Assembly: GCF_900094885.1 (NCBI RefSeq) | Contig: NZ_FMBL01000002.1 | Location: 1-64,000, forward strand | Direction of reading: 5' to 3' | Length of the DNA: 64,000 nt | Source of the DNA: Bifidobacterium commune | Lineage (GTDB): Bacteria > Actinomycetota > Actinomycetes > Actinomycetales > Bifidobacteriaceae | In this document: positions 1 to 64,000 of the stretch, piece after piece | How positions within the stretch are numbered: the stretch's first letter is position 1 | Layout: each line of letters starts with the position of its first letter | Program-made: the position numbers and the translations under genes | The notes under the pieces: model-generated | The model's input: the letters and a program-made list of their open reading frames with translations, nothing else | Databases searched by the model: none | Told to the model about the DNA's origin: nothing

Positions 1-2
1 AA

Positions 3-34
3 ATTTCAATCCACGCTCCCGCGAAGGGAGCGAC
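3..34 (-). CRISPR. Leader-proximal type I-C CRISPR repeat; array runs off the left edge
   Basis: This is a 32-bp repeat. On the minus strand it starts GTCGCTCCC and ends GTGGATTGAAAT, with an internal 7-bp stem (CGCTCCC pairing with GGGAGCG) around a 5-nt loop, the usual form of a type I-C repeat. It lies downstream of cas2 and an AT-rich leader. Reading on the minus strand from leader to array, it is therefore the first (newest-side) repeat, and only the first two bases of spacer 1 (positions 1-2) are in the window. Only one repeat is visible, so the call rests on its typical sequence and on the adjacent cas operon. Confidence 0.9.
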
Positions 35-215
35 TGCAAATTTGAAATCAAATATTCCAAAATGCAAACAGCGCTATTGTACCAGCTGCGAATCTTTGCA
101 GAATTCCCGTAAGTCAGTTATTTTTTCTTCTCTTTTCAATTATCAAACAGCCATCAGACCCATCATTAAAAATGATAGTCCGAAAATACCTTGCAAAACA
201 GGTGCGAACCTTCTG
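35..215 (-). promoter_or_regulatory. CRISPR leader with probable array promoter
   Basis: AT-rich non-coding stretch between the cas2 terminator and the first repeat. On the minus strand TACAAT (76-81) could be the -10 box, with a weak TTCTGC about 16 bp upstream, placing transcription start some 35 nt before the first repeat. Small ORFs crossing this stretch show no family features. Inferred to be the leader that supports array transcription and spacer acquisition. Confidence 0.6.
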
Positions 216-245
216 AAAAAAAATGAGTGCTTCACTTTCGCACTC
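216..245 (-). terminator. Intrinsic terminator of the cas operon
   Basis: On the minus strand a GAGTGC/GCACTC stem with a 9-nt loop is followed by ATTTTTTTT (216-223). It lies about 60 bp after the cas2 stop and separates the cas operon from the leader. Confidence 0.75.
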
Positions 246-307
246 GCAACGACTACGCTACACACCCTATTGCAATACAAACAATGAAAGAAATCAATTG
301 CTTGAGC

Positions 308-598
308 TTAAACCATCATAATCTCATCCTCAGGAAGGTGCCGTACCTTTCCAATATGATCGATTCGGTTCGAATATTTGGTACCTAAATTATAGAATCG
401 CAAACTATCCTTCTCGGGATCAATGATGCCATTCAACTCGTTCTTTAAAAGCAGCAAATCGGAAGGTGAGACAAGGCACTCAAAAACACTATTTTGGACA
501 CGCTGCCCGAATTTGACGCACGCCTTGGCCACGAGCCGGAGTCGCCTCTTACCTTGCGGTGTTTCAGTATTCACGTCGTATGTGACGATGACCATCAT
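308..598 (-). CDS. cas2: CRISPR-associated endoribonuclease-like Cas2 (type I-C)
   Basis: A 96-residue Cas2. The N-terminus MVIVTYDV is the ferredoxin-fold beta strand carrying the conserved Asp. The family signature continues with the RLRLVAKAC helix and the QNSVFECLVS strand. Cas2 dimers bridge two Cas1 dimers in the integration complex that inserts new spacers at the leader end. The gene is the last of the operon, 12 bp after cas1, and leads directly to the terminator and leader. Two consecutive ATG codons make the start ambiguous by one codon. Length is normal for the family. Confidence 0.95.
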   Translation of the reverse strand: MMVIVTYDVNTETPQGKRRLRLVAKACVKFGQRVQNSVFECLVSPSDLLLLKNELNGIIDPEKDSLRFYNLGTKYSNRIDHIGKVRHLPEDEIMMV

Positions 599-610
599 CG
601 ATCAGCCACC

Positions 611-1642
611 TCACTTCCACATCAACGGTGGATATGCATCCAAATCACCACGCAAAGTACGGACAAGCAGCAGCGCCTGAATATACGGCACCAACCCCCA
701 TGGCATTTTCTCTTTCAAAAACGGATGAGTCAACTCCTCTGTTTTTCGTTTTTGCCATGCCGAAAGAACTACTTTCCGACCTTTCTCATTCAGAAATACC
801 GCACCGTTCTCCTGCTCCTCAAAGTCTACAGGCTTAATTACACCAGTATTGATCAAACTCAACGCAAAACGATCCGCCAAAACAGGACGCAGCTCTTCCA
901 TCAGATCAAGCGCCAAAGACACCCTCCCAGGCCGATCCGTATGCATAAATCCAACATATGGGTCCAGTCCAACACCCTGTAATGCAGCAGTGCAGTCATG
1001 AGTCAGCAACGTGTACACAAACGAGAGCAAAGCATTCAGCCGATCAAGCGGCGGCCGCCGGCTTCTGGCCTCGAAATAAAAGTCATCCTTGCTGCGCAAA
1101 ACCAAATCGTCGAATGCCAAGAAGTAGTTCTTCGCAGCGTTGCCTTCCAAACCCCGTAATTCATCAATGTTGGAACAACCTCCCATTTCAGCAAGAGCTG
1201 AATGCAGCAAAGCACTTTGCTGGGCTATTCTCTCAACATTGACCCTCAAAGCATGATCACGCTTCGTCCGTTCTAACACCCACCGACAGTTGAACACTTT
1301 GCCAAGAATAAAAGATTTGGCTATCGGCAGGCTCTGAGCTTCATTGTCAGCGATACGGAATTGCTCCCTACGAAGCAACACGTTCCGGTTCTTTTCACCG
1401 AAAATCGAACAATAATATCGGCCGTTTGGAGAATAAAACGATAGATTCACATCGAATTCTGCACATTTGCCCATCAAGGCCGGCGACGCGCCCTTATACG
1501 AGAAGCACAATATTTGCTCTATCGACCTGAGTGGTACCGCTGCCAGTTTCTTGTCCCCAATCTGAACAACCACGTTCTCATTCTTGAGCGAAAGATACGC
1601 CTCTTCCGTAAGAACAAACAATGTATTTAATAATCTACGCAT
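611..1642 (-). CDS. cas1: CRISPR-associated endonuclease/integrase Cas1 (type I-C)
   Basis: A 343-residue Cas1. The metal-binding active site is visible as E166 (in LEGNAAKNYF), H234 (in GFMHTDRPGR) and the acidic cluster DLMEE at 246-250. With Cas2 it catalyses integration of prespacers next to the leader. The N-terminal beta domain begins MRRLLNTLFV as usual for I-C Cas1. It sits between cas4 (15-bp gap) and cas2 (12-bp gap). No truncation or missing catalytic residue is seen, so adaptation should be functional. Confidence 0.96.
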   Translation of the reverse strand: MRRLLNTLFVLTEEAYLSLKNENVVVQIGDKKLAAVPLRSIEQILCFSYKGASPALMGKCAEFDVNLSFYSPNGRYYCSIFGEKNRNVLLRREQFRIADNEAQSLPIAKSFILGKVFNCRWVLERTKRDHALRVNVERIAQQSALLHSALAEMGGCSNIDELRGLEGNAAKNYFLAFDDLVLRSKDDFYFEARSRRPPLDRLNALLSFVYTLLTHDCTAALQGVGLDPYVGFMHTDRPGRVSLALDLMEELRPVLADRFALSLINTGVIKPVDFEEQENGAVFLNEKGRKVVLSAWQKRKTEELTHPFLKEKMPWGLVPYIQALLLVRTLRGDLDAYPPLMWK

Positions 1643-1657
1643 TTCAATTCCAGTTGA

Positions 1658-2356
1658 TTATGCTTCGGCAAGTGCTTGCTCAATATATCGTTTTACCGAC
1701 CGTTTCTTTTCCAGCTCAGGCAGACACAGATTTTTTAGCGAACAGGCGTTGCAAGATTTTGTCCGTCGAGCGTTTGGGGTCGACTGACGACTATAGAGAT
1801 CGTGCATTTGTCCATAAGTCTCAATTACACAATTCCTGAGTCCTACATCTAAGTCGACCGTTTCCCTCCGTTTTGTCTCCTTATAAAACAGCGCGGCTTG
1901 AGGAATATCGCAACTAAGCATCTCTTCCAGACACATGGCTTCAGCACAAAGCTGCAGCCTATCTTCATCTCCGATTTTAGAATGACCATGCTTATACTCG
2001 ACAGGATACGGAGCCCAAGTACCCTTACGTCCTTGAAGCTCAACACCTTGAGGGTCCCTGCGGAATTCCACGACATCGCATATTCCCGTTACCCCAAGAC
2101 GACGCGAAAAAACCCTAAGACTGTGCATACGGAGGATATCGCCGCGACTTTCGGATTGTTTGTAGTCATCAGCACGCTTGTGGTCCAAGGACCCCGAGGT
2201 CGTTTGGACATTGTCCTCCCACAACTGCTCAATGTGAATCAAAGCCCATTGCCTCTTGCAAAAGGTATAGTGCTGAATGCCCGCAAGGGCCAGCCAATCC
2301 TCCTCAGGATAATCGGCCAACCCATACGAGCTTCCCAACTTATTCGTAGCTGTCAT
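1658..2356 (-). CDS. cas4: CRISPR-associated exonuclease Cas4 (type I-C)
   Basis: A 232-residue Cas4 of the PD-(D/E)XK nuclease superfamily. Four cysteines that would bind an Fe-S cluster are present: C33 (HYTFCKRQW) and C202, C205, C211. The nuclease core is D94 in GICDVVEF plus E120 and K122 in PVEYKHG. Cas4 works with Cas1-Cas2 to trim prespacers and select those with the correct PAM, so that new spacers are usable by Cascade. Located between cas7 and cas1 in the canonical type I-C order. Confidence 0.95.
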   Translation of the reverse strand: MTATNKLGSSYGLADYPEEDWLALAGIQHYTFCKRQWALIHIEQLWEDNVQTTSGSLDHKRADDYKQSESRGDILRMHSLRVFSRRLGVTGICDVVEFRRDPQGVELQGRKGTWAPYPVEYKHGHSKIGDEDRLQLCAEAMCLEEMLSCDIPQAALFYKETKRRETVDLDVGLRNCVIETYGQMHDLYSRQSTPNARRTKSCNACSLKNLCLPELEKKRSVKRYIEQALAEA

Positions 2357-2385
2357 AATTCGGTTAAAAAGATGAAATCAAATGA

Positions 2386-3240
2386 TCAACGACCATTAAT
2401 TTCGTCATAATGCAAACCGGGAATCGAGTCTGCCTTGACCGTGACCTTGGTTTGCTCACCATCGTCATCTATGCACACCGAACGGTGTACCGCAGCTGAG
2501 GGGTACTGACCAAGTTTGCTATCGTGGGTAAACCAAATAACCTTCAGAACTTCCATTGATCCGGAAGGCCTAGCCGAACTTTCATCATTGATGAACAAGG
2601 TCACCAACGCCTCCTTGATTTTTTCAGCATCTTCGGCCGTAAAACCGGTTTTTTCGGCAAGTTGAGGACTGATACTACCAAATGTCGTATAGACCGCGCG
2701 ACCTGAAACACGATATTTCATACCCATGGTATCGCTGGATTTGGAACCATCCTTGGTGGTCTCACTATTGACGGACTTGGTAATCTGCACGCCATCTACA
2801 GCAATTGGTTCCAGCGAAAATGCTGACTGGATTGACACGGGACCACGGACACCCAGCGAAACAGCATCGGTGTCCCCACCTTTCTTGTATGCGAACACCT
2901 GCCCAAAGGAACGTACGTCTATCCATTTTGCACAAACCGCATCAAAAACAGCATTTTTCTGCTTTTGCTCATCTTTGGGAAGAGTCGCAAGAAAACCGCT
3001 CATTCTATCTGACAATGATTTCGCACCGTCATCCGACCTTTCATCGGACTGCACAAAAAGCGACTCGCCAGCGTCTTGAAGACGATTGCGTATCTTACGC
3101 TTTAGCGCCACATCGGACACTTCCCCCAAACCCTCCGAAGTAGTTCGAGGCCGGTTCCCTCCTAGAGGGTCACCATTCGGATTCGCGTTCGTTACGCTAA
3201 ATACAATCGCAAAATCGATCTTGTTCTGCAGGGTTTCCAT
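2386..3240 (-). CDS. cas7: Cascade backbone protein Cas7 (Csd2 family, type I-C)
   Basis: Cas7 of the Csd2/Csh2 family. The N-terminal RAMP-like strand reads IDFAIVFSVTNANPNGDPLG, followed by the GNRPRTT segment typical of the family. About six to seven copies polymerise along the crRNA and force every sixth base out of the helix. I place the start at the second ATG (METLQNK, 3240) because AAGGAG sits 7 nt before it; the first ATG (3246) is too close to that site. The gene overlaps the end of cas8c region closely, indicating translational coupling. Confidence 0.95.
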   Translation of the reverse strand: METLQNKIDFAIVFSVTNANPNGDPLGGNRPRTTSEGLGEVSDVALKRKIRNRLQDAGESLFVQSDERSDDGAKSLSDRMSGFLATLPKDEQKQKNAVFDAVCAKWIDVRSFGQVFAYKKGGDTDAVSLGVRGPVSIQSAFSLEPIAVDGVQITKSVNSETTKDGSKSSDTMGMKYRVSGRAVYTTFGSISPQLAEKTGFTAEDAEKIKEALVTLFINDESSARPSGSMEVLKVIWFTHDSKLGQYPSAAVHRSVCIDDDGEQTKVTVKADSIPGLHYDEINGR

Positions 3241-3242
3241 TT

Positions 3243-5198
3243 TCATTCTCCTTGTTCATTGCTGTTTACAGCAGAATCATTGTTTTTGGTAAATCTGTTT
3301 CTGAGCGCCCTCCGTTGTGACGAATATCCCAACAAAAAGAGCGGAGAAAGCGCGCTGTTATCCTCGAACTGGCGATCTTCAAACATGTCAGTCACTTCGT
3401 CGATGCTGTTTTCATACGCAAAACGTTGCGCAGATTTTACCGACTGAAGATAGGGCGCCAATTGAGAACAGATATTATTCCACGTAGAATACGGTCTTGC
3501 CGCAAAATTGGTAAGCAACTTTACTGCACTCGTCGGTCTGTCAATACCTCGCTTGTAGAGAATCTCGCTTTCCAATTCGTCGGCGAACGCAAGTAAACGA
3601 CCATACAGGTAGTCCCTGTCTTTCCTTTTGGTATCCAATGCCATGGGAATTTGCTCCTTTTCGGGTTTATGTTGATTTAACGTTTTCTTCCAAATGCTGC
3701 AAGCCACCTCAAAGTCATGCCGCCATGCTGCCAAACTGGCATAACTTTCCGGACGAAGTACGTGATAGAAGGCAGAAACGGCAAGCGGTCTAGGTAGAAC
3801 ACCATTTGAGAACATTGCTTCGATAAGTTGCTTTTCCGTATTTTTGCGGAAGCTTGTATATCCTGCACCAGTATGTTCCCCTGGCCCGTATGCACAGTTG
3901 GTTATATCCAAAAACGAGGGTGCGCCGATATAAGGAATGACTGTAGTCTTGATTTTCTCATTGGCTCCCTGCTGTTCTTTTTTCTCGAAATATGTGAGAG
4001 GCCACGATGCCTCTTCATGCCAAGAAGCGACACTTTCCAAGTACTCATCTTGTGCCAACTCAACGTAATAAGTAACACTCAAACGCCCTGTTGTCGCAGC
4101 ATCGAAAATGGCGACAACTACAGTTTTAGAATGTTCAGAAAGCTTTCGACCAGCAGCAAAACCTCGCACAATCCTGTGGAACTGTTTCGCATAATTCGTA
4201 TCGACAGCAGTTTTCGCTTCTTCTACATGATTGGGCTGATCGCTTTTATCTAACACATCGTATTGATGCAAAATGTCATAAGTATTGGCTGAAGGCTGGA
4301 CTACTCGCGTCGGATTGTCTTCGACCGCCCAAACGACGACCGTCTGTTTATCGACGGTCCTGCCATTGTTGCCAATTAACCATTTCAAAGCAGCATGAAC
4401 CTTCTGGCTCGTGTTACTATCAATCCGAATGGCTTCCTGGGCGGATTGGAACCGCCCTCGATAAGTAAAATTGCTTTTGTCGTTTGAGGAAATCAGTTTC
4501 GCGTTACCTGCTGCACCAACAATGTTCTTGGGAAAGTTGGAAGCACTCTGAAAGAACGGCTCTCCAAGCGAATCGGAACCACAGGGAGTCTTCCCCTGTA
4601 TCAGATGATCGATCCAACGCTTCTGCAAGTTCCAGTCCATCCATACTTCGTCCGGCTCGTCGGTAAGCGTGTGCACTGAAAAGCGCACACCAATTTTAGG
4701 ATCTACTTGAACAATCACCTCATGTTTGCCTTCATCACCATCAGCTTCGTTCTCATTCGACTGTAATAGACCTTTTTCTGCAGCGTCATCTATAACACTA
4801 TGAGTCGTTACATATGTGTATATCGCATTGAGCTTAGGATCTTGACCCTTCCAGCTATCCAACAGTTCGACATACTGCATATGCTTTTTGGTATCGAACT
4901 TAGAATCAAGATAAGCAATCTGATCACAAAGCGGGTGCGGCACGGGGTCCTTGCCGCTGCGCCCCATCGACTGCTCAGTGCACGGGATCATAACCGAAAC
5001 ATCCTTGCTGTCCATCTCCATCCCTATAAGATCACCACGGGAATCGATGATGACATGCAATCTGGTCTTTAGCGGAATATGGAAAAGTGGAGACAACATT
5101 TTCTTGGTGTTCAAGGAAGAATCCTCGTTTTCAACAACTTCACCGGACGCGGCTTCAATTGTGCCGTACGTGCCTAGCAACGTGGACCATAAGCTCAT
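3243..5198 (-). CDS. cas8c: Cascade large subunit Cas8c (Csd1 family)
   Basis: A 651-residue Csd1-family protein, the I-C large subunit that reads the PAM and stabilises the R-loop; in I-C systems an internal start within this gene can also yield the small subunit Cas11c. The N-terminus [19 protein letters not shown] and the RLSVTYYVEL and FEVACSIWKK segments match the family as I know it. Its ATG overlaps the cas5c stop by one base (TAATG). It ends at the start of cas7. Length is normal and no frameshift is seen. Confidence 0.92.
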   Translation of the reverse strand: MSLWSTLLGTYGTIEAASGEVVENEDSSLNTKKMLSPLFHIPLKTRLHVIIDSRGDLIGMEMDSKDVSVMIPCTEQSMGRSGKDPVPHPLCDQIAYLDSKFDTKKHMQYVELLDSWKGQDPKLNAIYTYVTTHSVIDDAAEKGLLQSNENEADGDEGKHEVIVQVDPKIGVRFSVHTLTDEPDEVWMDWNLQKRWIDHLIQGKTPCGSDSLGEPFFQSASNFPKNIVGAAGNAKLISSNDKSNFTYRGRFQSAQEAIRIDSNTSQKVHAALKWLIGNNGRTVDKQTVVVWAVEDNPTRVVQPSANTYDILHQYDVLDKSDQPNHVEEAKTAVDTNYAKQFHRIVRGFAAGRKLSEHSKTVVVAIFDAATTGRLSVTYYVELAQDEYLESVASWHEEASWPLTYFEKKEQQGANEKIKTTVIPYIGAPSFLDITNCAYGPGEHTGAGYTSFRKNTEKQLIEAMFSNGVLPRPLAVSAFYHVLRPESYASLAAWRHDFEVACSIWKKTLNQHKPEKEQIPMALDTKRKDRDYLYGRLLAFADELESEILYKRGIDRPTSAVKLLTNFAARPYSTWNNICSQLAPYLQSVKSAQRFAYENSIDEVTDMFEDRQFEDNSALSPLFLLGYSSQRRALRNRFTKNNDSAVNSNEQGE

Positions 5199-5911
5199 TA
5201 TTGTTCCTCCTCCACCGGCAGTAAAGTTTGGTCTAGATCAAACTGTTTGACTCTTTCATGTTCACGAATGACTCTGCTATCCAGCGCAGCGCTACCCGGA
5301 CGAGGAAACTCTATGACGCCGTTATTCATTTGAGGTCTCCAAAATTGGGAGATAAAGTCTTGGTTCGGGTTTTCGTCCGGATAGATGAATGAATGAAACA
5401 TGTAGCCAAGACTCATTTCACCGTAATCATCATAAAAGCCGGCTCCTGAATTAAATTCACAAGGTTCCACATAGCCCTGGCATTCTCTGGTACCCAAGAA
5501 AATATCTCGGCGCCCACCAGCTTTTACCGCCCGTTTCGCTATGTTGTGGTGCTTATTCTCATCACGGTCAGCGGCCAGATCTTCACGTTGCTCATTCCAC
5601 TCAAAGTGAGCAAGCACTTGATACCTGACCTGTTTAAGATATGTATAATAGGAAAGGTCATTCTGATTGGCGTTGTATTTGATGGGACGAATCCCTTTGC
5701 TCTCCGTTTGAATTTTGCCCATCACTCTGACAGCATCGACATACCAGATCAGAGTCGGTTTCCAATATATCCCTTCAGTTATCCCCTTCAACGCTTGATA
5801 CGTAGGCACTTGATAGGAGAACTTCTCACCTCCGACCCTGGTAACGACTTCAGAAAATAACGCATATCTTCCTGAAACCTCATACTCGATGGAATTTCTA
5901 TATTTTTGCAT
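5198..5911 (-). CDS. cas5c: Cas5c, crRNA-processing endoribonuclease of type I-C Cascade
   Basis: In type I-C systems Cas5 replaces Cas6: it cleaves the pre-crRNA below the repeat hairpin and stays on the 5' handle. The Cas5d family pattern is visible in the [12 protein letters not shown] strand, the [12 protein letters not shown] block and the Lys-His pair in [10 protein letters not shown], matching the catalytic Lys-His known for this family. I start at MQKYRN (5911) because AAGGAGG lies 4-5 nt upstream and because this leaves an 11-bp gap after cas3; a longer ORF reading back to 5941 would overlap cas3. 237 residues. Confidence 0.94.
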
Positions 5912-5921
5912 AACCCCTCCT

Positions 5922-8297
5922 TCAGATAGAAAGAAACTCAAGCGGCAAACCCTGAGGCTTCAGCACAACCCCATAGTCCGCAGAATAAAAATCACTGTTC
6001 AACAAGAAAATATCAAAATCTTCGTCGACCTGACTGAGCGCCTCCTGACGCGACAATTCATCATATTCATAAGGAAACAAAGAGACGGTGTATTCCTGCA
6101 GGTGACGCAAGGCGTCGAGCTTTACCTTGAAATCGTCATCCTGCAGTTGCGCCAGATAGTAGGATGCCTGGCCATATTCCACGACAACACTCTTGGCCTG
6201 CTGATCGATGACTTTGAATTTGCTCCCCGCAGTTCGGAAGGCTTGAGCAAATGCGCGCCCATACTCATTGCCGGTACGGTTGCGATAGGACCCCCTTCCG
6301 GCTTCATTCTTAGATAACAAGTCATAAACCGTTGTGCCTTTGCCTGCATCCGGCAGAACGTAATCCATATACGAACCTTGGTCTTTTTTGGCGAAATAGC
6401 GTTTATAGAATTCATGTATCATAAATCCAGATTGAAGATCTTCAGCCGGGTAATCGTACACAAGTTCTTGCGTGATTCTTTTACCGTCTTTGATGTCGGG
6501 CAGGTGATCCAGGCCCCGCTCATCACGTATAGAAAATACATACACAGGTTGCGGAACCGGGGATTCACCGCTTCTGTTACAGCGCCCAGCGGCCTGCAAG
6601 ATGCTGTCTAAACCAGCCATGGCGCGCACGACACGCTTAAAGGAAATATCAACCCCTGCTTCTATGAGTTGTGTGCTTACACAGATAACGGGCTCGCCGC
6701 TATCAAGCAGTGTTCTGGCATACTCGATTTGATATTTGCGGTGGGCGCCGCACATGGATGTACTCAAATGGATCAGCTTGAATTTTTCGTTCGCATTCAA
6801 CTGCTGAAGCCGTCGGAAAACGGCACGGGCTTCTGATTTGAGATTAACAATAGCTAGACAATTTCCACCCTCTTTGGCTCTTTTGTAGACCTCGTCAGCA
6901 AATTGATCGACCGTTTTGTCTTCAGACGAAACGATGATTTCGGTTCGCCTGCTTTGCGCAATATCCTGTTCGGAAACCTGTATAAGGTCTGGTTCCTCAC
7001 TCAAGGCAAGGTTCTTGCGCCTCGTGGTATCTATAAGTGGCTGAGTCGCTGTGCAAAGCACGATTGTGGAACCAAGCACACGGGAGAGGAAGCTGACCAC
7101 CTCGTTAAAAAGATTGACCATGTTTAAAGGCAAGGACTGAACTTCATCGAATATGATGACACTGTTTGCCATATTATGAAACTTGCGCAGTTTTGTTCCG
7201 CGAGAAGCCATAGCAGATTCAAGGAATTGAACCATCGTGGTTACGACGAAAGGATTGGCCCATCGCTGCGCCGCCAACCTACGATTTTCTCGCTGATCAT
7301 CATCATCGCTGATGGACACGCTGGAATAATGCTCCAGCAACGAATCACTGTTTACGGAAATCCCCAGCGCTTCACGGAACGTAGCCGTCGTCTGCTCAGT
7401 AATCGTCAAGTACGGACTGACATAGATAATATGCTGTTTGCCAGTATTTTTTGCATGATGAAGCGCAAACCGTAAGGAGGCCAAAGTCTTGCCCCCGCCA
7501 GTTGGGACTGAAAGCTTATAAATTCCCGTAGGTTTGCCACTGGCTTTCAAGCATTCTTCCGATATTCGTGTACGCATATCGTTAATCAACGAACGGGAGG
7601 TAAACCGCATGATGTACTTCTCAAAGTGATCAATATAGACGTCCCATGAAACGCAATCATTTATAGGTTTGATACCCTTTTCAAAACACATGGCATCAAA
7701 TCTGTCGGCATCAACCAATCGGGAATACATATACTTGACGTACAAACCCATGGCAAAATCGAACGATGAACCTGACGCATAGCCACTAATCGACTTGACA
7801 AGTTCCTGACCATCTCGTTCACTACGCTCAAAATCCCTTTGCACAGGAATTTGCAATTCGGACAAGTTCTTCTTAATCTCCGCCCAACTGTATTTTGGGT
7901 TTTCCTTACACTCATCCGATATTTCATCTGTAAACGAATACTGGCCTTCCGCATCTAGAAAATCCGGAAGATCCCCATGATGACTCGCCACAATCGCTTC
8001 CGTCATGTCTTGCGTTAGCTCTCCAAAGCACCCATCGCCTGCATTCAACTCCGATATCTCGAACGCACCTTGCTTGGCGTGCGGAATCTCTCCACGTTTC
8101 CCCTCCCCCAAAAGCAGGTAACGCTGGAAACTTTGACTGGCCTTGCCGAGATCATGAATCTCACCTACCAGACGTGCCGTATCACTGTACCAAGTTTCAA
8201 ACCCCTCCGCCAAAAGGCCTGTTTCATGAAGATGGTCGTGCAGCGTCTGCAATCTGCCATCGGCGGTTTTCCTCGCCATCAACGGTTTGTGCATCAT
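5922..8297 (-). CDS. cas3: CRISPR helicase-nuclease Cas3 (HD domain plus SF2 helicase)
   Basis: A 791-residue Cas3. The N-terminal HD nuclease shows H20, GEIHDLGK (H48-D49) and SHHGD near 105-109. The superfamily 2 helicase follows with Walker A VPTGGGKT (264-271), DEVQ box (384-387) and motif [12 protein letters not shown]. It is recruited to target-bound Cascade and degrades DNA processively. It is the first gene of the operon, so its promoter controls all effector and adaptation genes. Two ATG codons in a row (8297 and 8294) follow a weak AAAGG. The upstream region holds a putative autoregulatory target. Confidence 0.96.
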
Positions 8298-8329
8298 AGC
8301 CTTTCAAGGAAACATATTTCCTGCTTTGT

Positions 8330-8368
8330 TATATATTAACATATTCTATCATTTCGCAATCGACTGAA
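8330..8368 (-). promoter_or_regulatory. cas operon promoter overlapping a Cascade-type protospacer with TTC PAM
   Basis: On the minus strand TTGCGA (8359-8354) and TATATA (8335-8330) are spaced 18 bp and would start transcription about 25 nt before cas3. The same stretch reads TTC (8368-8366), the type I-C PAM, followed by AGTCGATTGCGAAATG (8365-8350). That sequence matches the spacer-like part of the RNA element at 8483-8560 except at spacer positions 6, 12, 15, 18 and 20 over the first 21. A bound complex would cover both promoter boxes. Promoter boxes are predicted by eye; other -10 choices exist in this AT-rich stretch. Confidence 0.65.
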
Positions 8369-8446
8369 GTTCATATTTCTGACAATATTCGAAAATCCTC
8401 TGAATCTGACTTCGAACGGTTTGCACTAACCCGACAAATCGCCCCT

Positions 8447-8476
8447 TTCCGATTCTTATTTGTATGCAGGTAAAAT
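8447..8476 (+). promoter_or_regulatory. Probable promoter of the CRISPR-repeat-like RNA
   Basis: TAAAAT at 8471-8476 is a good -10 box; a weak -35 (TTCCGA, 8447-8452) lies 18 bp upstream. The predicted start falls at about 8482-8484, exactly where the repeat-like element begins. This coincidence is the main support. Confidence 0.5.
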
Positions 8477-8482
8477 GGCATA

Positions 8483-8560
8483 GTCGCCAAGTACAGTTTG
8501 GCGTGGATTGAAAAAGTCGCTTGCGCAACGAAAAATGCCATTCCACAAGGAATGGCATTT
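8483..8560 (+). ncRNA. Putative crRNA-like Cas-regulating RNA (degenerate repeat, spacer, 3' hairpin)
   Basis: 8483-8514 is a 32-nt degenerate copy of the array repeat: it starts GTCGC and ends GCGTGGATTGAAA like the array repeat (20 of 32 positions identical). The inner stem positions differ, but each changed pair is compensated (U-A to C-G, C-G to A-U twice, C-G to G-U), so the 7-bp stem and 5-nt loop stay in register. A spacer-like segment begins at 8515 with AGTCGCTTGCGCAACG and matches the cas promoter beside a TTC PAM. A perfect 12-bp hairpin (8533-8544 with 8549-8560, loop ACAA) follows where a second repeat would normally be. No protein is implied. Known precedents are Cas-regulating crRNA-like elements of other type I and type V systems; a type I-C case with these features is my inference. 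Confidence 0.8.
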
Positions 8561-8565
8561 CAATC
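8506..8565 (+). repeat. 60-bp exact direct repeat, copy 1 (inside the crRNA-like element)
   Basis: Identical over 60 bp to 9412-9471. It begins GATTGAAA and ends TTTCAATC, an 8-bp inverted terminal pair, and includes the handle, spacer and 3' hairpin of the RNA element. Flanks of the two copies differ. Confidence 0.95.
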
Positions 8566-8827
8566 TGCGAAATTAAAAGCACAGGGGATACCAGCGGTGA
8601 CTTTGAATCCCACTCCTTCAAGGCAGGGCACTTTCGATCATGAAAAAGCCCAACGCGTAAACTTTTGCGTCACACAACCCGCATCTATAAAACATCTTAG
8701 CTCGGCGGAAAAGCTCAATTAAATACATAGGCGCAAAAGGCACAAAAGACGGAATCGCGATACTAAGTAACAACGTCACACACGATTTAGCAGAGGGGGA
8801 AAACTTAATGGCGCGAGCATGCATGCT
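8566..8827. other. Intergenic stretch without a supportable gene
   Basis: Together with the RNA element and promoters this makes a 530-bp gap between cas3 and the small membrane genes. Short ORFs cross it on both strands but have no recognisable domain or good ribosome site. A 14-bp palindrome, GAGCATGCATGCTC, sits at its right edge just after the stop of the minus-strand membrane gene and may help end that transcript. Confidence 0.4.
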
Positions 8828-9160
8828 CTAACCTTCATCCAAAACAGAGTCATTATCAACTGACACAAATACTTTTTTGCGCTTATAAACGCTAGCTATG
8901 AAAACAGCAATAGTGCAAAATATGATAGATGCAATCAACAGCAAAAGCACCACCTGCATATTGCCCACTCCAAGGTGCATCGTAACTCCATTTGAAGAAG
9001 GTGTCGTTTGGAAGTAAACGGCTCCCCAAAGTGCATCCGTACGCTGTTTAATATCGCCAGTGGTAGAAAACATAGCATAAATGAGTCCTCCTGCCAAAAT
9101 CATAAGCCAGAGGGCTATAGCCGCACAGATAGCTGTAAGAATATGCTTAGCTGTGTTCAT
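8828..9160 (-). CDS. Small two-helix membrane protein of unknown function
   Basis: A protein of about 110 residues with two predicted membrane segments: HILTAICAAIALWLMILAGG near the N-terminus and QVVLLLLIASIIFCTIAVFI near the C-terminus. A polar loop of about 45 residues joins them, and a basic-acidic tail follows. The start at 9160 (MNTAKH) has a good site (AAAGGAG, 8 nt upstream); a longer reading from 9193 lacks one. The upstream membrane gene ends at 9147, so the two overlap by 14 bp and are probably co-translated. I do not recognise the family. The position between the CRISPR region and tRNA-Ser suggests accessory content. Confidence 0.6.
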   Translation of the reverse strand: MNTAKHILTAICAAIALWLMILAGGLIYAMFSTTGDIKQRTDALWGAVYFQTTPSSNGVTMHLGVGNMQVVLLLLIASIIFCTIAVFIASVYKRKKVFVSVDNDSVLDEG

Positions 9161-9464
9161 ATCGGACACTCCTTTGATGTGCGTATATACCAAAAATAGA
9201 ATAGAGAACCATTATCAGCAATATAATTATTAAGAAGATAACAAGAGATATACCACTCAAATTAAGCAGGCCTACAGCAAAAAGAAGCAAGGCGCCGACG
9301 AGCATAAGAAAAGCAAATCCAATGATGCTAGCGATTGGATTATGCTTAGTCATAGGAAAGAGAATGCCCAGCATAGTACAGATAATTGTACCAGCAATAA
9401 TCACAAGATATGATTGAAAAAGTCGCTTGCGCAACGAAAAATGCCATTCCACAAGGAATGGCAT
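9147..9464 (-). CDS. Small multi-helix membrane protein; N-terminus supplied by the 60-bp repeat
   Basis: About 105 residues with a basic N-terminus (SLRKRLFQS) and three hydrophobic segments (YLVIIAGTIICTMLGILF, ASIIGFAFLMLVGALLLFAV, LVIFLIIILLIMVLYSIF). The first 18 or so codons lie inside the second copy of the 60-bp repeat, and the ATG at 9464 has no nearby ribosome site; GGAGG is some 35 nt away. The original start may have been displaced by insertion of the repeat. It overlaps the next membrane gene. No family recognised; whether the protein is made is uncertain. Confidence 0.45.
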   Translation of the reverse strand: MPFLVEWHFSLRKRLFQSYLVIIAGTIICTMLGILFPMTKHNPIASIIGFAFLMLVGALLLFAVGLLNLSGISLVIFLIIILLIMVLYSIFGIYAHQRSVRYEHS

Positions 9465-9471
9465 TTCAATC
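9412..9471 (+). repeat. 60-bp exact direct repeat, copy 2
   Basis: Same 60 bp as 8506-8565, beginning at the GATTGAAAA handle but without the repeat-like stem in front. It covers the start of a minus-strand membrane-protein ORF. Sequence on either side is unrelated to that of copy 1. Confidence 0.95.
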
Positions 9472-9654
9472 GGCAGAGCAAGAATCCTATTCAGTCCATC
9501 CTCCAACCCAACGGACTTTCAACCCTATTTTTCACTAATACGCGCAACACCTCTATCAACGTTGGCAATCTGCCGAAAATAAACAGCCCCTGCAGAATCA
9601 TTTGCAATGTAAACAGGACAAAAGTTGAGAGGGAATACAGCTAGAATCGTTGAA

Positions 9655-9690
9655 TTAAAAATGGGTTCCAGATAATCACCCGGAACCCAT
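9655..9690 (-). terminator. Terminator after tRNA-Ser(UGA)
   Basis: A 9-bp stem (ATGGGTTCC with GGAACCCAT) is followed on the minus strand by TTTT. It lies 9 bp beyond the 3' end of the tRNA gene. Confidence 0.75.
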
Positions 9691-9698
9691 TTACAAAG

Positions 9699-9783
9699 CG
9701 GACAGGGCGAGATTCGAACTCGCGGAGGATTGCTCCTCAACGGTTTTCAAGACCGTCTCTTTCGACCGCTCAGACACCTGTCC
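9699..9783 (-). tRNA. tRNA-Ser (anticodon UGA)
   Basis: Read on the minus strand, a 7-bp acceptor stem (GGACAGG with CCTGTCC) and G discriminator frame an 85-nt class II tRNA with a long variable arm. The anticodon loop is CTTGAAA, giving UGA. The T arm carries GTTCGAATC. CCA is not encoded. The seryl-tRNA synthetase gene lies about 380 bp upstream. Confidence 0.95.
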
Positions 9784-10085
9784 ATGTTGCGCAAGCCGAC
9801 ATACATCGAAAAACGCAACTCAAGAATTATAGCAACCTCCCGCAGACAGGCCACGGCACGGAACGCAGACGGGAACGCAGGCAAGAACAAAGATGGTAGC
9901 TCTCGTCTATCAGCCGGAGACAAGAAACCACAATAAACGCGATTCCAAAATCCGAACCAGACTAGCCGGACGATGCCCCCCCCCAAACCACAATCCCCAA
10001 AACCTAACCGAAACACGAACCAAGAATTGACACAGTCGGCACAGGCCACATCACTCTCTGACGCCAAAAGAACGAGCCATAGACC
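9784..10085. other. Intergenic stretch between serS terminator and tRNA-Ser
   Basis: About 300 bp with no credible gene on either strand. It holds a run of nine C residues around 9975 and must contain the tRNA promoter. The long plus-strand ORF that enters here is antisense to serS. Confidence 0.4.
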
Positions 10086-10126
10086 AAAAAGAACCCGCCG
10101 ACAATCACAAAGATTGCGACGGGTTC
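10086..10126 (-). terminator. serS terminator
   Basis: GAACCCG pairs with CGGGTTC across an inner loop, and the minus strand continues with TTTTT (10086-10090). It lies about 35 bp after the serS stop. Confidence 0.75.
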
Positions 10127-10161
10127 AAAACATCACGAAAAATAAATCGTCAGTAAGAGCC

Positions 10162-11448
10162 TCAGGCTTCCCACTTGGTCGGCTCGATGACCTCGCGACC
10201 ACCCATGTAAGGGCGCATGGCCTTCGGAATCTCGATAGCACCGTCCTTCTGCTGGTGGTTCTCAAGAATCGCGACCAGCCAACGCGTGGTGGCCAGCGTG
10301 CCGTTCAGCGTCGATACCGGACGAGTCGAACCGCCCTCGGTGCGCTCACGCACATTGAGGCGCCGCGCCTGGTATTCCGTACAGTTCGAGGTGGACGTAA
10401 GCTCGCGGTAACGGCCCTGCGTCGGCACCCAAGCCTCGTTGTCGAACTTGCGTGCGGCCGAAGAACCCAGATCGCCGGCGGCGGTGTCGATCGTGCGATA
10501 CGGCACTTCGACCTTGGCGAGCATCTGCTCCTCCATGCTCAGCAACTGCTGGTGCATCTCGCGGGATTCCTCCTGCTTGCAGTAGACGAACATCTCCACC
10601 TTATCGAACTGGTGAACACGGATGATACCGGCCGTATCCTTCCCAGCAGAACCGGCCTCACGGCGGTAGCAGCTCGACCAGCCCGTGTATTTCAGCGGCC
10701 CGTTGGAAAGGTCCAGGATTTCGTTCTCGTGCATACCCGCGAGCGCCACTTCGGACGTACCAACCAAGTACTGGTCGTCAGGTTCGCGCAGGCGGTAGAT
10801 CTCGTCAGCATGCGAATTGAGGAAGCCGGTGCCGGCCATGACTTCGGGGCGCACCAGCGTCGGCGTAATAGCGAGCGTGAAGCCGTTTTCCTCGGCCTGA
10901 TCGACGGCCATGGTGAGCATCGCGATCTGCATACGTGCAACGGCGCCGCGCAGGAAGTAGAAGCGCGATCCGGATACCTTGACGCCACGGCGCATGTCGA
11001 TGCCGGCAACGCCCTCACCCAACGTCAGGTGGTCCTTGGGTTCGAATCCCTCAGCATTGAAATCACGCGGGGTACCGACCTTACGAACCACCACGTAATC
11101 ATCCTCGCCACCTTCCGGAGCTTCAGGGTCGACGATGTTGGAGAACTGCCACATGGCCTTGGTGTAAGCCGCAGAGGCATCGTCCGAAACCTTCTTGTAT
11201 TCGGCAACCTTGTTGGCAAGTTCCTTTGTTTGAGCCAAAAGTGCAGCCTTCTCGTCAGGAGCGGCCTGGGCGACCTTCTTGCCCATGGCCTTCTGGCTGG
11301 CACGCGCGTCTTCGTACGATTTCAGCGATGTACGGCGAACCTCGTCCTGCTTGAGGACCTCATCGACGAGTTCGACAGATTCTCCGCGTTTACGCTGTGA
11401 TTCGCGCACGACATCAGGGTGTTCACGAATGAATTGGATATCTAGCAT
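10162..11448 (-). CDS. serS: Seryl-tRNA synthetase
   Basis: A 428-residue class II synthetase that charges tRNA-Ser. The N-terminal coiled coil (residues about 20-110, rich in Glu/Lys/Arg) binds the long variable arm of tRNA-Ser. The catalytic domain shows the motif 2 region SSCYRREAGSAGKDTAG followed by RVHQFDKVEMF, and the C-terminal motif 3 region containing STLNGTLATTRWLVAILE. Start MLDIQFIREHPD is the family consensus. A tRNA-Ser gene and a serine-type permease flank it, all on the same strand but each with its own terminator. Confidence 0.97.
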   Translation of the reverse strand: MLDIQFIREHPDVVRESQRKRGESVELVDEVLKQDEVRRTSLKSYEDARASQKAMGKKVAQAAPDEKAALLAQTKELANKVAEYKKVSDDASAAYTKAMWQFSNIVDPEAPEGGEDDYVVVRKVGTPRDFNAEGFEPKDHLTLGEGVAGIDMRRGVKVSGSRFYFLRGAVARMQIAMLTMAVDQAEENGFTLAITPTLVRPEVMAGTGFLNSHADEIYRLREPDDQYLVGTSEVALAGMHENEILDLSNGPLKYTGWSSCYRREAGSAGKDTAGIIRVHQFDKVEMFVYCKQEESREMHQQLLSMEEQMLAKVEVPYRTIDTAAGDLGSSAARKFDNEAWVPTQGRYRELTSTSNCTEYQARRLNVRERTEGGSTRPVSTLNGTLATTRWLVAILENHQQKDGAIEIPKAMRPYMGGREVIEPTKWEA

Positions 11449-11501
11449 TCTTTAAGCCTACTTCCGTAAAAGGACACCGTTCAAACAGCAGCGAAGCGTC
11501 G

Positions 11502-11549
11502 AAGGGCAACGGCAATACCCGCGATGACGGGGCACCACCGTTGCCCTTT
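11502..11549 (-). terminator. Hairpin after the permease gene
   Basis: An 11-bp stem, AAGGGCAACGG with CCGTTGCCCTT, lies just after the permease stop and before serS. It lacks a long U-run, common for actinobacterial terminators. Confidence 0.6.
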
Positions 11550-11565
11550 CGCCCACTAACAAATG

Positions 11566-12912
11566 TCACAGGAACAGTTTGACGATGTTGTAGAAAATCG
11601 CGCTCACGGCAATGATTCCCACAATCACGATGAACACGTTGCTCGCCTTGCCGGAGTATTTCTTGAGCGCTGGCACCTTATGGATGCCATACATCGGCAG
11701 CAGCAACAACACGAAAGCGATCAGCGGACCCGCCATGGTTTCGATCAGGCCGATAGCCGACGGGTTGGCCCAGGCTGTGAACCAGCAGACCAAGAACATC
11801 AGAACACTCACACAAATGTTAAGCGTGCGCTGATTGATGGTGACATTACGCACGTTACCCACCTTGCGTATGATGCCGCCAAGTCCTTCTTCAGCCCCAA
11901 GATAATGCCCGAGGAATGCCTTGAAGATGGAGACGAAAGCAGTGATGGATGCGATCCAGGAGATGGCCGGCGTATTGAGCACGTTGGCCAAGTAGCTGAG
12001 AATGGACACGTTTTCCGCTTTGGCTTTCACCAGATCCCCGGGTGTGAGCGCCAGGTCGCAGCTCAACACAAAGAAGAGCACGACGGTAACCATCAATGGC
12101 TCGCCCACTTTGAGGATACGACCGATCTTCTCATCGGAATACTTGCCGTAACGCTTGCGAACATTGACAGAGAACGGGGAAACGATGGCGGAATGGTCGA
12201 AAGTAAGCACGATCACGGGAATAAGCAGCCAGAAATTAAGCAGGAGTGCGCCAAAGTCGAAACCGCCTGTCGCTGTTTTCGGCAGACTTGAAAGCATGGA
12301 CGGGTTCCATCGAGGAATGAGATAGACCGCGAACCCCACCAGTACGGCGATAACCGGCCACGTCATCCAGCTCATCACCCGGGTGACCGCACCGGTTCCG
12401 CAGGTCATGACAAGAATAAGTGCCCCGATGAGGATGAAGGAAAGCAGCCAGCGCGGGGGTGCCGCAATATGCAGCTGGTTAACCATGAAACTTTGCGCGG
12501 TGTTGGTGATGGAAACCGAATACATCATCAAAATGACCAGAATTTCAAGGAAATAAATGATAGTGAAGGCCATGCCCGGACCGAAACCGAAATGCCGCTC
12601 GACCACATCGGTGATGTCATCGTTGGGATTGTCGGTCGAAAGCACGAATCGACACATCGCCCGATGCGCAAAATAGGCAAGAGGATAGGCTACGGCAAGC
12701 ATGAGCAAAATGCCGAGAATGCCAGCTCCACCCGCATCTATGGGCAGGAACAGCACGCCCGCACCGATTGCCGTACCAAACAAGCTCAGCATCCAACGCG
12801 TATCCTGACTACGCCATTTAAGCGCGACAGCCTTGCCTCTCCGCTCTTGAACGTCTGCATCGATTTGCCCGACGCCTGATTTGGATTGCACCGGATATTC
12901 TTTGTCCGTCAT
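11566..12912 (-). CDS. Serine/threonine-type amino acid permease (HAAAP family, SdaC-like)
   Basis: A 448-residue inner-membrane transporter with about eleven hydrophobic segments. The first, LFGTAIGAGVLFLPIDAGG, is the signature of the hydroxy/aromatic amino acid permease family (SdaC, TdcC). A hydrophilic tail of about 35 residues precedes it. These carriers import serine or threonine by proton or sodium symport. Location upstream of serS and a tRNA-Ser gene makes serine the likely substrate, but that is inference. It has its own terminator hairpin downstream. Confidence 0.85.
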   Translation of the reverse strand: MTDKEYPVQSKSGVGQIDADVQERRGKAVALKWRSQDTRWMLSLFGTAIGAGVLFLPIDAGGAGILGILLMLAVAYPLAYFAHRAMCRFVLSTDNPNDDITDVVERHFGFGPGMAFTIIYFLEILVILMMYSVSITNTAQSFMVNQLHIAAPPRWLLSFILIGALILVMTCGTGAVTRVMSWMTWPVIAVLVGFAVYLIPRWNPSMLSSLPKTATGGFDFGALLLNFWLLIPVIVLTFDHSAIVSPFSVNVRKRYGKYSDEKIGRILKVGEPLMVTVVLFFVLSCDLALTPGDLVKAKAENVSILSYLANVLNTPAISWIASITAFVSIFKAFLGHYLGAEEGLGGIIRKVGNVRNVTINQRTLNICVSVLMFLVCWFTAWANPSAIGLIETMAGPLIAFVLLLLPMYGIHKVPALKKYSGKASNVFIVIVGIIAVSAIFYNIVKLFL

Positions 12913-13381
12913 GGTGATATTGCCACTTTCCCTTTAGTGATGGTGAATTACTTGGTGTTGAATGACGACGGGCATCTACCCGATTCAACCATAGAACACT
13001 TTGCATCACGGGCAGAACATGCCGACGTGGGATGCGATATCGCGAAAACTGGGAAAAGCTAAATCAGTCCGAGATACCACTGCACACGACAGTCGACGAC
13101 AAGCACGATCGACGAGTCGCAAAACGAATGCCCATTACCCGGGTACCAGAAAGGCCGCGCACAGAAGACGCGTTGCCACTGGCCACCATTTCGGGATTGA
13201 ACATGATTCTAAGGGTACTCAAAAATCGCGGAATCACAAAATCCGACGACACATTTTGAGACGACCACGAAAATTCGACAACAACAAGGCAAATGCACCC
13301 CCACTTTAAAGGCGTGTAGGATTCGTTGATTTTTCATCCAGCTTTGGGCGCAACGTCAGCATTGCGCGACACAATAGAGCC
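12913..13381. other. 469-bp divergent intergenic region
   Basis: Separates the permease (minus) from the lipid-kinase-like gene (plus) and must hold both promoters. A two-part inverted repeat, GTTGAAT...ATTCAAC enclosing CGGG/CCCG (12957-12989), lies about 50 bp upstream of the permease start and could act in its leader. No T-box consensus or known riboswitch was recognised. The plus and minus ORFs crossing it have no domain features. Confidence 0.45.
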
Positions 13382-14482
13382 ATGTCTCGAACTGCGCTTT
13401 TCATCATTATCGCCATCATTACGGCTTGCGTTCTCACGATTGCCGCCTTGCTGATGTGGCGCGGATGGAGTCGCTGGCGCAGAGTCCAGCTGCTGAACAA
13501 GCGTGACGACGACCAGGTGAAATACGCCTTCATCATCAACCCGTCCAAACCTCAGGCGGCACGCGCACGAGTTCACATCGAGGAATTCTGCAAGAGCCAT
13601 GACATCGACGACATCGAATTCATCGAGACGACACTCGAACGTGACGGGCTGGCTTGCGCACAGGAAGCACTGAAACACGGAGCCGACGTCTTGGTTGCGG
13701 TAGGCGGCGACGGAACGGTGCGCACCGTGGCAGGCGCTTTGAGCGGCACCCAGCAGACGTTAGGGATCATCCCCATCGGTACGGGCAACCTTTTCGCCCG
13801 CAACATGGGCATCCCCGTCGATGACATGAACGCAGCCCTTGCCATCGCGACTTCACGCGGCGAACGCATGGTGGACACCGGACGTCTGGCCTTGCTGGAC
13901 CATCCCGAGGACGACCATGCCCATGCGTTCCTCATTATCGCGGGTATCGGCTTCGACGCTGACATGATCAGCGATACTGACCCCGAACTCAAGAAGAGCA
14001 TCAGCTGGCTGGCCTACTTCTCCGGCGGAATGAAGAACCTGTTCGCGCCCAAATACCGCGGCGCCATCACGATCACCAAAGCCGACGGCACCTCCCGGAC
14101 CATCGGCGACGTGCATTTCCGTACTTTCCTTGCCGGAAACTGCGGGCAGATTCCCGTTTTCTCGCTGATGCCGGACGCCTCGTTCGACGATGGCCTGCTC
14201 GATTACGAAATCATCGATACCTCCGGAGGTCTTCTGGGATGGATGAACCTTGTCGGCGACGTCGTTCACCAGACGGTGACAGGGAGAGTGGAGCAAAGTT
14301 CGCTTTCCACCAACTCCACCATGGACCAGGTTCAGGGCACCGCAGCCGAAATCAAACTTGAGAAACCGGCGCTGGCTCAGGTTGACGGCGATATGCTCGG
14401 CTCGACAAGCCATATCCGTTTCAGTGTAGAGCCAAGGTCGCTGCGTGTCCGGGTCCCTGCAGCGGAGAACGCCGCGCAGTAA
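13382..14482 (+). CDS. Diacylglycerol kinase-family protein (YegS/BmrU type), membrane-anchored
   Basis: A 366-residue member of the DAGK catalytic domain family. One N-terminal membrane helix (residues 5-25) is followed by the kinase domain. FIINPSKPQA at about 50-59 is the first nucleotide-binding block, GGDGT (108-112) the ATP-binding loop and IIPIGTGNLFARNMGIP the second signature. These enzymes phosphorylate diacylglycerol or related lipids using ATP. The exact lipid cannot be read from sequence. It is encoded alone on the plus strand, convergent with the DUF421 gene. Confidence 0.85.
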   Translation: MSRTALFIIIAIITACVLTIAALLMWRGWSRWRRVQLLNKRDDDQVKYAFIINPSKPQAARARVHIEEFCKSHDIDDIEFIETTLERDGLACAQEALKHGADVLVAVGGDGTVRTVAGALSGTQQTLGIIPIGTGNLFARNMGIPVDDMNAALAIATSRGERMVDTGRLALLDHPEDDHAHAFLIIAGIGFDADMISDTDPELKKSISWLAYFSGGMKNLFAPKYRGAITITKADGTSRTIGDVHFRTFLAGNCGQIPVFSLMPDASFDDGLLDYEIIDTSGGLLGWMNLVGDVVHQTVTGRVEQSSLSTNSTMDQVQGTAAEIKLEKPALAQVDGDMLGSTSHIRFSVEPRSLRVRVPAAENAAQ

Positions 14483-14542
14483 TTCCCGCAGCAGCTCTTT
14501 GCAGCGAAGACTTCTGCTCTGACCTCCCGTTCGGTCTCGTGA

Positions 14543-15178
14543 TTACTTGGCGTACCCGGTCAATTCAACCTTATTGGAGACATACTCTCCGATGTACACA
14601 CCGTTGACACCCTCATAGCCCTGCCTCTTGACTTCGGCCTCAAGCCAGTCCTTGTCACGACCGATGGCGTCCAATACATCCGTATCCATTTGCCCGTCAA
14701 CGATAATCGGCAGACGCAGGCTCTCGTCGCCGTAGCAAATCACCGTAAGTTGGCCATTCTGCTCGAAGTAGGCCTTCAACACCTTAGATGTTTCATAAAC
14801 CCCTTGCGAGCGCAGTTTAAGCATGAGATCGCTGGCGGAGATGCCGTTACGCATGCAGGTCGCCACATCGACCTTGCCGCGCGAAATAAGCATCACCGGA
14901 CGTCCGTCGATGAGCTTCTTTGCGAAGCGGTTGTGTTCCTTGCAGAACTTGATGATCATGCACAGCACCATCCATGTGATGAGTACAAAGACGAACTGAA
15001 GTACAGTAATCTGATCGTTGTAAATCACACCGCCGATGATGGCGCCAAGAACGTAGTTCTGAATCTGGTCCATGGCGCTGGTTGGCGCGAGGTTGGACTT
15101 GCCGAAAAGGTTGATATGGACAATCAAAAATGCGATGCCCACAACGAGTTTGATGATGAGTGTAGCGTTAATCAGCAT
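14543..15178 (-). CDS. DUF421 membrane protein (YetF/YcaP type)
   Basis: 211 residues with three N-terminal membrane segments (LIIKLVVGIAFLIVHI, the YVLGAIIGGVIYN helix, VFVLITWMVLCMII). A cytosolic domain follows with GRPVMLISRGKVD and GISASDLMLKLRSQGV, the pattern of DUF421 proteins. The function is poorly known; some relatives affect spore or stress properties. It follows the DUF3290 gene by 9 bp, a pair often found together, so both are probably one operon. Confidence 0.85.
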   Translation of the reverse strand: MLINATLIIKLVVGIAFLIVHINLFGKSNLAPTSAMDQIQNYVLGAIIGGVIYNDQITVLQFVFVLITWMVLCMIIKFCKEHNRFAKKLIDGRPVMLISRGKVDVATCMRNGISASDLMLKLRSQGVYETSKVLKAYFEQNGQLTVICYGDESLRLPIIVDGQMDTDVLDAIGRDKDWLEAEVKRQGYEGVNGVYIGEYVSNKVELTGYAK

Positions 15179-15187
15179 GACGATTCC

Positions 15188-15628
15188 TTACTTTTCAACC
15201 TTGACGTCGGCAAGCATGTGCGTTTCAGTGAGCGTATACGATGTGTAGTCGGTATTAAGCGTCACCGTATAGTATTTTTTGCCGATTTTGACGATTACAC
15301 CCTGATTGAGGTATTTCGAGTTCACAAGCACGTCGGTTTGTGCAACATGCTGATCTTTTGCAACGTGTTGAACAAAACTAACCATCTGCTCGCTTTTCGC
15401 GCTGGCGGTCTTGTTCTGTTGGAACTGAGTGAAACCGCTGCCGAGCGTGAGCACCACAAGCAACATAGCGATGATGCCGAGATCTCGGTACTTGGTCTTG
15501 AGTCGGTGGCGCAGATAAAGTACGAAGAATGCGACCAGCGCCACGCACAGCACACCGATCAGCACAAAACGAACCACTTGATTGATGCCATGTTGATTTT
15601 GTAGGTAATCAATCCCATAAAATGTCAT
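15188..15628 (-). CDS. DUF3290 membrane protein
   Basis: About 146 residues. Two N-terminal hydrophobic segments (VVRFVLIGVLCVALVAFFVL and LGIIAMLLVVLTLGS) precede a domain of roughly 85 residues that ends in KKYYTVTLNTDYTSYTLTET. Small proteins of this build (DUF3290) are typically encoded next to DUF421 proteins, as here. The start is set at 15628 (MTFYGIDYL), preceded by AAGGGGG; the reading from 15670 lacks such a site. Function unknown; likely a partner subunit of the DUF421 product. Confidence 0.8.
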   Translation of the reverse strand: MTFYGIDYLQNQHGINQVVRFVLIGVLCVALVAFFVLYLRHRLKTKYRDLGIIAMLLVVLTLGSGFTQFQQNKTASAKSEQMVSFVQHVAKDQHVAQTDVLVNSKYLNQGVIVKIGKKYYTVTLNTDYTSYTLTETHMLADVKVEK

Positions 15629-15687
15629 AGAACCCCCTTGTACATGATTGACCTTCAATTCTCCCCACACTTATCGTAGGATTTTTG

Positions 15688-15703
15688 GAGCACGGCCGTG
15701 CTC
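15688..15703. promoter_or_regulatory. 16-bp perfect palindrome between divergent genes
   Basis: GAGCACGGCCGTGCTC reads the same on both strands and lies 60 bp upstream of the DUF3290 start, between it and pgm. It may be an operator or a short hairpin; nothing else in the sequence decides. Confidence 0.35.
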
Positions 15704-15847
15704 TTTACCGCTGAGAGTAAAATTCATACGACATTCCTTTATCGAATGTCTTAATATCCATCGAACCGAACAGCCTTGTTGTGCCATTCTTCGGTAGCTC
15801 GCACAAACTGGCGGTTTGGACCCTGCGTCTGTGGCAAAATGGGAAGC

Positions 15848-17524
15848 ATGGTTGCAATCAATGCGGGCAAACCCGCCACTCAAGCCGACCTCATCGACGT
15901 CAACGAGGTCATCGGAACATACTATGACGCCATACCCGACCCCGCCGATCCGGCGCAACGCGTTTCGTTCGGCACTTCCGGCCATCGCGGTTCATCGCTG
16001 AAAACTTCGTTCAACGAAGCACATATCGTCGCCATCACACAGGCGATTGCCGAATACCGCAAAAAAGCGGGGGTCACCGGCCCGCTCTACATCGGTCGGG
16101 ATACCCACGCGCTTTCAGGCCCCGCAATGAAGACAGCGATCGAAGTGCTTGTCGCCAATGAGGTGAAGGTGCGAATCGACTCACGTGACGACTTTGTCCC
16201 CACACCGGTCATCTCGCACGCTATTCTCACACACAACCGTGCAGCCGACGGCTCGCAACGGTTTGAAGGCGAAGGTCTGGCCGATGGCATTGTCGTCACC
16301 CCTTCGCATAACCCACCCACGGACGGCGGTTTCAAGTACGACCCAGTTACCGGAGGCCCCGCACCCGCCGAGGCGACCGAAGCCATCGCCAGACGCGCCA
16401 ACGAGCTGCTGGGCGACTTCCGCAAGGTCAGGCGCGTATCTTACGACGAAGCCATCAAGTCCCCATTCGTGGAAAGCTTCGACTATCGCGACCACTATGT
16501 CTCGGATCTCGGAAACGTCATCGATTTCAATCTGATCCGTTCTTCCGGTGTTCGCCTTGGTATCGACCCGCTGGGCGGCGCATCGGTTAATTACTGGCCG
16601 CTCGTCAATGAGAAGTATGGCCTCAACATCGGTGTCGTACGACCCGAAGTTGATCCGACGTGGCGTTTCATGACACTCGACCACGATGGCAAGATTCGAA
16701 TGGACCCCAGCTCCCAGCATGCAATGAAAGGCCTGGTCGATGAGCTCAACGCCGGTGCATGGAACAAATACGACCTCGTGGGTGGCACCGACCCAGACGC
16801 CGATCGTCACGGTATCGTATGCCCCGACTGGGGAGTCATGAATCCGAACCACTACCTCGCGGTATGCATCGCCTACCTGTTCGGAGGCTCACGACCGGGC
16901 TGGCCCGAGGACGCAGGCGTCGGCAAAACACTGGTTTCCTCCTCGCTGATCGACCGTGTCGCCGCATCCATCGATGCACCGTTGGTCGAGGTCCCAGTCG
17001 GATTCAAGTGGTTCGTGGACCCCTTGTTCACCGGCAAAGTCGCGTTCGGCGGCGAGGAAAGCAGCGGAATGAGCTTCCTGCGCCGCGACGGGCGCGTGTG
17101 GACCACGGACAAAGATGGCATCATTCCCGACCTGCTGGCTGCGGAAATCACCGCCAAAACCGGAAAGAACCCGGCCCAGCTGCATCAGGAGCAGGTCACC
17201 CGATTTGGTGAAAGCTGGTACAGCCGCATCGACACGCCGACCACACTGGAACAGAAGCAGAAATTCGCCGGTCTCTCCCCCAATTCGGTGCAGGTCACTA
17301 CGTTGGCCGGTGAAGACATCACCTCCAAGCTCACCAGTGCCCCGGGCAACGACGCACCAATCGGTGGCCTCAAGGTGTCCACCAAGAACAACTGGTTCGC
17401 CGCACGCCCTTCCGGCACCGAGAACATCTACAAGATCTATGCCGAATCGTTCGTTTCCCCCGAGGCGCTCGATCAAGTCCTTTCCGAGGCCACGGAAGTC
17501 GTCGACAACGCCTTGGGCGAGTAG
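15848..17524 (+). CDS. pgm: Phosphoglucomutase (alpha-D-glucose 1-phosphate specific)
   Basis: About 558 residues. It interconverts glucose 1-phosphate and glucose 6-phosphate, linking glycogen and nucleotide sugars to central metabolism. The SFGTSGHRGSS block opens domain 1, TPSHNPPTDGGFKY carries the phosphorylated catalytic serine, DPDADRHG is the metal-binding loop, GGEESSG binds sugar and RPSGTENIYKIYAES binds phosphate. I start at MVAINAGKPATQADLIDVNE (15848), which fits the family; ATG at 15839 is an alternative and neither has a strong ribosome site. A GC-rich hairpin follows the gene. Confidence 0.93.
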   Translation: MVAINAGKPATQADLIDVNEVIGTYYDAIPDPADPAQRVSFGTSGHRGSSLKTSFNEAHIVAITQAIAEYRKKAGVTGPLYIGRDTHALSGPAMKTAIEVLVANEVKVRIDSRDDFVPTPVISHAILTHNRAADGSQRFEGEGLADGIVVTPSHNPPTDGGFKYDPVTGGPAPAEATEAIARRANELLGDFRKVRRVSYDEAIKSPFVESFDYRDHYVSDLGNVIDFNLIRSSGVRLGIDPLGGASVNYWPLVNEKYGLNIGVVRPEVDPTWRFMTLDHDGKIRMDPSSQHAMKGLVDELNAGAWNKYDLVGGTDPDADRHGIVCPDWGVMNPNHYLAVCIAYLFGGSRPGWPEDAGVGKTLVSSSLIDRVAASIDAPLVEVPVGFKWFVDPLFTGKVAFGGEESSGMSFLRRDGRVWTTDKDGIIPDLLAAEITAKTGKNPAQLHQEQVTRFGESWYSRIDTPTTLEQKQKFAGLSPNSVQVTTLAGEDITSKLTSAPGNDAPIGGLKVSTKNNWFAARPSGTENIYKIYAESFVSPEALDQVLSEATEVVDNALGE

Positions 17525-17571
17525 CCGGAAAGACTCAAGCCCGAATCAGACGTTAGCGCCAGATAGAAGAT

Positions 17572-17634
17572 AGGCCGGCCGATTGTACGAACAATGCGAA
17601 AGTCGCATTCTCTTGGCACCATCGGCCGGCCTTG
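17572..17634 (+). terminator. Terminator after pgm
   Basis: AGGCCGGCCGAT pairs with ATCGGCCGGCCT (12 bp) across a long loop that itself contains a smaller hairpin (ATGCGAAAGTCGCAT). It ends about 65 bp before the RNase HI start. Confidence 0.65.
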
Positions 17635-17697
17635 TCATCATTGCTCGTTTCATCATCGTCTGGAATAATTTCGCCGCCAATACGTAGGCTGGTGACT

Positions 17698-19074
17698 ATG
17701 ACTATCACGGTTTCCACGGACGGCAGTGCACTCGGCAACCCCAATGGACCAATGGGTTGGGCTTGGGCGGACCATGCAACGAATGCGGCGAGAACGCCGG
17801 AGCATCAACACGACGGCGACAGCGACGCAGGTGGAGCCACCAACGGCACCAACCAAATCGGAGAGCTGTGTGCAGTGCTTGAAGCCTTGCGGGCGCATCG
17901 CGGCAGTGAGCCACTGACCATCGAGACCGATTCCCAATACGCCATCAACTGCTCAACGACATGGGTCAAGGGCTGGAAGAAAAACGGCTGGAAGAACTCC
18001 CAGAAAAAGCCGGTGAAGAACGCACCGCTTATCAAGGCCATCGACGCCGAAATCGCCGCACGCAAAGGACCGGTGGCATTCGTCTGGGTCAAGGGACACA
18101 ACGGCAACCCCGGAAACGAAAAGGTTGACGAACTGGCCCACACCTACTCGGGCGACGCGCGCAGCGGTGTCAAGGACGGCTATCTTCCACTCGAAGGCTG
18201 GCAATCGCTGTTGGCCTCCCCCTATGCCAAAGGTCTTGATATCCCATCTGACGCGCAGATGCTGATCGACGGAAAAATCACCGAAGAGCAGTACCATCTC
18301 GGACGAGGCGGTGAAGCTGAAGACGATAACGAAGAGCATCGCAAGCCCAAGCCGACACTGGAAGAGCTGCTTGCAGAGCCCGAAGGCGTACCGGAATATG
18401 ATTTCAGCCCGCGCCAACCGGAAGCTGCCAATCAGCAATCTGCCGGAAACGACGGACCGCTGTTCAGCGATACACCTGCGGCGACCGACTCGCAGAACGA
18501 GGCAGTCGTTTCAGACAAAGTAGCCGAAGATTTGTCGGCGCCAGAAGAGAGCAACGCAGATAAGGATGCATCACAGCCGAACACACTGGACGACGATGCG
18601 GCACAAACCAATACCGAACCAAATACCGACGATGAGGAATTACCCGACAGCCGGAACGATTCCGCTTCAAGCGCAAGCAGTGAGGTGAAAAACTCGCCCG
18701 ACAAGACACCAGCCCAATCCGATGATTCCGAGCCATCGGAAAGTGCACCGGAATCGGATGAAGACATCCAATCCGATCTTGACAATGAAGACACCGATGC
18801 TCAAGACACCAGCGATGCAAACGCTGTCGCCACTAACGATCAGCCATCGAAAACACCTGAACCCGCCTATCTCGCAAACGGACTGACAGTTAACGGCACC
18901 CTGCACTTCTTCCCCGCTCCGCAGACCAGCTCAACCTACGATGGCAAGGCCCGCCATATCCGCGGAGTCATCGCCGTTGACGGATACGTCGCAGGTGACG
19001 GTAGCATCACGTTGAACAACGCACAATTCCTTATTGCCAACGACAACGCTCAGAACAATAGGAAAACACAATGA
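17698..19074 (+). CDS. rnhA: Ribonuclease HI with long acidic C-terminal extension
   Basis: About 458 residues, three times the usual RNase HI length. The N-terminal domain (1-150) has all catalytic residues: D8 (STDGSALGNPNG), E56 (QIGELCAV), D78 (ETDSQYAIN), H134 and D144 (VKGHNGNPGNEKVDELA). It cuts RNA in RNA:DNA hybrids. After a second conserved-looking stretch (to about 200) comes a roughly 200-residue region dominated by Asp, Glu, Ser and Thr. A short C-terminal module follows (GLTVNGTLHFFPAPQ ... FLIAND, about 400-445). The tail is presumably disordered; its role is unknown. Start MTITVSTDG matches the family. Confidence 0.88.
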   Translation: MTITVSTDGSALGNPNGPMGWAWADHATNAARTPEHQHDGDSDAGGATNGTNQIGELCAVLEALRAHRGSEPLTIETDSQYAINCSTTWVKGWKKNGWKNSQKKPVKNAPLIKAIDAEIAARKGPVAFVWVKGHNGNPGNEKVDELAHTYSGDARSGVKDGYLPLEGWQSLLASPYAKGLDIPSDAQMLIDGKITEEQYHLGRGGEAEDDNEEHRKPKPTLEELLAEPEGVPEYDFSPRQPEAANQQSAGNDGPLFSDTPAATDSQNEAVVSDKVAEDLSAPEESNADKDASQPNTLDDDAAQTNTEPNTDDEELPDSRNDSASSASSEVKNSPDKTPAQSDDSEPSESAPESDEDIQSDLDNEDTDAQDTSDANAVATNDQPSKTPEPAYLANGLTVNGTLHFFPAPQTSSTYDGKARHIRGVIAVDGYVAGDGSITLNNAQFLIANDNAQNNRKTQ

Positions 19075-19156
19075 AAAAGTAGCGGAACACCGATACTATG
19101 GAAAAGGCGTCCGCCCTTCACGGCGGACATAGGACCTTGATAAATAAGGAGTATGC

Positions 19157-19855
19157 ATGGATAAGCAACAGCAAGACGCGTTGAAGAAGGCAGCTGGCAT
19201 CGAGGCGGCCAAGTTCATCAAGGACGGCATGGTTGCTGGCCTCGGGACCGGATCAACCGTGCGATTCCTTGTAGACGAACTTGGGCGCCGCACCCAGGAA
19301 GAGGGACTCCAATTTACTGGCGTGACGACCTCAAGACGCACAGCCGAGCAGGCTAAGGGCTACGGCATCAAGATCGTGGACGTGGATGACGTCGATCACA
19401 TCGACATCTCCATCGATGGTGCAGACGAGGTGGATAAGAATTTCAACGGTATCAAGGGCGGCGGCGCGGCGTTGCTCTGGGAGAAGATCGTCAACGAAAA
19501 CTCCAACTACAACATGTGGATCGTCGATGCATCCAAAGTCGTCGACCTCATCGGCCAGTTCCCGCTGCCCGTTGAGGTGATCCCCTACGGCTCCGGCCAT
19601 GTTCTCAAGAAGTTTGAGGAGAAGGGATACAAGCCGGTTCTGCGCAAGGGTGCCGACGGCACCGAGGTGCGCACCGACGAAAACAACTTCATCATCGATT
19701 TGCACATGGACCGCATCGAACAACCTCACGACCTCGCGGAAGACCTCATCAACACGGTCGGCGTGGTGGAGCATGGACTCTTCCTGAACCGCGTGGACAA
19801 GGTCATCGTCGGCGATCCCAACGGACCACGCATCCTCACCGTTTCCGAGGACTGA
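19157..19855 (+). CDS. rpiA: Ribose-5-phosphate isomerase A
   Basis: A 232-residue RpiA that interconverts ribose 5-phosphate and ribulose 5-phosphate, needed for the pentose steps around the bifidobacterial fructose-6-phosphate phosphoketolase pathway. GLGTGSTVRF binds phosphate, SIDGADEVD holds the catalytic acids and IKGGGAALLWEKIV completes the site. AAGGAG lies 6 nt before the ATG. It follows the RNase HI gene by about 80 bp and ends at a strong bidirectional hairpin. Confidence 0.96.
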   Translation: MDKQQQDALKKAAGIEAAKFIKDGMVAGLGTGSTVRFLVDELGRRTQEEGLQFTGVTTSRRTAEQAKGYGIKIVDVDDVDHIDISIDGADEVDKNFNGIKGGGAALLWEKIVNENSNYNMWIVDASKVVDLIGQFPLPVEVIPYGSGHVLKKFEEKGYKPVLRKGADGTEVRTDENNFIIDLHMDRIEQPHDLAEDLINTVGVVEHGLFLNRVDKVIVGDPNGPRILTVSED

Positions 19856-19910
19856 TTCTCCTTCGCGCCGATAGAGCTATCTCAACGAGACGCCGGCACG
19901 AAACACCAGT

Positions 19911-19953
19911 CAGGCCGGCACGCATTGGATGTCACAAGCGTGCCGGCCTTTGT
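19911..19953. terminator. Bidirectional terminator between rpiA and tpx
   Basis: A 12-bp stem, AGGCCGGCACGC with GCGTGCCGGCCT, lies between the convergent rpiA and tpx genes. Short T-runs (TTTG) follow on the plus strand. Confidence 0.75.
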
Positions 19954-19954
19954 G

Positions 19955-20461
19955 TTACTTCACCTGATCAACGGCCTGACGCACTGCCTCATATTCAGGT
20001 TCGTTCTGAATCTCAGGAACTTGCTGCGTGTATGCAACGTTGCCATCACGATCGAGAACGACCACCGCGCGGGAAAGAAGGCCCTTCATCGGTCCGTCTG
20101 CAATTGTCACGCCATAGTCTTCACCGAATGTGGAACGGAATGCCGAGCCTGTAACGACGTTACCGATGCCTTCGGCACCACAGAAACGGGCCTGCGCAAA
20201 GGGCAGGTCCTTCGAGATGCAAACCACAGTGACGCCATCGAGCTCTTCGGCCATCTTGTTGAACCTGCGCACCGACATTGAGCAGGTCTCAGTGTCAAGC
20301 GAAGGGAAAATATTCAGGATAACCTTACGACCCACGAATTTGTCGAGCCCGAAATCATTGAGGTCGGCGTCCGCAAGAGAAAAAGCCGGAGCCTGAGAGC
20401 CGACTACGGGAAGAGTTCCAACGGTTTTGGTGGCCGCGCCACCCAAAGTAATTTCTGTCAT
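19955..20461 (-). CDS. tpx: Thiol peroxidase (atypical 2-Cys peroxiredoxin)
   Basis: 168 residues. It reduces hydrogen and organic peroxides using thioredoxin-type donors. The peroxidatic cysteine is C60 in SLDTETCSMS, and the resolving cysteine is C94 in ARFCGAEG, the Tpx spacing. NIFPSLDT and LLSRAVVVLDRDG are family blocks. Convergent with rpiA. In an organism with few other oxidative defences this is a plausible main peroxidase; that is inference. Confidence 0.95.
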   Translation of the reverse strand: MTEITLGGAATKTVGTLPVVGSQAPAFSLADADLNDFGLDKFVGRKVILNIFPSLDTETCSMSVRRFNKMAEELDGVTVVCISKDLPFAQARFCGAEGIGNVVTGSAFRSTFGEDYGVTIADGPMKGLLSRAVVVLDRDGNVAYTQQVPEIQNEPEYEAVRQAVDQVK

Positions 20462-20687
20462 ATTCTCATAGTGTCACAGAATTAACCCGCGCGCCAATCC
20501 CTTGCGTACGATGCCCTCAGACTCGCGGTATCTGACCATCTATTCAATACCGGCACATGACCCACAAAATAAGCATCTCGCCTTGACCACAGAAGACGCA
20601 GCCGTATGAAGTGGAACATCCTGCCAAAAGCCTCAAAACAGCAAAACGACGTTTCAAAAATAACGTCCAACCGCACAATGCTTGCGA

Positions 20688-20723
20688 TAAAGCAAGGCCC
20701 GGAATCTTACGACCCCGGGCCTC
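20688..20723 (-). terminator. Terminator after the bS22 gene
   Basis: AGGCCCGG pairs with CCGGGCCT, and the minus strand continues TGCTTT. It starts 16 bp after the bS22 stop. Confidence 0.65.
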
Positions 20724-20738
20724 ATAAAAGCTTTTATA

Positions 20739-20828
20739 CTACTTGCGCTGATGACGAGTCTTACGCAGCAGTTTGCGGTGCTTCTTCTTGCTCATCCGCT
20801 TGCGGCGCTTCTTGATGACAGAACCCAT
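20739..20828 (-). CDS. Small ribosomal protein bS22 (AURKAIP1/COX24-like), 29 residues
   Basis: A 29-codon gene: it starts [17 protein letters not shown] and ends RHQRK, almost entirely basic. This is the actinobacterial small-subunit protein bS22, known from mycobacterial ribosomes and carrying the AURKAIP1/COX24 motif. GGAGG lies 8 nt upstream of the ATG and a terminator follows, so it is an independent transcript. It is too short to be picked up by ordinary gene finders with length limits. It binds rRNA in the small subunit near the decoding region. Confidence 0.93.
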
Positions 20829-20960
20829 CTGAAGCCTCCAATCCTTAACTGTAAGTTTGCAACTTGACCTATCCTACTCGCTCTTGCCGACTTAAAACAC
20901 CACTATCCACGATTTGCCTTGCCAATCAGGAAATCACGAATCGGCTTTGTCGGTTAGCAA

Positions 20961-21578
20961 TCAGAGCGGGAACTTCGGGTAAAAGCGCTTAATCGAATCG
21001 GTGGAACCTGTGGCTTGGAACACGACAGTGTCATTGCGCCAAATGGCTGTCGCCGTCTTCCCCTTGTTTGCATCGGTTTTGACGATGTACTGACCCGTGG
21101 AGGTGCCAGAAACCTTTACTCCTCCAGTTGCCACATCCTGACCTTTCAACGCTTGGGTAAGCATTTCGTACTGCCGCTGGGCGGCATCACTGCCTGCCCA
21201 CTGGGCTACAACAAGAGTGACGTCCTTGGACATGTTGCCGGTGGAATACGTAAGGGAATACTCCTCCAACGGAGATGCGACAGTCCAATTAGCACTCGGA
21301 GCCGCCTCCGTACGAGCGAAACCGAGCACATTATCAGGCATTGCCTTCAACAGTGGACTGGAGTCCTGGGGCAACTCCTTAGCTTTGATAGACGGAGAAG
21401 GCGCAGGATTGCTGGCGACAGGCTGCTGCTTCGTGCCCCCTGCCCCCTTGTTCATGGCCCATCCCGGCCACACGAACGCTGAGAGCAAGGCGAGAACAAT
21501 CACCAATGCCGCGGCAGTCACCACGGCAAGCAACTTACCGTGGGATGAAGATTTCTGTTCGCTTGTCATGAGGGCCAT
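20961..21578 (-). CDS. Conserved-type hypothetical protein with one N-terminal membrane helix
   Basis: About 205 residues from the ATG at 21578 (MALMTSEQ); ATG at 21569 is equally possible, and the reading frame stays open to 21695. One membrane helix (LLAVVTAAALVIVLALLSAFVWPGW, about 15-39) is followed by a Pro/Ser/Ala-rich linker. A soluble extracytoplasmic domain then starts at about 75, with ANWTVASPLEEYSLTYS and TATAIWRNDTVVFQATG. It lies divergently from radA. I do not recognise a domain. The architecture suggests a membrane-anchored surface protein. Confidence 0.7.
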   Translation of the reverse strand: MALMTSEQKSSSHGKLLAVVTAAALVIVLALLSAFVWPGWAMNKGAGGTKQQPVASNPAPSPSIKAKELPQDSSPLLKAMPDNVLGFARTEAAPSANWTVASPLEEYSLTYSTGNMSKDVTLVVAQWAGSDAAQRQYEMLTQALKGQDVATGGVKVSGTSTGQYIVKTDANKGKTATAIWRNDTVVFQATGSTDSIKRFYPKFPL

Positions 21579-21836
21579 TATTCCACATTGGGGTGACGCT
21601 TCAACGAAGCCGATTGGCTTGACTCCCACCTTTTTCACCATATATTTCAGCACTTTTTTCAACTCCGCCTCAGGACATGAAAATGCCACCATCACGTTTC
21701 AAAACCCTAAAAATACAAACACACACAAACCGACTAATTTTGTTCTACCATTAAACATCCGCTTCCCTGTTACAGATTTCTTGATTCCTTTCCCCAGAGC
21801 TTGCCGTTGTCGGCAAAATTGGCTAGCGTCGGCATC

Positions 21837-23261
21837 ATGACTAGGAACGCGACACAATACGTATGCTCGGAATGCGGCTGGAACGGCGTCAAATGGTACG
21901 GACGCTGCCCCGAATGCGGCCAATGGGGCACCATCGAGGAATTTCATGAGGCACGCCCCTTAGCAACCTCCCGCACCGCGGCACCGGGCCGCACCTCACG
22001 CACACAGGCCAGTCCCGCAACCCTCTCCGGTAACGGTGCAGCCAAGCCGATTACAGAGATATCCACGGAAAGCACAAAACGCATTCCCACAGGATTCAAG
22101 GAATTCGATCGGGTACTCGGCGGCGGCATCGTGCCCGGTTCCGTCGTTTTGGTCGCTGGAGAACCAGGCATCGGCAAATCGACCTTGCTCTTGGAAACAT
22201 CCGGCAATGCAGCTCGGGAAAACAGCGAAAAGTCAGTTCTCTATATTTCCGGTGAGGAGTCCCAGGCCCAAGTGCGCATGAGAGCCTCACGCATCAACGC
22301 GTTGGAGAAGAACCTGCTTCTGGCTTCAACCACAGATCTCGCCACCGTGCTGGGCATGATCGAACAGGAAAAGCCGAGCTTGGTCATTGTGGACTCGGCG
22401 CAGACCATCGTTTCGCAGGATGTCGACGGCATTTCGGGAGGCTCCACGCAGGTTCGAGAAGTAGCCAGCGCACTCATCGATACCGCCAAAACACTTGACA
22501 TTCCGGTTATGCTGGTCGGGCATGTCACCAAGGACGGATCCATCGCGGGCCCTCGAACATTGGAACATCTGGTGGATGTAGTCTGCCAGTTCGAAGGTGA
22601 CTCGCAGACCGCGCTTCGCTTGCTGCATGCTTCCAAGAACCGCTTCGGACCCACGGACGAGGTAGGGTGCTTCGATATGAGCGGCGAGGGCATCGAGGAG
22701 GTAAGCGACCCTTCCGGCCTGTTCCTTTCAACGGAAACGACGCCGGTCGACGGCACCTGCGTCACCTTCACCCTCGACGGCCACCGAAGCCTGCCGATCG
22801 AAATACAGGCGCTCGTCACCAACTCCGTGCTGCCCACCCCGCGCCGCAACACCAACGGCATCGATTCCAATCGCCTCGCCATGCTTTCGGCCGTGTTGTA
22901 CCGTCACGGTCACGTCAACCTGTTGGCCAACGACCTTTACGTTTCAACCATCGCAGGCGGACTGGCAAAAGAGCCGGCCTGCGACCTCGCCATCGTCGCC
23001 GCGCTGGCGAGCGCCACCCACTCAAAACCCATCGACCGCACCACCTGTGCCATAGGCGAGATCAGCCTCACCGGCCAGGTGCGCCCCGTCCCGCAACTCT
23101 CCCACCGCCTCAACGAGGCCGTGCGTCTCGGATTCACGAGAGCCATCGTGCCTGCACATCGAGGCCGTCGCGACATTAAAGCCGTCACAGGTCTGCAAAT
23201 TGTGGAAGTTTCCTCCCTACGTGACGCCCTCGACGCACTCGGCGTGGCAAAATCGAGATAA
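21837..23261 (+). CDS. radA: DNA repair protein RadA/Sms
   Basis: About 474 residues. A four-cysteine zinc finger opens the protein (CSECGWNGVKWYGRCPECG). The RecA-like ATPase core has Walker A GEPGIGKST and Walker B LVIVDSAQT, and the RadA signature KNRFG is at KNRFGPTDEVG. A Lon-protease-like C-terminal domain follows (GGLAKEPACDLAIVAALASA). It drives branch migration in homologous recombination. I start at MTRNATQYVCSEC (21837), the family start; the frame is open further upstream. Confidence 0.95.
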   Translation: MTRNATQYVCSECGWNGVKWYGRCPECGQWGTIEEFHEARPLATSRTAAPGRTSRTQASPATLSGNGAAKPITEISTESTKRIPTGFKEFDRVLGGGIVPGSVVLVAGEPGIGKSTLLLETSGNAARENSEKSVLYISGEESQAQVRMRASRINALEKNLLLASTTDLATVLGMIEQEKPSLVIVDSAQTIVSQDVDGISGGSTQVREVASALIDTAKTLDIPVMLVGHVTKDGSIAGPRTLEHLVDVVCQFEGDSQTALRLLHASKNRFGPTDEVGCFDMSGEGIEEVSDPSGLFLSTETTPVDGTCVTFTLDGHRSLPIEIQALVTNSVLPTPRRNTNGIDSNRLAMLSAVLYRHGHVNLLANDLYVSTIAGGLAKEPACDLAIVAALASATHSKPIDRTTCAIGEISLTGQVRPVPQLSHRLNEAVRLGFTRAIVPAHRGRRDIKAVTGLQIVEVSSLRDALDALGVAKSR

Positions 23262-23290
23262 CGCAGCCGGCAATCACTTCAGTGCCCGTA

Positions 23291-24338
23291 TCATTGCATC
23301 CTTCCAGAATTCCTGAACGAGCACAAAGTCGAGGCCAGTACCGCTACAGCGAGAATAACGGCAATCATGCCGACAAACGTCCCCACCAATACGGGTACTC
23401 CCCAAGGGGATATTCCTTCACGTGCGTATTGCATGGCCAGCTCGGCGAAAACGGCGCTTAGGCCAACGCCCGCCAAAAAATACATCCAGCACGACCTCCC
23501 ATATCGCAGCGCGGACGACAGAGCCGCGGGAAACGCCAAGCCTGCGAAGTCGCCGGTTTTCTTCACGACGTTCCGTCATGACAATAGCGCACGATTGAAT
23601 CAGAAAAATCGCTGCGAGCACTGCCCCGCCAACAATGACAATGGCCAATCCATGTTGTTGAGAACGACGTTCCCTTGCAAAATAATCAATGTATTCCTGC
23701 TTAGCGAGAGCCAGCGCCCCGCTGCTGTTGGACTGGTCGCGGCATATCTTGATTCCGCTAGTCGCATGTGCCTTGTGACCTGATCGGCGAACGCTTGCGA
23801 CGAAACACCCTCGCGCCGCTTAATCGCTGCAAAAACCGTCATCAATCACACCGTTGAGGTCGAAGTCGCCGTCCAGCGTAAAGAAATCCATTGTGGCATT
23901 TGAGCCCAGACCTTTCGGAATCTCTACAGCGGCCACGATTTTCGCCTTATAGACATAATCGTTCTTCCCATAGAATACGACCGTCTGACCGAGATGATAA
24001 TCACCATAGGGAACCATTTTCTCGATGTTGACAGCAATTGCGCCTGGCCCAAGCGACGACAGGGACCCTTCGACGAATCGAGGAACATTCGAACCAGCTT
24101 CGCCTAGCATGTCGGCGCTGGTCGCCGTGACCTCCACGGTCTTATCATGTAAGCCCACCCATTCCTGACTGTGACACATCACAGAACTGGCAATATCACT
24201 CTTCCGAAAATCCAATGTTTTTCTTATCTTGCTCGCCAGTATATGCGACGACGCTTGCGCAAACAAATACAACGCCACCAGAGCGAAGACAGTAACGAAT
24301 GAGGTTCTTGCCTGAGAATATGCTTCCGAAAATTGAAA
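23291..24338 (-). pseudogene. Decayed FtsX-like ABC transporter permease
   Basis: Several overlapping fragments in different minus-strand frames together resemble one membrane protein of the FtsX/MacB permease type. An N-terminal part (about 24338-23820) has one hydrophobic helix and a periplasmic-like domain ending at a stop. The middle part has AIVIVGGAVLAAIFLIQSC followed by MTERREENRRLRRLGVSRG, the FtsX-domain coupling pattern. The last part (WMYFLAGVGLSAVFAELAM and a final helix) continues only after a frame change near 23480, beside a run of T. No start with a ribosome site is seen. I read it as a broken gene; two or three small expressed membrane proteins is the less likely alternative. 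Confidence 0.55.
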
Positions 24339-24491
24339 ACCTCACGCTTCAACCCCATGCAGGTTCGGGCGGATTCGCCGACAAGGCAGAAGCCCGCTGG
24401 TGGCAATGGCATTGATAGAATGACTTCGGCATGACGTTCGCGGTTCATCGCGGAAGTCACACACATCCGAGACAGGCAAAGGAACGGAACG

Positions 24492-25118
24492 ATGAGCGTT
24501 GCATTTGAGAATATGAGCGAATACGCCCAACATCTGGTCAAAACACTCGACCTCGAGGCACACCCTGAGGGCGGCTGGTACCGGCAAACATGGCTGAGCC
24601 TTCAGGCCGCTGCCGGAACCGCGACAACGCAAGCCGCCGAACGCGGAGACGTGCAACGCGGCACGGATACCACCGATTCCGAAAAAGCCTACGCGGCAAC
24701 CGCGGATGATCTGAAGGCGATGAAGGAAACGGAAGGACGACCACTGGCCTCGCTGATTTACTTCCTCCTGGCTCAGGGAGATGCCAGCGCATGGCATAAA
24801 GTCGATGCAGCGGAAGTTTGGCTTTGGCACGGACCGGCCACCGTCGGTCTCGAATTGGGTGGATACGGCGACGCTCCAGCCGACGAGTCCGGTCGCACGT
24901 TCTACACGCTGGGACAGGATATCGCGTCAATCGACCCCAATGCCACAGGCACCACACCGAAGACGGAAGGATACGTTCCCGATGCATCCACCACGCCTGT
25001 GGGCCACGTGGTCATCCCCGCTGGCTGCTGGCAGCGCACCGTGCCCGGCAACGGCGACGCCTTGGTTTCCTGTGTCGTGAGCCCCGGATTCACCTTCGAC
25101 GGTTTCACACTCGAGTAG
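24492..25118 (+). CDS. Cupin-fold protein of the DUF985 family
   Basis: 208 residues. LEAHPEGGWYRQTW opens the DUF985 cupin, followed by SLIYFLLAQGDASAWHKVDAAEVWLWHGPA with the likely metal-site histidines and by VIPAGCWQRTV and SCVVSPGFTFDGFTLE at the end. An insertion of about 40 residues rich in Ala/Thr (35-80) separates the first two blocks. The family is of uncertain activity; some members may act on small nucleotide or sugar ligands. It stands alone upstream of the adenosylhomocysteinase-like gene with a gap of about 100 bp. Confidence 0.85.
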   Translation: MSVAFENMSEYAQHLVKTLDLEAHPEGGWYRQTWLSLQAAAGTATTQAAERGDVQRGTDTTDSEKAYAATADDLKAMKETEGRPLASLIYFLLAQGDASAWHKVDAAEVWLWHGPATVGLELGGYGDAPADESGRTFYTLGQDIASIDPNATGTTPKTEGYVPDASTTPVGHVVIPAGCWQRTVPGNGDALVSCVVSPGFTFDGFTLE

Positions 25119-25223
25119 AGCGCCGGCCACCAGCATTAATTCAATATCAACTCACGTTTTAGCATGGGGAGCAGCGACACCCCAACAATTTACCGGCCGA
25201 TAACGCCCAAGGGAGCAGTAACC

Positions 25224-26867
25224 ATGACCGAACAGCACTGTGATTGCGATGATTTCGCTTCTTGGGCGCGCATGTTTTCCCAGCGCACCAATCAATCATT
25301 GGCTGGGGCAAATCTTCTCGTCGACGAAAACGACGGCAAATCCGACCGCAACGCCCTGTTGAAAAACCAAGCGGAATGCTGGGGAATGAATGTCATCGAA
25401 GTTTCCGACAAGGCTCGCACCGAGGATCGAGGCGAAGCAGATGCACTACCGATCAACAGTAGCGGGAAAGCGTTTGCATATCGATATATTCCCCAATCGT
25501 GCGACCATAACGATGCCAAAACGTCCGAAAACGCAGTGATTGCCGATATGCGCGAGGCCACCGGCCGCGAAGCGATGGACTATGCACAGAAACACATGCC
25601 TGTCACCCACGAGCTGATGAGGCGATTGACCGGGCGCGGCACCACAGACGATGACACCGCGACAATCTCCCGTTACCGAGGCAACCAACGTGGGGATGCG
25701 CAAGTCCACGATTCACCGGCCCCCATTGATTTCAACGGCATCCGCATCGCCATTTGCCTTATTCTCGAACCCAAAACTGCTGTGCTGCTACGTGAGCTGA
25801 AAGCGGCTGGCGCGCAGGTCGGCGTGTGCTGCGAACCCGGCGGCGTCGACGAGCGTGTGGCCAAACAATTGCGCACCGAAGGCATAACGGTGGAAGCCAA
25901 AAACGACTGGACCTCTGAGCAATACCACGATGGTGCACTGCGTCTGCTGGATGCGCTCAACCCCAACATCATCATCGACGACGGCGCAAGCTTCGCACGC
26001 CTTGCCGCACGCGAACGCCCGGACATCGTTGCGAAGCTCATCGGCGTGGCGGAAGAAACGACAAGCGGTGTCCGTGCGTTTCAGGCGATGCAGGACGACC
26101 ACGCCCTGCCCTACCCTGTCGTGGCAGTCAATGACAGCCCGCTGAAAACCTGCTTCGACAACGCACACGGCACCGGTGAGACCTGTGTCACCACCATCCA
26201 GGAAATCCTCGGGGCGCAATGGTTTACAGGCAAACGCATCGCCGTTGTCGGATATGGCCCCGTCGGCCGCGGTTTCGCCTTGCGCATCCGGGCGCTCGGG
26301 GCACAGGTCACCATTTGTGATATTGACCCGACCGCTTGCCTAAAAGCGGTGTTTGAAGGTTTCCCGACGCAGGATATCAATGAAGCGGTATCCGATGCCG
26401 ACATGACGGTTTCCGCCACAGGCGTTCGACATACACTTGCGATCGAGCATCTACGTGCCATGAAGACAAACGCAACAGTTACGGTCATCGGAGGCATCGC
26501 CGATGAAATCGCCCTGGATGAGATCCCCACGTTCAAGCATCATCCGGAATGTGACGTCACCACCATAGAAGTTCCCGACGGCCCGACCCTGCGTCTGCTT
26601 GCGCAAGGCGATGGTGTTAACTACACAGCCGGAGGCGGCAATCCGATCGAAATCATGGACCTGAGCTTCGCTGTTCAAGTCAGTGCCGTGGCACACCTCA
26701 TCAAGCACCAGGGAAAGCTTCCACACGAATTGATCCAGCTCGACAAGCAAACAAATCGCGAAATCGCGAATATTGCGTTACAACTTCGTGGATACCACGT
26801 CAGCCACACTGTAAAAGACAATGGTTATAGTTGGGAGACCACGCGTTTCGACGCGATGCGGGATTGA
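25224..26867 (+). CDS. Adenosylhomocysteinase-like protein with altered purine-contact residues
   Basis: 547 residues, longer than the usual 430-490 because of an N-terminal extension. The SAHase fold is clear: MDYAQKHMPVTHEL (119-132), IDDGASF with D253, AEETTSGV with E278, VNDSPLKTCFDNAHG with K308, D312 and N313, and the NAD-binding GYGPVGRG (343-350). However, the block that reads His-Met-Thr-x-Glu/Gln-Thr in ordinary enzymes is ILEPKT (180-185), and the late GHP motif is GNP (N473). These replace residues that contact adenine. The canonical reaction is SAH to adenosine plus homocysteine; a different purine (for example inosine) is possible. The start at 25224 follows GGGAG. Confidence 0.8.
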   Translation: MTEQHCDCDDFASWARMFSQRTNQSLAGANLLVDENDGKSDRNALLKNQAECWGMNVIEVSDKARTEDRGEADALPINSSGKAFAYRYIPQSCDHNDAKTSENAVIADMREATGREAMDYAQKHMPVTHELMRRLTGRGTTDDDTATISRYRGNQRGDAQVHDSPAPIDFNGIRIAICLILEPKTAVLLRELKAAGAQVGVCCEPGGVDERVAKQLRTEGITVEAKNDWTSEQYHDGALRLLDALNPNIIIDDGASFARLAARERPDIVAKLIGVAEETTSGVRAFQAMQDDHALPYPVVAVNDSPLKTCFDNAHGTGETCVTTIQEILGAQWFTGKRIAVVGYGPVGRGFALRIRALGAQVTICDIDPTACLKAVFEGFPTQDINEAVSDADMTVSATGVRHTLAIEHLRAMKTNATVTVIGGIADEIALDEIPTFKHHPECDVTTIEVPDGPTLRLLAQGDGVNYTAGGGNPIEIMDLSFAVQVSAVAHLIKHQGKLPHELIQLDKQTNREIANIALQLRGYHVSHTVKDNGYSWETTRFDAMRD

Positions 26868-26924
26868 AACACCGTCATTTCAGCCGATAGGCGGCAACCA
26901 ATCATACCAAACAATGAAAGCAAC

Positions 26925-28325
26925 ATGATGAATCCGGATTCCCCACTTCGAGACACTTCCGAAAGCCACGACACCAACGACAAGAACATCTACCTCTATT
27001 CAGCCAAGCTCGTGATTCCGGTGACGGCACCAGTCATCGGGCAAGGCGCAGTTGCCGTTCGCGGCAAACGAGTACTGCATGTCGGTACGCGGGCGTGGGT
27101 GCTTCGAGAGCTTCGAGAAGAGGGCATCGACCCCACCGAGGTCATCGAACGATACTTTGACGGCATCATCATGCCGGGTCTGGTCAACGCGCACACCCAT
27201 CTGCAATACACGGGAATGCAGGATGTCGGGCAAGGCCACTATCCGGACTTTCACAGTTGGGAGCAAGCCTTCGACGTGGTCTATTCGAAAGCCGAGCACA
27301 CCAAACCTTGGAAGGAGTGGGCCTCCGACGGAGCTCGCCGTCTGGTGGAAAGCGGCACCACAGCCGCCGCGGACGTCGTGACCGACATCGAGGCCGCGGG
27401 GGCGCTCGCGTCGCAAGGTCTGCACGGCATCACCTACTGGGAGGTGATGAACTGGCGAAACGCGGATTGGCAGAATTACGGCAAAACCGCACTCAAGGAA
27501 TCTCTGTCGCAGATCAAGACACTGAATCCGCCGAACATCGGCATCAGCCCACATGCACCGTACACCCTTGATTCCGAACCATTCATCGATCTTCCGGACA
27601 TCGCACGCAGTCTGAATATGCGACTGCATATCCATCTGGGAGAAACACCGATGGAAGCAGGATCACACCCAGCGATTTTAAGTACGTATACAGCAAAAGA
27701 CTGGAACGATGACCACTGGCCCAACTACCGGGAGCTGAAGAAACAAGGCAAGGGGGCCTCGGCCATACAGTTCGTGGATAAGCTCGGTTCACTCGGTCCG
27801 GATGTGCATATTGCACACGGCGTGTGGGCCAATCGCGAGGACCGACGAATCCTGAGGCAACGCGGCGTGTCCGTCGCGCTGTGCCCGCGCTCCAACGAAA
27901 TTACTCATACCGGCAAGGAGGCACCGGTACGCGACTACATGGATGAGGGTAACATGCTCTCCATCGGTACGGATTCGCTATCCAGCTCCCCCAGCCTCGA
28001 CCTGTTCGACGAAGCTGCCATCGTCTACGATATGGCACGCAAGCAGGGATACACCCATGATGATCTGAGCCATCGCATTATCCGCATGATGACCTTAGGT
28101 GGCGCCGAATCCATGGGTCTTCATATCGGAACCGAACGCATCGGGCAAATCAACGCGGGGTCACTGGCCGATCTTTCCTTCATTGACATACCTCCACAAA
28201 CCGAGACACCAGAACAGGTCGAGCACACGCTGGACGAACTGATCCGCGATGGTTCCGGCCACAACAAAGCAACGATTATCTCGGGTCATGTGATCTATAA
28301 CGATGGAGCGTTCGAGGCAATCTAA
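26925..28325 (+). CDS. Amidohydrolase, adenosine-type deaminase group (MtaD/SAH deaminase-like)
   Basis: 466 residues of the amidohydrolase superfamily. All metal and catalytic residues are visible: NAHTHLQY, SPHAPYT, HIHLGETPMEAG, HIAHGVW and the late Asp in GTDSLSSSPSLD. This pattern is that of deaminases acting on 6-aminopurine nucleosides such as methylthioadenosine, SAH or aminofutalosine, rather than of urease or dihydroorotase. It begins 57 bp after the AhcY-like gene on the same strand, so the two are probably co-transcribed and may act on the same metabolite. Two adjacent ATG codons make the start ambiguous. Exact substrate not decidable here. Confidence 0.8.
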   Translation: MMNPDSPLRDTSESHDTNDKNIYLYSAKLVIPVTAPVIGQGAVAVRGKRVLHVGTRAWVLRELREEGIDPTEVIERYFDGIIMPGLVNAHTHLQYTGMQDVGQGHYPDFHSWEQAFDVVYSKAEHTKPWKEWASDGARRLVESGTTAAADVVTDIEAAGALASQGLHGITYWEVMNWRNADWQNYGKTALKESLSQIKTLNPPNIGISPHAPYTLDSEPFIDLPDIARSLNMRLHIHLGETPMEAGSHPAILSTYTAKDWNDDHWPNYRELKKQGKGASAIQFVDKLGSLGPDVHIAHGVWANREDRRILRQRGVSVALCPRSNEITHTGKEAPVRDYMDEGNMLSIGTDSLSSSPSLDLFDEAAIVYDMARKQGYTHDDLSHRIIRMMTLGGAESMGLHIGTERIGQINAGSLADLSFIDIPPQTETPEQVEHTLDELIRDGSGHNKATIISGHVIYNDGAFEAI

Positions 28326-28502
28326 CGTTTGGAGGCTCAAATGAAAGGGAATGATAACGAGCCATAGCTTTCTCCTATAATCCAGGGATGTCTGCTTCTG
28401 CAAGTACAACACGTCAGATGCTAAGATGATTGTTGTCAACGTCTGCCGAACACCTAATAGTGTTGGACAGACATGTCCTCGATTTCAAAAAAGGCTGATC
28501 AC

Positions 28503-29369
28503 ATGTCATTCCCATTTTCCAAAGGAATCACCCGTGCGCTGGCGACCGCACTGGGCGTTACCGCATTGCTTGCCGGCGCTGCAGGCTGCGGCGGATCGAA
28601 CGACTCGGGTGCCAAGTCAGGCGACATCACCCAGCAAACCTATGAACCGGGCTCACTGACCGTCGCCACCGGTCAGCCGACTTACGAACCCTGGGTCATT
28701 GACGACAAGCCAGAAACCGGCAAAGGATATGAGGCCGCCGTCGCATATGCCGTTGCCGAGAAGATGGGCTTCAAAAAGTCACAGGTTAAGTGGACACGCA
28801 CCAACTTCGACCAGGCGGTGGCTCCCGGGGCTCAGAAGGATTGGGACATGAACATCCAACAGTTCTCAATCACACCCGAACGTAAAAAATCCGTGGACTT
28901 CACCCCCAGCTACTACAACGAAACTCAGGCCGTGGTTGTGCTCAAGAGCGGCAAATACGCCGACACCACATCCGTCAACGACCTCAAGGACGGCATGATC
29001 GGCGCCATGGTTGGCACTACCAGCTACGACTTCACGGCTTCCAAGATCAAGAAGGACATCAAAACCTTCAACGACAACGCGGCCTTGGCACAGGCGCTCA
29101 GCTCCAACCAGATAGACGCGCTCGTCATCGACACCCCTGATGCCGTGAACATGGTGCAGACCGGACAAGTCAAAGATGCAAAGATCATCGGCCAACTCCC
29201 CGGTTCCGAAGACAAGGAAGGTATGGGCATCGTGCTGCCAAAAGGCTCCCCTCTCACCCAGGAAGCCTCCAAAGCCATGGATGCTCTGAAGAAGGACGGC
29301 ACCATCCAGAAGCTACAAGAAGAATGGCTCAAGGAATACACCACCGACATTCCCAAACTCAAAAATTGA
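28503..29369 (+). CDS. Amino-acid ABC transporter substrate-binding lipoprotein (copy 1)
   Basis: About 288 residues. A basic signal peptide with the lipobox LLAGAAGC predicts a lipid anchor at the outer face of the membrane. The mature part is a family 3 solute-binding protein: GSLTVATGQPTYEPWVID, GKGYEAAVAYAVAEKMGF and MIGAMVGTTSYDF. It delivers a polar amino acid or related ligand to the permease encoded downstream. A second gene of the same type follows after 232 bp. The start at 28503 has AAGG 9 nt upstream; ATG at 28473 is possible. Confidence 0.9.
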   Translation: MSFPFSKGITRALATALGVTALLAGAAGCGGSNDSGAKSGDITQQTYEPGSLTVATGQPTYEPWVIDDKPETGKGYEAAVAYAVAEKMGFKKSQVKWTRTNFDQAVAPGAQKDWDMNIQQFSITPERKKSVDFTPSYYNETQAVVVLKSGKYADTTSVNDLKDGMIGAMVGTTSYDFTASKIKKDIKTFNDNAALAQALSSNQIDALVIDTPDAVNMVQTGQVKDAKIIGQLPGSEDKEGMGIVLPKGSPLTQEASKAMDALKKDGTIQKLQEEWLKEYTTDIPKLKN

Positions 29370-29448
29370 GCCAACCAGCAAGTTCTGGCCGGAGCCTCAA
29401 TCCGTGAACTGATAACGAGGCATAAGCAACGTCTATGAGCAAAATTAT

Positions 29449-29496
29449 AATCCCCCAATCCCGACGGCGTGTCATACGTCGAACGGTTGGGGGATT
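29449..29496 (+). terminator. Hairpin between the two binding-protein genes
   Basis: AATCCCCCAA pairs with TTGGGGGATT (10 bp) over a 28-nt loop. No U-run follows, so it may be a partial terminator or an mRNA-stabilising 3' hairpin that keeps copy 1 in excess. Confidence 0.5.
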
Positions 29497-29601
29497 CCGT
29501 TAGATTGAGGCGTGTCAGGCCGCTGTCTGTCGCTCCGGCCCTTGGTTCTGTGCCTGATTCGGCGACGCGGCATCGCTCATCCAACAAGGAGCAGCCATCC
29601 C

Positions 29602-30465
29602 ATGACATATCAAATCAGACAACGCCTCGCCCGATTCCTCGTTGCAACGGCATCGGTATTCATGCTCGTTTTGGGCGCCGGATGCGGAGCCACATCCAAC
29701 TCGCAATCTGACCCCAAAGATATCACTCAACAGACCATCACTCCCGGCACCTTGACGATCGCCACCGGAGAACCGGCCTACACACCCTGGGTAATGGACA
29801 ACAAACCGGAAACCGGTAAGGGATTCGAATCAGCCGTCGCTTACGCCGTAGCGAAGAAAATGGGATTCAAACGCTCGCAGGTCAAATGGGTACGCTCCAC
29901 CTTTGATTCAGCTATTGCCCCCGGCACCCAAAAGGACTGGGACATGAACATCCAGCAGTTCGGCATTTCGAAGGAACGCAAGAACGCCGTGGACTTCACC
30001 CCCAGCTATTTCAACGCCGACCAGTCGGTTGTCGTACTCAATGACGGAAAATACGCCGATACCAATACCGTAAGCGCGCTGAACGATGCGACTATCGGCG
30101 CGATGGTGGGCACCACCAGCTACGACTTCACCGTCTCCGCAATCAAGAAGGACGTCAAGACATACAACGACAACGCCACATTGGCCAAGGCTCTTGACAG
30201 CAATCAAATCGACGCGATGGTCGTAGACACACCCACGGCCGTCAACATCGTCAAATCGGGACAGGTGCGCAACGGCAAGGTCATCGGCCGCCTTCCGGAT
30301 TCCCACGACCCCGAAGGCGATGGCATCGTGTTGCCAAAAGGATCCAAACTCACTTCCCCGGCCACCAGGGCCATCAACGATCTGAAAAAGGACGGCACGC
30401 TGGACAAGCTGCAAAACGAGTGGCTGAGCGAATATGTGACCAATGTGCAGGTGCTCAACAAGTAG
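29602..30465 (+). CDS. Amino-acid ABC transporter substrate-binding lipoprotein (copy 2)
   Basis: About 287 residues, a paralogue of the gene just upstream: most blocks are shared (QQTITPGTLTIATGEPAYTP, NKPETGKGFESAVAYAV, QKDWDMNIQQF, IGAMVGTTSYDFT). The lipobox is MLVLGAGC. Divergence is spread along the whole length, so the duplication is not recent. Placing the start at 29602 (MTYQIRQRL) follows AAGGAG. The two lipoproteins could give the same transporter different ligand ranges. It is followed by a 12-bp-stem hairpin and the permease gene. Confidence 0.9.
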   Translation: MTYQIRQRLARFLVATASVFMLVLGAGCGATSNSQSDPKDITQQTITPGTLTIATGEPAYTPWVMDNKPETGKGFESAVAYAVAKKMGFKRSQVKWVRSTFDSAIAPGTQKDWDMNIQQFGISKERKNAVDFTPSYFNADQSVVVLNDGKYADTNTVSALNDATIGAMVGTTSYDFTVSAIKKDVKTYNDNATLAKALDSNQIDAMVVDTPTAVNIVKSGQVRNGKVIGRLPDSHDPEGDGIVLPKGSKLTSPATRAINDLKKDGTLDKLQNEWLSEYVTNVQVLNK

Positions 30466-30587
30466 CCTGCATATGTCATCCATCGTCAGCAAACAATCAC
30501 GGATGTTTACCGAGAAGCGCTGAAACTGCGTCGTCACTCGAATACGGCCGACATCCTGCATTCTCGGGAATCCGTGAACCTGACCAT

Positions 30588-30626
30588 GACCCTTCAACCA
30601 TGCCTCACGGCAGTGGTTGAAGGGTC
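30588..30626 (+). terminator. Hairpin between binding protein and permease
   Basis: GACCCTTCAACC pairs with GGTTGAAGGGTC (12 bp, loop 15 nt). It has no U-run and lies 54 bp before the permease start. As with the previous hairpin, partial termination would make more binding protein than permease. Confidence 0.5.
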
Positions 30627-30679
30627 ACTCTATACTTGCATTGTAAGGCCATCGGCTTCTCTTTTAAGATTGGTCACCC

Positions 30680-31537
30680 ATGCTCCAGACTGCAACACAG
30701 AACATCAGCGCCGTCGAACTCGAACGTCAGGGCTATCTGCGAAAACAAAGTCTTAGGTCAGTTGGCATCAGCATCGTCAGCACCCTTGTGCTTGCCGGAC
30801 TGGTCGTCATCAGCCTCAAACTTTCGCCGGGCTGGCCCAACGTCCGCGAATCGTTTTTCTCCGGCAAATACTTCGCCCAATCGTTCCCCAAGGTTTTGGA
30901 AGGACTCTGGCTTAACCTCAAAGTCCTTCTGTTCGCAACCGTAGGCGTAGGGATTCTCGGTACGGCATTGGCCATGATACGCATCAGCACCTCGCCGTTG
31001 CTCTTCCCTCTGCGGGCACTCGCGTCACTCTATACGACTCTGATGCGGGGCATTCCGATGATCGTCCTGCTTTATCTCATCGGATTCGGCATTCCCGGAC
31101 TTAATATCTTCGGACGCATTCCTGCGGCCGTGCTCGGAACCATCGCAATTGTTTTGGACTATTCCGCATTCGTCAGCGAGGTACTACGCGCCGGCTTCGA
31201 AGATGTCCATCCCTCACAGCGCGCTTCCGCCCGGTCACTTGGTCTGACCAGCGGACAAACCGTTCGAATCGTTATCATTCCCCAGGCGTTGCGCAATGTG
31301 GCCCCTGCGTTGATGAACGATTTCATCTCCATGCAGAAGGATGCGGGCCTGATCTCCACCTTGGGTGCGGTCGACGCGGTACGTGCAGCACAAATCAGCG
31401 TCGCTCAGACCTATAACTTCACCCCCTACGTCGTGGCAAGCGTGCTCTTCATCTGCACCAGCGTCCCATTCATCCTGCTCAATGATTGGTATTCCAAGCG
31501 ACTGCGCGGGCGCGAACAAGGCATTGGCGTGGTATGA
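30680..31537 (+). CDS. Amino-acid ABC transporter permease
   Basis: 285 residues with five to six membrane helices (ISIVSTLVLAGLVVISL, LLFATVGVGILGTALAMI, GIPMIVLLYLIGFGIPG and others). The ABC-coupling loop is EVLRAGFEDVHPSQRASARSLGL, the EAA motif of the polar amino acid (HAAT) family. It forms the channel for the transporter built with the two binding proteins and the ATPase. Its stop overlaps the ATPase start (ATGA), which indicates translational coupling. Confidence 0.92.
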   Translation: MLQTATQNISAVELERQGYLRKQSLRSVGISIVSTLVLAGLVVISLKLSPGWPNVRESFFSGKYFAQSFPKVLEGLWLNLKVLLFATVGVGILGTALAMIRISTSPLLFPLRALASLYTTLMRGIPMIVLLYLIGFGIPGLNIFGRIPAAVLGTIAIVLDYSAFVSEVLRAGFEDVHPSQRASARSLGLTSGQTVRIVIIPQALRNVAPALMNDFISMQKDAGLISTLGAVDAVRAAQISVAQTYNFTPYVVASVLFICTSVPFILLNDWYSKRLRGREQGIGVV

Positions 31538-32400
31538 CGTCTTCATCTGACCTCCAACGCACATCAGATAACCCAGTCCGTTCATCCTTGAGTTTCGAAA
31601 GCCGAACAGCAATGACCGACAATGAACAACAAGCATCGAGCATCCAGACCGGCAATCCGGTGCTCCATATCGACAACGTCAAAAAGAGCTATCGCAACGG
31701 CAAGGTCGTCAATCCGGTGCTCAAGGGCATTTCCTTTGATATCAATCCACATGAGGTCGTGGCACTTCTCGGTCCTTCGGGCTCGGGAAAATCGACACTG
31801 ATGAAATGTGTCAATTTGCTTGAGCATGTAGACGATGGCCAGATCTGGCTCAATGGCACCGATATCACCGATCCGCGTGTGAACGCAGACAACTCTCGTG
31901 CCCGCATCGGAGTGGTTTTTCAGCAATTTAACCTGTTCCCCCACATGAGCGTACTCAAGAACGTCACACTCGGGGCAATCAAAGTGCATCATTGGCCGAA
32001 AGACAAGGCTGAAGCGAAGGCTCACGAGCTGCTGAGACGCATCGGCATGAACGAAAAAACCAAGGCTTACCCGGATCAGCTGTCCGGCGGTCAGCAACAG
32101 CGTGTGGCCATCTGCCGCGCGTTGATGACAGACCCTGAACTGCTGCTGCTGGACGAGATCACCTCGGCTCTCGATCCGATGCTTGTGGGTGAAGTGCTTG
32201 ACATGGTCACCGAACTCAAGGAACGTGGCACCACAATCCTCATGGCCACCCACGAGATGGAGTTTGCACACCACGCCGCAGACCGCATCGTACTGCTTCA
32301 AAAAGGTGTAATCACCGAGAACGGCACACCGCAAGAGGTTATGGAAGAGTCTCAGAATCCCGACACCCGTGAATTCTTCAGCCACTTCCGCGAAGTATAA
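31534..32400 (+). CDS. Amino-acid ABC transporter ATP-binding protein
   Basis: About 288 residues. Walker A GPSGSGKST, Q-loop VFQQFNLFPHMS, signature LSGGQQQR, Walker B LLLLDEITSALDP and the H-loop His in MATHEMEFAHH are all present, in the GlnQ/HisP type of polar amino acid importers. The ATG at 31534 overlaps the permease stop; an internal ATG at 31612 (MTDNEQQ) would remove a 26-residue non-conserved leader and cannot be excluded. The gene ends at a 23-bp perfect hairpin terminator. Confidence 0.93.
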   Translation: MTSSSDLQRTSDNPVRSSLSFESRTAMTDNEQQASSIQTGNPVLHIDNVKKSYRNGKVVNPVLKGISFDINPHEVVALLGPSGSGKSTLMKCVNLLEHVDDGQIWLNGTDITDPRVNADNSRARIGVVFQQFNLFPHMSVLKNVTLGAIKVHHWPKDKAEAKAHELLRRIGMNEKTKAYPDQLSGGQQQRVAICRALMTDPELLLLDEITSALDPMLVGEVLDMVTELKERGTTILMATHEMEFAHHAADRIVLLQKGVITENGTPQEVMEESQNPDTREFFSHFREV

Positions 32401-32454
32401 GTCTACGAGCCTGGTCATTTCAACAACGCGATCAAGCGGCCGTCTTGACAGTCC

Positions 32455-32524
32455 AGATACACCGGACGCCGTGGCCACATCAACGCATCAAAACGCGATA
32501 CTGGCCACGGCGTCCGGTGTATCT
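32455..32524. terminator. 23-bp perfect inverted repeat, bidirectional terminator
   Basis: AGATACACCGGACGCCGTGG and three further bases (32455-32477) are exactly complementary to 32502-32524, with a 24-nt loop. It sits between the convergent ABC ATPase and ribF genes. The stem is unusually long for a terminator. Confidence 0.75.
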
Positions 32525-32610
32525 GTAATTCCTTATTCCAAGTTTCCCTTCAACCGCATCTATTGACAAACCAGCGACGCTAAACATCGTTTGCCGGTCG
32601 CCATATCAGG

Positions 32611-33843
32611 TCACTTGCCGCCGGTCATCTCCAGTGTCTGGTCGGCATAGCTTTGCAATGCGACCTTCAACTCATCCGTGTCCTTGAATTTGATCTGTCG
32701 ACGCAAGAAACCTGCAAACTCGACATGAACCTTATGCCCGTAAAGTTCCAGCCAATCCTCGGTGATCGCATAGGGCTCGATGACGCGCTCCCTAATACCC
32801 GTCTCATCACTATAGGTTGGTTTGGTACCGATGGAAATAGCGGCCGGCCAGCGCCAAGGCGACCCTTCAGCCATGCGCATCACATCAGAAGATGTGGCAA
32901 ACTTTGTGGTTTTGATGTCGTTGTCACCGACGGCTTCATCGGCCTCGCCGTCTACCGGCCCCAAATCGATTAACCAGCCAGCGTAAACACCATCCACCGG
33001 CACATACCCTTCAACCACCTGCGCCAGATTCGCCGTAGGGAAACCAATCTCACGCCCGCGCTGCTCTCCATGGACCACCTCACCCTCGACGGCGTGGTCA
33101 TGCCCTAAGATCTCAGCCGCGGCCTGCACGCATCCCCGCGAAAGCAGGTAACGCACATTCGAAGAGCTCCAAACCCGCACCTTTCGGCAATTATTCTGTT
33201 TGGTCCACGAGCGCAACTCGGTCTTACTCAACCCCTCCCGAGGGTCCTTCGGTTCTCCGGCATCTTCCGGCACCTCCGGTTCGAAATGGGAGGGAATCCA
33301 CGTGTAGCCGGGCCCCAGGTCGTCAACCACATCAAGCTCGAAAACACCCGTGGCTTCAGAAAGCTCCTGAATCGCCTTTACGTCACCGGCACGGTTGGCT
33401 CCCAAAGCCGCATCCTTGCCGAGCACCAACGTACGCATGCCGAGCTTGCCGACCATCTGCCCCAGGAAGAACCTGAACGACTTGGCCGCGAACGCCATCG
33501 TATAGTGCAGAACCAAAACACGATCCACCCCCAAATCGCGCATCACACGGATACGCTGATCCACGGAACTCAATGCCTGCGTATCAACATAATCTTCAGG
33601 CACATCCATGCCGTCGTGCTTGTCGGCATAGGTGTGGGCAAGAGCCGGCCTTGAGTCGAGCACCATCACCACAGCCAACGAATCGTTCTGCTTGGCCAGC
33701 TCGACAACGCGGCGAATCACCGCCTGATGCCCCTTGTGCATCCCATCAAAAACGCCAATCGTCATCACCGTGCGCTTGTGCGCGCTCAAGGTGGGCCAAT
33801 CCACCAATCCACTATCGTCGGGTGTCAACCTGGTGATTTTCAT
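32611..33843 (-). CDS. ribF: Bifunctional riboflavin kinase/FAD synthetase
   Basis: 410 residues. The N-terminal nucleotidyltransferase domain shows TIGVFDGMHKGHQ (28-40) and makes FAD from FMN. The C-terminal kinase domain shows RGREIGFPTANL (about 262-273) and AISIGTKPTY and phosphorylates riboflavin. A linker of about 50 residues rich in Pro/Glu/Lys in mid-protein makes it longer than most RibF. It is a single gene on the minus strand downstream of the nucleosidase gene. Confidence 0.94.
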   Translation of the reverse strand: MKITRLTPDDSGLVDWPTLSAHKRTVMTIGVFDGMHKGHQAVIRRVVELAKQNDSLAVVMVLDSRPALAHTYADKHDGMDVPEDYVDTQALSSVDQRIRVMRDLGVDRVLVLHYTMAFAAKSFRFFLGQMVGKLGMRTLVLGKDAALGANRAGDVKAIQELSEATGVFELDVVDDLGPGYTWIPSHFEPEVPEDAGEPKDPREGLSKTELRSWTKQNNCRKVRVWSSSNVRYLLSRGCVQAAAEILGHDHAVEGEVVHGEQRGREIGFPTANLAQVVEGYVPVDGVYAGWLIDLGPVDGEADEAVGDNDIKTTKFATSSDVMRMAEGSPWRWPAAISIGTKPTYSDETGIRERVIEPYAITEDWLELYGHKVHVEFAGFLRRQIKFKDTDELKVALQSYADQTLEMTGGK

Positions 33844-34025
33844 CGAAATCCTTTGTTTTGTTTCTTGGAGTCCATTTTATCAGCCAGGCAGCACCTGTGA
33901 AAGCCCTTTTTTTCTCGAGACTTCATGTGGCGGCGAAATATATTTGCCGACGCTGCGCAACGTTTGCAAAGTTCTGTCAACCGGAAAAGACAACGTGCGT
34001 TAGTTGACATCACTCACGTTTCAAC

Positions 34026-34877
34026 TCAAACAATCGATAAATCTCGTTTACTGATACGGAACACCACTCCCAGCGTGACTGTTCCGGCGTTGTCAGCTGC
34101 CTGTTGCAAATTGTACTTTTGTTCATCGAGTTCGTCGTACGCCTCACCGCAGGGATTGCTGATGCCGCGCACACAGAGAAACGGCACACCGCATTTGGCG
34201 GCGATTTGAGCTGCAGGAGCCTCCTCCATCGCTTCCCCTTCGGCACCGAAACGATCAACCAATTCCCTGAGCACATCGGGATCCGTATTGAACCGGTCGC
34301 TGGTCGAGACATTGCCCACCACATAATGACGGCCGATTCCATTCGCGTGATCCATGGCAGTATCCGCAGGTTCGCTCTCGACACCTTCGTTTCCCACCCG
34401 AAGACGGTCGTCCTGCGAATGAGAAACACTTGCCGACTCACACTGTGAACGGATGCGTTCGAATCCCTCTTGCTCCGCCGACTTTACGGCAGCCTCAACC
34501 ATCGTCGCATCTGACGGAAAATACTCAAGGAACGGGACACACTCGGCAATAATCTGCGTATTGGTTTCCGCATAATGTTGCTCGGCGCAAATCAGGATGT
34601 CACCGATGGCGAGCCCAGGGTTGATGGAACCAGCGATCCCACTGAAAATCAAGGCTTTCGGAGCATATCGGTCGACTATGAATTGTGCCGCCGCAGCTGC
34701 GTTGGCAGCACCCATACCGCCTACACACACCACAAGAGGCACACCTTGATATGAACCCACGGTGACGCGGTTGTTCAACACAATTTCGGTCTGCGCGCCA
34801 TCCATCTTGGAAACGATGAGTTCAGCTTCGCGCTCAAGCGCACACTGTACGGCGATGACATGATGTTCGGTGACCAT
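34026..34877 (-). CDS. MTA/SAH nucleosidase-like protein with Asp-to-Asn active-site change
   Basis: 283 residues of the PNP/UDP phosphorylase superfamily, MtnN branch. Family blocks are VCVGGMGAANAAAAAQFI (51-68), GIAGSINPGLAIGD (80-93) and AMEEAPAAQIAAKCGVPF (216-233) with the ribose-binding Met-Glu (E218). The catalytic position that is Asp in MTA/SAH nucleosidases (ISD) is Asn here (RGISNPCGEA, N241). In this superfamily Asp goes with 6-aminopurines and Asn with 6-oxopurines, so the substrate may not be MTA or SAH. There is also an insertion of about 40 residues (142-182). Usual length is about 230. Confidence 0.8.
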   Translation of the reverse strand: MVTEHHVIAVQCALEREAELIVSKMDGAQTEIVLNNRVTVGSYQGVPLVVCVGGMGAANAAAAAQFIVDRYAPKALIFSGIAGSINPGLAIGDILICAEQHYAETNTQIIAECVPFLEYFPSDATMVEAAVKSAEQEGFERIRSQCESASVSHSQDDRLRVGNEGVESEPADTAMDHANGIGRHYVVGNVSTSDRFNTDPDVLRELVDRFGAEGEAMEEAPAAQIAAKCGVPFLCVRGISNPCGEAYDELDEQKYNLQQAADNAGTVTLGVVFRISKRDLSIV

Positions 34878-35053
34878 GCCTCAATTCTCCAAGCCGCGAA
34901 AGACATAACCTTAATCAAATCCATCGAGACTGGTTGACAATCAGCAAACATGGGGCCGCTTCGTATCCGTTTTGTCTCCCTGAATGCGTCTGCACGATGA
35001 AAGTCAGTGCGCCGACTGCTTGCAAAAGCGATCCTATACGCAGACGAAAGCCA

Positions 35054-36202
35054 CTATCCAGGAAAAACCACCACAGGTTTCAACTCATGAGCGCCGACCG
35101 ATTGGACAATACCTACTACCTCGCCGGTTTGCGGCTGATACGCTGCCGCGATGCCATCACCAACGCCTTCTTCGCCTACCTCGATGGAAGAATCGCTGTT
35201 TGCCTCGACGGGCAACGATATCGGAAGCCTGCATCCGAAACGTAGGTCGCTCGCATCCTCATCACTGACGGCAATGACCGGCATCGTCCTCTGTACAGCC
35301 TCAAACATCGTCAGAGAGCGATCCGCGAGCTCTTCTGCCTCAATATCCAATACAGCTCTGTTCAACGTCATCGTCACGCCATCGCGATTCGTAAATGCAC
35401 GCGGTTCGGCATGTGCCGTAACCACACGACAAGCCAATTGAGAATCTTCCAAATCGAATTGTCCGACCCGTGTGCGGCGCAACTTGGTCAGGTAACCGCC
35501 AACGCCCAAGAGCCGCCCCAAATCACGGCCCAGCGAACGAATATACGTACCTGTCGAACAGCCGACACGCACATCCACATCGATAACGGGAATCGTCCGT
35601 GCGCTATTTCCAGGGTCACCGCCATTGGCCACAGCCACCGCATTGTGAACATGCAGCACAGTAAATTCATTAATAGTGACCGGGCGCGCATCAAGCTCAA
35701 CATCCTTGCCCTGTCTGGCCAACTCGTAAGCGTGACGTCCATTGACACGAACCGCGGAATAAGAACTCGGCACCTGTTGGATATCGCCGGTCAGATGATC
35801 GCTGATGACTTGCTCAATCTCCTGAAGCGTCAGCATACGAACGTTGCCGTTTTTCTTGCGTTCGCCGTCTGGAGTCGATTGCAATTCCTCATCCACCAGC
35901 ACCGACGGCGCGACTGTCCTGACCTCACCTTCGGAATCGTCGGTGGTACTGGCCTGCCCTAGGCGGATGGTCGCTTCATATGACTTGGTGTGATCGACTA
36001 TGTAATTCAACAGTCGTGTTCCATAACCGAAACCAATCACCAAAACACCTGAAGCCTGCGGATCAAGCGTACCTGCATGACCGACGCGCCGCATATGTAG
36101 CGCTCCGCGCATCGCCGCCACCACATCATGACTGGTCACACCGAGTGGTTTGTCAACCACAACCAGTCCGGAATGTTCCGTCTTATTGCTCTTCTTCGAC
36201 AC
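35054..36202 (-). CDS. truB: tRNA pseudouridine(55) synthase
   Basis: About 382 residues. It makes pseudouridine at position 55 of the tRNA T-loop. GLVVVDKPLGVTSHDVV is the N-terminal block and VGHAGTLDPQASGVL carries the catalytic Asp; SSYSAVRVNGRHAYELAR and CSTGTYIRSLGRDLG complete the core. I choose GTG at 36202 because GAGG lies 6 nt before it; ATG at 36208 is in the same frame but too near that site. The start lies inside the end of rbfA, so the two are coupled. The C-terminal part is extended. Confidence 0.93.
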   Translation of the reverse strand: MSKKSNKTEHSGLVVVDKPLGVTSHDVVAAMRGALHMRRVGHAGTLDPQASGVLVIGFGYGTRLLNYIVDHTKSYEATIRLGQASTTDDSEGEVRTVAPSVLVDEELQSTPDGERKKNGNVRMLTLQEIEQVISDHLTGDIQQVPSSYSAVRVNGRHAYELARQGKDVELDARPVTINEFTVLHVHNAVAVANGGDPGNSARTIPVIDVDVRVGCSTGTYIRSLGRDLGRLLGVGGYLTKLRRTRVGQFDLEDSQLACRVVTAHAEPRAFTNRDGVTMTLNRAVLDIEAEELADRSLTMFEAVQRTMPVIAVSDEDASDLRFGCRLPISLPVEANSDSSIEVGEEGVGDGIAAAYQPQTGEVVGIVQSVGAHELKPVVVFPG

Positions 36203-36668
36203 TATCATCCTCGAAATCGGCAGCCGTCTTCTTCTCGCGAGGCTGCTGATAAGGATCGGCATCGCCTGCATATTCAGCAGTTGCGCGGGTCCTCGCCAAC
36301 TCCTCATCGCGTCGATGGGCAGCGGTGAGAATGTCCTCAATCTCGTGTGCCTCACTCGGTACCTCATCGTAGACGAACTGCAGCTGCGGTGTCAGACGGA
36401 GCCCCGCCTTGGCACCAACCAGCGTACGAAGCCTGCCGCTGGACTGCTTTAACGCCTGCTCGGCGCGTCGGCGCTCACCTTCGGCTTTACCTTCGTCACC
36501 GAGCTGTGTCCAATAGACGCGTGCAATCTGCAAATCGCCGGTTACTCGCACATCGGTGATGGTCACGTTCTTCAAACGCTTGTCATGCAATGTACGCTCC
36601 ATCGACGAGGCGATGACACGCTGAATCAACGCCGCAATACGCGCGGCCCTTGGATTAGTTCCTGCCAT
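36183..36668 (-). CDS. rbfA: Ribosome-binding factor A
   Basis: About 161 residues. It assists late maturation of the 30S subunit, especially the 5' end of 16S rRNA. The KH-like domain shows NPRAARIAALIQRVIASSME, VTITDVRVTGDLQIARVYWT and LRLTPQLQFVYDE. An acidic tail (ending EDDSVEEEQ) is an extension. Start MAGTNP at 36668 follows AAGGAA. It is placed after infB and overlaps truB, the common infB-rbfA-truB order. Confidence 0.93.
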   Translation of the reverse strand: MAGTNPRAARIAALIQRVIASSMERTLHDKRLKNVTITDVRVTGDLQIARVYWTQLGDEGKAEGERRRAEQALKQSSGRLRTLVGAKAGLRLTPQLQFVYDEVPSEAHEIEDILTAAHRRDEELARTRATAEYAGDADPYQQPREKKTAADFEDDSVEEEQ

Positions 36669-36784
36669 AACAATTCCTTGATGTACTGTTTTCAATAAGA
36701 ATACAAACATAACGATTGCCACCTGCCGTATGACGTCGGAGCAGGTGGCAATCGTTAATATCTCAATGTCTGTTCTTCCTCAGA

Positions 36785-39685
36785 CTAGGACTTAGAAGCG
36801 TTTCCGGCATCAGCGGACTTGTCATCCTTCTTGGAGGATTTGATGTCCTTGCGCTCGATTTCCTTCATCTCGAAAGTCTCGATGATATCGCCTTCCTGAA
36901 TGTCGTTGAAGGAGCCGAGATTGATACCCGCTTCGTAGCCTTCCTTAACGGACTGCACATCGTCCTTGAAACGACGCAGCGTGGAGATCTCCAAATCGTT
37001 GACCGTGGTGACGCCGTTGCGCAAGATGCGAGCCTTGGTGCCGCGCTTGACCTCGCCGTCCTGAACCATAACACCGGCAATGTTGCCGAACTTGGAGGAA
37101 CGGAAAATCTCGCGAATCTCGGAGTGAGAGGTAGTGACCTCCTCGTACTCCGGCTTGAGCATACCTGTAAGCGAAGCCTCGATATCCTCGATCGCCTTGT
37201 AAATGATCGAGTAGTACTTGACTTCCACACCCTCGCGCTCAGCAAGATCGGCGACCTGACGGTTCGGACGCACGTTGAAGCCGATGATAACGGCCTTGTC
37301 AACGCTTGCCAGGTTGACATCATTCTGGTTGATCGCGCCGACTCCGCGGTGGATGACCTGGATACCAACCTCATCGGACACTTCGATTTTCATCAGGGAC
37401 TCTTCCAGCGCCTCAACGGAACCGGACGAATCGCCCTTGATGATGATGTTAAGCATGTCAACCTCAGACTTGGCGAACTGCTCCTTAAGGCTCTCAAGCG
37501 AGACAATCTTACGGCGCTTCGCCAGCTGGGCCGCACGCTCGGACGCCTGACGCTTTTCTGCAATCTGACGGGCTGTACGGTCTTCGGGAGCAACAAGGAA
37601 GAGATCCCCTGCGCTGGGCACGGAAGTCAGACCCAACACCTGCACGGGAGTGGAAGGATCTGCTGTCTTCATATGTTTGCCGTTCTCATCAAGCATCGCG
37701 CGAACGCGACCATAAGAATTGCCCGCCACAATGGAATCACCGACATGAAGCGTTCCCTGCTGGACGAGCACGCTCGCAACAGCGCCTCGACCCTTATCGA
37801 GCCTAGCTTCGATGGTCGCACCTCGTGCGTCCATATCCGGGTTTGCCTTCAAATCAAGTTCCGCATCAGCAGTCAGCAGAATCGATTCAAGCAGCTTGTC
37901 AACATTCGTGCCGTTCTTCGCGGAAATATCGACGAACATGGTGTCACCGCCGTATTCTTCAGCGACCAAACCAAACTCGGTGAGCTGTCCGCGCACTTTC
38001 TCTGGATTCGCGCCATCGACGTCAATCTTGTTGACCGCCACGACAATCGGCACCTTGGCCGCTTGAGCATGGTTGATGGCTTCTACCGTCTGAGGCATCA
38101 CACCGTCATCGGCCGCAACGACAAGCACCGCGATATCGGTAAGCTCGGCGCCACGGGCACGCATGGCCGTGAACGCCTCGTGACCAGGTGTATCAAGGAA
38201 CGTGATCTTGCGCGGCTTGTCTTCCAGGTTGACGGTGACTTGATAGGCACCAATACGCTGGGTGATGCCGCCTGCCTCGCGTGCCGATACGTTGGTCTGG
38301 CGGATGGTATCGAGCAAGCGGGTCTTACCGTGATCAACGTGACCCATAACCGTAACCACTGGGGGACGAGGCTTGAAGTTCTCGTCGTCCTGCAGCTCTT
38401 CCTCATCGAGATCGATGTCGAACTGCTGGAGGATTTCCTTGTCTTCTTCTTCGGCAGAGACAATCTTGATGCTCCATCCGATTTCCTCGCCAAGGATCTG
38501 GAAGGTCGCCTCGTCAAGGGACTGAGTGGCAGTAACCATCTCCCCCAAGTGGAACATAACCGTCACCAACGCTGCGGGATTGACATCAATCTTCTCCGCG
38601 AGGTCAGCCAAAGTGGCACCCTGACGAAGCCTGATGGGTTGACCGTTGCCGGTTGGAATGCGCACACCACCGATGGTAGGTGCTTTTATCTCCTCGTAAT
38701 CACGGCGCTTCGCGAGTCTGTTCTTACGAGCCTTTGAGGATTTGCCTCCCTGACGACCGAACGCACCTGCGGCACCGACGCGACCACGTCCACCGCCACG
38801 GGAAGGAGCGGAATTTTGGAAACCACCGGTGTTGCCGCCAGCGGAGCCGCCGCCGAAACGGTTGCCTCCACGACCTCCGTACTCCCCTTGGGCTTGTCCT
38901 TGGCCTTGTCCGGGACGATTGCGTCCCCACTGCCCTGACTTTGCACCCTGATCCGGACGCCCGTTGCGGAATCCGCCACGTCCGCCGCGACCACCGCGTT
39001 CGCTGCGATCATTGCCAACCGTAGGTCGAGACATGGGATGGGGGCGCGGGATTCCGTTGGGCATGGGTACATGCATACCCTGCTTACGGCTGAACGGATT
39101 GTTGCCGGGACGTGGGCCCGCACCGGGATGCTGAGCATGAGACGATGACTGTGCGCCCGTGCTACCGGGACGAGGAGTGCCATTATGCGCACCAGGCTTC
39201 GCACCGCCGGCATTGCTGGAACGCTGATTGCCGCGTGGTCCAGGAGTGGCCTCCTGGCGGCGCGTATGATCACGCGCGCTACGCTCATTGCGATTACGGC
39301 TGCGCTCTTCGCGTTCAAGACCTGCGTCATTACGACGTGGAGCCCTCTGCTGAGTGGTACGCGCAGATTCACTGCGCTGACCAAGCTTGGCGGCCGGCGC
39401 ATGCGGACGAGCCTGCTCACCAGGCTTGGATACAGCCGTATCCTGCGACTGATGACTGCTTGCCGGTTTGCTCGCACGGCTCTTTGGCTTAGGTTTTCCT
39501 GTTTCCTGAGCTGGTGCAGAATTGCCGTTTTGCGGGAATGCAGCCCGCAATTTACGAACGACGGGTGCCTCCACGGTGGAGGACGCGGATTTAACGAACT
39601 CCCCCATGTCCTTCAGCTGTTGAAGGACGGTTTTGCTATCTACGCCGAACTCTTTGGCGAGTTCATATACGCGCTGTTTTGCCAC
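36785..39685 (-). CDS. infB: Translation initiation factor IF-2
   Basis: 966 residues. It brings initiator tRNA to the ribosome using GTP. The N-terminal IF2 domain [20 protein letters not shown] is followed by a low-complexity region of about 250 residues rich in Gly, Arg, Asn, Pro and Ser. Then comes a second IF2N domain near 330-420 and the GTPase with [14 protein letters not shown] (G1, about residue 446), [16 protein letters not shown] and NKIDV. Domains III and IV close the protein. The long disordered part is typical of actinobacteria. Confidence 0.97.
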
Positions 39686-39832
39686 TCAGTTTTCTCCTAC
39701 TATTGTGACCGCGCGTAATGGCGCGATCAATATATTGTTACGGCGAGTTTATCCAGACTCATCGTGCGACCATGATTGTGTTCCTCGTCTCCAACCGACA
39801 TGCAGACACCCTACGTGCCCACATTCGGATTA

Positions 39833-39867
39833 CTTCAATCCAGCATACTCGTGATGCTGGATTGAAG
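39833..39867 (-). terminator. Hairpin immediately after nusA
   Basis: A 14-bp perfect stem (CTTCAATCCAGCAT with ATGCTGGATTGAAG, loop 7 nt) starts next to the nusA stop codon. No U-run follows. It may be a terminator, an attenuator or an RNA-processing site between nusA and infB. Confidence 0.5.
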
Positions 39868-39868
39868 G

Positions 39869-40930
39869 CTACTGCTCGTTTCCTGCCGAAGCGTTCGCCT
39901 CTTCGAACCCTTGGGCTCCCTGCGCTGCCGCCCGGGCCTCACTGGATTCGATGCCAATCTTCCAACCGGTAAGTTTGGCCGCCAACCTCGCATTTTGCCC
40001 TTCCTTACCAATCGCAAGCGAAAGCTGATCATCGTGGATATAGGCGACTGCCGTCTTGTTCTTCTCGCTGACGATGTCAACACCGGTTACCACTGCAGGA
40101 GACAGTGCTGAACCAACGAATTTTGCCGGGTCTTTCGACCAATCGACGATATCGATTTTTTCCGGACCTAGATTTTCCATCACAGCACGAACGCGAGCGC
40201 CGCCGGGTCCGATCAAAGCACCTTTGGGATTGACCCCTTCGGTGTTGGCACGCACAGCGATCTTTGTACGTGCGCCGGCTTCACGAGCGATAGCCATAAT
40301 GGACACCGCGCCGGAGACCAACTCGGGCACTTCACGCTCAAAGAGCTGACGAACCAATTCCGGATGCGAGCGCGACACGACGATTTCCGGCCCTTTAAGT
40401 CCGCGACCAACGGTAACAACATACACACGTAAACGCTCCCCATGGCGATAATGCTCACCCGGAACCTGCTCACGCTTGGGCAAAATGGCCTCAACGTCAC
40501 CGACGGCGACGTGCACATTCGCCGGATCCTTCATATCCTGCTGAATAATGCCGGTAATCAGCTTGCCCTTTTGCCCAGCAAATGCACCAAGCACTCGCTC
40601 GTCTTCCGCATCACGGAACAGCTGTCGAATCACCTGTCGAGCGGTCGAAGCTGCCAAACGTCCGAAGTCGTGAGGCGTATCATCATATTCCTCGCCCAAT
40701 TCCGGACGTGGATGCGGATTTTCTTCGGTAGGCTCCACCGGTTTCTCGTCCCTCGCCCAAATCGTAAACGTACCGGCACGATCGTCAAGCTCGACACGTA
40801 CATGTTTCGCCGGGTGAGATGTTTTACTATATGCCAATAACAACGCTTCAGAAAGTGCGTTATCAAGTGTCTCGGAATCGATTCCTTGTCCAGCCGCGAG
40901 CTGATGAATACCTGCCAGGTCTAGTTCCAT
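39869..40930 (-). CDS. nusA: Transcription termination/antitermination factor NusA
   Basis: 353 residues. An N-terminal RNA polymerase-binding domain is followed by S1 (about 115-190, GEHYRHGERLRVYVV) and two KH domains (GAKTKIAV-like block RTKIAVRANTEGVNPKGALIG, then LAIGKEGQNARLAAKLTGWK). The C-terminal acidic repeats of enterobacterial NusA are absent, normal for actinobacteria. First gene of the nusA-infB-rbfA-truB group. The rimP and ylxR genes that often surround it are not seen here. Confidence 0.95.
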   Translation of the reverse strand: MELDLAGIHQLAAGQGIDSETLDNALSEALLLAYSKTSHPAKHVRVELDDRAGTFTIWARDEKPVEPTEENPHPRPELGEEYDDTPHDFGRLAASTARQVIRQLFRDAEDERVLGAFAGQKGKLITGIIQQDMKDPANVHVAVGDVEAILPKREQVPGEHYRHGERLRVYVVTVGRGLKGPEIVVSRSHPELVRQLFEREVPELVSGAVSIMAIAREAGARTKIAVRANTEGVNPKGALIGPGGARVRAVMENLGPEKIDIVDWSKDPAKFVGSALSPAVVTGVDIVSEKNKTAVAYIHDDQLSLAIGKEGQNARLAAKLTGWKIGIESSEARAAAQGAQGFEEANASAGNEQ

Positions 40931-41011
40931 GGTCGCAAGACCTCCTATATGAAATTATCTATCGAGCCCTTTAGCCCATTAAGTCACAATCAACCAGTAT
41001 TTTAGTTGTTT

Positions 41012-41914
41012 ATGCAGACAGGTCAGATTTTTTCCTTATTGCGGAATCCACTGGGACGGTGCGTCCTCGCCAGTGCAACGGCCATCGTCACAATGCTGTC
41101 TTTAGCCGCGTGCAATCCGCCCAGGCTCGAATCCCAAGCCGAACAAGCAGGCCCTTGCAAGTCGGCTTATAGCAATGCGATGCGTTCAACCTCACGAACC
41201 ACAGCGGACAACCCGTTTGTCGCGCGATATATTTCTGCCGGAGACGCAGCGCAAGCTTGGAAAGATGCAGCGGCATCCTGCCCCGCCCAGTTCGGTATAT
41301 ACACCATGAAAAGCGTCCAGATGCAATGGATACAGAAGAATCTTGCACCATTAATCGGTGTAAGCAACACTGTGCATCCCAGTGCTCAGATCGCAAACCT
41401 TAATGAAGTGGTTGCCTTGAGTCTCGATAATAAAACCATTGGCGGCGTTGCTTTGGCAGAAGACCGAGCAGGTTTCGAAACCGAGGTCCTGGCGGCCAAA
41501 GGTGTCAACGGGGCCACCCTACGGTTGAGCGATGACCACAAGGCGGTAGCCGCTCGGCTTATTTCGATTGAGCCACATGAGGACATGTCGAACGCTCGGG
41601 TCGAAGATCCGAGGCAGAAAGTCTATGACACCAGTGATCTTCTGGCACATCCGGATGTTATCACCGACCCATCCACGGATCTGCAGGCACCAACCATAGC
41701 CGTCGTTGAAATGGGTTGTGCTCGGGAATCTCTGACGGCACTCGCCTCTGCTCTTACCGACTCCCGTGATGACGACGGGACGAAGCACCGCGGTAATGTC
41801 ACAGGCGGCGCAACAAACACTTCACTAGCCGTACTTTCCGATCTAATCAGTTCACGCGCATATCTGGCGCTATCGGAAGGTTACCCGGCAACCGATGCGG
41901 CACTATTGGGATGA
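41012..41914 (+). CDS. Putative secreted lipoprotein of unknown function, divergent from nusA
   Basis: About 300 residues. A signal peptide (LGRCVLASATAIVTML) ends in the lipobox LSLAAC, predicting a lipid-anchored surface protein. The mature part has three further Cys (GPCKSAYSNAM, ASCPAQFGI, MGCARESLTALASAL), which could form a disulfide. It has no repeats and no membrane helix. The promoter region is the 80 bp shared with nusA. I do not recognise a domain. The first ATG is at 41012; TTG at 41006 is also in frame, and no clear ribosome site helps. Confidence 0.7.
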   Translation: MQTGQIFSLLRNPLGRCVLASATAIVTMLSLAACNPPRLESQAEQAGPCKSAYSNAMRSTSRTTADNPFVARYISAGDAAQAWKDAAASCPAQFGIYTMKSVQMQWIQKNLAPLIGVSNTVHPSAQIANLNEVVALSLDNKTIGGVALAEDRAGFETEVLAAKGVNGATLRLSDDHKAVAARLISIEPHEDMSNARVEDPRQKVYDTSDLLAHPDVITDPSTDLQAPTIAVVEMGCARESLTALASALTDSRDDDGTKHRGNVTGGATNTSLAVLSDLISSRAYLALSEGYPATDAALLG

Positions 41915-41984
41915 GTAATCGCGCGCTGAAAGGTTACGGTCCAGTTGAGACTCTTCCAGATTGAACAGTTCCAACTGGGGAAAT

Positions 41985-42017
41985 AAAAAACCTCCGAAAC
42001 CGAAGCCACGGAGGTTT
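41985..42017 (-). terminator. Terminator after tRNA-Ser(CGA)
   Basis: AAACCTCCG pairs with CGGAGGTTT, and TTTTTTATTT follows on the minus strand. It lies 5 bp beyond the tRNA 3' end. Confidence 0.8.
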
Positions 42018-42021
42018 GATG

Positions 42022-42106
42022 CGGATAAGGCGAGATTCGAACTCGCGGAGGGTTGCCCCTCACACGCTTTCGAGGCGTGCTCCTTAGACCGCTCGGACAC
42101 TTATCC
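42022..42106 (-). tRNA. tRNA-Ser (anticodon CGA)
   Basis: An 85-nt class II tRNA on the minus strand with acceptor GGATAAG/CTTATCC, G discriminator and long variable arm. The anticodon loop is CTCGAAA, giving CGA. The T arm is GTTCGAATC. CCA is not encoded. A strong terminator follows. Confidence 0.95.
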
Positions 42107-42467
42107 TTTGCGTAAAACCGCAACTTTCACAGTATAAGGCAACTCATCAACCAACGCAACCGGGCGTGGCGCACAACCATTTGCCATCCATCTTTTCGAT
42201 TTTCTCCAAACACAACCTAGAGCACAACATTGGTGAAATAAATCCGCGGCTTATGTTTTCGAGACTCAATTCCTCGGATTCATTCTCCGCTGCTCAATTC
42301 TGGATCGACCAGACACCAACAAACCGATTGAATCTATAACGCGACCCAGTAAACAGCAGCACAATGCTCGCTTACGTACACATTGGCAAGATAAGAGTCC
42401 GCTCTGTCACTTCAAAAAGCCAAACTGGGAGATCACCGAACGAGCACGGATGGCAATACTGAACCGA
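42107..42467. other. 361-bp intergenic stretch
   Basis: Between truA (minus) and tRNA-Ser(CGA) (minus). No ORF with family features or ribosome site and no strong hairpin was seen. It should contain the tRNA promoter. Confidence 0.4.
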
Positions 42468-43598
42468 TTACTCGTTCAAGGTGCGCCTTGCACGAATCGC
42501 TTCAGCCCTTTTGCCCAACTCCGCATCGATAGGATAATCGACGTGCTCCAGAGTAAGGCCACAGGCTGCAATCGGGCCGGTCGATCCTTCTCGCACAGGA
42601 ACATCGATCTTTTGGGCGAACCAGTCCAACGACTTGCGATGACGACCAACCTGTACGCACGCGTTGACAAGAGACCGGACCATGTTGCGCGCAAAGGCGT
42701 CAGCTACGATCGTGAAACAAATCAGTCCCGATTCAATCGATGGAACAACATAGTCTTGGGAGGTTGACGACAACTGGATGTCAGCAACATCGAGGCTTTC
42801 ACACGATTGAACGCCATCGTTCTTGTCTTCTTCGGTCTCACGCAGACTTAGATCGCCATGGTCCACGTTTACACCGGTTGATGAAGATTCGCCATTGACG
42901 CCATTCCCGATTACTGAACTGCGTACATCAGCAGACGCTTCCCTCCGCATTTCCGGCCTTGCGCATCGAGCGCAGGAACTGAGAGCATCACCATACATTC
43001 CTGTCATTGGCACACGTCGCCACGACGCCCGTTTCACCTCACGTATCGTAGTGCCGCCGGGGTTAGGCGTCGCAAATGAGCCAAAATCATGCAATCCAAT
43101 AGTTTTTACCGCAGCTTCATTCATGACCGCAATATCCAGCTCATCCTCAATCCTGAACACAAACCCTCGCAACCGAGGATCGGCAGCTGGTCCGGCACCA
43201 TCGGCAATCCGGTAGACATAGGTACGTTCCAACGCCGAAAAACGCGCGTCAAAACCTTCCGGAGCGATGCTAATATCGTGCAAGTTGATGTCATCAGGAA
43301 GATCATGCCTTAATCTACGTTTCAATGCTTCAATCGCAGGCACTTCCATATGCCCGACACAACGTTCGATGGTCTTCTCCCCGACATCCAAATGACAGAC
43401 TTGATGGGAGGCGTGCACACCGGTATCGGTGCGTCCAGCGACAACCAGCCGCAACGGCTCATCTTCGTCGTCCGCAGCTATACGCAATACCGTATGTAAC
43501 ACCTCTTCAAAAATACCCTGAACCGTACGCAAACCCGGTTGCCTAGCCCAACCATGAAAGGCAGCACCATCATAAGCCAAATCAATTCGTAATCTCAT
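42468..43598 (-). CDS. truA: tRNA pseudouridine(38-40) synthase
   Basis: 376 residues against a usual 250-290. It modifies the anticodon arm of many tRNAs. The catalytic Asp is in VVAGRTDTGVHASHQVCH; AERTY-type block FSALERTYVYRI and the C-terminal FTIVADAFARNMVRSLVNACVQVG are typical. Between them, residues about 200-285 form an insertion rich in Arg, Ser, Glu and Asp without family similarity, probably a disordered loop. Last gene of the ribosomal cluster, following rplQ by about 110 bp. Confidence 0.92.
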   Translation of the reverse strand: MRLRIDLAYDGAAFHGWARQPGLRTVQGIFEEVLHTVLRIAADDEDEPLRLVVAGRTDTGVHASHQVCHLDVGEKTIERCVGHMEVPAIEALKRRLRHDLPDDINLHDISIAPEGFDARFSALERTYVYRIADGAGPAADPRLRGFVFRIEDELDIAVMNEAAVKTIGLHDFGSFATPNPGGTTIREVKRASWRRVPMTGMYGDALSSCARCARPEMRREASADVRSSVIGNGVNGESSSTGVNVDHGDLSLRETEEDKNDGVQSCESLDVADIQLSSTSQDYVVPSIESGLICFTIVADAFARNMVRSLVNACVQVGRHRKSLDWFAQKIDVPVREGSTGPIAACGLTLEHVDYPIDAELGKRAEAIRARRTLNE

Positions 43599-43708
43599 CG
43601 TAGCCAGTATACTTCCGATACGTTCCTACGTTGAATGGAATATGAAACGAAGAAGACCGGAGACTTGTGTCTCCGGTCTTCTCAAGAAAATCAGTAAGTA
43701 CTAGCGAC

Positions 43709-44275
43709 TCACTTCTCTTCCTCGTCGGCTTGCTTGGCCTCGGTCTCTTCGACTGCTGCATCAGCTGCAGCAACATCTGTGTCAACTTGGGTTTCCATAA
43801 CGTCAGCCTTGTCCGTGGTTTCCACTGACTTAGCTTCGGCTTTCTTGACCTCAGCCTTGTCGGCGGCGACGGCAGCTGCGACTTCAGCTTCCTTGACAAC
43901 GGACTTCTTGGCGCTTACCGGTTCGGTTACGAGCTCGATGATGGCGCGTGGTGCGTTGTTGCCCTTGGCAGGCGCGATCTTAACGATTCGGGTGTAACCA
44001 CCCTCGCGCTGCTGCATCTGCTCCGCAATCTCAGTGAAGAGCTTGTGGACGACTGACTTGTTTCGAATGACGCGCATCACACGACGGCGATGAGCAAGAT
44101 CACCATTCTTTGCGAAAGTGATCAGACGCTCGACCACCGGACGAAGGCGCTTGGCCTTCGGCAAGGTGGTAACGATGCGGCCGTGCTCAAACAGGCTAGT
44201 TGCCATGTTCGCGAGCATCAAACGCTCATGAGCCGGGCTTGAAGCCAGATGCGGCCCTTTTCTAGGTGTAGGCAT
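43709..44275 (-). CDS. rplQ: 50S ribosomal protein bL17 with acidic/alanine-rich tail
   Basis: 188 residues; the core (1-125) is the standard bL17, starting [24 protein letters not shown]. The last 65 residues are rich in Ala, Glu, Asp, Val and Lys, an extension common in actinobacteria. It binds 23S rRNA close to the exit-tunnel side. It follows rpoA by 92 bp, the usual alpha-operon order. Confidence 0.96.
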
Positions 44276-44367
44276 TATTACTCCTTAACGCTCCGGTTCT
44301 ATACTGCTCAGGTGGGCATACGCCCGAACATCCGAAACAGTACCGGAACTTAGAATGAAGCTGGGTT

Positions 44368-45363
44368 CTACTCGTCTTCAGGCGAGAAGAAAGTGCCACC
44401 TTCAAGGTTGTGGGTATCGAAGCCCAACGGAGAGGCCTTCAAAGAGAGACCCATACTTTCAAGCTTCTCCTTAACCTCATCGATCGACTTCATACCAAAA
44501 TTACGGATGTCGAGCAGATCCTGCTCGGTGTGGGATACCAATTCACCAACAGTGTGAATACCTTCACGCTTCAGGCAGTTATAGCTGCGCTGGGTGAGAT
44601 TGAGCTCCTCAATCGGAATCGCCATCTCCGGGTTGACCTCTTCTTCTACCGGAGCGGGGCCGACCTCGACACCTTCCGCTTCCGAATTGAGCTCATGGCA
44701 CAGGCCGAAAAGCTCAACCAGGGTGGAACCGGCAGATGCTACTGCATCTCGCGGCGAAATCGCAGGTTTGGTCTCCACATCAAGAATGAGCTTATCGAAA
44801 TCCGTGCGCTGTTCGACACGGGTGGCCTCGACCTTATAGCTCACCTTAAGTACCGGCGAATAAATAGAATCAACCGGAATGCGGCCAATCTCATCGTTGT
44901 CCTGCTTGTTCATCTGTGCAGGTACATACCCACGGCCACGTTCGACAGTAAACTCAATCTCGAGTTCGCCATCGTCAGCAAGAGTGGCGATATGCATGTC
45001 GGGATTAGCGATGGTTACACCTGAAGGAGGAGTGATATCCCCCGCGGTGGCTTCGCCTTTCCCGCTCTTACGCAGATACATAACAACAGGTTCGTCATAT
45101 TCACTGGTGAGTACGATTCCCTTAACATTGAGCAGAATCTCGGTCACGTCTTCCTCGACACCTGGCAGAGTTGTAAACTCATGAAGGGCACCGGAAATAC
45201 GTACTGAAGTGACTGCAGCTCCAGGGATGGAACTCAACAGGGTACGACGCAACGAATTACCAAGCGTGTAGCCGAATCCAGGCTCAAGCGGCTCGATAAC
45301 GAAACGAGAACGCTGCGGATTCAGTGATTCCTCAGTAAGTTGCGGACGCTGTGCAATAAGCAC
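44368..45363 (-). CDS. rpoA: DNA-directed RNA polymerase alpha subunit
   Basis: 331 residues. The N-terminal domain has [27 protein letters not shown] (assembly with beta and beta-prime), and the C-terminal domain (about 255-310) has [23 protein letters not shown] and [14 protein letters not shown], which contact UP elements and activators. It lies between rpsK and rplQ in the alpha operon. Confidence 0.98.
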
Positions 45364-45442
45364 TGTGTTATCCTTTCAGCTTCTGATCGGTGGTGCACTC
45401 ACTGATCATAAGCAGGTTGGACGGATGGTTAAATGAAGTGCT

Positions 45443-45841
45443 TCAGACGCGGCGACGCTTCGGGGGGCGTACACCGTTATGGGCCTGCGGGGTGACATCG
45501 GTAATGGAACCGACTTCGAGACCTGCGGACTGCAGAGAGCGGATGGCGGTCTCACGACCGGAACCCGGACCCTTGACGAAGACGTCAACCTTCTTGACGC
45601 CATGTTCCTGCGCCTTGTGCGCGGCTGACTCAGCAGCCATGCCTGCGGCGTAAGGAGTTGACTTACGTGAGCCCTTGAACCCGACATCGCCACCGGAAGC
45701 CCAAGCAACGACTGCGCCTGAGGGATCAGTGATGGAGATGATGGTGTTATTGAAAGTGGACTTGATGTGCGCTTGCCCGACCGGTACCGACTTGCGGTCG
45801 CGGCGGCGGGGCTTGCGCGCAGCTTGCTTTGCAGCAGCCAT
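45443..45841 (-). CDS. rpsK: 30S ribosomal protein uS11
   Basis: 132 residues with [34 protein letters not shown] and the C-terminal [18 protein letters not shown], the uS11 end that lines the mRNA exit. Located between rpsM and rpoA; about 100 bp separate it from rpsM. Confidence 0.98.
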
Positions 45842-45941
45842 TGATCCTCGTTTCCTAAATGCGAATGATTCTCTACGTCAGAAGAGCATGGAACGCAGCA
45901 GACAACAGCGACGCCCCGTCCCTCTTCATAAGCGCTAGACC

Positions 45942-46319
45942 TTACTTGACGGCCTTTTTCTTTCCTGCAACAGTACGCTTCGGTCCCTTGCGGGTACGGG
46001 CGTTGGTCTTCGTGCGCTGACCGCGTACGGGCAGATGGTGGCGATGACGCTGACCCTGATAGCAGTTGATCTGAATCTTGCGGCGAATATCCGCATCTAC
46101 TTCACGACGCAGATCGCCTTCAATCTTATAATTGGCCTCAAGATAGTCGCGCAACGTAATAAGCTGCTTATCACTCAGATCCTTGACGCGAATGTCCGGA
46201 TCTACTCCGGTTGCGGCAAGCGTTTCCTTCGCGCGAGTACGACCTACACCAAAAATATAGGTGAGGGCGATCTCGATGCGCTTCTCATTGGGGATGTCGA
46301 CTCCGGCAAGACGTGCCAT
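45942..46319 (-). CDS. rpsM: 30S ribosomal protein uS13
   Basis: 125 residues beginning [20 protein letters not shown], with [13 protein letters not shown] and the basic end [20 protein letters not shown]. It contacts the large subunit at the head of 30S. It follows rpmJ after a 124-bp spacer that holds a GC-rich inverted repeat near 46360-46400. Confidence 0.98.
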
Positions 46320-46443
46320 TGCGATTCCTTCTATGTTCCGCAGGTTTGTACCAAGTCACCCGGTTTCCCGGCCCAGGCCTGCGTGCCCGGGGTTCAGCTT
46401 TTCAGCTGCGACTCAATACCTTCTTTTGGTCTAGGTTTTCTGC

Positions 46444-46557
46444 TCAGCCTTGACGCTGTTTGTGGCGCGGGTTTGAGCAGATTACCATGACGCGACCGTG
46501 ACGACGAATCACGCGGCAATTCTCGCAGATCCTCTTCACACTAGGGCTGACCTTCAT
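46444..46557 (-). CDS. rpmJ: 50S ribosomal protein bL36
   Basis: 37 codons, starting [20 protein letters not shown] and ending PRHKQRQG. The zinc ligands of the C+ form (C11, C14, C27, H32) are present. It is a short gene between infA and rpsM. AAAGGAAA lies just upstream of the ATG. Confidence 0.96.
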
Positions 46558-46577
46558 GGTTTTCCTTTGCTTGTACC

Positions 46578-46796
46578 TTACTTATAACGGTACGTAATAC
46601 GTCCGCGGTTCAGATCGTACGGGCTCATCTCAAGGACCACGCGGTCCTGCGGAAGGATGCGGATATAGTTCTTACGCATCTTACCTGAGATGGTTGCGAG
46701 CACGATGTGCTTGTTTTCGAGTTCTACGCGAAACATCGCGTTAGGCAGTGCTTCCACCACCTGACCTTCTACTTCAATCACACCGTCTTTAGCCAT
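46578..46796 (-). CDS. infA: Translation initiation factor IF-1
   Basis: 72 residues, S1-like OB fold: [20 protein letters not shown], then [19 protein letters not shown] and ending RITYRYK. I take ATG at 46796, preceded in frame by a short non-conserved MRL. It is separated from adk by a strong terminator hairpin, so infA probably begins a new transcript covering rpmJ, rpsM, rpsK, rpoA and rplQ. Confidence 0.97.
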
Positions 46797-46874
46797 GAGC
46801 CTCATTCCGTTCTTTGGCCGATATTACATTTTTGGCATGTTTGAGAACACACCAACTTAACATCATAGCAAATA

Positions 46875-46915
46875 AGGGGATTGAAAGCGACACGGCGTGT
46901 TGCTTTCAATCCCCT
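46875..46915 (-). terminator. Terminator between adk and infA
   Basis: AGGGGATTGAAAGC pairs with GCTTTCAATCCCCT (14 bp, loop 13 nt). The minus strand continues TTATTTGC. It separates secY-adk from infA-rpmJ-rpsM. Confidence 0.75.
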
Positions 46916-46937
46916 CTTGTTGGTATTGACTACCCGT

Positions 46938-47498
46938 TCAATCGAGAGCGTCGAAAATCTTCTGGGAAATCTTATCGATGTCACCCTCACCATCGATGGA
47001 AACAAGGCAACTGCGTTTCTTGTAGACGTCAAGCAGTGGAGCCGTCTGCTCATCGTAGGTCTTAAGACGTTGTGCAATTGCCTCGGCATTGTCGTCAGCA
47101 CGACCCTCTTCAGCCGAGCGCTTGGCTATACGGGCCAGCAGGGTATCACGATCGGCATCAAGAGCCACTGCCTTGTCGAGCGGTGTGCCGAGTTCCTCAA
47201 GCATCTTGTCAAGCGCTTCTACCTGCGATGCATTGCGCGGATAGCCATCAAGAATCCAGCCGTTTTTCGCGTCATCCATGGCAAGACGATCTTTAACAAT
47301 CTTGTTTGTAAGTTCATCCGGAACCAGCTGACCTTTGTCGGTATAGCTTTTTGCCTCAAGTCCCAGCGGGGTCTCGTTCTTCATGTTGTAGCGGAAGATG
47401 TCACCGGTGGAAATGTGCGGAATGCCGTAGTGCTCGGCAATCAGCTTGGCTTGAGTTCCTTTGCCCACTCCTTGCGGGCCCATAATAAGAAGGCGCAT
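46938..47498 (-). CDS. adk: Adenylate kinase (short form)
   Basis: 186 residues: MRLLIMGPQGVGKGTQAKL carries the P-loop, GDIFRYNMKNETPLG is the NMP-binding part and GYPRNASQVEALD the motif with the conserved Arg. The short LID lacks zinc cysteines. It balances AMP, ADP and ATP. The start MRLLIM at 47498 follows AAAAGGAAA. It lies downstream of secY, the usual place. Confidence 0.97.
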   Translation of the reverse strand: MRLLIMGPQGVGKGTQAKLIAEHYGIPHISTGDIFRYNMKNETPLGLEAKSYTDKGQLVPDELTNKIVKDRLAMDDAKNGWILDGYPRNASQVEALDKMLEELGTPLDKAVALDADRDTLLARIAKRSAEEGRADDNAEAIAQRLKTYDEQTAPLLDVYKKRSCLVSIDGEGDIDKISQKIFDALD

Positions 47499-47579
47499 AT
47501 CATTTTCCTTTTGTCGTTGTTGTTTTAAAGTTTGATTTTCCAAAGCATTCTTGTTTTCTCGAGCTGCTGCAGATACAGG

Positions 47580-47615
47580 TTCATCCGCCCTGCCTTACGG
47601 CAATGGACGGATGAA
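47580..47615 (-). terminator. Hairpin between secY and adk
   Basis: TTCATCCG pairs with CGGATGAA, with an inner TGCC/GGCA stem. There is no U-run, so attenuation between secY and adk is more likely than full termination. Confidence 0.4.
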
Positions 47616-47651
47616 TCATGCAAAGACAAACCCATATCTGGATACGATCGA

Positions 47652-48989
47652 TTACTTACCTTCGACGTGGTCAGTATCTTCAAGCAAGAAACCAGTGTAC
47701 TGGAACTGCTCGGTCTGAGCCTTCGCCTGGCGCAGGGTATCAAGACCGACACCAGCAATAATCAGAACGGTGGTGCCACCGAACGGAAGTTTGTTGTTGA
47801 GATGAAGCATCATGATGAGCATGGTCGGGATCAAAGCCACAAACAGCAGATAAATGGCACCAACCGTGTTCAGCCTGTTCATCACGTAGCTCAGGTAACG
47901 GCTCGTGGCGCTGCCTGCACGGATACCGGGGATAAAGCCGCCATACTGCTTCATGTTATCTGCAGTCTCATCAGGATTGAACGTGATTGAGGTGTAGAAG
48001 AAGCAGAAGAAGACAATCATCAGGGCATATAGCGAGATGTACCAGACAGACGTGGTGTTGGCCAAATTGGTGTTGATCCACTTGACCCACTCCTTATCGG
48101 ATTTACCGAACTGAGCGATCAATGTAGGAATAGCAAGTATCGAAGAAGCGAAGATCGGCGGGATGACACCGGACATATTGATCTTCAAAGGAAGGTAGGT
48201 GGATGAACCACCATACATCTTGCGTCCAATCATACGGCGTGTATATTGCACCGGAATACGTCGCTGCGAGAGCTCGACGAAATCAACAAACACGAGAATA
48301 ACGACAAGAACCGCGATGATGATACCAAAGTACTGCCAGTTACCGTTTTTCCCGTCGGTGCCCCAGCCAATCTCCCAAAGTTGAGGAAGGAATCCGGAGC
48401 AGATGGACATGAAGATCAGGATGGACATACCTTGGCCGATGCCCTTATCAGTAATCAACTCGGCCATCCACATGATCAGACCAGTTCCACCTGTCATAAC
48501 AAGCACCATGACGACGAGATTCCATACAGAACCGTCAGGTATGACCTGTCCGCAGCGATAGTTGAACAACGCACCTGAACGAGCGGTGACCAAAATCGTG
48601 GTGGACTGCAAAATCGCCAAACCAATGGTGAGGTAACGAGTGTACTGCGTCAGTTTCGTCTCGCCAGACTGGCCTTCCTTATGCAAGGCCTCGAAGCGCG
48701 GAATAACGACACGCAGCAACTGAATGACGATGGATGCGGTGATATACGGCATCACACCCAACGCAAAGATGGAAATCTGAAGCATAGCTCCACCGGAGAA
48801 GAGGTTGACCAACCCTACGAAATTCTCCTGCGTCGTCTTCATTGTGCCAACACATTGCTGAACCACTCTGTAGTCCACTCCCGGTGTCGGTATGAATGAT
48901 CCGATACGGTAAATGACAATAAGACCTAGCACGAAGAAAATCTTATGGCGAAGTTCTTTCGTTTTTAGGGCCTGGATTAACGTCCTCAC
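47652..48989 (-). CDS. secY: Protein translocase subunit SecY
   Basis: 445 residues with ten membrane helices. Signatures include RIGSFIPTPGVD, the MPYITASIVIQLL helix with the plug region near LFSGGAMLQISIFALG, and TDKGIGQGMSILIF. It forms the channel through which unfolded proteins cross or enter the membrane. The start is GTG at 48989 (GTG-AGG-ACG), with GGAGGAAA about 6 nt upstream; the frame is open further back without a ribosome site. Confidence 0.96.
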   Translation of the reverse strand: MRTLIQALKTKELRHKIFFVLGLIVIYRIGSFIPTPGVDYRVVQQCVGTMKTTQENFVGLVNLFSGGAMLQISIFALGVMPYITASIVIQLLRVVIPRFEALHKEGQSGETKLTQYTRYLTIGLAILQSTTILVTARSGALFNYRCGQVIPDGSVWNLVVMVLVMTGGTGLIMWMAELITDKGIGQGMSILIFMSICSGFLPQLWEIGWGTDGKNGNWQYFGIIIAVLVVILVFVDFVELSQRRIPVQYTRRMIGRKMYGGSSTYLPLKINMSGVIPPIFASSILAIPTLIAQFGKSDKEWVKWINTNLANTTSVWYISLYALMIVFFCFFYTSITFNPDETADNMKQYGGFIPGIRAGSATSRYLSYVMNRLNTVGAIYLLFVALIPTMLIMMLHLNNKLPFGGTTVLIIAGVGLDTLRQAKAQTEQFQYTGFLLEDTDHVEGK

Positions 48990-49156
48990 CTGGATTTCCT
49001 CCCCCTCTTCAGCACACCTTATGTGCCAATGCAAACATACTAAATGACAATGGTAGCGTTATCCATCTACCAATCATATGTTACGACCACAACACCGCTA
49101 CCAATAATCCTGTCGAAAGTTTCGATAGCACAATATACTTTCCCACTATCAGCAAG

Positions 49157-49188
49157 ATGGTCCTCTTTGCTCTCGCAAAGAGGACCAT
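49157..49188 (-). terminator. Hairpin between rplO and secY
   Basis: ATGGTCCTCTTTGC pairs perfectly with GCAAAGAGGACCAT (14 bp, loop 4 nt) about 45 bp after the rplO stop. No U-run follows. With the 246-bp gap it suggests secY has its own promoter. Confidence 0.6.
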
Positions 49189-49235
49189 GCAAACCATGCT
49201 TTCAAACTACAGCTTGAGAACATGGATTCCGAAAA

Positions 49236-49694
49236 CTATTCGGAAATGGTGCCGCCTGCAGCCTCAATCTTAGCCTGAGCGGTCTTCGAAGCCTTCACAC
49301 CCTTTAGAGTGAAAGCAGCAGTAATCTCGCCATCCCCCAAGACCTTAACCGGATAGCCGTCGCGAACCGCGCCAGCCTTGACCAGATCTTCAACAGTAAT
49401 TTCTCCACCCTTGGGGAACAGCTCCGCAAGAGTAGCGACGTTAACGACCTGGAATTCCTTCTTGAAGGGGCTCTTAAATCCACGAAGTTTGGGCAAACGC
49501 ATGTACAGCGGCAACTGTCCACCTTCGAAACCTGGGCGAACCTGATAACGCTTCAGCGTACCCTTCGCGCCACGTCCCGCGGTTTTACCCTTGGAACCTT
49601 CACCGCGGCCCACGCGAGTGCGCTTCTTCTTGGCACCCGGAGCAGGACGCAGATCATGCATCTGCAAAATCGTGTTTTCTTCTTGTTCTGCCAT
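49236..49694 (-). CDS. rplO: 50S ribosomal protein uL15
   Basis: 152 residues: [40 protein letters not shown] and the C-terminal [20 protein letters not shown]. The start MAEQEEN at 49694 has GAGGAGG upstream and overlaps the end of rpmD by a couple of bases. Last gene of the spc block before the secY gap. Confidence 0.97.
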
Positions 49695-49695
49695 A

Positions 49696-49875
49696 TCAGG
49701 CCTCCTCAACCGTGACCAAGTGGCGAACCGTATTGATCAGACCGCGGGTTGCGGGGGTGTCCTCACGAACGACCGTCTGACCGATCTTGTGCAGACCAAG
49801 CGTGCGAACGGAGTCGCGCTGAGCCGGCTTACGGTTGACCAGACCTTTTATGAGCGTGATCTTCAAATCTGCCAT
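49696..49875 (-). CDS. rpmD: 50S ribosomal protein uL30
   Basis: 59 residues: [20 protein letters not shown], then [21 protein letters not shown]. Its ATG overlaps the rpsE stop (GTGATGG), indicating coupling. Some bacteria lack this protein; here it is intact. Confidence 0.96.
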
Positions 49876-50621
49876 CACTCCTCACCATCCTTAGCTTGTT
49901 CAGCTTCGGCTTTGGCGTCCTCACGGGCCTTGCGAGCCTCGGCAATGCCTTCGGCGCGAGCACGAAGCAGGTTGTCAGGAGCAACTTCCTCAACCGTCAG
50001 ACCACGACGAGCAGCAATCTCTTCCGGCTCTTCGAGCTGCTTCAATGCGTCAATGGTGGCACGAACCACATTGACTGCGGTGGCGCTGCCCATCGACTTG
50101 GTAAGGATGTCGGTGATGCCTGCACATTCCATAACGGCACGAACAGCACCACCGGCGATTACACCGGTACCAGGTGCAGCCGGACGAAGCAGAACAGTAC
50201 CTGCAGCGTCATGGCCGATGACCGGGTGAGTCACAGTGCCGCGAACGCGCGGAACCGTGATCATATGCTTCTTGGCATCAAGCTGGCCCTTGGCAATTGC
50301 GGCAGGAACCTCACGGGACTTGCCATAACCAATGCCCACGGTGCCATTACCGTCTCCGACCACAACAAGAGCAGCAAAGCTCATGCTACGGCCACCCTTA
50401 CGGGTCTTGGAAACGCGATTGATGGTCACCACGCGATCGAGCAACTCATCGCCACGATTTTCCTCGTGACGACCACGACGCTCTCCACGACGACCTTCAC
50501 CGCGACCACCGCGACGCGAACCGCGACGGTCATCATTGCGCTGGCCTTGCTTGTTGTCGTTGGATGCCTGCGTGTTCTGATTTTCTTCAGCCACTTGGGT
50601 TTCCTTCTCGTTGTCGCTCAA
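49875..50621 (-). CDS. rpsE: 30S ribosomal protein uS5 with basic N-terminal and acidic C-terminal extensions
   Basis: 248 residues against about 165 in E. coli. The core (about 58-215) has [20 protein letters not shown] and [18 protein letters not shown]. The first 57 residues are rich in Asn, Gln, Arg and Gly ([20 protein letters not shown]), and the last 30 are rich in Ala, Glu and Lys. uS5 helps translational accuracy. Such tails are usual in actinobacteria. Confidence 0.97.
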
Positions 50622-50989
50622 AGTGCAAGACCTCCCTGACGGGCGCCTTCAGCAACAGCTGCGACGCGACCATGATACTTGTTACCGCCACGGTCGAAGA
50701 CCACGGAGTCGATACCAGCATCCTTGGCCTTCTTGGCAATCAGCTCGCCAACCTTCTGGGCAGCCTCAGTCTTGGTGCCCTTGAACCCATCGAAATCATG
50801 GGTGATGGTGGACTCGCTGACCAGCGTCGTTCCCTTAGTGTCGTCAACGATCTGAGCGACCATGTGACGATTGGAACGAGTGACCACGAGACGCGGCCGC
50901 TGTGCGGTTCCGTTGATGTGCTTGCGCAGACGGGCGTGACGACGAAGTCTTGCGACTGTCTTGCCCTTACCGAAAATCTTGACTGTCAT
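50618..50989 (-). CDS. rplR: 50S ribosomal protein uL18
   Basis: 123 residues beginning [20 protein letters not shown], with [20 protein letters not shown] and the end [20 protein letters not shown]. It carries 5S rRNA. The frame is open far upstream, but ATG at 50989 directly after rplF is the correct start. It overlaps rpsE by four bases. Confidence 0.96.
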
Positions 50990-50990
50990 A

Positions 50991-51530
50991 TCACTTACCA
51001 GCCTTTCCAACCTTGCGCAGGATGTGCTCATCGGAGTACTTGATACCCTTACCCTTGTAGGGTTCAGGTTTACGCAGTGCGCGGATATTAGCCGCAGCCT
51101 GACCGACCGCCTGCTTATCAGTACCCTTGACGACAACCTGGTTTGCGTTCGGCAGCTCGAAGGTGATGCCCTCGGGCGGGTTGACGGTGATGGTATGCGA
51201 ATAACCAAGCGAAAACTCGATGCCCTGGCCCTTCATCTGAGCGCGGTAACCCGTGCCTACGATGTCCAAGGTCTTCGTGAAGCCTTCGTTCACACCCTGA
51301 ATCTTCGAAGCGACGATGGAACGAGCGAGACCGTGATTTGCACGAGTCTGCACCTGCTCATCCTTCGGGTCGAAGAAGATGGTGTTGTCTTCGATCCGTG
51401 CAGTAATGCCATCGGGAATGATGTAGGAATCAGAACCCTTGGCGCCCTTGACGCTGAAGTTCTGTCCATCAATCTTCACTTCCACGCCAGCCGGGATGGC
51501 GACGGGGAGCTTGCCAATATGTGATGCCAT
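50991..51530 (-). CDS. rplF: 50S ribosomal protein uL6
   Basis: 179 residues: [20 protein letters not shown], then LALV-type strand [20 protein letters not shown] and the C-terminal [20 protein letters not shown]. It lies near the factor-binding site of 50S. The start at 51530 follows AAGGAGAG; 16 bp separate it from rpsH. Confidence 0.97.
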
Positions 51531-51546
51531 GTTTAGCTCTCCTTCC

Positions 51547-51945
51547 TCACCAAACGAAGGCGACGATTTCGCCACCAATGCCCCGGTCGAGGCATTCCTT
51601 CTGGGTCAACAATCCTGCACTGGTCGAGATAATCGCAACGCCCATGCCACCGAGGGGCATAGGCAGTGCGTCCGACTTGGCATAGCGACGGAGGCCTGGC
51701 TTCGAAATACGCTTGATTCCCTGAATGGCACGTTCGCCATTAGGACCATACTTCAACGTAATCTCGAGATTCTGACCAACACGAGCATCCGTAGCAGTGA
51801 AGTTTTCAATATAACCTTCCTGCTTCAGAATCTCGGCAATTGCCGCCTTGAACTTGGAGTACGGCATGGAAACTGTTTCATGTTTCGCTGTACTCGCATT
51901 ACGCAGACGCGTAAGCATGTCTGCGATTGGATCTGTCATTGTCAT
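51547..51945 (-). CDS. rpsH: 30S ribosomal protein uS8
   Basis: 132 residues: [56 protein letters not shown] and the end GGEIVAFVW. It is a primary 16S binder and, in other bacteria, a translational repressor of the spc operon. The start is MTMTDP at 51945. Confidence 0.97.
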
Positions 51946-52033
51946 GTGGGCTAACGCCCTTTCTCGCCGTGGTTTCCTCCGCCGGAGCAAATCGTAATGA
52001 TCTGCCCCGGCCGAGGACCTTCAGCGTCGATGT

Positions 52034-52219
52034 TTACCAACTGGACTTCGTAACTCCGGGCAGCTCGCCACGGTGTGCCTTCTCACGAAGGCAGATGCGG
52101 CACAGGCCGAACTTGCGATATACGGAGTGGGGACGGCCACAAACCTGGCAACGCGTGTAACCGCGCACCTTGAACTTTGGCTTGGCAGCAGCCTTGTTTC
52201 TGAGAGCAGTTTTTGCCAT
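52034..52219 (-). CDS. rpsZ: 30S ribosomal protein uS14, zinc-binding (type Z)
   Basis: 61 residues, the short zinc form with C-x2-C...C-x2-C ([20 protein letters not shown]). It starts [23 protein letters not shown] at 52219 follows AAGGAG and lies just after the rplE stop at 52221. Many actinobacteria keep a second, zinc-free copy elsewhere; none is in this window. Confidence 0.96.
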
Positions 52220-52220
52220 A

Positions 52221-52793
52221 TCAGTTCTCCTTAAAGGGGAATCCAAGGTGCTTGAGCAATGCCCGAGCCTCCTTGTCATCCTTGGTGCTGGTCACTACGG
52301 TGATGTCCATACCACGCTGATGATCAATCTGATCTGGATCAATCTCATGGAACATAGACTGCTCGGTCAGACCGAAGTTGTAGTTACCCTGACCGTCGAA
52401 CTGCTTGCCACTGATACCGCGGAAATCGCGAATACGCGGCAAAGCCAGAACGAGCAACCGATCTAGGAACTCCCACATACGATCACCACGAAGAGTGACA
52501 TACGCACCGATGGCCTGTCCCTCACGCAGATGGAACTGCGCGACAGACTTCTTTGCCTTGGTAATCTTGGGCTTTTGGCCGGTAATCGCGGTGAGGTCCT
52601 TGACCGCGCCTTCGATGAGCTTGGAGTCGCGAGCCGCGGCGCCAACACCCATGGAAACAACGACCTTCTGAACCTTTGCGACCTGCATCGGGTTGGAATA
52701 CTTGAATTCCTTCTCGAGTTCGGGCACAATCTTGTCGATGTACTGCTGCTTCAGGCGCGGTGTTGCCGGCGCTTCGACTGATGTATCGGTCAT
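52221..52793 (-). CDS. rplE: 50S ribosomal protein uL5
   Basis: 190 residues: [44 protein letters not shown] and [18 protein letters not shown]. It binds 5S rRNA with uL18. Its start overlaps the rplX stop by four bases (ATGA-type overlap). Confidence 0.97.
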
Positions 52794-53125
52794 GCCAGCT
52801 CCTTTCCTGATTTCTTTGCGATGCGTGTGCGCACGGTCTTGACTTTGCCGTCTACGGCCTCAGTCGTGATCTTAACGCCAACACGGGTCGGTTCCTTGGT
52901 CTCCGGGTCGATGACCATCACGTTCGAGCGATGAATCGGCGCCTCAACGGAGACGATGCCGGCCTGCTGACCCTGCTGGGTAGCGCGCACATGCTTCTTG
53001 ACGATTTGCACACCCTCGACAATCAAACGATCGTTGGGGAGAACTCGGGTGACCTTGCCCTCCTTGCCGCGATCCTTGCCGCGGATGACCTTGACCTGGT
53101 CGCCGGTCTTAATCTTGGCTACCAT
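52790..53125 (-). CDS. rplX: 50S ribosomal protein uL24
   Basis: 111 residues: the KOW motif [20 protein letters not shown] and [19 protein letters not shown]. It initiates 50S assembly. It directly follows rplN with a 1-bp gap. Confidence 0.97.
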
Positions 53126-53126
53126 C

Positions 53127-53495
53127 TCAAATCACCTCCGGGGCGAGGGACACAATCTTCATGAAGCGCTTGTCACGCAATTCACGACCGACCGGTCCGA
53201 AGATACGAGTGCCCTTCGGTTCATGGCCGGAGCCCAGAATAACCGCAGCGTTCTCGTCGAACTTGATGTATGAGCCGTCTTTACGACGATGCTCCTTGAC
53301 CGTACGGACGACAACAGCCTTGACTACATCGCCCTTCTTGACCGACCCGCCAGGGATCGCGTCCTTGACGGAGGCGACGATCACGTCGCCAATGCCGGCA
53401 TAGCGTCGCTTCGATCCGCCGAGCACTCGGATGGCCAAAATCTCCTTGGCACCCGTGTTGTCGGCGACATGAAGCCGCGTTTCCTGCTGAATCAT
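53127..53495 (-). CDS. rplN: 50S ribosomal protein uL14
   Basis: 122 residues: [40 protein letters not shown] and [20 protein letters not shown]. It lies at the subunit interface. About 70 bp separate it from rpsQ. Confidence 0.98.
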
Positions 53496-53566
53496 TGATT
53501 CTCCTTAGCCGCGCTGGTTCTCCCCTGCCACCGGTTAGGGTGTGCAGCGGAGCCTTGCCGAACTTG

Positions 53567-53833
53567 TTACTTGGCGCGTTCGACGATGGAGTCGAGACGC
53601 CAACGCTTGGTCTTGCTCAAAGGCCGCGTTTCCATGATACGCACCAAATCACCCCTGTGGGCATCGTTGTGCTCGTCATGAACCTTGACCTTACGAGTGG
53701 AGCGGACGACCTTGCCATACAGCGGGTGGGTCGAACGCTGCTCGAGCTCGACGGTGATGGTCTTGTCCATTGCGTCGGACACGACATAACCAGTACGAGT
53801 CTTGCGGAAGTTGCGCTCTTGCTTTTCAGCCAT
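53567..53833 (-). CDS. rpsQ: 30S ribosomal protein uS17
   Basis: 88 residues: [20 protein letters not shown] and [20 protein letters not shown]. It is a primary 16S rRNA binder. It follows rpmC by 2 bp. Confidence 0.97.
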
Positions 53834-53835
53834 GC

Positions 53836-54093
53836 TTACTTCTCCTCAGTCTTCGTGTCGCCCGACTCAGGTTCCTGGCTGATGCCGAGTTCACGCTCAC
53901 GCAGGACGGTGTACATCCTTGCGATGTCGTGCTTGACGGCTTTGAGCCTTGCGGAATTGTCAAGCTGACCAGTGGCGTTCTGGAAGCGCAGGTTAAACAG
54001 CTCTTCCTTAGACTTCTTCAGGAAGCCTTCAATTTCGTCATTGGTCTTCTCATTGAGATTCTTGATGGTGTAGTCTGCAGTTCCGACTGACAT
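53836..54093 (-). CDS. rpmC: 50S ribosomal protein uL29
   Basis: 85 residues: [40 protein letters not shown] and [15 protein letters not shown], two long helices near the exit tunnel. A short acidic tail ([12 protein letters not shown]) is an extension. Its start overlaps the rplP stop by one base. Confidence 0.96.
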
Positions 54094-54512
54094 CAGAGAT
54101 CACCGCCTTCACGTGCAATAATGCGGCACTTCATCGGCAACTTGTCGATAGCTCGGCGAAGGGCTTCTCTTGCGACAGTCTCATCGACGCCGCCAATCTC
54201 GAACATCACTCGACCAGGATGCACATTGGCAATCCAGGACTCGGGTGTGCCCTTACCGGAACCCATTCGGCTTCCGAGTGCGTGCTTGGTCAAAGGACGA
54301 TCAGGGAAGATCGTGATCCACACACGACCGCCACGCTTGATGTAGCGGGTCATGGCGATACGAGCAGCCTCGATCTGACGGTTGGTGATGTAGGCAGGGG
54401 CCAAAGCCTGAATGCCGAAATCGCCGAACGAAATCTCGTTACCGCCCTTGGACATGCCGCGACGCTTCGGACGCTGCTGTTTACGGTACTTAGTCCTCTT
54501 TGGGATAAGCAT
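54093..54512 (-). CDS. rplP: 50S ribosomal protein uL16
   Basis: 139 residues: [40 protein letters not shown] and [20 protein letters not shown]. It stabilises A-site tRNA. It lies 6 bp after rpsC. Confidence 0.98.
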
Positions 54513-54518
54513 ATCTGC

Positions 54519-55346
54519 TCACTCCTTTGCTTCCGAGGCTGCAGGTGCTGCTGCAGCGGGCTCTTCGGCCTTAGCCGGGGCTGCTGCCTTGGCTTCGGTC
54601 TTCGAACCACGCTGGCCGGAAGGACGACCACCACGACGCGGGCGACGATCGCCACCGCGACGTCCGCGGTTGTTGTCCTGCTGAGCCTGCTGCTCATCGA
54701 ATTCACGCTCGGTCATATCGCCCTTGTAGATCCAGACCTTCACGCCGATGCGACCATAGGTCGTACGAGCTTCGAAGAAGCCATAATCAATAAGAGCACG
54801 GAGGGTCTGCAGCGGAACGCGACCTTCACGATAGAACTCGGAACGGCTCATCTCGGCGCCTCCAAGGCGGCCGGAAAGCTTGATGCGGATACCCTTTGCG
54901 CCAGCGCGCATCGCGTCCTGCTGAGCTTTACGCATGGCACGACGGAACGTGACACGGTTGGTCAGCTGCTCGGCGATGGACTGAGCAACAAGCTGGGCGT
55001 CCAGAGCGGCATTCTTGACTTCAAAGATGTTGAGCTGAACCTGCTTGCTCGTAATCTTCTCGAGCTTAGCGCGAACACGTTCGGCCTCAGCTCCACGACG
55101 GCCAATGACAATACCCGGGCGAGCGGCGTGGATGTCCACGCGCACACGGTCACGGGTGCGTTCGATGATAATGCGAGACACGCCCGCACGCTCAAGGTCC
55201 TTGCTCATGGCCTTGCGAATCTTGTCGTCCTCGAGGACGAAGTCGCTGTAACGCTCACCAGACTTGTTGGAATCGGAGAACCACTTTGAACGGTGGTCTT
55301 CTGTGATGCCCAGGCGGTAGCCTAACGGATTGATCTTCTGACCCAT
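54519..55346 (-). CDS. rpsC: 30S ribosomal protein uS3 with C-terminal extension
   Basis: 275 residues: [20 protein letters not shown], the KH-domain block [20 protein letters not shown] and [20 protein letters not shown]. The last 55 residues are Arg/Gly-rich and then Ala/Glu/Pro-rich, an actinobacterial extension. It lines the mRNA entry. It follows rplV by 2 bp. Confidence 0.97.
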
Positions 55347-55348
55347 CT

Positions 55349-55708
55349 TTAGCGGGCTCCTTCCTTGCTGGCGACAACGACCGTGATGTGGCTGGTGCGC
55401 TTGTTGATGCGTCCAGCACGGCCTTGTGCACGAGCACGGAAACGCTTGAGCGTCACGCCTTCGTCCACATAGGTCTCTTTCACATACAGGTCATTCTCAC
55501 GAAACGCCTCGCCAGCCTTTTCAGCCTTGACACGTGCGTTCGCGGTGGCGCTCTGCAGTACCTTGAGCACGGGCTCAGAGGCATCCTGCGGGGCGAATTT
55601 CAAGATGGTGACGGCGTCGCTCACTTTTTTGCCTCGGATGAGGTCGACCATGCGGCGAGCCTTGCGCGGCGTCACACGTACGTGACGAGCGATTGCTTTA
55701 GCTTCCAT
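55349..55708 (-). CDS. rplV: 50S ribosomal protein uL22
   Basis: 119 residues: [20 protein letters not shown] and the tunnel loop region [20 protein letters not shown]. Changes in this loop are known to affect macrolide response in other species; the loop looks ordinary here. It follows rpsS by 15 bp. Confidence 0.97.
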
Positions 55709-55723
55709 AATCTTTCTCTTCCT

Positions 55724-56002
55724 TTAGCGGCGAGCTTTTTTGTCGTCGTGAACATGACCTCGGAATGTCTTCGTCGGAGCGAATTCACCGAGCTTGTGTC
55801 CAACCATGGACTCGGTCACGAAGACCGGAACATGCTTACGACCATCATGCACAGCGAAAGTGTGACCGATGAAGTCAGGGGTGATCATGGAACGGCGCGA
55901 CCACGTCTTGATGACGTTCTTCGTGCCCTTCTCGTTTTGTTCGTCGACTTTCTTCTGTAAATGGGCGTCGACGAAGGGGCCCTTCTTGATGCTACGTGAC
56001 AT
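55724..56002 (-). CDS. rpsS: 30S ribosomal protein uS19
   Basis: 92 residues: [40 protein letters not shown] and [20 protein letters not shown]. It sits in the 30S head with uS13. It lies between rplB and rplV. Confidence 0.98.
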
Positions 56003-56016
56003 CTGTTCGACGCTCC

Positions 56017-56847
56017 TTACTTACGGTTCTTACCATTGGGACGACGACGAACAATCATCTTGTTCGAAGCCTTCTTCGGACGACGAGTACGAACCTCGCC
56101 CTTGCCCCAAGGTGACACCGGCGGCTTACCACCGCGAGTAGTACCACCATGCGGATGGTCTACCGGGTTCATGGATTCACCACGAGTAATCGGCCGCTTG
56201 CCCATCCAACGAGCACGTCCTGCCTTACCGAGCTGAATGTTGGCATGATCGGAGTTGCCGACCTCACCAATAGTTGCACGGCAACGGGCATCGACGTTGC
56301 GAATTTCGCCGGACGGCATACGCAGCTGAGCGTAAGCACCATCCTTTGCGACAAGCTGAACGCCGGCACCTGCAGAACGCGCTATCTTAGCACCGCCCAG
56401 AGGGCGAAGCTCGATGGCGTGAACGATGGTACCAGTGGGGATGCTGTGCAACGGCAAGTTGTTGCCGGGCTTGATATCGGCATGCTCGCCGGTCTCAATA
56501 ACATCGCCCTGCTTTACGCCCCTGGGAGCCACAATGTAGCGCTTCTCACCATCTGCATAGTGAAGAAGAGCGATACGTGCGGAACGGTTGGGATCATATT
56601 CGATTTCAGCAACCTTGGCAGGCACGCCATCCTTGTCCCAACGTTTGAAGTCGATGAGACGGTACTGACGCTTGTGTCCACCGCCGCGATGGCGGGAAGT
56701 CACACGACCGTAGGAGTTACGACCGCCAGTTTTGCTGAGTTTGCGTACCAGCGACTTCTCGGGCGTGGAGCGCGTGAGATCGGAAAAATCCGACACAGAC
56801 GCGTTGCGACGGCCCGGAGTCGTCGGCTTATAAACGCGGATAGCCAT
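56017..56847 (-). CDS. rplB: 50S ribosomal protein uL2
   Basis: 276 residues: the block [40 protein letters not shown] and the C-terminal [20 protein letters not shown] with the conserved His near the peptidyl transferase centre. It follows rplW by about 35 bp. Confidence 0.98.
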
Positions 56848-56881
56848 AATTAGTTCTTCCTTTGACTTTTTCGGCTATGCT

Positions 56882-57178
56882 TCAGTTACCGAAGATGTCG
56901 ATTGACTGGCCCTCAGCAACCGTAACGATCGCACGCTTCTGATTGACGCGCTGACCGAAACCGGTGCGGGTGCGCTGACGCTTGCCGGCGCGGTTGAGGG
57001 TGTTGACATTCGTCACCTTGACATTGAAGATTTTTTCGACGGCCTGCTTGATCTGAACCTTATTGGCATCAGGAGCAACCACGAAAGTGTACTGACCACG
57101 GTCACCAGCGGCGTAGCTCTTCTCAGAGACAACCGGCTTGATGATGACATCGTGAGCGGGATTGTGAATAGCTGCCAT
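56882..57178 (-). CDS. rplW: 50S ribosomal protein uL23
   Basis: 98 residues: [40 protein letters not shown] and [20 protein letters not shown]. It is the docking point for trigger factor and SRP at the exit tunnel. It follows rplD by 5 bp. Confidence 0.97.
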
Positions 57179-57183
57179 ATCGA

Positions 57184-57843
57184 TCAGGCCTCCTTGGGCT
57201 CAGTCTTCGCGGCAACAAAGGCGTTGAAGCCTTCCTTGCTGAAGACGACGTACTGAGCGGTAACCACATCGTAGGTGTTCAGCTGATCTGCAAAGATCAG
57301 GTGCACCGTCGGAATGTTGCGAGCGGAAAGCCACACGTTGACCTCATCACGCGAAAGCACGACGGTGGTGAACTGGTTGTTGCTTACTGGGGTCAGCGCA
57401 GCCAGCGCAGCCTTGGTGGAAGGGGTGTCCTTTATACCAAAGTCGACAACTGCAACATGACCGGCATTCGCACGGTTGGAGAGCACGTAGCGCAGAGCGC
57501 CCGCGATCATCTTCTTGGGGGTACGCTGGGAGTAGTCGCGCGGCACTGGGCCGTGAACAACACCGCCGTGAACCCACTGAGGAGCGCGGATGGAACCCTG
57601 TCGAGCACGACCGGTGCCCTTCTGCTTCCACGGCTTCTTGCCGCCGCCGGAAACAGCTCCACGGTTCTTTACAGCGTGCGTTCCTTGACGAGCAGCAGCA
57701 AGCTGAGCCACGACCACCTGATGAATCTGCGGAACGTGGGCCTCGACCTCTTCATTGGAAATACCGAAGATATCGGCCGGCGCCTCAACGGAGCCAGCGG
57801 ACTTGCCTTTGGCATCGGTGACATTGAATGTTACGTTAGCCAT
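57184..57843 (-). CDS. rplD: 50S ribosomal protein uL4
   Basis: 219 residues: [20 protein letters not shown] followed by [20 protein letters not shown], the tunnel loop, and the C-terminal [20 protein letters not shown]. In other bacteria L4 also represses its own S10 operon; the leader upstream of rpsJ is structured, but L4 control cannot be shown from sequence. It follows rplC by 6 bp. Confidence 0.97.
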
Positions 57844-57849
57844 GATTTA

Positions 57850-58503
57850 TCAGGCTCCCTTCACAGCCGAACGAAGCAGAACGATGCCGCCCTTGGGTCC
57901 CGGAAGGGCACCCTTGATGGCGATGATGCCGTTCTCCTTATCGGAGGACACGACCTCGAGGTTCTGCACGGTGGAAGTGACATGACCCATACGTCCGGCC
58001 ATGCGCTTGCCCTTGAGAATACGGCTCGGCGTAGCGCAAGCACCGACTGAGCCGGGGCGACGTTCGTTTTTGTGCGAACCGTGAGTACGACGATAGGACT
58101 TGAAGCCCCAACGCTTGATGGTTCCGGCGAAGCCCTTACCCTTGGTCGTACCCGTGACATCCACCACGGCGCCGTCATCGAACAAGTCGGCGGTCAGTTC
58201 CTGACCGGGCTCGAATTCGTCGACGTTTTCCGTGCGAACTTCTACCAAGTGACGACGCGGGGTGACACCCGCCTTTGCAAAATGACCAGCCATAGGCTTG
58301 GTCACCTTAGTGGGATCAATCTGACCATAACCGAGCTGAACGGCCTTGTAGCCATCGCTTTCTTCGGTCTTGACGCCCGTAACCACATTCGTGGAGACGT
58401 CAACGAGGGTCACAGGAACGAAGAAACCCTGTTCGTCCCAAACCTGCGACATGCCGAGCTTACGGCCCAGCAGCGCAGAACGATTTGTTTTCTGCAACGA
58501 CAT
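57850..58503 (-). CDS. rplC: 50S ribosomal protein uL3
   Basis: 217 residues from ATG at 58503 (MSLQKTNRSALLGRKLGMSQ), which has GGAGG about 8 nt upstream. VTGTTKGKGFAGTIKRWGFK, the GSHKNERRPGSVG loop that reaches the peptidyl transferase centre, and KGALPGPKGGIVLLRSAVK are typical. It follows rpsJ by 13 bp. Confidence 0.97.
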   Translation of the reverse strand: MSLQKTNRSALLGRKLGMSQVWDEQGFFVPVTLVDVSTNVVTGVKTEESDGYKAVQLGYGQIDPTKVTKPMAGHFAKAGVTPRRHLVEVRTENVDEFEPGQELTADLFDDGAVVDVTGTTKGKGFAGTIKRWGFKSYRRTHGSHKNERRPGSVGACATPSRILKGKRMAGRMGHVTSTVQNLEVVSSDKENGIIAIKGALPGPKGGIVLLRSAVKGA

Positions 58504-58516
58504 GATTCCCCCCTCC

Positions 58517-58825
58517 TTACAGCTTGATCTCGATATTGACATCCGCAGGCAAATCGATATGCATCAGCGAATCCACGGCCTTAGGGGTCGGGTCGACGAT
58601 ATCAATAAGGCGCTTATGCGTGCGCATCTCGAAGTGCTCGCGAGAATCCTTGTATTTGTGAGGAGAACGAATTACCACGTAAACGTTCTTCTCCGTAGGC
58701 AGAGGAACCGGGCCCACTACAGTGGCGCCCGCGTTCGTGACCGTCTCGACGATTTTCTTCGCCGATTGGTCGATGACCTCATGGTCATAGGACTTAAGCC
58801 TGATGCGGATTTTCTGTCCCGCCAT
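58517..58825 (-). CDS. rpsJ: 30S ribosomal protein uS10
   Basis: 102 residues: [40 protein letters not shown] and [20 protein letters not shown]. It forms part of the 30S head and, with NusB, of antitermination complexes. It is the first gene of the S10 operon on the minus strand. Confidence 0.98.
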
Positions 58826-59197
58826 TGCCGTCCGCCCTTTCTAGCGATTGTTGACATTACCAACCTATTTTGGGGACACCGGCGGGTATGACCCCCGGGA
58901 AATCCCGTGGCCTTACCACATCAGTGTGCAGCACTTCGACGCCTTCGAGAGGACGGCACCGGTCTGCACTCGCTCTTTTTCTTACAATTTGCGAGCCCTA
59001 AACAGGCAACTGTTCTATTAAACCATCTGGGGGCTACCAGAAAATTCGGGCGTGTCGCTGATATTTGAGGAATTGCAAGGATATTCCACTGATTTATTTT
59101 CATGCGACAATCTCGTTTAACAAGCCGATGAAAACATGACGATAATTTCGGGTTTTTGTGCTTTGTCGGATTGTTCATTTTGAATGCCCATAATACA
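58826..59197 (-). promoter_or_regulatory. S10 operon promoter and structured leader
   Basis: A gene-free stretch of about 370 bp between the adhE terminator and rpsJ. On the minus strand TTGCCT and TGTAAG are spaced 17 bp (about 59010-58982) and would give a leader of about 150 nt. The leader has several short inverted repeats (for example CCCGGGGGTC next to GACCCCCGGG-like bases around 58893). It may carry autoregulation of the operon; this is inference. Confidence 0.4.
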
Positions 59198-59235
59198 AAA
59201 TCATGTCTGCCGCATTAAAGCGGCAGACATGATTT
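59198..59235 (-). terminator. adhE terminator
   Basis: AAATCATGTCTGCCGC pairs perfectly with GCGGCAGACATGATTT (16 bp, loop about 6 nt), and the minus strand continues TGTATTA. It lies about 40 bp after the adhE stop. Confidence 0.8.
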
Positions 59236-59275
59236 GATTTTCTATCGGGTTTTGCCTTTCCTCGAAAGCAAAACC

Positions 59276-61978
59276 CTACGCTTCGCGCTCAAGACGACGG
59301 GCATGACCTTCTGCCTGAGAGATACCGTAGTAAGCAGCAACTGCGATGTCCTTCATGTCTTCGATCTGCGGAACTCGCGGATTGGCGGGCGTGCACTGAT
59401 CTTCATATGCGCGCATGCCAATCTGGTCGAGGACACTCCAGAAATGCTTCTCGTCAACACCGCACTGTTGGAAACTTGAATCCATGCCAAGCTTGTTGTC
59501 ACGGTAGTCTTCGACGGCACTGGCTAGGTTTTCGACACCCTCTTCAGGGGTCTTGCCCGGATCGATGCCAATCACACGAGCAAATTCTTGGTAACGCTCC
59601 GGAGCAACATACTTGTTGTACTTGGGCCAGCTAGTGGGCTCCTGCGGTATAGACCCGTTGTAACGGATCACGTAAGGCAGGAGAACGGAATTGGCACGTC
59701 CATGAGGAACACCGCACAGCGCACCGATGGTGTGGGCCATGCCGTGGCACATGCCAAGGAACGCGGAACCGAAGGCCATGCCTGCCATTGTGGCTGCATT
59801 GTGCATCTTTTCCTGCGCTTGCTTCTTGATCTCTTCCTGCTCGGCGCAAACCGAGGTTTCGAGATTCTCCCAAATCAGCTTGGCGGCGTGCAAAGCCATG
59901 CCGTCCGTGAAATCGTTGGCATAGACGGATACGAAGGACTCCATGCAGTGCGTCAATGCATCGAAACCGGCATTGCTTGCCAGCGTGCGGGGCTGAGTGC
60001 GCGCCAGAACCGGGTCAACGATCGCCACCGAAGGGGTCAGAGCGTAATCGGTGATCGGGTACTTGTAACCGGTCCTGTGATCGGAAATCACGGCAAACGG
60101 GGTGACTTCGGACCCCGTACCCGAGGAAGTCGGGATGCAGACGAGCTTGGCCTTCTCACCCAGTGCCGGAATACGGAATGCACGCTTGCGAATGTCGAAG
60201 AACTTCTCGCGAACGTCGTCGAAGGAGATTTCGGGGTGTTCGTATAGCAGCCACATAATCTTAGAAGCATCCATCGGGGAACCGCCACCGACGGCGATGA
60301 TAGTGTCGGGATGGAATTCGTCACGCATCATGGCAGCACCACGCTCAACGGTTTCGACGGACGGCTCCGGCTCAACGTAGTCGATTGTCCGGAAGGTGAC
60401 CGACTCTTCACGGGCACGCAACTGATCCATGACCTTGTCAACCACGCCAAGCTGCTCCATGATCTTGTCACAAACGATGACAACGCGGTGGACGTCGCTC
60501 ATATCACGCAGATAACGAATGGCGTTGGGCTCGAAATAAACCTTCGACGGAATCTTGAACCATTGCATGTTGTTGTTCCTTCGTGCGATGCGCTTGATGT
60601 TCAGAAGGTTGACAGCCTGGACATTGCCGGAGACCGAATTCCCGCCGTAGGAGCCGCAGCCCAAGGTGAGTGAAGGTGCGATGGAGTTGTAAATATCACC
60701 GACACCGCCAAGCGCCGAAGGCTGGTTCCAGATAATGCGGCAGGCATGCATGCGCAGACCGTAACGGTTGACGAGCTCCTGGTCGTCGGTATGGATGACG
60801 GCCGTGTGTCCCGCACCGAATTTGAGCATCCCCTCGCACATCTCGAAGCCCTGTCCCTCGTTGTCAAAACGAAGCATGGCATGAACCGGGCAGAGCTTCT
60901 CAAGAGTCAGAGGCTCCTGCGCCCCCACTTCCTTGCACTCGGCCACGAGAATGGTGACGTCATCGGGAACGGTGAAGCCTGCCTCACGTGCGATGTACTG
61001 CGGAGACTTGCCAGGCACCACGGGATTGAGCTTCGGGGTCCCTCCGGAATAGGCGGTGCATCCGAACATATACTGTTCAAGCTTGGCCTTCTCATCGGCG
61101 TTGACGAAGTACGCCTTGCGGTTTTTCAGTTCTTGCGCAAGCTTGCCGTAAATGTCGCTATGAGCAATGATGCCCTGTTCGGTTGCGCAAATCATGCCGT
61201 AATCGAAATGCTTGGAAAGCACAAGATCGTTGGCCACACGCTCGATGTCTACATTCGAGTCGATGTACGCAGGAGCATTGCCCGCACCCACGCCCAATGC
61301 CGGCTTACCTGAAGAATAGGCGGCCTTGACCATGCCGGGGCCTCCTGTAGCAAGAATCGTGGCAATATCCGGATGCGTCATCAATGCACCAGTTGCTTCC
61401 ATGGAAGGGTTCTCGATCCACTGGATGCAGTCCTTGGGTGCGCCTGCCGCCACAGCGGCGTCACGAACCGTGCGAGCGGCTTCCGCGGAGCATTTTTGCG
61501 CGAACGGGTGGAAGCCGAAAACGATCGGGCACCTAGTCTTTAAGGCAATCAGCGACTTAAAGATAGTGGTGGACGTTGGATTGGTGACGGGAGTAACACC
61601 GGCTACGACACCGACCGGCTCAGCAACCTCGTCGATACCCATCACGTCGTCTTCGCGAATGATGCCTACAGTCTTCTGACCGGCAAGATAATGTGTGACA
61701 TGCTCGCAAGCGAAAATGTTCTTCGTGGCCTTGTCTTCCACGAGCCCACGACCCGTCTCCTTAACGGCCATATCCGCCAGCATCAAGTGCTTGTTGAGCG
61801 CAGCCACCGATGCTTTGGCAACGATGTTGTCAACCTGCTTCTGGTCAAGCTGCTCAAACTCGTGCAAAGCCTCAACGCCACGGGTGACCAGCCGATCGAC
61901 CTCGCCTTTGATGTCGGTTTTTTCATCAGTCATTGTTTTCTTGGCAGGTGAACTTCCTGTGTTCTTTGTTGCCGTCAT
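59276..61978 (-). CDS. adhE: Bifunctional acetaldehyde-CoA/alcohol dehydrogenase
   Basis: 900 residues. The N-terminal half is a CoA-acylating aldehyde dehydrogenase (VGVVAGVTPVTNPTSTTIFK, catalytic Cys in YGMICATEQGIIAHSD). The C-terminal half is an iron-dependent alcohol dehydrogenase (VGGGSPMDASKIMWLLYE, IPTSSGTGSEVTPFAVISD, the metal-site HGMAHTIGALCGVPHGRAN). It converts acetyl-CoA to ethanol and regenerates NAD+, the route to ethanol in bifidobacterial fermentation. Proteins of this type assemble into long spirals. Single gene with its own terminator. Confidence 0.97.
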   Translation of the reverse strand: MTATKNTGSSPAKKTMTDEKTDIKGEVDRLVTRGVEALHEFEQLDQKQVDNIVAKASVAALNKHLMLADMAVKETGRGLVEDKATKNIFACEHVTHYLAGQKTVGIIREDDVMGIDEVAEPVGVVAGVTPVTNPTSTTIFKSLIALKTRCPIVFGFHPFAQKCSAEAARTVRDAAVAAGAPKDCIQWIENPSMEATGALMTHPDIATILATGGPGMVKAAYSSGKPALGVGAGNAPAYIDSNVDIERVANDLVLSKHFDYGMICATEQGIIAHSDIYGKLAQELKNRKAYFVNADEKAKLEQYMFGCTAYSGGTPKLNPVVPGKSPQYIAREAGFTVPDDVTILVAECKEVGAQEPLTLEKLCPVHAMLRFDNEGQGFEMCEGMLKFGAGHTAVIHTDDQELVNRYGLRMHACRIIWNQPSALGGVGDIYNSIAPSLTLGCGSYGGNSVSGNVQAVNLLNIKRIARRNNNMQWFKIPSKVYFEPNAIRYLRDMSDVHRVVIVCDKIMEQLGVVDKVMDQLRAREESVTFRTIDYVEPEPSVETVERGAAMMRDEFHPDTIIAVGGGSPMDASKIMWLLYEHPEISFDDVREKFFDIRKRAFRIPALGEKAKLVCIPTSSGTGSEVTPFAVISDHRTGYKYPITDYALTPSVAIVDPVLARTQPRTLASNAGFDALTHCMESFVSVYANDFTDGMALHAAKLIWENLETSVCAEQEEIKKQAQEKMHNAATMAGMAFGSAFLGMCHGMAHTIGALCGVPHGRANSVLLPYVIRYNGSIPQEPTSWPKYNKYVAPERYQEFARVIGIDPGKTPEEGVENLASAVEDYRDNKLGMDSSFQQCGVDEKHFWSVLDQIGMRAYEDQCTPANPRVPQIEDMKDIAVAAYYGISQAEGHARRLEREA

Positions 61979-62248
61979 GACTTCCCTTTCTTTTTGCAGT
62001 CATGTTGGTACCTATCACACAACATTCCATCAGTGTGAGTCAAATCACAATATAGCGAAATGCAGATACATCTTATGCTGTGTGGCAGATTGGTTCCATG
62101 CTTACTCCTTTGTGGGCTTTAAACAACCATATCATTCAACCCACCAACCGCCGCGACAGAATCCGCATCGCTGCAAATCAGTACAACACCATCAAAGTCG
62201 GCTGAACAAAACCGGCAGGCGGCGATGCCCAAAACCGGTCCTTATACA
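61979..62248. other. adhE upstream region
   Basis: With the following terminator this is a gap of about 320 bp between rpsI and adhE. It is AT-rich just upstream of adhE (around 62020-62090) and should hold its promoter. No gene seen and no regulator site recognised. Confidence 0.4.
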
Positions 62249-62285
62249 GAAAATCTCCCGAATCCGAAAGAAACGGGAGATTTTC
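62249..62285 (-). terminator. Terminator after rpsI
   Basis: GAAAATCTCCCG pairs with CGGGAGATTTTC (12 bp, loop 13 nt) about 15 bp after the rpsI stop. The A/T-rich base of the stem supplies the U-rich tail. Confidence 0.75.
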
Positions 62286-62300
62286 GACCAAAACGTAGAA

Positions 62301-62792
62301 TTAACGCTTCGAGAACTGAGGCGCACGACGTGCCTTGTGCAAACCAGCCTTCTTGCGTTCCACAACGCGAGCATCTCGTGTGAGGAAGCCAGCCTTCTTC
62401 AACGCGGCGCGGTTAGCGTCACGATCAATGGCGTTAAGCGCACGTGCCACGCCAAGACGGATGGCGCCGGCCTGACCAGTGGTGCCGCCACCTTCGACGA
62501 GAACGATGACGTCAAACTTGTTTTCAAGCTTGAGCAGCACGATCGGGGAGTTGACCTCACGCTGATGCAGACGAGAGGGGAAGAATTCCTCCAGAGTGCG
62601 GCCGTTGATGGTCCACTTGCCGGATCCGGGAACCAGACGCACGCGGGCGACCGCTTCCTTACGACGACCGGTGCCGTAGCCCGGTGCAATCTGCGAGGCG
62701 CCGGTGCCTGCGCCGGCGTTGGTCTCGGTGGTGTAGGAAGTCATTTCCTCTTCGGTCTCTTGAACCGCGGAGTTGTCAGTGTTTTCAGCCAT
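62301..62792 (-). CDS. rpsI: 30S ribosomal protein uS9 with N-terminal extension
   Basis: 163 residues; the core begins near residue 40 ([20 protein letters not shown]), with [20 protein letters not shown] and the C-terminal [13 protein letters not shown] that touches P-site tRNA. The first 38 residues are Thr/Glu/Ala-rich and not part of the conserved fold. AAAGGAGA precedes the start. It forms an operon with rplM, 20 bp apart. Confidence 0.97.
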
Positions 62793-62812
62793 GATTCATT
62801 GTCTCCTTTGGT

Positions 62813-63259
62813 TCACTTGCCCTGTGAAATCTTGTCGATTTCGACGGACTGAGGCTTCTGAGGTGTGTGCGGATGCTCCGGACCAGCAAAGACATGAAGA
62901 CGATCGAGCTCTACCTTGGAAAGGCGGTTCTTCGGCATCATGCCCTTAACAGCATTCTTGATGATACGCTCAGGGTTCGTCTGAAGAAGCTTGGCATAGC
63001 TGTCGGCACGCAGACCACCGGGACGCCCAGAGTGTGCATAAAGGACCTTGTCCATCTTCTTGCCGGTCAACGCGATCTTCTCGGCGTTGATGATGATGAC
63101 GTGATCACCGAGATCGGCGTTGGGTGCGAACGTGGGCTTGTTCTTGCCACGCAGCAAAAGAGCCGCCCTGGTCGCAAGCTTGCCCAACACCACGTCAGTG
63201 GCGTCGATGATGTACCAGTCGTGAGTCAGATCAGCTGGCTTAGGTGTGAAAGTTTTCAC
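62813..63259 (-). CDS. rplM: 50S ribosomal protein uL13
   Basis: 148 residues: [40 protein letters not shown] and [20 protein letters not shown]. It is an early 50S assembly protein. It is the first gene of the rplM-rpsI operon; the 275 bp upstream (63260-63535) contain no further gene and should hold the promoter. Confidence 0.97.
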
Positions 63260-63535
63260 GAGTGTACCTTTTTCTTTATATTGTGTTCCCGGTCAAATCG
63301 GCAAAACCTTGCGATGATACCTCTCCGACCGCTTTTTCCGTGGGCTCCCTGAAAGTCCTAGTGCGAGTGGGAAAGCGCTTTGAAGGACCCCTTAGGGAAA
63401 CACAACAACTCACCATTGTACCGCAGTCCGCGACTAACTGCAACACGACAAATCGCCGCACATCGCGCCGAACAGTACGAAGATGACACCGGCACCCCAA
63501 AGTTGACGGACACGAAACAGCAGACGAACGACGAA

Positions 63536-64000
63536 TCAGCCGAGCCGGCTTTCTACGGCATGTCGAACATCAAGCGACGCGTCCTCCGCAAGTCTTTCCA
63601 AAGTCGCTTGTGAACAGTTCGGATTCAACGCCACGGCACGACGCACCATCGCCGAAAGAATCACCGGGGCATCGGGCTCGGATTCAACGCCGAGATGCGA
63701 AAGAAAATCAAGTGTATCGGCCGTGGTTTCAGGATCCTGCGCACCTTCGAGGCGTATCTTCCAGGACGCCTGCGAGTTGCGCAACGCGGCTTCCCTCACC
63801 TTGCCCACGCGATCTTTGGCGAGCCTGCCGACCAGCCAATTCTTATCGTCAGGATTGCGAGCCACCATCTGACGCACATCGTCATTGTCGTCTTTCGACA
63901 GTTTGATCAGTACGTTGGGGAAAGGCATCGTTTCAGCCAGAAACAGCCGATCTTCCAGCGGGGTGTGCTGATTGCCGGCAACGGCTTCAAGCAATGCCGT
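63536..64000 (-). CDS. Leucine-rich-repeat-variant-like protein, 5' end outside the window
   Basis: The frame is open to the right edge, so only the C-terminal 154 residues or so are visible. They contain imperfect helical repeats of the type DxxxxVRxxxAxNP: NDDVRQMVARNPDDKNWLVG, GKVREAALRNSQASW, AVALNPNCSQATLERLAED and SLDVRHAVESRLG. This pattern resembles the leucine-rich repeat variant (LRV) or HEAT-like fold, used for protein interactions. Function unknown. The final repeat ends at the C-terminus, so the 3' end is complete. Confidence 0.65.
   Translation of the reverse strand, partial: TALLEAVAGNQHTPLEDRLFLAETMPFPNVLIKLSKDDNDDVRQMVARNPDDKNWLVGRLAKDRVGKVREAALRNSQASWKIRLEGAQDPETTADTLDFLSHLGVESEPDAPVILSAMVRRAVALNPNCSQATLERLAEDASLDVRHAVESRLG

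Follow-up and report, generated by a model that had tools for sequence, protein, structure and literature searches.

Why does a solitary, degenerate type I-C repeat stand in front of cas3 in Bifidobacterium commune, and why does the sequence behind it resemble a site upstream of that gene? The window, that is, the whole stretch of 64,000 nucleotides analysed here, contains a complete type I-C operon on the minus strand, identified by NCBIfam profiles in the order cas3-cas5c-cas8c-cas7c-cas4-cas1-cas2, and the repeat-like unit lies 186 nt from the cas3 ATG (Table 1). Comparison of the sequences suggests that the element is very probably a CreR-like RNA, a guide with which the type I-C Cascade would turn down its own cas genes.

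Table 1. Features of the type I-C locus and of the crRNA-like element (coordinates of the window)
Feature	Position	Strand	Basis or comment
Canonical array, first repeat; the contig starts here	3..34	-	sequence
cas5c, cas8c, cas7c, cas4, cas1, cas2	308..5941	-	NCBIfam TIGR01876, TIGR01863, TIGR02589, TIGR00372, TIGR03640, TIGR01573, each over its cut-off
cas3, at the head of the I-C operon; lies behind the target	5922..8297	-	NCBIfam TIGR01587 and TIGR01596, over cut-offs
Guide target, position 1 at 8365	8349..8365	-	52-68 nt upstream of the cas3 ATG
TTC PAM, directly 5' of the target	8366..8368	-	sequence
Putative -10 of the crRNA-like RNA, TAAAAT	8471..8476	+	5/6 of consensus; separated from the repeat-like unit by 6 nt
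Solitary degenerate type I-C repeat, GTCGCCAAGTACAGTTTGGCGTGGATTGAAAA	8483..8514	+	32 nt; stem CGCCAA/TTGGCG
Guide, 17 nt shown	8515..8531	+	agrees with the site before cas3 at 14/15 readable positions among 1-18
Terminator-like hairpin, 12 bp, AAATGCCATTCC-ACAA-GGAATGGCATTT	8533..8560	+	starts at guide position 19
Truncated second copy, 98% over 63 nt	9412..9474	+	from GATTGAAA to TTTCAATC; guide and hairpin, without the repeat stem

Structure of the crRNA-like element

The repeat-like unit retains both ends of the array repeat, GTCGC... and the 3' part GTGGATTGAAA, the latter identical to that of the array, and has a different stem. The folding of the crRNA-like RNA is stronger than that of shuffled sequences (z = -4.5). 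The hairpin behind the guide may act as a terminator; its T-run is short (TTT), it is not among the calls of the terminator scan, and its stem is nearly identical in the nearest relative, L018. In the predicted fold of 8484-8572 (plus strand) the 5' handle GAUUGAAA is able to pair with UUUCAAUC downstream of the hairpin. Such pairing could hide the handle and compete with its recognition, and is counted against the CreR-like reading; inspection of L018 by eye revealed no handle pairing of this type.

A search of the genome with E up to 0.001 gave the element and its truncated copy and nothing else. The copy is probably inactive, and looks like a small hairpin duplication or a MITE-like copy. 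A search of the region 8200-9700 against Rfam yielded no known family at E up to 1.

The guide matches a site upstream of cas3

On the minus strand the TTC at 8368-8366 is followed by AGTCGATTGCGAAATGATAGA, and the guide, which starts at 8515, reads AGTCGCTTGCGCAACGAAAAA. A preliminary description of this DNA had claimed that a repeat-like unit is followed by a guide matching a TTC-adjacent site by cas3, that the TTC touches the match exactly, and that the differences over 21 positions are at 6, 12, 15, 18 and 20. Re-reading gives the same picture, with the target running down from 8365. TTC is the I-C PAM in Bifidobacterium (PMC7284854, PMC5626976), and in Class 1 complexes generally every sixth base of the guide is described as flipped out (PMC11127173). 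Agreement at 16 of the 18 readable positions, also claimed earlier, holds as well: when the region 8298-8482 was shuffled with dinucleotides preserved, just 5 of 20,000 shuffles reached even 13 of 18 next to a TTC. The next-best TTC site in the region matches at 7 of 15 readable positions among the first 18, against 14 for the target. The seed together with the PAM, TTCAGTCGNTTGCGNAA, has one exact match in the genome (1.63 Mb, four contigs), at 8352-8368. Six other hits have two mismatches each, and since a reversed control pattern equally produced seven hits with at most two mismatches, these six are at the chance level.

The same description placed the target over the predicted -35 and -10 boxes of cas3. 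This was not borne out by the consensus scan, which called no promoter on the minus strand at the target, and we count this result against the CreR-like reading. A weak TTGCGA-18-TATATA fits there by eye, TTGCGA being within the paired stretch. We infer that the target site is a promoter.

Co-variation in the genus and the family

Of the 112 genomes in the genus, counting that of the window, 12 have this cas3 (E <= 1e-80), and 11 of the 12 have a unit beside cas3 or cas5 whose guide matches a TTC site at that place. Ten are strict solitary units antisense to the operon; in L021 the unit is more degenerate, with a tail like that of its own array, GATCGAAAC, and a guide matching at 13 of 15 positions. 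The unit is situated between cas3 and cas5 in L022, L024, L025 and L027, and upstream of cas3 in the other strict cases. Each of the ten strict units has a guide that agrees with a TTC site of its own gap, without any shift in register, at 12-15 of the 15 readable positions, whereas the next best site in these regions scores 7-9. No such element was found in L026, which has an I-C operon, and this genome is counted against the CreR-like reading.

The guides mostly differ widely between the lineages of the genus, the exceptions being L024, L025 and L027, which share one guide, and L019 and L020, whose guides are alike. Hence it is co-variation that has preserved the match between guide and target. 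Between the window and L018, its closest relative, the seed changes from AGTCG to AATTA in the guide and in the target alike (positions 2, 4 and 5), and positions 6 and 12 stay mismatched in both genomes. The preliminary description had made its case depend on the seed match and TTC being kept together in homologous loci and had looked to relatives for seed co-variation; both are observed, the former mostly with guides of different sequence.

The search of the wider family matched 30 of 189 genomes. Thirteen of these, with weak partial Cas3 matches (E from 1e-61 to 1e-67), were set aside as presumed other subtypes, and five further I-C loci were read (L055-L059). In L059, cas3 and cas5 are divergent, and a single guide fits a TTC site facing each of them (13628-13710, oriented). 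The other four, L055-L058, have I-C operons with no such element found, and are also counted against the CreR-like reading.

Scan of 111 type I-C loci

We then considered 111 I-C loci: the window, 11 from the genus, five from the family, 14 from the class, and 80 best Cas7 matches among named genomes. The latter are the best 80 of at least 581 by similarity, not a random sample, and include several short contigs; they come from a scan with a Cas7 alignment, the contig scan with Cas3 alone having yielded no relative. Weaker actinomycete candidates (L061, L069, L070, L072, L073) were left out of the counts. A solitary unit was defined by its likeness to the repeat tail of the same locus, or to a default tail where no array was visible, and by lying either ahead of cas3 or in the gap that separates cas3 from cas5. 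There are 42 such units in 41 loci. The scanned regions of the remaining 70 loci, some of them on contigs that end early, contain no strict solitary unit, which is counted against the CreR-like reading.

The seed score was calculated over ten positions, 1-5 and 7-11. With TTC required, 32 of the 42 units match at 9-10 positions (27 at ten, five at nine), compared with 4 of 1,933 decoys at nine and none at ten, the decoys being array spacers of the 84 loci whose arrays could be used, applied to the same regions. By source, loci with a matched unit number 10 of 12 for the genus together with the window, 1 of 5 for the family, 3 of 14 for the class, and 18 of 80 for the named genomes. If no PAM is required, the best site scores 9-10 for 36 of the 42 units, and 29 of these 36 sites have TTC, the other seven being preceded by TTT (three), ATT (two), ATA (one) and CTC (one); a best site with a score of at least nine and TTC is found for 3 of 1,933 decoys. 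When guides were applied to other loci, ten matches with TTC were seen in 8 of 4,620 pairs, all eight between elements with similar guides, and nine matches in 34.

Ten of the 42 units have no TTC site at nine of ten, and this is again counted against the CreR-like reading. Four of the ten, those of L137, L143, L076 and L147, have guides that match at 9-10 seed positions with TTT or CTC in place of TTC; the PAM requirement may be looser for silencing.

Among the matched named loci are those of Paenibacillus, Brevibacillus, Heyndrickxia, Thermoclostridium, Halalkalibacter, a Spirochaetaceae MAG and Psychrobacter cibarius (Pseudomonadota). The matched elements span four phyla, including Actinomycetota, to which the window belongs.

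Position profile of the guide-target pairs

Twenty-eight pairs were retained as non-redundant, that is, differing at more than four of 18 guide positions, although they are still related by descent. As positions 1-5 and 7-11 were used for selection, only position 6 and those from 12 onward are free of it. The fraction of matching pairs is 100% at positions 1-5, 25% at position 6, 93-100% at 7-11, 29% at 12, then 86, 82, 71 and 68% at 13-16, 29% at 17, 14% at 18, and 14-36% at 19-30. In numbers of pairs, 26-28 of 28 match at the selected positions and 19-24 at positions 13-16. The profile thus has a six-nucleotide periodicity: the difference between position 12 (8/28) and positions 13-16 (86/112), neither used for selection, is significant (Fisher p = 3e-6). 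Free drift, which the preliminary description expected at 6, 12 and 18, is accordingly seen at 6 (7/28 matching) and 12, and position 18 (4/28) says nothing about it, because pairing has already stopped at 17 (8/28).

A -10-like site (at least 5/6 of TATAAT) precedes the unit in 17 of the 28 non-redundant elements versus 124 of 778 control positions, and a repeat stem of at least four pairs is formed in 20 of 28 elements versus 364 of 2,800 shuffles. A search by tail only found a second repeat tail (at most three mismatches of 11) at 15-110 nt from the guide start for one of 28 elements and in 3 of 28 control stretches; in the window the best one has four mismatches. Since the second tail is no commoner than in the control, the elements look like single-repeat units. 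The downstream hairpin starts between guide positions 9 and 35, with one case at 56, and was not detected in 8 of 28 elements. The idea that all I-C elements have short guides was rejected for this variation; a short guide is a property of some of them only.

These profiles bear on two simpler explanations. An array fragment or a self-derived spacer could have been left beside the operon as a relic without present function, and the degenerate repeat, its single copy and the truncated duplicate at 9412-9474 all agree with such an origin. However, the guides of different lineages differ and yet keep the seed match, TTC and the register, the mismatches gather at 6 and 12, and the stems are kept with changed sequence, so that we regard a relic as very improbable. 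The guide and the promoter might also be local duplicates, one copied from the other with subsequent neutral decay. They are less than 150 nt apart, and copying is a possible route for the origin of such elements. But the similarity has a sharp boundary at the PAM: over the 12 nt preceding it, agreement with the repeat is at the random level (74 of 336 positions), hence the likeness is not part of a longer duplication. Moreover, it ends at positions 16-17 with losses concentrated at 6 and 12, and the seeds of guide and target co-vary in pairs. Duplication followed by mere decay therefore has very little probability.

Comparison with known systems

RNA-guided autorepression of cas genes is already known. 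CreR is a crRNA-like RNA with partial complementarity to the cas promoter, whose autorepression is relieved by competition from crRNAs and by anti-CRISPRs (PMC13131331, PMC12737573); the former names subtypes I-B, I-E and V-A, and the latter refers to type I and V-A generally. The element of the window resembles CreR in being a unit with a derived repeat, here of I-C, that lies close to the cas3 start beside the cas operon and keeps the array ends and a stem. Its match, too, is TTC-adjacent and complete in the seed, is lost after the first 18 positions and is conserved across loci, and the matched site is presumably a promoter. It differs in the subtype, I-C, and in its composition, one repeat followed by a hairpin.

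The 2023 study by Shmakov et al. is said to describe crRNA-like elements in mostly type I systems, as well as type V-A, in the form of standalone repeats or mini-arrays with spacers partly complementary to cas promoters. These elements reportedly often have two repeat-like units, and the study may already list I-C cases. The absence of a second repeat tail distinguishes the element of the window from a two-repeat mini-array. A literature search whose reach ended short of the primary papers, Liu 2023 and Shmakov 2023, recognised no I-C case of a CreR-like RNA.

In type II-A, the long form of tracrRNA likewise turns the effector on its own cas promoter by means of a derived repeat RNA (PMC8730458); the differences are that the effector is Cas9, the RNA is derived from tracrRNA, and the match is 9 bp.

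The element could instead be an RNA anti-CRISPR (Racr), the remnant of a mobile element that mimics a repeat and poisons Cascade assembly. Such an RNA is described in PMC10651486: RacrIC1, an I-C repeat mimic beside acrIC5, is encoded by a prophage of Bifidobacterium pseudocatenulatum and inhibits I-C immunity. Here such units are found next to cas operons in various genera, their guides fit the operon beside them, and the element of the window has no match among 50,697 phage records; a Racr is thus extremely unlikely.

CreTA belongs to subtype I-B. Its antitoxin, CreA, is also a crRNA-like guide with a partial promoter match read by Cascade (PMC12737573), the difference being that CreA targets a toxin gene and the guide of the window a site upstream of cas3. 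That the element is a CreA-like antitoxin RNA with a secondary site at cas3 is scarcely credible, as the only exact seed with PAM in the genome is the one upstream of cas3, and the two small ORFs between the copies, which might encode the toxin, have no family match over the cut-off. These ORFs, of about 120 aa each (8828-9193 and 9147-9506, minus strand), overlap and by eye encode small membrane proteins; the first has a sub-threshold match to DUF4064.

Possible mechanism and implications

In the CreR-like reading, a short crRNA-like RNA would start just before the degenerate repeat and consist of the repeat, a guide of about 17-18 nt and the hairpin. The I-C effector (Cas5c, Cas8c, Cas7c) would load it via the repeat stem and the 5' handle, find the TTC upstream of cas3, and pair the guide with the target at positions 1-5, 7-11, 13-14 and 16-17. 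Since complementarity stops there, Cascade should bind and block transcription without licensing Cas3 to cut its own chromosome. By analogy with CreR of subtypes I-B, I-E and V-A, the most likely effect is such repression without cutting. Cascade would thereby repress its own operon, and the repression would be lifted when the effector is tied up by canonical crRNAs, competing for it, or by an anti-CRISPR.

A broader proposal, tentative and rather doubtful as a whole, is that type I-C systems of at least four phyla share a hitherto unreported class of autorepressor RNAs, built on a single repeat. Some of these, the one in the window included, would have the guide cut to about 18 nt by the abutting hairpin, and Cascade on the truncated guide would bind and silence and be unable to license Cas3; in one relative, a single RNA would control both divergent cas promoters.

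Type I-C is among the commonest CRISPR subtypes (PMC7684278) and the most abundant one in one Bifidobacterium survey (PMC7284854). If the CreR-like reading is true, RNA-guided feedback governs I-C immunity in several phyla. This would explain how cas levels could stay low and then rise when an anti-CRISPR strikes, and would matter for the use of native I-C systems in editing or silencing. The 28 guide-target pairs would then be an evolutionary record of the six-nucleotide blind spots and of the pairing length, about 16, that would separate binding from cutting.

One variant of the arrangement was observed in L112, a member of the Spirochaetaceae, where from 6362 onward (oriented) the guide itself forms part of the stem of the following hairpin.
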